Assembly: GCA_027596035.1 (NCBI GenBank)
Contig: JADGJA010000538.1
Span: 1-15,688, forward strand
Origin: Thoreauomyces humboldtii
Taxonomy: Eukaryota; Chytridiomycota; Chytridiomycetes; Spizellomycetales; Powellomycetaceae
Length of the DNA: 15,688 nucleotides
Direction of reading: 5' to 3'
Of the stretch, positions 1 to 15,688 are shown piece by piece (position 1 is the first letter of the stretch; every line of letters starts with the position of its first letter). Both the position numbers and the translations under genes were made by a program. The notes beneath the pieces are model-generated. The model searched no databases. It saw nothing but the letters and a program-made list of their open reading frames with translations, and was not told where the DNA came from.

Positions 1-470
1 CTAGAGAGAAGGGAGCTCAGGCTCTTCACCGGCGATCGTACAGGTGACGAAGCCGCTGCCTCCTTCTTCTCGGCCCCTAACAAAAGCGACTGGCTTTTGC
101 TTCGTCGGGCTTGAATCGCTGCGGCCTCGCGCTGCTTGCTTTGCTTTCGCTCAAGTTCTGCGTGCTGGCAGCTGCGCTGGGAGGGAGATGTGTGTCGATC
201 GCGATGCGCAGACTGTTGGCGCTTCCTTTTGTGGGGAGTGGTGGCGGGTTATCGTATAGACTGGACTGACTGGCACGGACGCTTCGAGATCCGTCATTGT
301 GAGCCAATGCATCGGACACTCTTTGTGTGCTGCCAAATTGTTTCTCGACGGACTGAGCGGCTGTTGAAACGCTGGTAGGGTTTCCTGATGCATCCGGCGC
401 CCCTGATGGACGGTAGCCTATCGAGATGTCTCCTTCGGATGGCAAAGTAGAGCCTCCAAGAAAGATCGAC
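1..470 (-). other. Serine/proline-rich possible coding stretch, frame-broken, running off the left edge
   Basis: A minus-strand frame is open from about 470 down to a stop at 77-79. It has a protein-like, low-complexity composition rich in Ser, Pro, Ala and Gln, for example a segment reading YDNPPPLPTKGS. Beyond that stop, a +1-shifted frame stays open to base 1 with the same flavour (it reads SSPVRSPVKSLSSLLS), as if a single indel near 70-80 broke one longer reading frame. There is no upstream ATG in frame; a TAA lies just above 470. I recognise no domain. It may be the body or tail of a gene whose main part lies left of the window, a pseudogene, or a chance open frame. Its upper end abuts, in another frame, the point where the transporter fragment at 438-951 stops resembling its family, which suggests a rearrangement junction. 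Confidence 0.25.
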
Positions 471-951
471 TGGTTTTATAACGTTGGTGGTTCTGGCTAA
501 GATACGAGTAATGACCGTAGCGAGCGCTAGGTGCCATGTAGTGAGAAACATCGGGAATGCTGGTCGAAGAGGGTGGGTAAGCAGATGAAACCTCCTGAGC
601 CGCTGTGGCTAAAAGCGCTTTACGAACCGAAAGTAGCTGTGTGCAGAATGTACTTGTTGAACAATATGACCGTCCCCGACAAGAATATCCAGGATCTGTA
701 AGAGCACGACGGTGTCACTCTTGGTATGAACACCCGCTGATCATAAAGCGAACTCTTCCATACCCGATATAGAGCGCCGGATGCCCTGTCAACGGACCCA
801 GGGCTTTCTCAGCCAGCGGCAGGGACGATGTAGAACGGCCTTCGCTTGCCGAATGCCGATAGGTAATACCGGAGTCGTTTCCATCCTCGGCATGGACGGC
901 AGTATCGCGTATTCGTGGCGAGACATGGGTGGGCTTGCTGCTTTTGCTCAT
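438..951 (-). pseudogene. Triose-phosphate/nucleotide-sugar transporter (TPT family), N-terminal fragment
   Basis: Three exons can be joined in phase: 951-764, 695-628 and 559 to about 438. The introns are 763-696 (GTATGG...TTACAG) and 627-560 (GTTCGT...ACCAG). The predicted protein has a 50-residue hydrophilic cytosolic N-terminus ending in HPALYIG. A first membrane segment follows, reading GSWIFLSGTVILFNKYIL, then a second containing FPMFLTTWHLALATVITRIL and then ARTT. These are the hallmark start of fungal DUF250/TPT carriers (W..LS..VILFNK, then FP..LTTWHL.FAT...ILARTT). After VDLSWRLYFAI, where the family normally continues with a PIG motif and eight more membrane segments, the similarity stops. 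The frame runs into unrelated sequence and a stop at 294-296. I infer a truncated or rearranged gene. An assembly error or an exon I failed to find is the alternative. It is not part of the intact cluster, but it is a second sugar-nucleotide-type carrier beside it. ACGCGT lies at 953-958, directly before the ATG. Confidence 0.65.
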
Positions 952-1715
952 AACGCGTGTCGTTTTCGGGCAGCGTAGCGAGCCAGGACGTCCTCACGTC
1001 TTAGCCGGAGGTCGGGGGAAGGAGATAAAACAAAACGTGGAAAGTGTAGCAGACGGTGAGGACGACGCCGACGAGAGATCGAGAAAGACAGAGGGAGAGC
1101 GGCGATGATGCGAATACGAGGAGGAGCGCGTTGCCGTCGAACACGCGGGATTTGCAGCTCCTTGCTCATGTCAGCGGCGCGCTGTCCAGTTTCAAAACTT
1201 TTGTCAACTTTGCCTGCACGAGTGAGTGAGTGGCTATGCTCTCGATTTCCTATTTCCCCCCGCGACGGCCGGAGAACAACAGTGACGAAGACGATGAAAG
1301 GCGCGCTTAGAACGAGGGACGTGAGAATGAGACGAGGTGCGTTCCATCACTTGATGCACATTATAGATTGAAATGCAAGAAGGAACGCGCAAGCTTGGAG
1401 AGTCTGGGTTGACAGTACTGCATGCTATCCTCAAGCGCAGCATTGCAGTCACAACCCAGTTTTTGACCCAACCATCCTGCCTACTCAATTACCCTACCTG
1501 GCATGTCATGCTTCTATGATATGGCGTCGACGACGTCCGAAAGCTAGCTAGTAGCTACTCACTTCAAACCATATATTCCAAACCCTCACCTCACGCTGTC
1601 AACGGTACACTCGGATCACTTGGCAGATCATAGGTTTCCAGTTAGATAGTAACACATTCGTTAGGTTAAAACACAGTGGAGGCATAAGCACTAGCTCGGG
1701 GGATGCGCTGACACC
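952..1715. other. Spacer without recognised gene
   Basis: About 760 bases with only short, unconvincing open frames on either strand. It presumably holds the promoter of the truncated transporter (reading left) and the decayed 3' flank of the copia fragment. I looked for a long terminal repeat boundary or polypurine tract after the pol stop at 1716-1718 and did not find one. Confidence 0.5.
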
Positions 1716-2216
1716 TTAATGTGCGGAGGGACGGGCAACCGGAACGGTCGGTGATGGAAGGTACTCCAAGAAGATGGTGTCGTCCGCAATCTTCTCACGG
1801 ATGTAGTGATGCCGGATGTCAATGTGCTTGGTGTGAGCGTGATGGATGGCGTTCTAGGCTAAGGCGATACACGACTGATTGTCTTCGTATATGACCGTAA
1901 AAGAGAGCGAGGGTCGGTGCGCATCCGGCAATAAGAGCTGTCGGAGAAGCGTTCGGAGCGACACCGCTTCGCGGGCGGTCAATGTGATGGCCATGTATTC
2001 TGCTTCCGTAGAAGATACTCTGTGCGTGACCCTGCGCCACTAGGCGCACCTTGTGGCGGGCGACGGAACCGTCCAGGGCGAGTTTGTCAATCAGAACGAC
2101 ACGACTGCCGACTACCTTGCGTCCTAAGGGTAAGTGAGGGGAAGCCACGTACAATTTCGGCGTGTGCCGCTAGCTCTAACTTCGTAAGCAGCTTCCCACG
2201 CTAGAGCTTCGCGCAT
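1716..2216 (-). mobile_element. Ty1/copia retrotransposon relic (pol: reverse transcriptase start joined to RNase H)
   Basis: Read on the minus strand. A copia RT entry region is seen near 2216-2130 (REALAWEAAYEV..., then NCTWLPLTYP). After a frameshift near 2130 comes GRKVVGSR and DGSVARHKVRLVAQGHAQ, the conserved start of the RVT_2 domain. Immediately after that, without the YVDD-containing core, the frame continues as STEAEYMAITLTAREAVSLR, then EDNQSCIALA, then an in-frame TAG, then NAIHHAHTKHIDIRHHYIRE, ending at a TAA at 1716-1718. The second part is the C-terminal RNase H region of copia pol. The element thus has a large internal deletion, a frameshift and a nonsense codon. It is dead and fragmentary. 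No gag, integrase or LTR is visible. Confidence 0.9.
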
Positions 2217-2527
2217 CGTGTCGGGGGGGGGGGGGTGGACTGATCTGGAGAAATCGTCGCGGCCGCCGCAAGCGCCAGGGGGACAGCGGGAGCGATCGTG
2301 AGTATAAGTGGGCATTGTTCTCAAAGGGAGATAGCGTAAGCACCGTTTCCAACAAACCCGTCAACGCGTCGCGGTTTCCTTCCTCGGCTGCACGCACCAA
2401 AACCTGAACCTGGCTGGCTGTCTAATTTAATTTACCCTTGACAACACGTACATGAGTCGAGTCGTTCTGATCAATCCTCTCAAGGAATTAACATTACAAC
2501 CCGGATCCAAATATAGCGAGCAAGACC
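2217..2527 (+). promoter_or_regulatory. Upstream region of the GDP-fucose transporter gene; 13-base G tract
   Basis: Spacer between the copia relic and the transporter start codon. It contains an uninterrupted run of 13 G at 2223-2235 and the palindrome ACGCGT at 2364-2369, 158 bases before the ATG. No open frame here looks real. Confidence 0.4.
2364..2369. promoter_or_regulatory. ACGCGT palindrome in transporter promoter
   Basis: Exact ACGCGT, the core bound by fungal APSES-type regulators such as MBF (MCB box). The same hexamer is found in every other promoter region of the cluster (6475, 8497, 12802). A regulatory role is inferred from recurrence only. Confidence 0.3.
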
Positions 2528-3996
2528 ATGAACAGAACCTACAGTACAGCTCACCCTGCAAATGAGTCAAATGGCAACGTGAGCGTCCAAGTTCCTGACC
2601 TTGAACAGGATGACTATCGACCCGCAAAGCCCGCTAGGCCCAAAGGCTATCTAGTTCCGCTGTCGGTCACTTTTTATATGGTATCGTCCATCGGTAAGCG
2701 ATACTTTTCCTGAAATGGTTCCCTGGACACGAGCATTTTACAGTATTGACAAGCAAGGTCGTCCCATATATGTCACAGTTATGCTGGTGGCCAATAAGAT
2801 GGTGCTCCTAAAGGTCGCCCTGCCAGTGACCTTCCTTTGGATCCAACTCATCATCGCGGTTGCGCTTCTTCACGCAAGCGCCTTCCTAGGGTGGTTCGTT
2901 ATCCCAACCGTTAACGTTGCCATGTCTCTGAACCTATGGCCCGTCGTGGCCATGAACGTTGTTGGACTGACGCTTAACACGTATACGATCCAAATGGGGG
3001 ATGCGAGCTTTTATCAGGTAAGTGCAAAACAGGAAGCCAGATGCAAGACGCACGGAGCCATGATTCAATTGCTAAATTTATAATTTCGGTTTACCCAATT
3101 AGATTGCACGGGGCCTCGTACTGCCGCTTACGGTAGCGCTTTCCTGGATGTATTTGGATCGGCCGTCGGCAAAGGTCCTTGGAGCCTGCGGCCTGGTCAC
3201 TGGAAGCTACCTACTGGGGACGCTCGGAGACTCTGTATCTGTGCACATCAGTACAGGTGCCATCCTCTTTGGCGCGCTGTCCTCCGTCACTACTGCGGGA
3301 CACGCCATCGTCATCAAGCAGGCTATGGGCTCAGGAGGCAACACGATCGATCTTGTGTATTACAACAACCTTCTGTCCGCCATCTTCTTCCCCATCGTGA
3401 TGCTGGTCACCGGAGAAGCCCGGACCTGTCAAACTTACGTTGCTCGGATGTTGGACGCGGACTCTGCCGCGGGGCTCGACTACAATGATGCAAAAACCTT
3501 CGTAGTTGGCTGTCTTTTGACGGTGAGAAAAAGGAAACCAGGGCCGGGAGGGCAGTTTTAATGGGTGGACTGTCTTGCTTAATGAAAACATGAATTCACG
3601 TTGTAGGGCACGCTAGGGTTTCTTCTCAACGTCGCGAGCTTCTTCCTGATCAAGGTGACTTCCCCAGTGACTCACGTTGTATCGTCGGCAGCTCGAGGAG
3701 TGTACGTATGCATCGCAGAAAACGAGTACGAGCGGTATACCATGAACATTGTAGCTCATTTTTCTTGTTGTTTGGGTCATCCTGCCTTTAACAGTCTGCA
3801 GACAGTAGTTGCTGTCATCCTCTTCAACGACACGGTGACGACTGTTCGTGCCGGCTCCCTAGTGGGTATCACCTTGGGCTCGGGACTTTACACGTGGATA
3901 AAGCATCTGGAGACGCAGAAACCCGCAGAGCTTCCCTTCAAGCAACTCCGCTTCCCTCAAGCGGCGTGGGTTATAAAAAGTGTTACGGCGGACTGA
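2528..3996 (+). CDS. GDP-fucose transporter (SLC35C1-like), Golgi membrane
   Basis: The exons are 2528-2693, 2779-3017, 3103-3522, 3607-3701 and 3795-3996. All junctions are in phase and give 373 residues, the usual size for the family. The protein is a multi-pass carrier expected to exchange GDP-fucose for GMP across the Golgi membrane. Family marks include VANKMVLL in the first membrane helix (residues about 60-67), YYNNLLSAIFFP (221-232), TSPVTHVVSSAARGV (293-307) and GSGLYTWIKHLE (335-346). The TSP.TH..S..A and GS..YTW...E motifs match SLC35C1 GDP-fucose carriers better than the Vrg4-type GDP-mannose carriers, which use a GALNK signature that I do not see. The hydrophilic N-terminus of about 45 residues starts at the first ATG in a good context. 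Introns are 85, 85, 84 and 93 nt. It converges with the dehydratase gene, 522 bases away. The context, with both GDP-fucose biosynthetic enzymes nearby, supports the substrate. A GDP-mannose or other sugar-nucleotide substrate remains possible. Confidence 0.88.
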
Positions 3997-4518
3997 TTCT
4001 GAATAAAATGGTAGAGAGAGATAGCAGGTTGGGCTCCCCGTCCACGGAAGCATGATCCGTAGCGGTCGAAGCTAGATCCCCGCTGGTAAGCGTTGTTTAT
4101 TGAGCATAGATCCGAGGAGGGAGTGCTCGATAGTGGAAACTGCTCAACGCTGTGTAGATTGACTAGGTATTGTGTGTTATTATTGCTTATAGTTTTTAGG
4201 CGGCGAGCGGAAAACGGTCTACCGGTAAGCTAAGAAGGAAGGGGCTGTGCAAGCTATCTAAGTATACGCGGTTAAATGGTCCTTTGGCGCAAGTCCATGA
4301 ATGCACAACATTGGTACCCATCAGTGATTTGACTGCCAGGGCAGACGCATCATACGGTGAGGCGGCACCGTCTAGACAAGGAGGTGCAGAAGGTTCAGGC
4401 TTAAAGTGATCATTTTAATTGTCTTCAGCGTTGTACCCTAGCTGACGATCGCTCAAGTTTCGTATACGCCAACTGAAAGGAGCCTGAACTTATGTCGAAC
4501 TTGGTAAGACAAGAGTAA
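3997..4518. other. Convergent intergenic region
   Basis: About 520 bases between the stop of the transporter (+) and the stop of the dehydratase (-). It must carry both 3' ends. I see no open frame, repeat or RNA gene in it. Confidence 0.5.
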
Positions 4519-6380
<1,862 letters not shown>

Positions 6381-7035
6381 GATGCTAAAAGATTTGGAGT
6401 TAAACAGAGGAATTTGGAGCAGGGAAAGAGGGAGCTTGTATGTAGGAGGATTGGGGCGCAAAACGCCAAAACCAACGCGTCTTGGCGGCTGCGCCAGGTG
6501 TGCGCAGCAAATACCGTCAAATATATGCTTAGACCTGTCAAACACTGTCGTTGCCTTCCTTGCTGTCAGGTCTCTCGCATAGGGCTCGACCCGTGGCAAA
6601 AACGAAATGCATTATTGTGCTTGCGCACAGAAGCAGCTGACATGCCTCGCCCAAACCTGACGTTAGATTTGACTTAACTGTGGTATTTCATGCGAGCACT
6701 GCAGGGGTAGCTGTTATTGAGATCGAGGTCCTCAAGGATATTACTGAAGTGGATAAGTGATATAGGCTGCTAGGCTTTACGAATGGTAAATGTTATATTT
6801 GCTATAGGTCACCAAGAGGAAAAGGTCTCTCGTCGAGGAGTATTAGGGGCAAGGGGAGGTTTGACAGTTCAAACGAAGGACTAGATATCCTCAACAGCTG
6901 TTACGGCCAGTATATAGAACGTCATGATAATATCCGAAGGGGAATCAATGGCCAAGGATGCTTGCTCTGTATCGCGGTAGGAATATATATTTGTGTAGGT
7001 ATGTAGATATGTATCTCTGAAAATTCCACGGATCC
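6381..7035 (-). promoter_or_regulatory. Upstream region of the dehydratase gene and 3' flank of the GT15-like gene
   Basis: About 650 bases with no convincing open frame. The dehydratase promoter should lie in the part nearest 6380. ACGCGT is found at 6475-6480, 95 bases before the ATG. The right part, next to the tandem repeat at 7036-7197, must hold the 3' end of the GT15-like transcript. Confidence 0.4.
6475..6480. promoter_or_regulatory. ACGCGT palindrome in dehydratase promoter
   Basis: Exact ACGCGT, 95 bases upstream of the dehydratase start. It is one of four promoter copies across the cluster. Function is inferred from recurrence only. Confidence 0.3.
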
Positions 7036-7197
7036 AAGTTCCCCATGCCTCAAACTTCCCATAAGGCGGTGCCAGGTGCTGCGAGCATTGCGCTTTTACT
7101 GCCTCTAGGTTTAGGTAAGTTCACCATGCCTCAAACTTCCCACAGAGTGGTGCCAGTTGCTGCGAGCATTGCGCTTTTACTGCCTCTGGGTTTGGGT
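7036..7197. repeat. 81-bp tandem direct duplication, two copies, about 90% identical
   Basis: Copy 1 is 7036-7116 and copy 2 is 7117-7197, with 8 differences, 6 of them transitions. Copy 2 encodes the last residues and stop of the GT15-like protein. Copy 1 lies just beyond the stop. The period is 27 codons, so copy 1 continues the same reading frame and stays open past the stop (it reads LNLEAVKAQCSQHLAPPYGK against NPEAVKAQCSQQLAPLCGK). The TGA (bases 7121-7123) exists because copy 2 has TCA where copy 1 has TCC on the plus strand. Confidence 0.93.
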
Positions 7198-8423
7198 CCT
7201 GTTTGTGTATGAGATACTCGCGCCAAGGATATTTGGATGTCGTCAGGTTGTCGAAGAAGCCGAAAAGGAGGGGCCACACCGCTGTATTTAAGCGTCGAGA
7301 GCTGGATCAAAGACTTGAATCCTGCCGTTAAAACAGATTTGGTTGTCTTACCTTGCTCTCCCCATCTCTCGTTCCACGGCCAGTTTTCGACGAGATGGCC
7401 CATGAAGTCGAAGTAGGCCTCCGAGTGGAAGAACTTGGTCTCAGCTACTGCCCACCAGCCTGACCAGCGAGATCCTCGATTGGCCAGCATCTTGTGCTTT
7501 CGCGGTTCGGCTGCTCCGACGAGCTCCGCATAGCGGGCTGCAGTATCGTAGAGACTGGATATGCAAGGCTCATACTCCATCTCGCTCGGCTCGAACTGGA
7601 CGTACGAAAAGGCGAAATTTCGTTGAGCTATGAGATCGAAGGGATCCGTCGGCAGCGGCGAGATAAGATACGTGTCCGTGTCCATTCGCCACCAGTAGTC
7701 GTACGGCTTTAGGAATCCGGTTTTGAAAACGTAGTATATCCACCAGGGCCCCATAAGGCAGTAGTCCGATGGAAACTTCATGGTCCCGCATCTGCAGATC
7801 TCGTCCCACATGACGGTTCCAGCAGCCACCGCATCGGTTAAGACGGCCGGGAAATGCCACACAGCCGATACATCGACCAGCTTCATTTCGGCGGTGGTGT
7901 AGGTAGCGAGCTTCAGCTGTTCGGACATCGACAATCCCGTGTGAAACAGTAGGATGGGATAGCATGCGTACTTGTTGAATTGATCTTCAAGACGGGAAAG
8001 GGCGATGGCAATCTCGCCTAGCATCTCTGCTTTCTGATCCGCTGCGTTGGCGCCCAAGGTGTACACGACTACACCATTGTGCCCTTTTCGTAGATGGACT
8101 TTGCGGTCAGCATTATAAACTGGCCGTATCAAACCAATAGTGTTGCTCATACTTGGTGGATGATCACAGGTTGCATTTTTCGGCTTGTGCAACGACAGCT
8201 TGTAATCCGCTTCACTGGTTGGTTGGACATTAAGGTACTTGTGAGCAGAAGGGGGCATTGGAAAAGTGGTGGACGTGGTGCGTTGTGTTGAGTGGTCCTG
8301 GCTTAGGATTAGAACCGCGGAGGATGCTCCTCCGCTCATGTAGCCGAGCGTGAGAAGCACGAGGAGCAGAAATGTCAACAGAACGAGGCGGTTCAGCTTG
8401 AAAGTGACCTTTACAGAATGCAT
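7121..8423 (-). CDS. GT15-like (KRE2/MNT1-type) alpha-mannosyltransferase, type II Golgi membrane protein
   Basis: Two exons, 8423-7352 and 7281-7121, with a 70-nt intron (GTAAGA...ATACAG), give 410 residues. Without splicing, the frame would end in a sequence with no family resemblance; with it the conserved block NERWGEQAVWPLLFGFFDN is restored. A single N-terminal anchor (about 12-28, LVLLTFLLLVLLTLGYM) follows a short basic tail, the type II Golgi topology. The layout resembles GT15 enzymes: YYVFKTGFLKPYDYWWRMDTD (230-250) corresponds to the KRE2 block FF..P.L..Y.YYWRVEPD. SGWWAVAETKFFHSEAYFDFM (321-341) and NERWGEQAVW correspond to W.NFEI...F..S..Y..FF and ERWGDAPVH. The usual E-P-D metal/nucleotide motif is replaced by D-T-D at 248-250, so donor and acceptor may differ from GDP-mannose and mannan. 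It diverges from the fusion gene across a 169-base promoter. Length is normal for the family. A distant GT-A relative outside GT15 is the alternative. Confidence 0.68.
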
Positions 8424-8592
8424 TGGTTGTTGGCTTTGTTTTGCTTAGTTGAAGAGGAATCAGGATATTTGTATTGAACATTTGCGAGAAGGTAGGACGC
8501 GTTGCTGCGCTACGACGCGCGTCAGCTTTAGCACTACCCGTGCGTAAGACCCGTAGGAGTTTTTCTCGAACAAGAAACCGTTCCCCCCTACG
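8424..8592. promoter_or_regulatory. Shared divergent promoter (GT15-like gene / DUF268-fucosyltransferase gene)
   Basis: Only 169 bases separate the two start codons, which point away from each other, so the pair must share or interleave control elements. ACGCGT is at 8497-8502, 74 bases before the minus-strand ATG and 91 before the first plus-strand ATG. A second CG-rich patch with GACGCGCGTC lies at about 8513-8522. Confidence 0.6.
8497..8502. promoter_or_regulatory. ACGCGT palindrome in the divergent GT15/fusion promoter
   Basis: Exact ACGCGT roughly midway between two divergent start codons. A single palindromic site could serve both genes. Inferred from recurrence in the cluster. Confidence 0.3.
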
Positions 8593-11261
8593 ATGACAGC
8601 CATGAGGAGATTATCCATGTCGAGCATTGTAGCGAAGTTGAAGCATCGCATGACAATGCGTTATGTCTTGTTGGCAGTCGTAGTCTATATGACTTGCGTT
8701 GTCGTCTCATCATCGCGCCACGTCAACCGCCTCGTTATCGATCACCCTGTTTCGATGTCGGGTTCCTGGAGAGTTAAATCCTCCAATCCCACCGATCCCA
8801 GCCCAACCTGTGATTGGATCCCCCAAAGCTTGCATCCCGCGGCCAAATTCCTGGGACAGCCATCAGGACTCAGCTTTGCGCTCGAGGACGCCTGGGTCCG
8901 ATCAGGTCTGTTCGCGCTTCGGTCCGAAAAAGACGTCTCTCAAAGAATTCTGAGTATGGAGCTTACCGTCGCCCAAACTTATAGACTCTCCTCGGGTTTC
9001 GGCAAAGGACTTTGAGGCAAGTGGCTCCAATGTGATTCCGGCGGCGTTGCCTTCGGTAAGATTTTTGATGTCGCTGTGTTCGGGGCATTGACCTTTTCAC
9101 TAAGCAGTTTCCGCAACGTGCAGAATTACCGCGTGAACGTCACCGATTGGGATTTGAAGTGGGATGCCGAAACTCTTAACGAGGCGATCCGTGAAGACTG
9201 GGGTGGCGACGCAGATACTCCTGTTTCGCCGCACGCCTTTGCTGTTATGAGCACGCACGCGGACAAGCTCAGAAACAAGAGCGGACTGCTGTTAGGCCCA
9301 CACAGGCGATGGTTCGAAGCTTTAGCGCTGAAATACGGAGCTCGACATGTGTCAACGCTCGAATCACCCATCGATGATCCTGGCGCATTTCAACACAAAA
9401 GTGTGACGCGTTACGACTCGCGTACCTTCAATTCCAAATTCCTGTCCGGATCCATCGAGACCTTCGACTTTGCATGGAGCTACTCGTTTTTAGAGTTGGA
9501 GGGGGTTGCAGCCCAGTTCAACCCGGACCCAAAAGCGGACTTGCATCACATGGCGAGAATGCTGTCAATCTTGAAGCCGGGCGGGTTCCTCTTCGTTGGC
9601 ATGCCCTGCTGCATGGACGCAGTTTATCTCGATTCTCTTCGAACGTACGGACCACGACGTCTTCAGAGCCTACTCGCAGGCTGGCATGTTGTGGAAGTGT
9701 ACCCGAATGATTTCTTGACTCATGTTGCCGGGCAAGGTGCTGAGTATTTTCAGCCAATATGGGTGCTGCAGAATACTCTAGGGTGCGCAAACAGCCATAA
9801 TTCGCAAGCGTTGGATCTTCTCATGCTTAACAGCTCGACGGTGCGTGCACGTCTCCTTGAAAGTTGTGCTATTGCCGACTGATACAACCCGCCCGTTTCA
9901 GCTCGCAGCAAGTATTAATACTTCGAGATTTGATGTTCGCTTGCGAAACGCGGACGATAACCTGACGATGGTAACCAGGACAGCACAAGTATTCGATCTT
10001 TTCAACATGACGACAACTGTACCGCAACTCGCCCAGCTCACTCCCGCTAGAGTCGACAACCGGCTAGGTTTGGATGCCTTGATACGGGACTACGTAAAGT
10101 TAAACAGAGAAGCACGCGAAAACCCAAGAAATGCTCGCTGGATCGTGATGCAGTGTACCGAAAGCGGTAATGGTGGTCTTGGGGACCGATTCAAAGGAAT
10201 CGTCTCGATGTTCTACTACGGATTGATGACCGGCCGTGCCTTCGCCATCGACTGGACCTATCCCGATCTTCTCCAGGATTATCTTGCACCCAATATGATC
10301 GATTGGCGCTGGCAGTCGGCGTGGGGTTTCAATCGCAGCGGCATATATGTCGACATGCTCGGCGAAGCATGGAGAGATGAACGTCGCATGAATCTCATTA
10401 GCAACCACACCGACTTCTGGGGCACACACGAGATTGTTCGAATGCGATCTCGCGTGGACCTCATCTCATTTATCCTGCAAAATAGACACTGGGAAGAGAC
10501 CATCCTTCGGTACTCTTTGAAAACTTTTAACCGAGAATCTTTAGCAGGAATAGTTCTGAGAGCACTATTCAAACCTTCCGCCGCGGCCCTCGAGAATCTC
10601 GAGCTCCTGGATCAGCGCATATTCAACTATAGGAAATCGAAGAAAGTGGCCTTACAATTTCGCGCGGGCGCTGGCTCTGGAGAAGCAGCGTTTGCGGGCG
10701 ATGAGGTCGCCCACCGCTTGGGTTTCGACGCAGCCAATTGCTTCACGGCGCAGGGCATTCAGTATGCGTTGAATCAGCGATTGCTCGCCCACGAGACGGT
10801 ATTTTTCCTTACGGGAGACTCGTCTAAGGCACTAGAGATGATGGGGGACCAGCTGTCTGCTCTAGGATTCCGTTCCTTTACGACCACTGGTAAGTCTCTC
10901 TTTGATGGCCGTAGCCTTTACTCCCTTTTTAACTAATGGGCCCCTCATGGTTGCAGGCGATATGACTCACATCGATTTCGCCGCCCACGAGCCTCCGAAC
11001 GACCACCGTATGCTGCACATGCGGACATATCTCGATTGGTTGATAATGTTAGACATGGATTATTTGGTTACCTCGCGTTCCGGATTTGGGGAAACGGCAA
11101 TCTACTTTACACTCGACCAGAGCGCTCGCATCACGAAGAACAAGCACGGAGGCGTCCCTCCGTGCGAGATGCAGATGGGCAACAACCAGAGCGACTGGGT
11201 GTTTATTGAGGGTTGGAACGGGGATCAGCACGGTGGTCATGTAACCCACGCGAATAACTAA
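8593..11261 (+). CDS. Fusion protein: DUF268 methyltransferase-like domain plus fucosyltransferase-like domain (GT37/GT11-type)
   Basis: Five exons, 8593-8905, 8985-9055, 9124-9840, 9902-10889 and 10957-11261, are in phase throughout and give 797 residues. The N-terminus has a type II anchor (MRYVLLAVVVYMTCVVV, about 22-38). Residues about 165-330 match DUF268, a Rossmann-type methyltransferase-like family: LLLGPHRRWFEALALKYGA (183-201), FDFAWSYSFLELEG..., NPDPKADLHHMARML and ILKPGGFLFVGMP (277-289), then YGPRRLQSLL. Residues about 425-797 resemble plant-type fucosyltransferases. LIRDYVKLNREARE is followed by GNGGLGDRFKGIVSMFYYGLM (456-476), a VALQFRAG strand (616-623), FFLTGDSS (668-675) and DWLIMLDMDYLVTSRSGFGE, a motif-III-like sugar-nucleotide site. 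The 61-nt intron 9841-9901 (GTGCGT...TTTCAG) joins the two halves; without it they are two overlapping frames. The first intron is least certain: a 31-nt version (8954-8984) would also keep phase. The start could be 8593, 8602 or 8617. The context implies GDP-fucose as donor. The acceptor and the modification are unknown. Confidence 0.75.
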
Positions 11262-11404
11262 GTCTACAGTCTCTCCTCCCTTGCTTTGCTCGGCTGCGGA
11301 CACTCAAGGCATTGTAAGCACATTCATAATTGCAATTTCCTTTTATCCTCCTCTTCGCAATCCGATAAAAAACCTAAAAGCAAAGCTATGCGCCTTCGCG
11401 CAGT
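11262..11404. other. Short convergent intergenic region
   Basis: 143 bases hold the 3' ends of the fusion gene (+) and the following glycosyltransferase gene (-). There is no other feature. The compactness supports treating the two as neighbours in one cluster. Confidence 0.5.
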
Positions 11405-12559
11405 TCAAATTTGACTTTTCATCGCTTTGCGAAAGTCCTCGAGGTATTTGTCCACGACGCTCATGTCCGCCTCGGAAAGTAATAATGCAAGCAAGTTTCG
11501 CAACCTTGGCCAGTTTTTGTCCTCGTAACCCGGCCGAAGGAGGTGGGCATCCACAAAGTTGGGCAGGGTTTCACCAGAAACATCTGCAGGCCACGCGATG
11601 CGGTCCATCCGATCCGACAGAGTATCGCGCGGAATCTCAAGCAACCGCCCCGTGTGCTCGCCAGGGAGTGCCAGGAGGTAGCTGACTAGGATCTGATCGT
11701 AGTACCAGCGGGTTAGGACACCCTTTTCGGGGAGTACCAACGCGCTCGAAGTGCCGTAACCAAGGTGGCGAGTTAGGAGATCGTTCGTACCCTGCACGAC
11801 CGCGTCCTGGACTTGAGCTGTGGTTTGCTTGTGGGAGCCGACTGACTGGACTCCAAGGACCTGTTTCCAGGTTTCCACGGCCATGCCAATGCACGACATT
11901 GGGTATTCTCGGTATTCGATACCAGCCACGTTACCGTGGCCGCAGCAGAGAGCGTTGTATAGCGAGATGTCTTTGCCAGAGACGTTGAACCGCTCTTGCT
12001 GGACCTCGTTAGTCCAGTAAGGTCGTTGGGCGAGCGGCCACAGATCGACATCCGAAGTCAGCACATATGCGTGGACATCCAGCTCGGGAAGGAGCGAAGC
12101 CATCAGCCGACTGGATTGACTTAGGACCTGCCCATTGGCAGGCAGGCTGCTGTTGGGTTTGAGATGCCGCACGATGCCAATGTTTTGGTCGCGCAAAAGC
12201 TTTTCCACGATAGGAAAGAAGCGCCCTGAAGGGCCGGCATCGCTTGGAGCGACACCGGGCGCTCCATCCTTTGTGCTATCGTCGTCAATGAGGAAAACGA
12301 TGGGGGTAAACCCCACGTATCTTGCCCAGACCATGGCCGTTAATGGGATGAAAAAGGAATACATAGGGTTCTCCTCGGAAGCAATAACGGCGTATTGCTT
12401 TTGTGGCGATGTCTCGCTGAACCCGATGAGGTGCGGATGGACGTGGGAACTGGCACCATGGTGCCAAACAGCGAGCAGGCACCCAACGATGACCACGGTG
12501 GAGATGAGCACCATAGGCCTACGGTGCCGCAGGCGCTTTTTTGTGCCCTTGATCGTCAT
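11405..12559 (-). CDS. Putative GT-A glycosyltransferase, type II membrane protein, family not assigned
   Basis: An uninterrupted 384-residue frame, the only intronless gene of the cluster. A basic cytosolic tail (KGTKKRLRHRR) precedes a single membrane anchor at about 16-32 (MVLISTVVIVGCLLAVW), typical of Golgi glycosyltransferases. The lumenal domain begins with a Rossmann-like start (QKQYAVIASEENPMYSFFIP), then VGFTPIVFLID. Later comes AYVLTSDVDLWPLAQRPYW (164-182), in which D-V-D at 170-172 looks like the metal-binding DxD motif of GT-A enzymes that use nucleotide sugars. Cys-Cys-Gly-His and several isolated Cys suggest disulfides. I cannot name a CAZy family. The SDvDlWPL motif recalls poorly characterised nucleotide-diphospho-sugar transferase-like proteins of animals and protists. 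Its position between the fucosyltransferase fusion and GDP-fucose synthase suggests that it adds a sugar to the same glycan. It shares a 302-base divergent promoter with the synthase gene. Confidence 0.65.
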   Translation of the reverse strand: MTIKGTKKRLRHRRPMVLISTVVIVGCLLAVWHHGASSHVHPHLIGFSETSPQKQYAVIASEENPMYSFFIPLTAMVWARYVGFTPIVFLIDDDSTKDGAPGVAPSDAGPSGRFFPIVEKLLRDQNIGIVRHLKPNSSLPANGQVLSQSSRLMASLLPELDVHAYVLTSDVDLWPLAQRPYWTNEVQQERFNVSGKDISLYNALCCGHGNVAGIEYREYPMSCIGMAVETWKQVLGVQSVGSHKQTTAQVQDAVVQGTNDLLTRHLGYGTSSALVLPEKGVLTRWYYDQILVSYLLALPGEHTGRLLEIPRDTLSDRMDRIAWPADVSGETLPNFVDAHLLRPGYEDKNWPRLRNLLALLLSEADMSVVDKYLEDFRKAMKSQI

Positions 12560-12861
12560 TTGGGCTGGAGGCTAAGGAAAACCTGTGGTCAATGTCCTTC
12601 CGTCCGTTCCCTAACTCGATACATGGTAGGTACGTACACAGTGGGCAGTGGGCTTACTGAGGATCGACGCGCGGCGCTTCAGCTGGGTAGTGTATAGCAG
12701 GTTTGGCTTCGCTGCGGTGTTTACTGAATCCTGGATTGCCTGTGACACCCGACGCTTTAACTGCAAGCTGCGCAATTGAGCCAGCTATGGTCATTCAAGC
12801 CACGCGTGCGGCGAGAAGCCAACAACATCTTCCACAAACACGAAACGAAGCACGACACACA
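12560..12861. promoter_or_regulatory. Shared divergent promoter (glycosyltransferase / GDP-fucose synthase)
   Basis: 302 bases between divergent start codons, with no convincing open frame. ACGCGT lies at 12802-12807, 55 bases before the synthase ATG and 243 before the glycosyltransferase ATG. A CG-rich GACGCGCGGCGC patch is near 12666-12677. Confidence 0.5.
12802..12807. promoter_or_regulatory. ACGCGT palindrome in the glycosyltransferase/synthase promoter
   Basis: Exact ACGCGT, 55 bases upstream of the GDP-fucose synthase start. Fourth promoter copy in the cluster. Function is inferred from recurrence only. Confidence 0.3.
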
Positions 12862-14289
<1,428 letters not shown>

Positions 14290-14744
14290 CATTTGCTCGT
14301 CTTCGGCATGTTTGACTAGATACTCCACTGAGACCCGGTGTTGGGGTAGGCGTTGGGCTGGTGTTGGGCCGACTCTCAGCGCACACATACAAAGTCGATT
14401 GCTTCGCGTTTCGCCACATTTTCCCCAATTCGTGTTTTCCCTACCATTTTGAGAAGACATTCCCACTATGACATACCATTTTAAAAGCACAATAGAAGCT
14501 TGGAACTTTGAGGGCAGAGAGAAGCAGGTATTTAGAGTATTATTCTAGTCTTTGAATTGCCAAAATCCATGCACTGACAGCTTCTTACTAGGGGTAACTC
14601 TACTCTCAGACCGAATTTTTGCCAACTTCGCAGCACGTTCAGTGCTCCCACAACCCCCACAGTTGGCCTCTTCTATCGAAACTGGACAGGCAACTGCCTC
14701 AAGGTATGATAGCGCTTGTGTACAAACCGAGGAAGTTTTGGTCC

Positions 14745-14778
14745 AGGGAAGAGACTCCTGAAGGGAAGAAACTCCTGA
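14745..14778. repeat. 17-bp tandem duplication (two copies, one mismatch)
   Basis: Copies at 14745-14761 and 14762-14778 differ at a single base. A minor replication-slippage product in noncoding sequence. Confidence 0.8.
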
Positions 14779-15169
14779 TTTCGATGATCAACTGTCTAAA
14801 CTACTGGTTTCCCGCCAAAAGTCAAATTTAAAAAATAAAAGTAAAGAGACAGAAATGTAGCCAAAGATAATCTCCATCTTTCCTTCATTGGATGTGCCTG
14901 TGCCGACGGCCTCCCCAGGGCGTGCGATGAGATGGCGTGTGGAGGGTCAGCAAAGGAAGAGAAATGGGGGGAAAAATTCTGGAGCTATCCAAAAGTATGT
15001 GTGCGCTGGGGGCCGAGTGGAAGCTTTCGACAGCGAGTTGCTCGCGTCACTGTACGTGTCGGCGTTTTCCAAGCTTCCAGTCTTCCAGAGCCTAAGCTCC
15101 TTTCCCCGGATCTTGTTGTTGCGGGTACCATCACTTCCATCACTGCCCCAAAGGACTACTTACAATGCG

Positions 15170-15553
15170 AGTATTGTAGCATTCACCATCTCAGAAAAGG
15201 GCGAACATCCAGATACTTACAAACTGGAACTGTCGTACCAATGGAGAAAGCTCCACCCGGTATTCCATACCTGCATCCTGAAGCCTTACATCGAACCCAC
15301 TCGCAGTCGACATCGGAAACCAATCGTGGTTCCCGAGCCAGTGGTGATCGAGGGCCAGCGTTATGATGAGATCGAGAAGATCGTCGCAGAAAAGACGCTG
15401 AGGGGAATTCCTCACTATAATGTGGTGTGGAAAGGATATGGATCCCACAAGAACGCTTGGGAGCAGGCCAAGAACATCGACGCTGAGTCTCTATTGATAT
15501 GGAACTCGCGCCTGAAAGGTGCTAAAGACAGGGAGAAGAGGAAGCGGAAATAG
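15170..15553 (+). mobile_element. Ty3/gypsy chromovirus relic: integrase C-terminus and chromodomain
   Basis: The frame reads YKLELSYQWRKLHPVFHTC, then ILKPYIEPTRSRHRKP, the end of the gypsy integrase that precedes the chromodomain. PVVIEGQRYDEIEKIVAEK, then YNVVWKGYGSHKNAWE and NIDAESLLIWNSR follow, matching the chromodomain pattern (E.E.I...R......YLVKWKGY....TWE...N). The frame ends in a Lys/Arg-rich tail and TAG at 15551-15553. Chromovirus integrases use this domain to target chromatin. No catalytic integrase core, reverse transcriptase or LTR is visible within the window, so the element is 5'-truncated or too decayed to follow. An LTR could begin in the last 135 bases, but I could not identify one. 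Confidence 0.9.
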
Positions 15554-15688
15554 TACAAAGAGTACGCATCTGACCTGTTTAGACCTTTCAAACGATGTTA
15601 TAAGTCATTTCATAAACAAAATCTTGACTTTGAGAGAGAATTGTTGATTTATTCACAAATTGACAGAACACCCCGAGTTGAGCACTTT
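15554..15688. other. Right edge, AT-rich 3' flank of the gypsy relic
   Basis: 135 AT-rich bases after the gypsy stop. No feature could be supported. Sequence to the right of the window would show whether an LTR starts here. Confidence 0.4.

Follow-up and report, generated by a model that had tools for sequence, protein, structure and literature searches.

Thoreauomyces humboldtii encodes a predicted membrane protein in which a DUF268 domain is joined to a fucosyltransferase-like domain, and this raises the question whether the DUF268 half is an enzyme that acts on the same sugar as its partner, as an earlier note on this DNA had proposed. The window, i.e. the whole stretch of 15,688 nt (contig JADGJA010000538.1) that was analysed here, is part of a 20.67 Mb assembly of 823 contigs. 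The features of the fusion gene are as follows.

8602..11261, + strand: predicted fusion gene HKX48_006801, 794 aa; the model includes the entire NCBI protein, and the Geranomyces variabilis ortholog aligns lengthwise
8602-8905, 8985-9055, 9124-9840, 9902-10889 and 10957-11261, + strand: exons, fitted to protein P0001
8906-8984, 9056-9123, 9841-9901 and 10890-10956, + strand: introns of 79, 68, 61 and 67 nt
8602..8905, + strand: exon 1, with basic N-terminus, single hydrophobic stretch (type II and Golgi-like by reading) and stem
9277..9711, + strand: DUF268 (PF03269) domain with predicted class I SAM-methyltransferase fold
9493..9531, + strand: site of the family loop EHxGLGRYGD, here ELEGVAAQFNPDP, with the signature gone; the loop is also lost in G. 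variabilis (ESEGIGNLDP)
9841..9901, + strand: domain-joining intron, 61 nt, phase 0, GTGCGT to TTTCAG, in the gene model, P0001 and P0002
9935..11141, + strand: GT37-like fucosyltransferase half in exons 4-5, with the motifs GGLGDR, QFRAGAGSGE and SRSGFGETA (range from the profile and the P0003 match)

Gene structure and orthologs

The NCBI protein of T. humboldtii (HKX48_006801; P0001) lies wholly inside the spliced model and hence uses the same 9841-9901 junction. Its relative from G. variabilis (HDU89_003662; P0002), a predicted protein standing for a cluster of three sequences, runs through the same domain junction. The in-phase 61-nt intron and the single fused protein described in the earlier note were thereby upheld, while three introns absent from that note, two at the 5′ end and one at the 3′ end of the gene, had to be added to the gene structure. 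In the region of exon 2, the unspliced reading is in a different frame and meets TGA at 9013-9015. A 63-nt intron at 8954-9016 was rejected, since both the NCBI protein and the G. variabilis ortholog show two introns there. For translation start, the codon at 8602 (794 aa) was preferred to the NCBI start at 8656 (776 aa), P0002 beginning at the matching place.

The protein search with the spliced fusion returned two relatives, P0001 and P0002, among 7997 candidates scored; its full-length query was an earlier 825-aa model that was wrong at the 5′ end, and both matches cover 97-99%. In this search the full-length fusion was thus seen in two sequence clusters only. P0001 and P0002 are 68% identical over the alignment, with 32 of 93 positions identical (34%) in residues 1-104, 71% in DUF268 (159-303), 64% in the part that follows, 80% in the main glycosyltransferase part and 82% in the C-terminal part. 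An N-terminal hydrophobic helix was found by reading and corresponds to helix 2-18 of P0001 in the AF2 model, in agreement with the membrane protein proposed before; its Golgi location is presumed. Judged by the predicted proteins, the fusion of DUF268 with a fucosyltransferase-like domain is real and common to two genera. T. humboldtii, G. variabilis and Fimicolochytrium jonesii, which is taken up below, all belong to the Powellomycetaceae (Spizellomycetales, Chytridiomycota).

Membership and predicted fold of the DUF268 half

In the window, PF03269 was matched with E 4.1e-22 and 79.3 bits against a gathering cut-off of 25, and P0001 and P0002 scored 76.7 and 80.1 bits, both above the same 25 bits, so that the DUF268 identity given in the earlier note is secure. 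Its Rossmann, methyltransferase-like character was likewise recovered, the DUF268 half having a class I SAM-methyltransferase fold in the structure prediction. Class I SAM-dependent methyltransferases carry a glycine-rich GxGxG as motif I; the fused domain has G-[SP]-x-x-x-W-x-E or a close variant at this place, as does canonical DUF268. Retained in the fused copies are the β-1 glycine, the acidic end of β-2 and KPGG, which we take to be SAM-site positions, so the fused DUF268 could be an active enzyme. Compared with solved structures, the exon-3 region alone gave only matches of E 0.49 or more, and a profile search with canonical DUF268 gave nothing under E 0.13.

Loss of the family loop in the fused copies

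Twenty standalone DUF268 homologs, which came from the protein search and share short words with the fusions, served for comparison; the set comprised members from outside Caenorhabditis. Representatives such as HDU86_007774 of Geranomyces michiganensis and BV898_03498 of Hypsibius score well above the Pfam cut-off and have the same predicted fold, and several standalone proteins share with the fusions a hydrophobic N-terminus (by reading). In contrast to the fusions, they have no glycosyltransferase half and keep both EHxGLGRYGD and WNAHR or a near variant, which are altered in the fused copies.

EHxGLGRYGD was present in 20/20 standalone homologs and in 0/2 fusions, which therefore do not have the canonical DUF268 signature. 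Its occurrences in bacterial and viral loci were left out of this count, because those loci had been fetched by patterns holding parts of the motif. Nineteen of the 26 columns that are invariant in the 20 standalone proteins are kept by the fusions; the other 7, altered in at least one fusion, all lie within EHxGLGRYGD, where one glycine is retained in G. variabilis. When columns conserved in at least 18 of 20 standalone proteins were considered (54), 16 differed in both fusions; 9 of these surround the loop, and the other 7 include 2 in the glycine loop after β-1 and 2 in the WNAHR stretch. The predicted structure places the EHxGLGRYGD loop after strand 4, and the side after strand 4 is the catalytic side of the class I methyltransferase fold.

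In a tree of DUF268 (28 rows), no internal branch is longer than the stem of the fusions, with 2.43 changes per column, and the two tips measure 0.25 and 0.55; the same tree gives no settled place for the fusions among eukaryotic DUF268. The pattern resembles that of a function which shifted or was lost before constraint set in again; it is no proof of lost catalysis. The residues of the lost loop probably mark the active site of canonical DUF268. With EHxGLGRYGD absent, the fused domain may have lost the family reaction and possibly all enzymatic activity, i.e. it may be a pseudoenzyme.

DUF268 fusions in bacterial and viral loci

From 137 bacterial and viral DUF268 loci, ten long ORFs were picked by length, and 4/10 have in addition glycosyltransferase domains, other methyltransferase domains or both (L052, L004, L078, L100). 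The two bacterial ones, L052 and L004, combine DUF268 with GT4/GT2-type and other methyltransferase domains, and the two on viral contigs combine it with GT25 (L078) or with an FkbM methyltransferase (L100). Unlike the chytrid fusions, L052, L004 and L078 keep the canonical DUF268 loop; they stand on prokaryotic or viral contigs and involve other glycosyltransferase families. The L052 ORF (6159-16451) encodes 3431 aa, in which DUF268 is accompanied by two stretches of Methyltransf_23, by GT4- and GT2-type domains and by TPR repeats, and the fused viral-contig proteins lie at L078:7227-8858 and L100:7209-8744.

The earlier note knew of no described protein with this architecture. As a kind, the fusion of DUF268 with a glycosyltransferase is not new; the fucosyltransferase-like, eukaryotic membrane version came up in the protein search in the two chytrids only, and none of the titles and abstracts found describes a fusion of DUF268 with a fucosyltransferase-like domain.

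A fusion of related kind is known from chlorovirus PBCV-1, whose protein A064R (638 aa) is described in passages of two papers as containing two rhamnosyltransferase domains and a class I methyltransferase domain (PMC9614988, PMC7826918), the latter 2-O-methylating a terminal rhamnose (PMC9614988). According to these passages, A064R resembles the chytrid fusion in carrying a 6-deoxyhexose transferase and a class I SAM-methyltransferase-type domain in one chain, and differs from it in using rhamnose, in having its methyltransferase at the C-terminus and shown to be active, and in being predicted soluble.

With this working precedent (PMC9614988, as excerpted), it was considered that the chytrid protein is a bifunctional enzyme, whose glycosyltransferase half adds fucose and whose DUF268 half O-methylates the fucose or its acceptor via a remodelled site. 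The predicted fold, the 19/26 invariant residues kept, the constraint on DUF268 between P0001 and P0002 and the fusion of DUF268 to glycosyltransferases at other loci all speak for it. Against it stand the disappearance from both fusions of a loop that every standalone homolog has, its position after strand 4, on what is generally the catalytic side, and the 16/54 conserved columns that differ in both, with 9 near the loop and 2 in the glycine loop. On balance, this bifunctional enzyme seems to us rather unlikely, although it is the strongest competitor.

The GT37-like half

The second domain had been described in the earlier note as GT37/GT11-like, and its motifs GNGGLGDRF and SRSGFGETA were found in P0001 where they had been placed. 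A five-sequence profile matched four solved structures, 5koe, 5kop, 5kx6 and 9nqh, with E 1.7e-4 to 1.4e-3. The whole-sequence values (5koe 1.7e-4, 9nqh 1.4e-3) were each composed of two weak stretches, the collinear motifs GLG-R and VTS-SxFG, which for 5koe, taken singly, reach E 0.81 and 2.6 and are not significant. These best four matches are fucosyltransferases, and the next ones follow at E 0.75 and above. We assume 5koe, 5kop and 5kx6 (galactoside 2-alpha-L-fucosyltransferase) to be Arabidopsis FUT1 of family GT37, and 9nqh (probable fucosyltransferase 4) presumably belongs to GT37 too. The profile thus gives a likeness to solved GT37 enzymes, not membership.

In Pfam, XG_FTase (PF03254) remained below its gathering cut-off of 23.4 bits, with 11.2 for P0001, 20.5 for P0003 and 19.7 for P0004 and no line for P0002 and P0005. 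The two collinear motifs are thus shared with the solved enzymes while the chytrid score stays under the XG_FTase cut-off, and the half was accordingly named GT37-like, not GT37; of the former description, the GT37 likeness held in the profile, and the Pfam score fell short (11.2 vs 23.4 bits). No Pfam GT11 line appeared at E up to 10 for P0001-P0003, in a search whose filters drop weak matches, so this does not count against GT11. Exon 4 alone had no match to solved structures. For this half, pLDDT in the AF2 model stays mostly under 50, and a GT-B fold is not readable from it. A scan of viral contigs for the glycosyltransferase half matched 11 stretches, none of them a relative. Profiles PF03254, PF10250, PF00852 and PF19745 had no match in the T. 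humboldtii assembly; as introns split genes there and control genomes were silent too, this is not read as absence. A relative without DUF268 is EV422DRAFT_540345 of F. jonesii (P0003, 480 aa), also of the Powellomycetaceae and 39% identical to the glycosyltransferase half.

Passages of a survey of fungal fucose genes report de novo GDP-fucose genes and XG_FTase proteins in some Chytridiomycota and no fungal GT11 (PMC10481521). The word "fusion" is absent from this survey, and its passages with "cluster" show no such locus (PMC10481521).

The surrounding gene cluster

The fusion gene lies in a cluster of about 12 kb with the following further genes.

2528..3996, + strand: nucleotide-sugar-transporter-like gene of the TPT family, 5 exons modelled, 373 aa; PF03151 E 1.4e-13
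4824..6380 (approximate), - strand: GDP-mannose 4,6-dehydratase gene; 6gpj E 1.8e-50, one exon
7131..8423, - strand: GT15-like mannosyltransferase, divergent from the fusion gene; PF01793 E 5.3e-11
11405..12559, - strand: orphan ORF, single exon, 384 aa, N-terminal hydrophobic stretch, SDVD by reading; no family match
12862..14179, + strand: GDP-L-fucose synthase gene, several exons, limits by reading; 4b8w E 2.8e-50, one exon

Of the two GDP-fucose synthesis genes, one lies some 2.2 kb upstream of the fusion gene and the other some 1.6 kb downstream. With that one exon as query, the synthase was found at this sole place in the assembly; the dehydratase need not be the only protein of its kind, as PF16363 has further matches in the assembly. 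The transporter-like gene had no match among PDB sequences; it presumably carries GDP-fucose, to judge from its neighbours and from the resemblance to SLC35C1 that we assume for it. The GT15-like gene, which we take to be of KRE2/MNT1 type, matched 1s4n only with E 0.24. The orphan ORF matched nothing in Pfam or among PDB sequences, its one NCBIfam line (E 0.096) is at chance level, and a further copy was not found in the assembly; it is possibly an undescribed glycosyltransferase. Towards the ends of the window, the ORF at 14861-15553 (+) resembles by eye the chromodomain end of a retroelement polyprotein and that at 1819-2169 (-) part of a copia-type retroelement.

The content of the cluster, i.e. 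GDP-fucose synthesis genes, transporter and GT15-like gene, favours fucose chemistry. A glycosyltransferase half that uses another GDP-sugar (GDP-mannose, GDP-rhamnose or GDP-galactose), with the fucose genes adjacent for other reasons, is improbable: it would suit the sub-threshold GT37 match and the adjoining mannosyltransferase, but the four best solved-structure matches of the profile are fucosyltransferases and GDP-fucose synthesis genes stand on both sides at the distances given.

Neighbours of bacterial and viral DUF268 genes were screened as well. In total, 80 viral DUF268, 57 bacterial DUF268 and 80 control loci (FkbM methyltransferase, viral) were fetched, of which 59, 56 and 65 were kept; those without a tblastn anchor or with >30% shared anchor words were dropped. 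Genes within about 8 kb were counted as gmd-like at 40% or more to E. coli gmd and as fcl-like at 30% or more. A gmd-like gene was near the anchor in 11/59 viral, 9/56 bacterial and 2/65 control loci (viral DUF268 vs FkbM, Fisher p 0.007), an fcl-like gene in 11/59, 6/56 and 8/65, both in 4, 5 and 1, and rmlA/C in 3, 4 and 0. The control loci were shorter on average, and a few lay on contigs of the DUF268 set; with loci of at least 14 kb only, gmd was found in 7/33 viral DUF268 vs 2/24 control loci (p 0.28) and fcl was commoner in the control (8/24 vs 8/33). This is only suggestive and was not counted as support, since a general wealth of sugar genes at DUF268 loci may be all that lies behind it. 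Adjacent GMD-like and GDP-fucose-synthase-like genes were observed in viral L060 (10472-12395), L071 (11030-12964) and L080 (12104-14009), starting about 2 to 3.5 kb after the DUF268 gene; over one exon, their synthase shares 57-61% identity with that of the chytrid.

Discussion

Taken as a whole, the protein reads best as a type II Golgi fucosyltransferase with a methyltransferase-like accessory domain that is possibly a pseudoenzyme, an interpretation for which we see an even chance. The neighbouring dehydratase and synthase would make GDP-fucose from GDP-mannose, the transporter would probably carry it into the Golgi, and the C-terminal GT37-like half would fucosylate a glycan, perhaps one containing mannose. 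The DUF268 module, with its predicted methyltransferase fold kept and the invariant loop after strand 4 lost, would most likely be without the family reaction and would bind the acceptor or stabilise and position the transferase; its ancestor would be an active DUF268 enzyme of the standalone type, probably one that methylated sugars. Fucose as donor, the Golgi site, the loss of catalysis and the role of the module are what we infer; since the GT37 likeness is the sum of two short motifs below the Pfam threshold and the model of this half is unusable, donor and fold are putative. That the fusion is a gene-model artefact of two adjacent genes is hardly credible: standalone versions of each half exist and, with the intron retained, the exon-3 frame would meet TGA at 9880-9882, but 9841-9901 is a phase-0 GT-AG intron, G. 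variabilis has the same junction, likewise in a predicted protein, and, by reading, the second half does not begin with a hydrophobic stretch.

Passages of work on Caenorhabditis elegans describe potential glycosylation gene clusters with putative glycosyltransferases, potential methyltransferases, NDP-sugar transporters and DUF268 genes (PMC7614267). They also report 2-O-methylfucose on its N-glycans, in line with the O-methylated fucose that the earlier note had named for nematodes, with the responsible methyltransferase yet to be identified (PMC7614267). According to an abstract, O-alkylated sugars are ligands of some tectonin lectins. The literature passages found, which are of C. elegans work, give no function for DUF268; text matches to DUF2683, DUF2680 and DUF2686 were set aside as other families.

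The proposal of a sugar O-methyltransferase is plausible for the family and is weakened for the fused copy, which lacks EHxGLGRYGD. Canonical DUF268 is a candidate deoxyhexose O-methyltransferase. More tentatively, and with doubt prevailing, DUF268 could be the missing family of fucose/deoxyhexose O-methyltransferases, including the nematode fucose methyltransferase, with the chytrid half as an acceptor-reading pseudo-methyltransferase. The cluster points to a compact locus for fucosylation in this chytrid, and with the fusion placed among GDP-fucose genes, a link of DUF268 to fucose becomes directly testable. If the tentative family-wide reading were true, the chytrid fusion would be a Rosetta-stone link from DUF268 to fucosylation.
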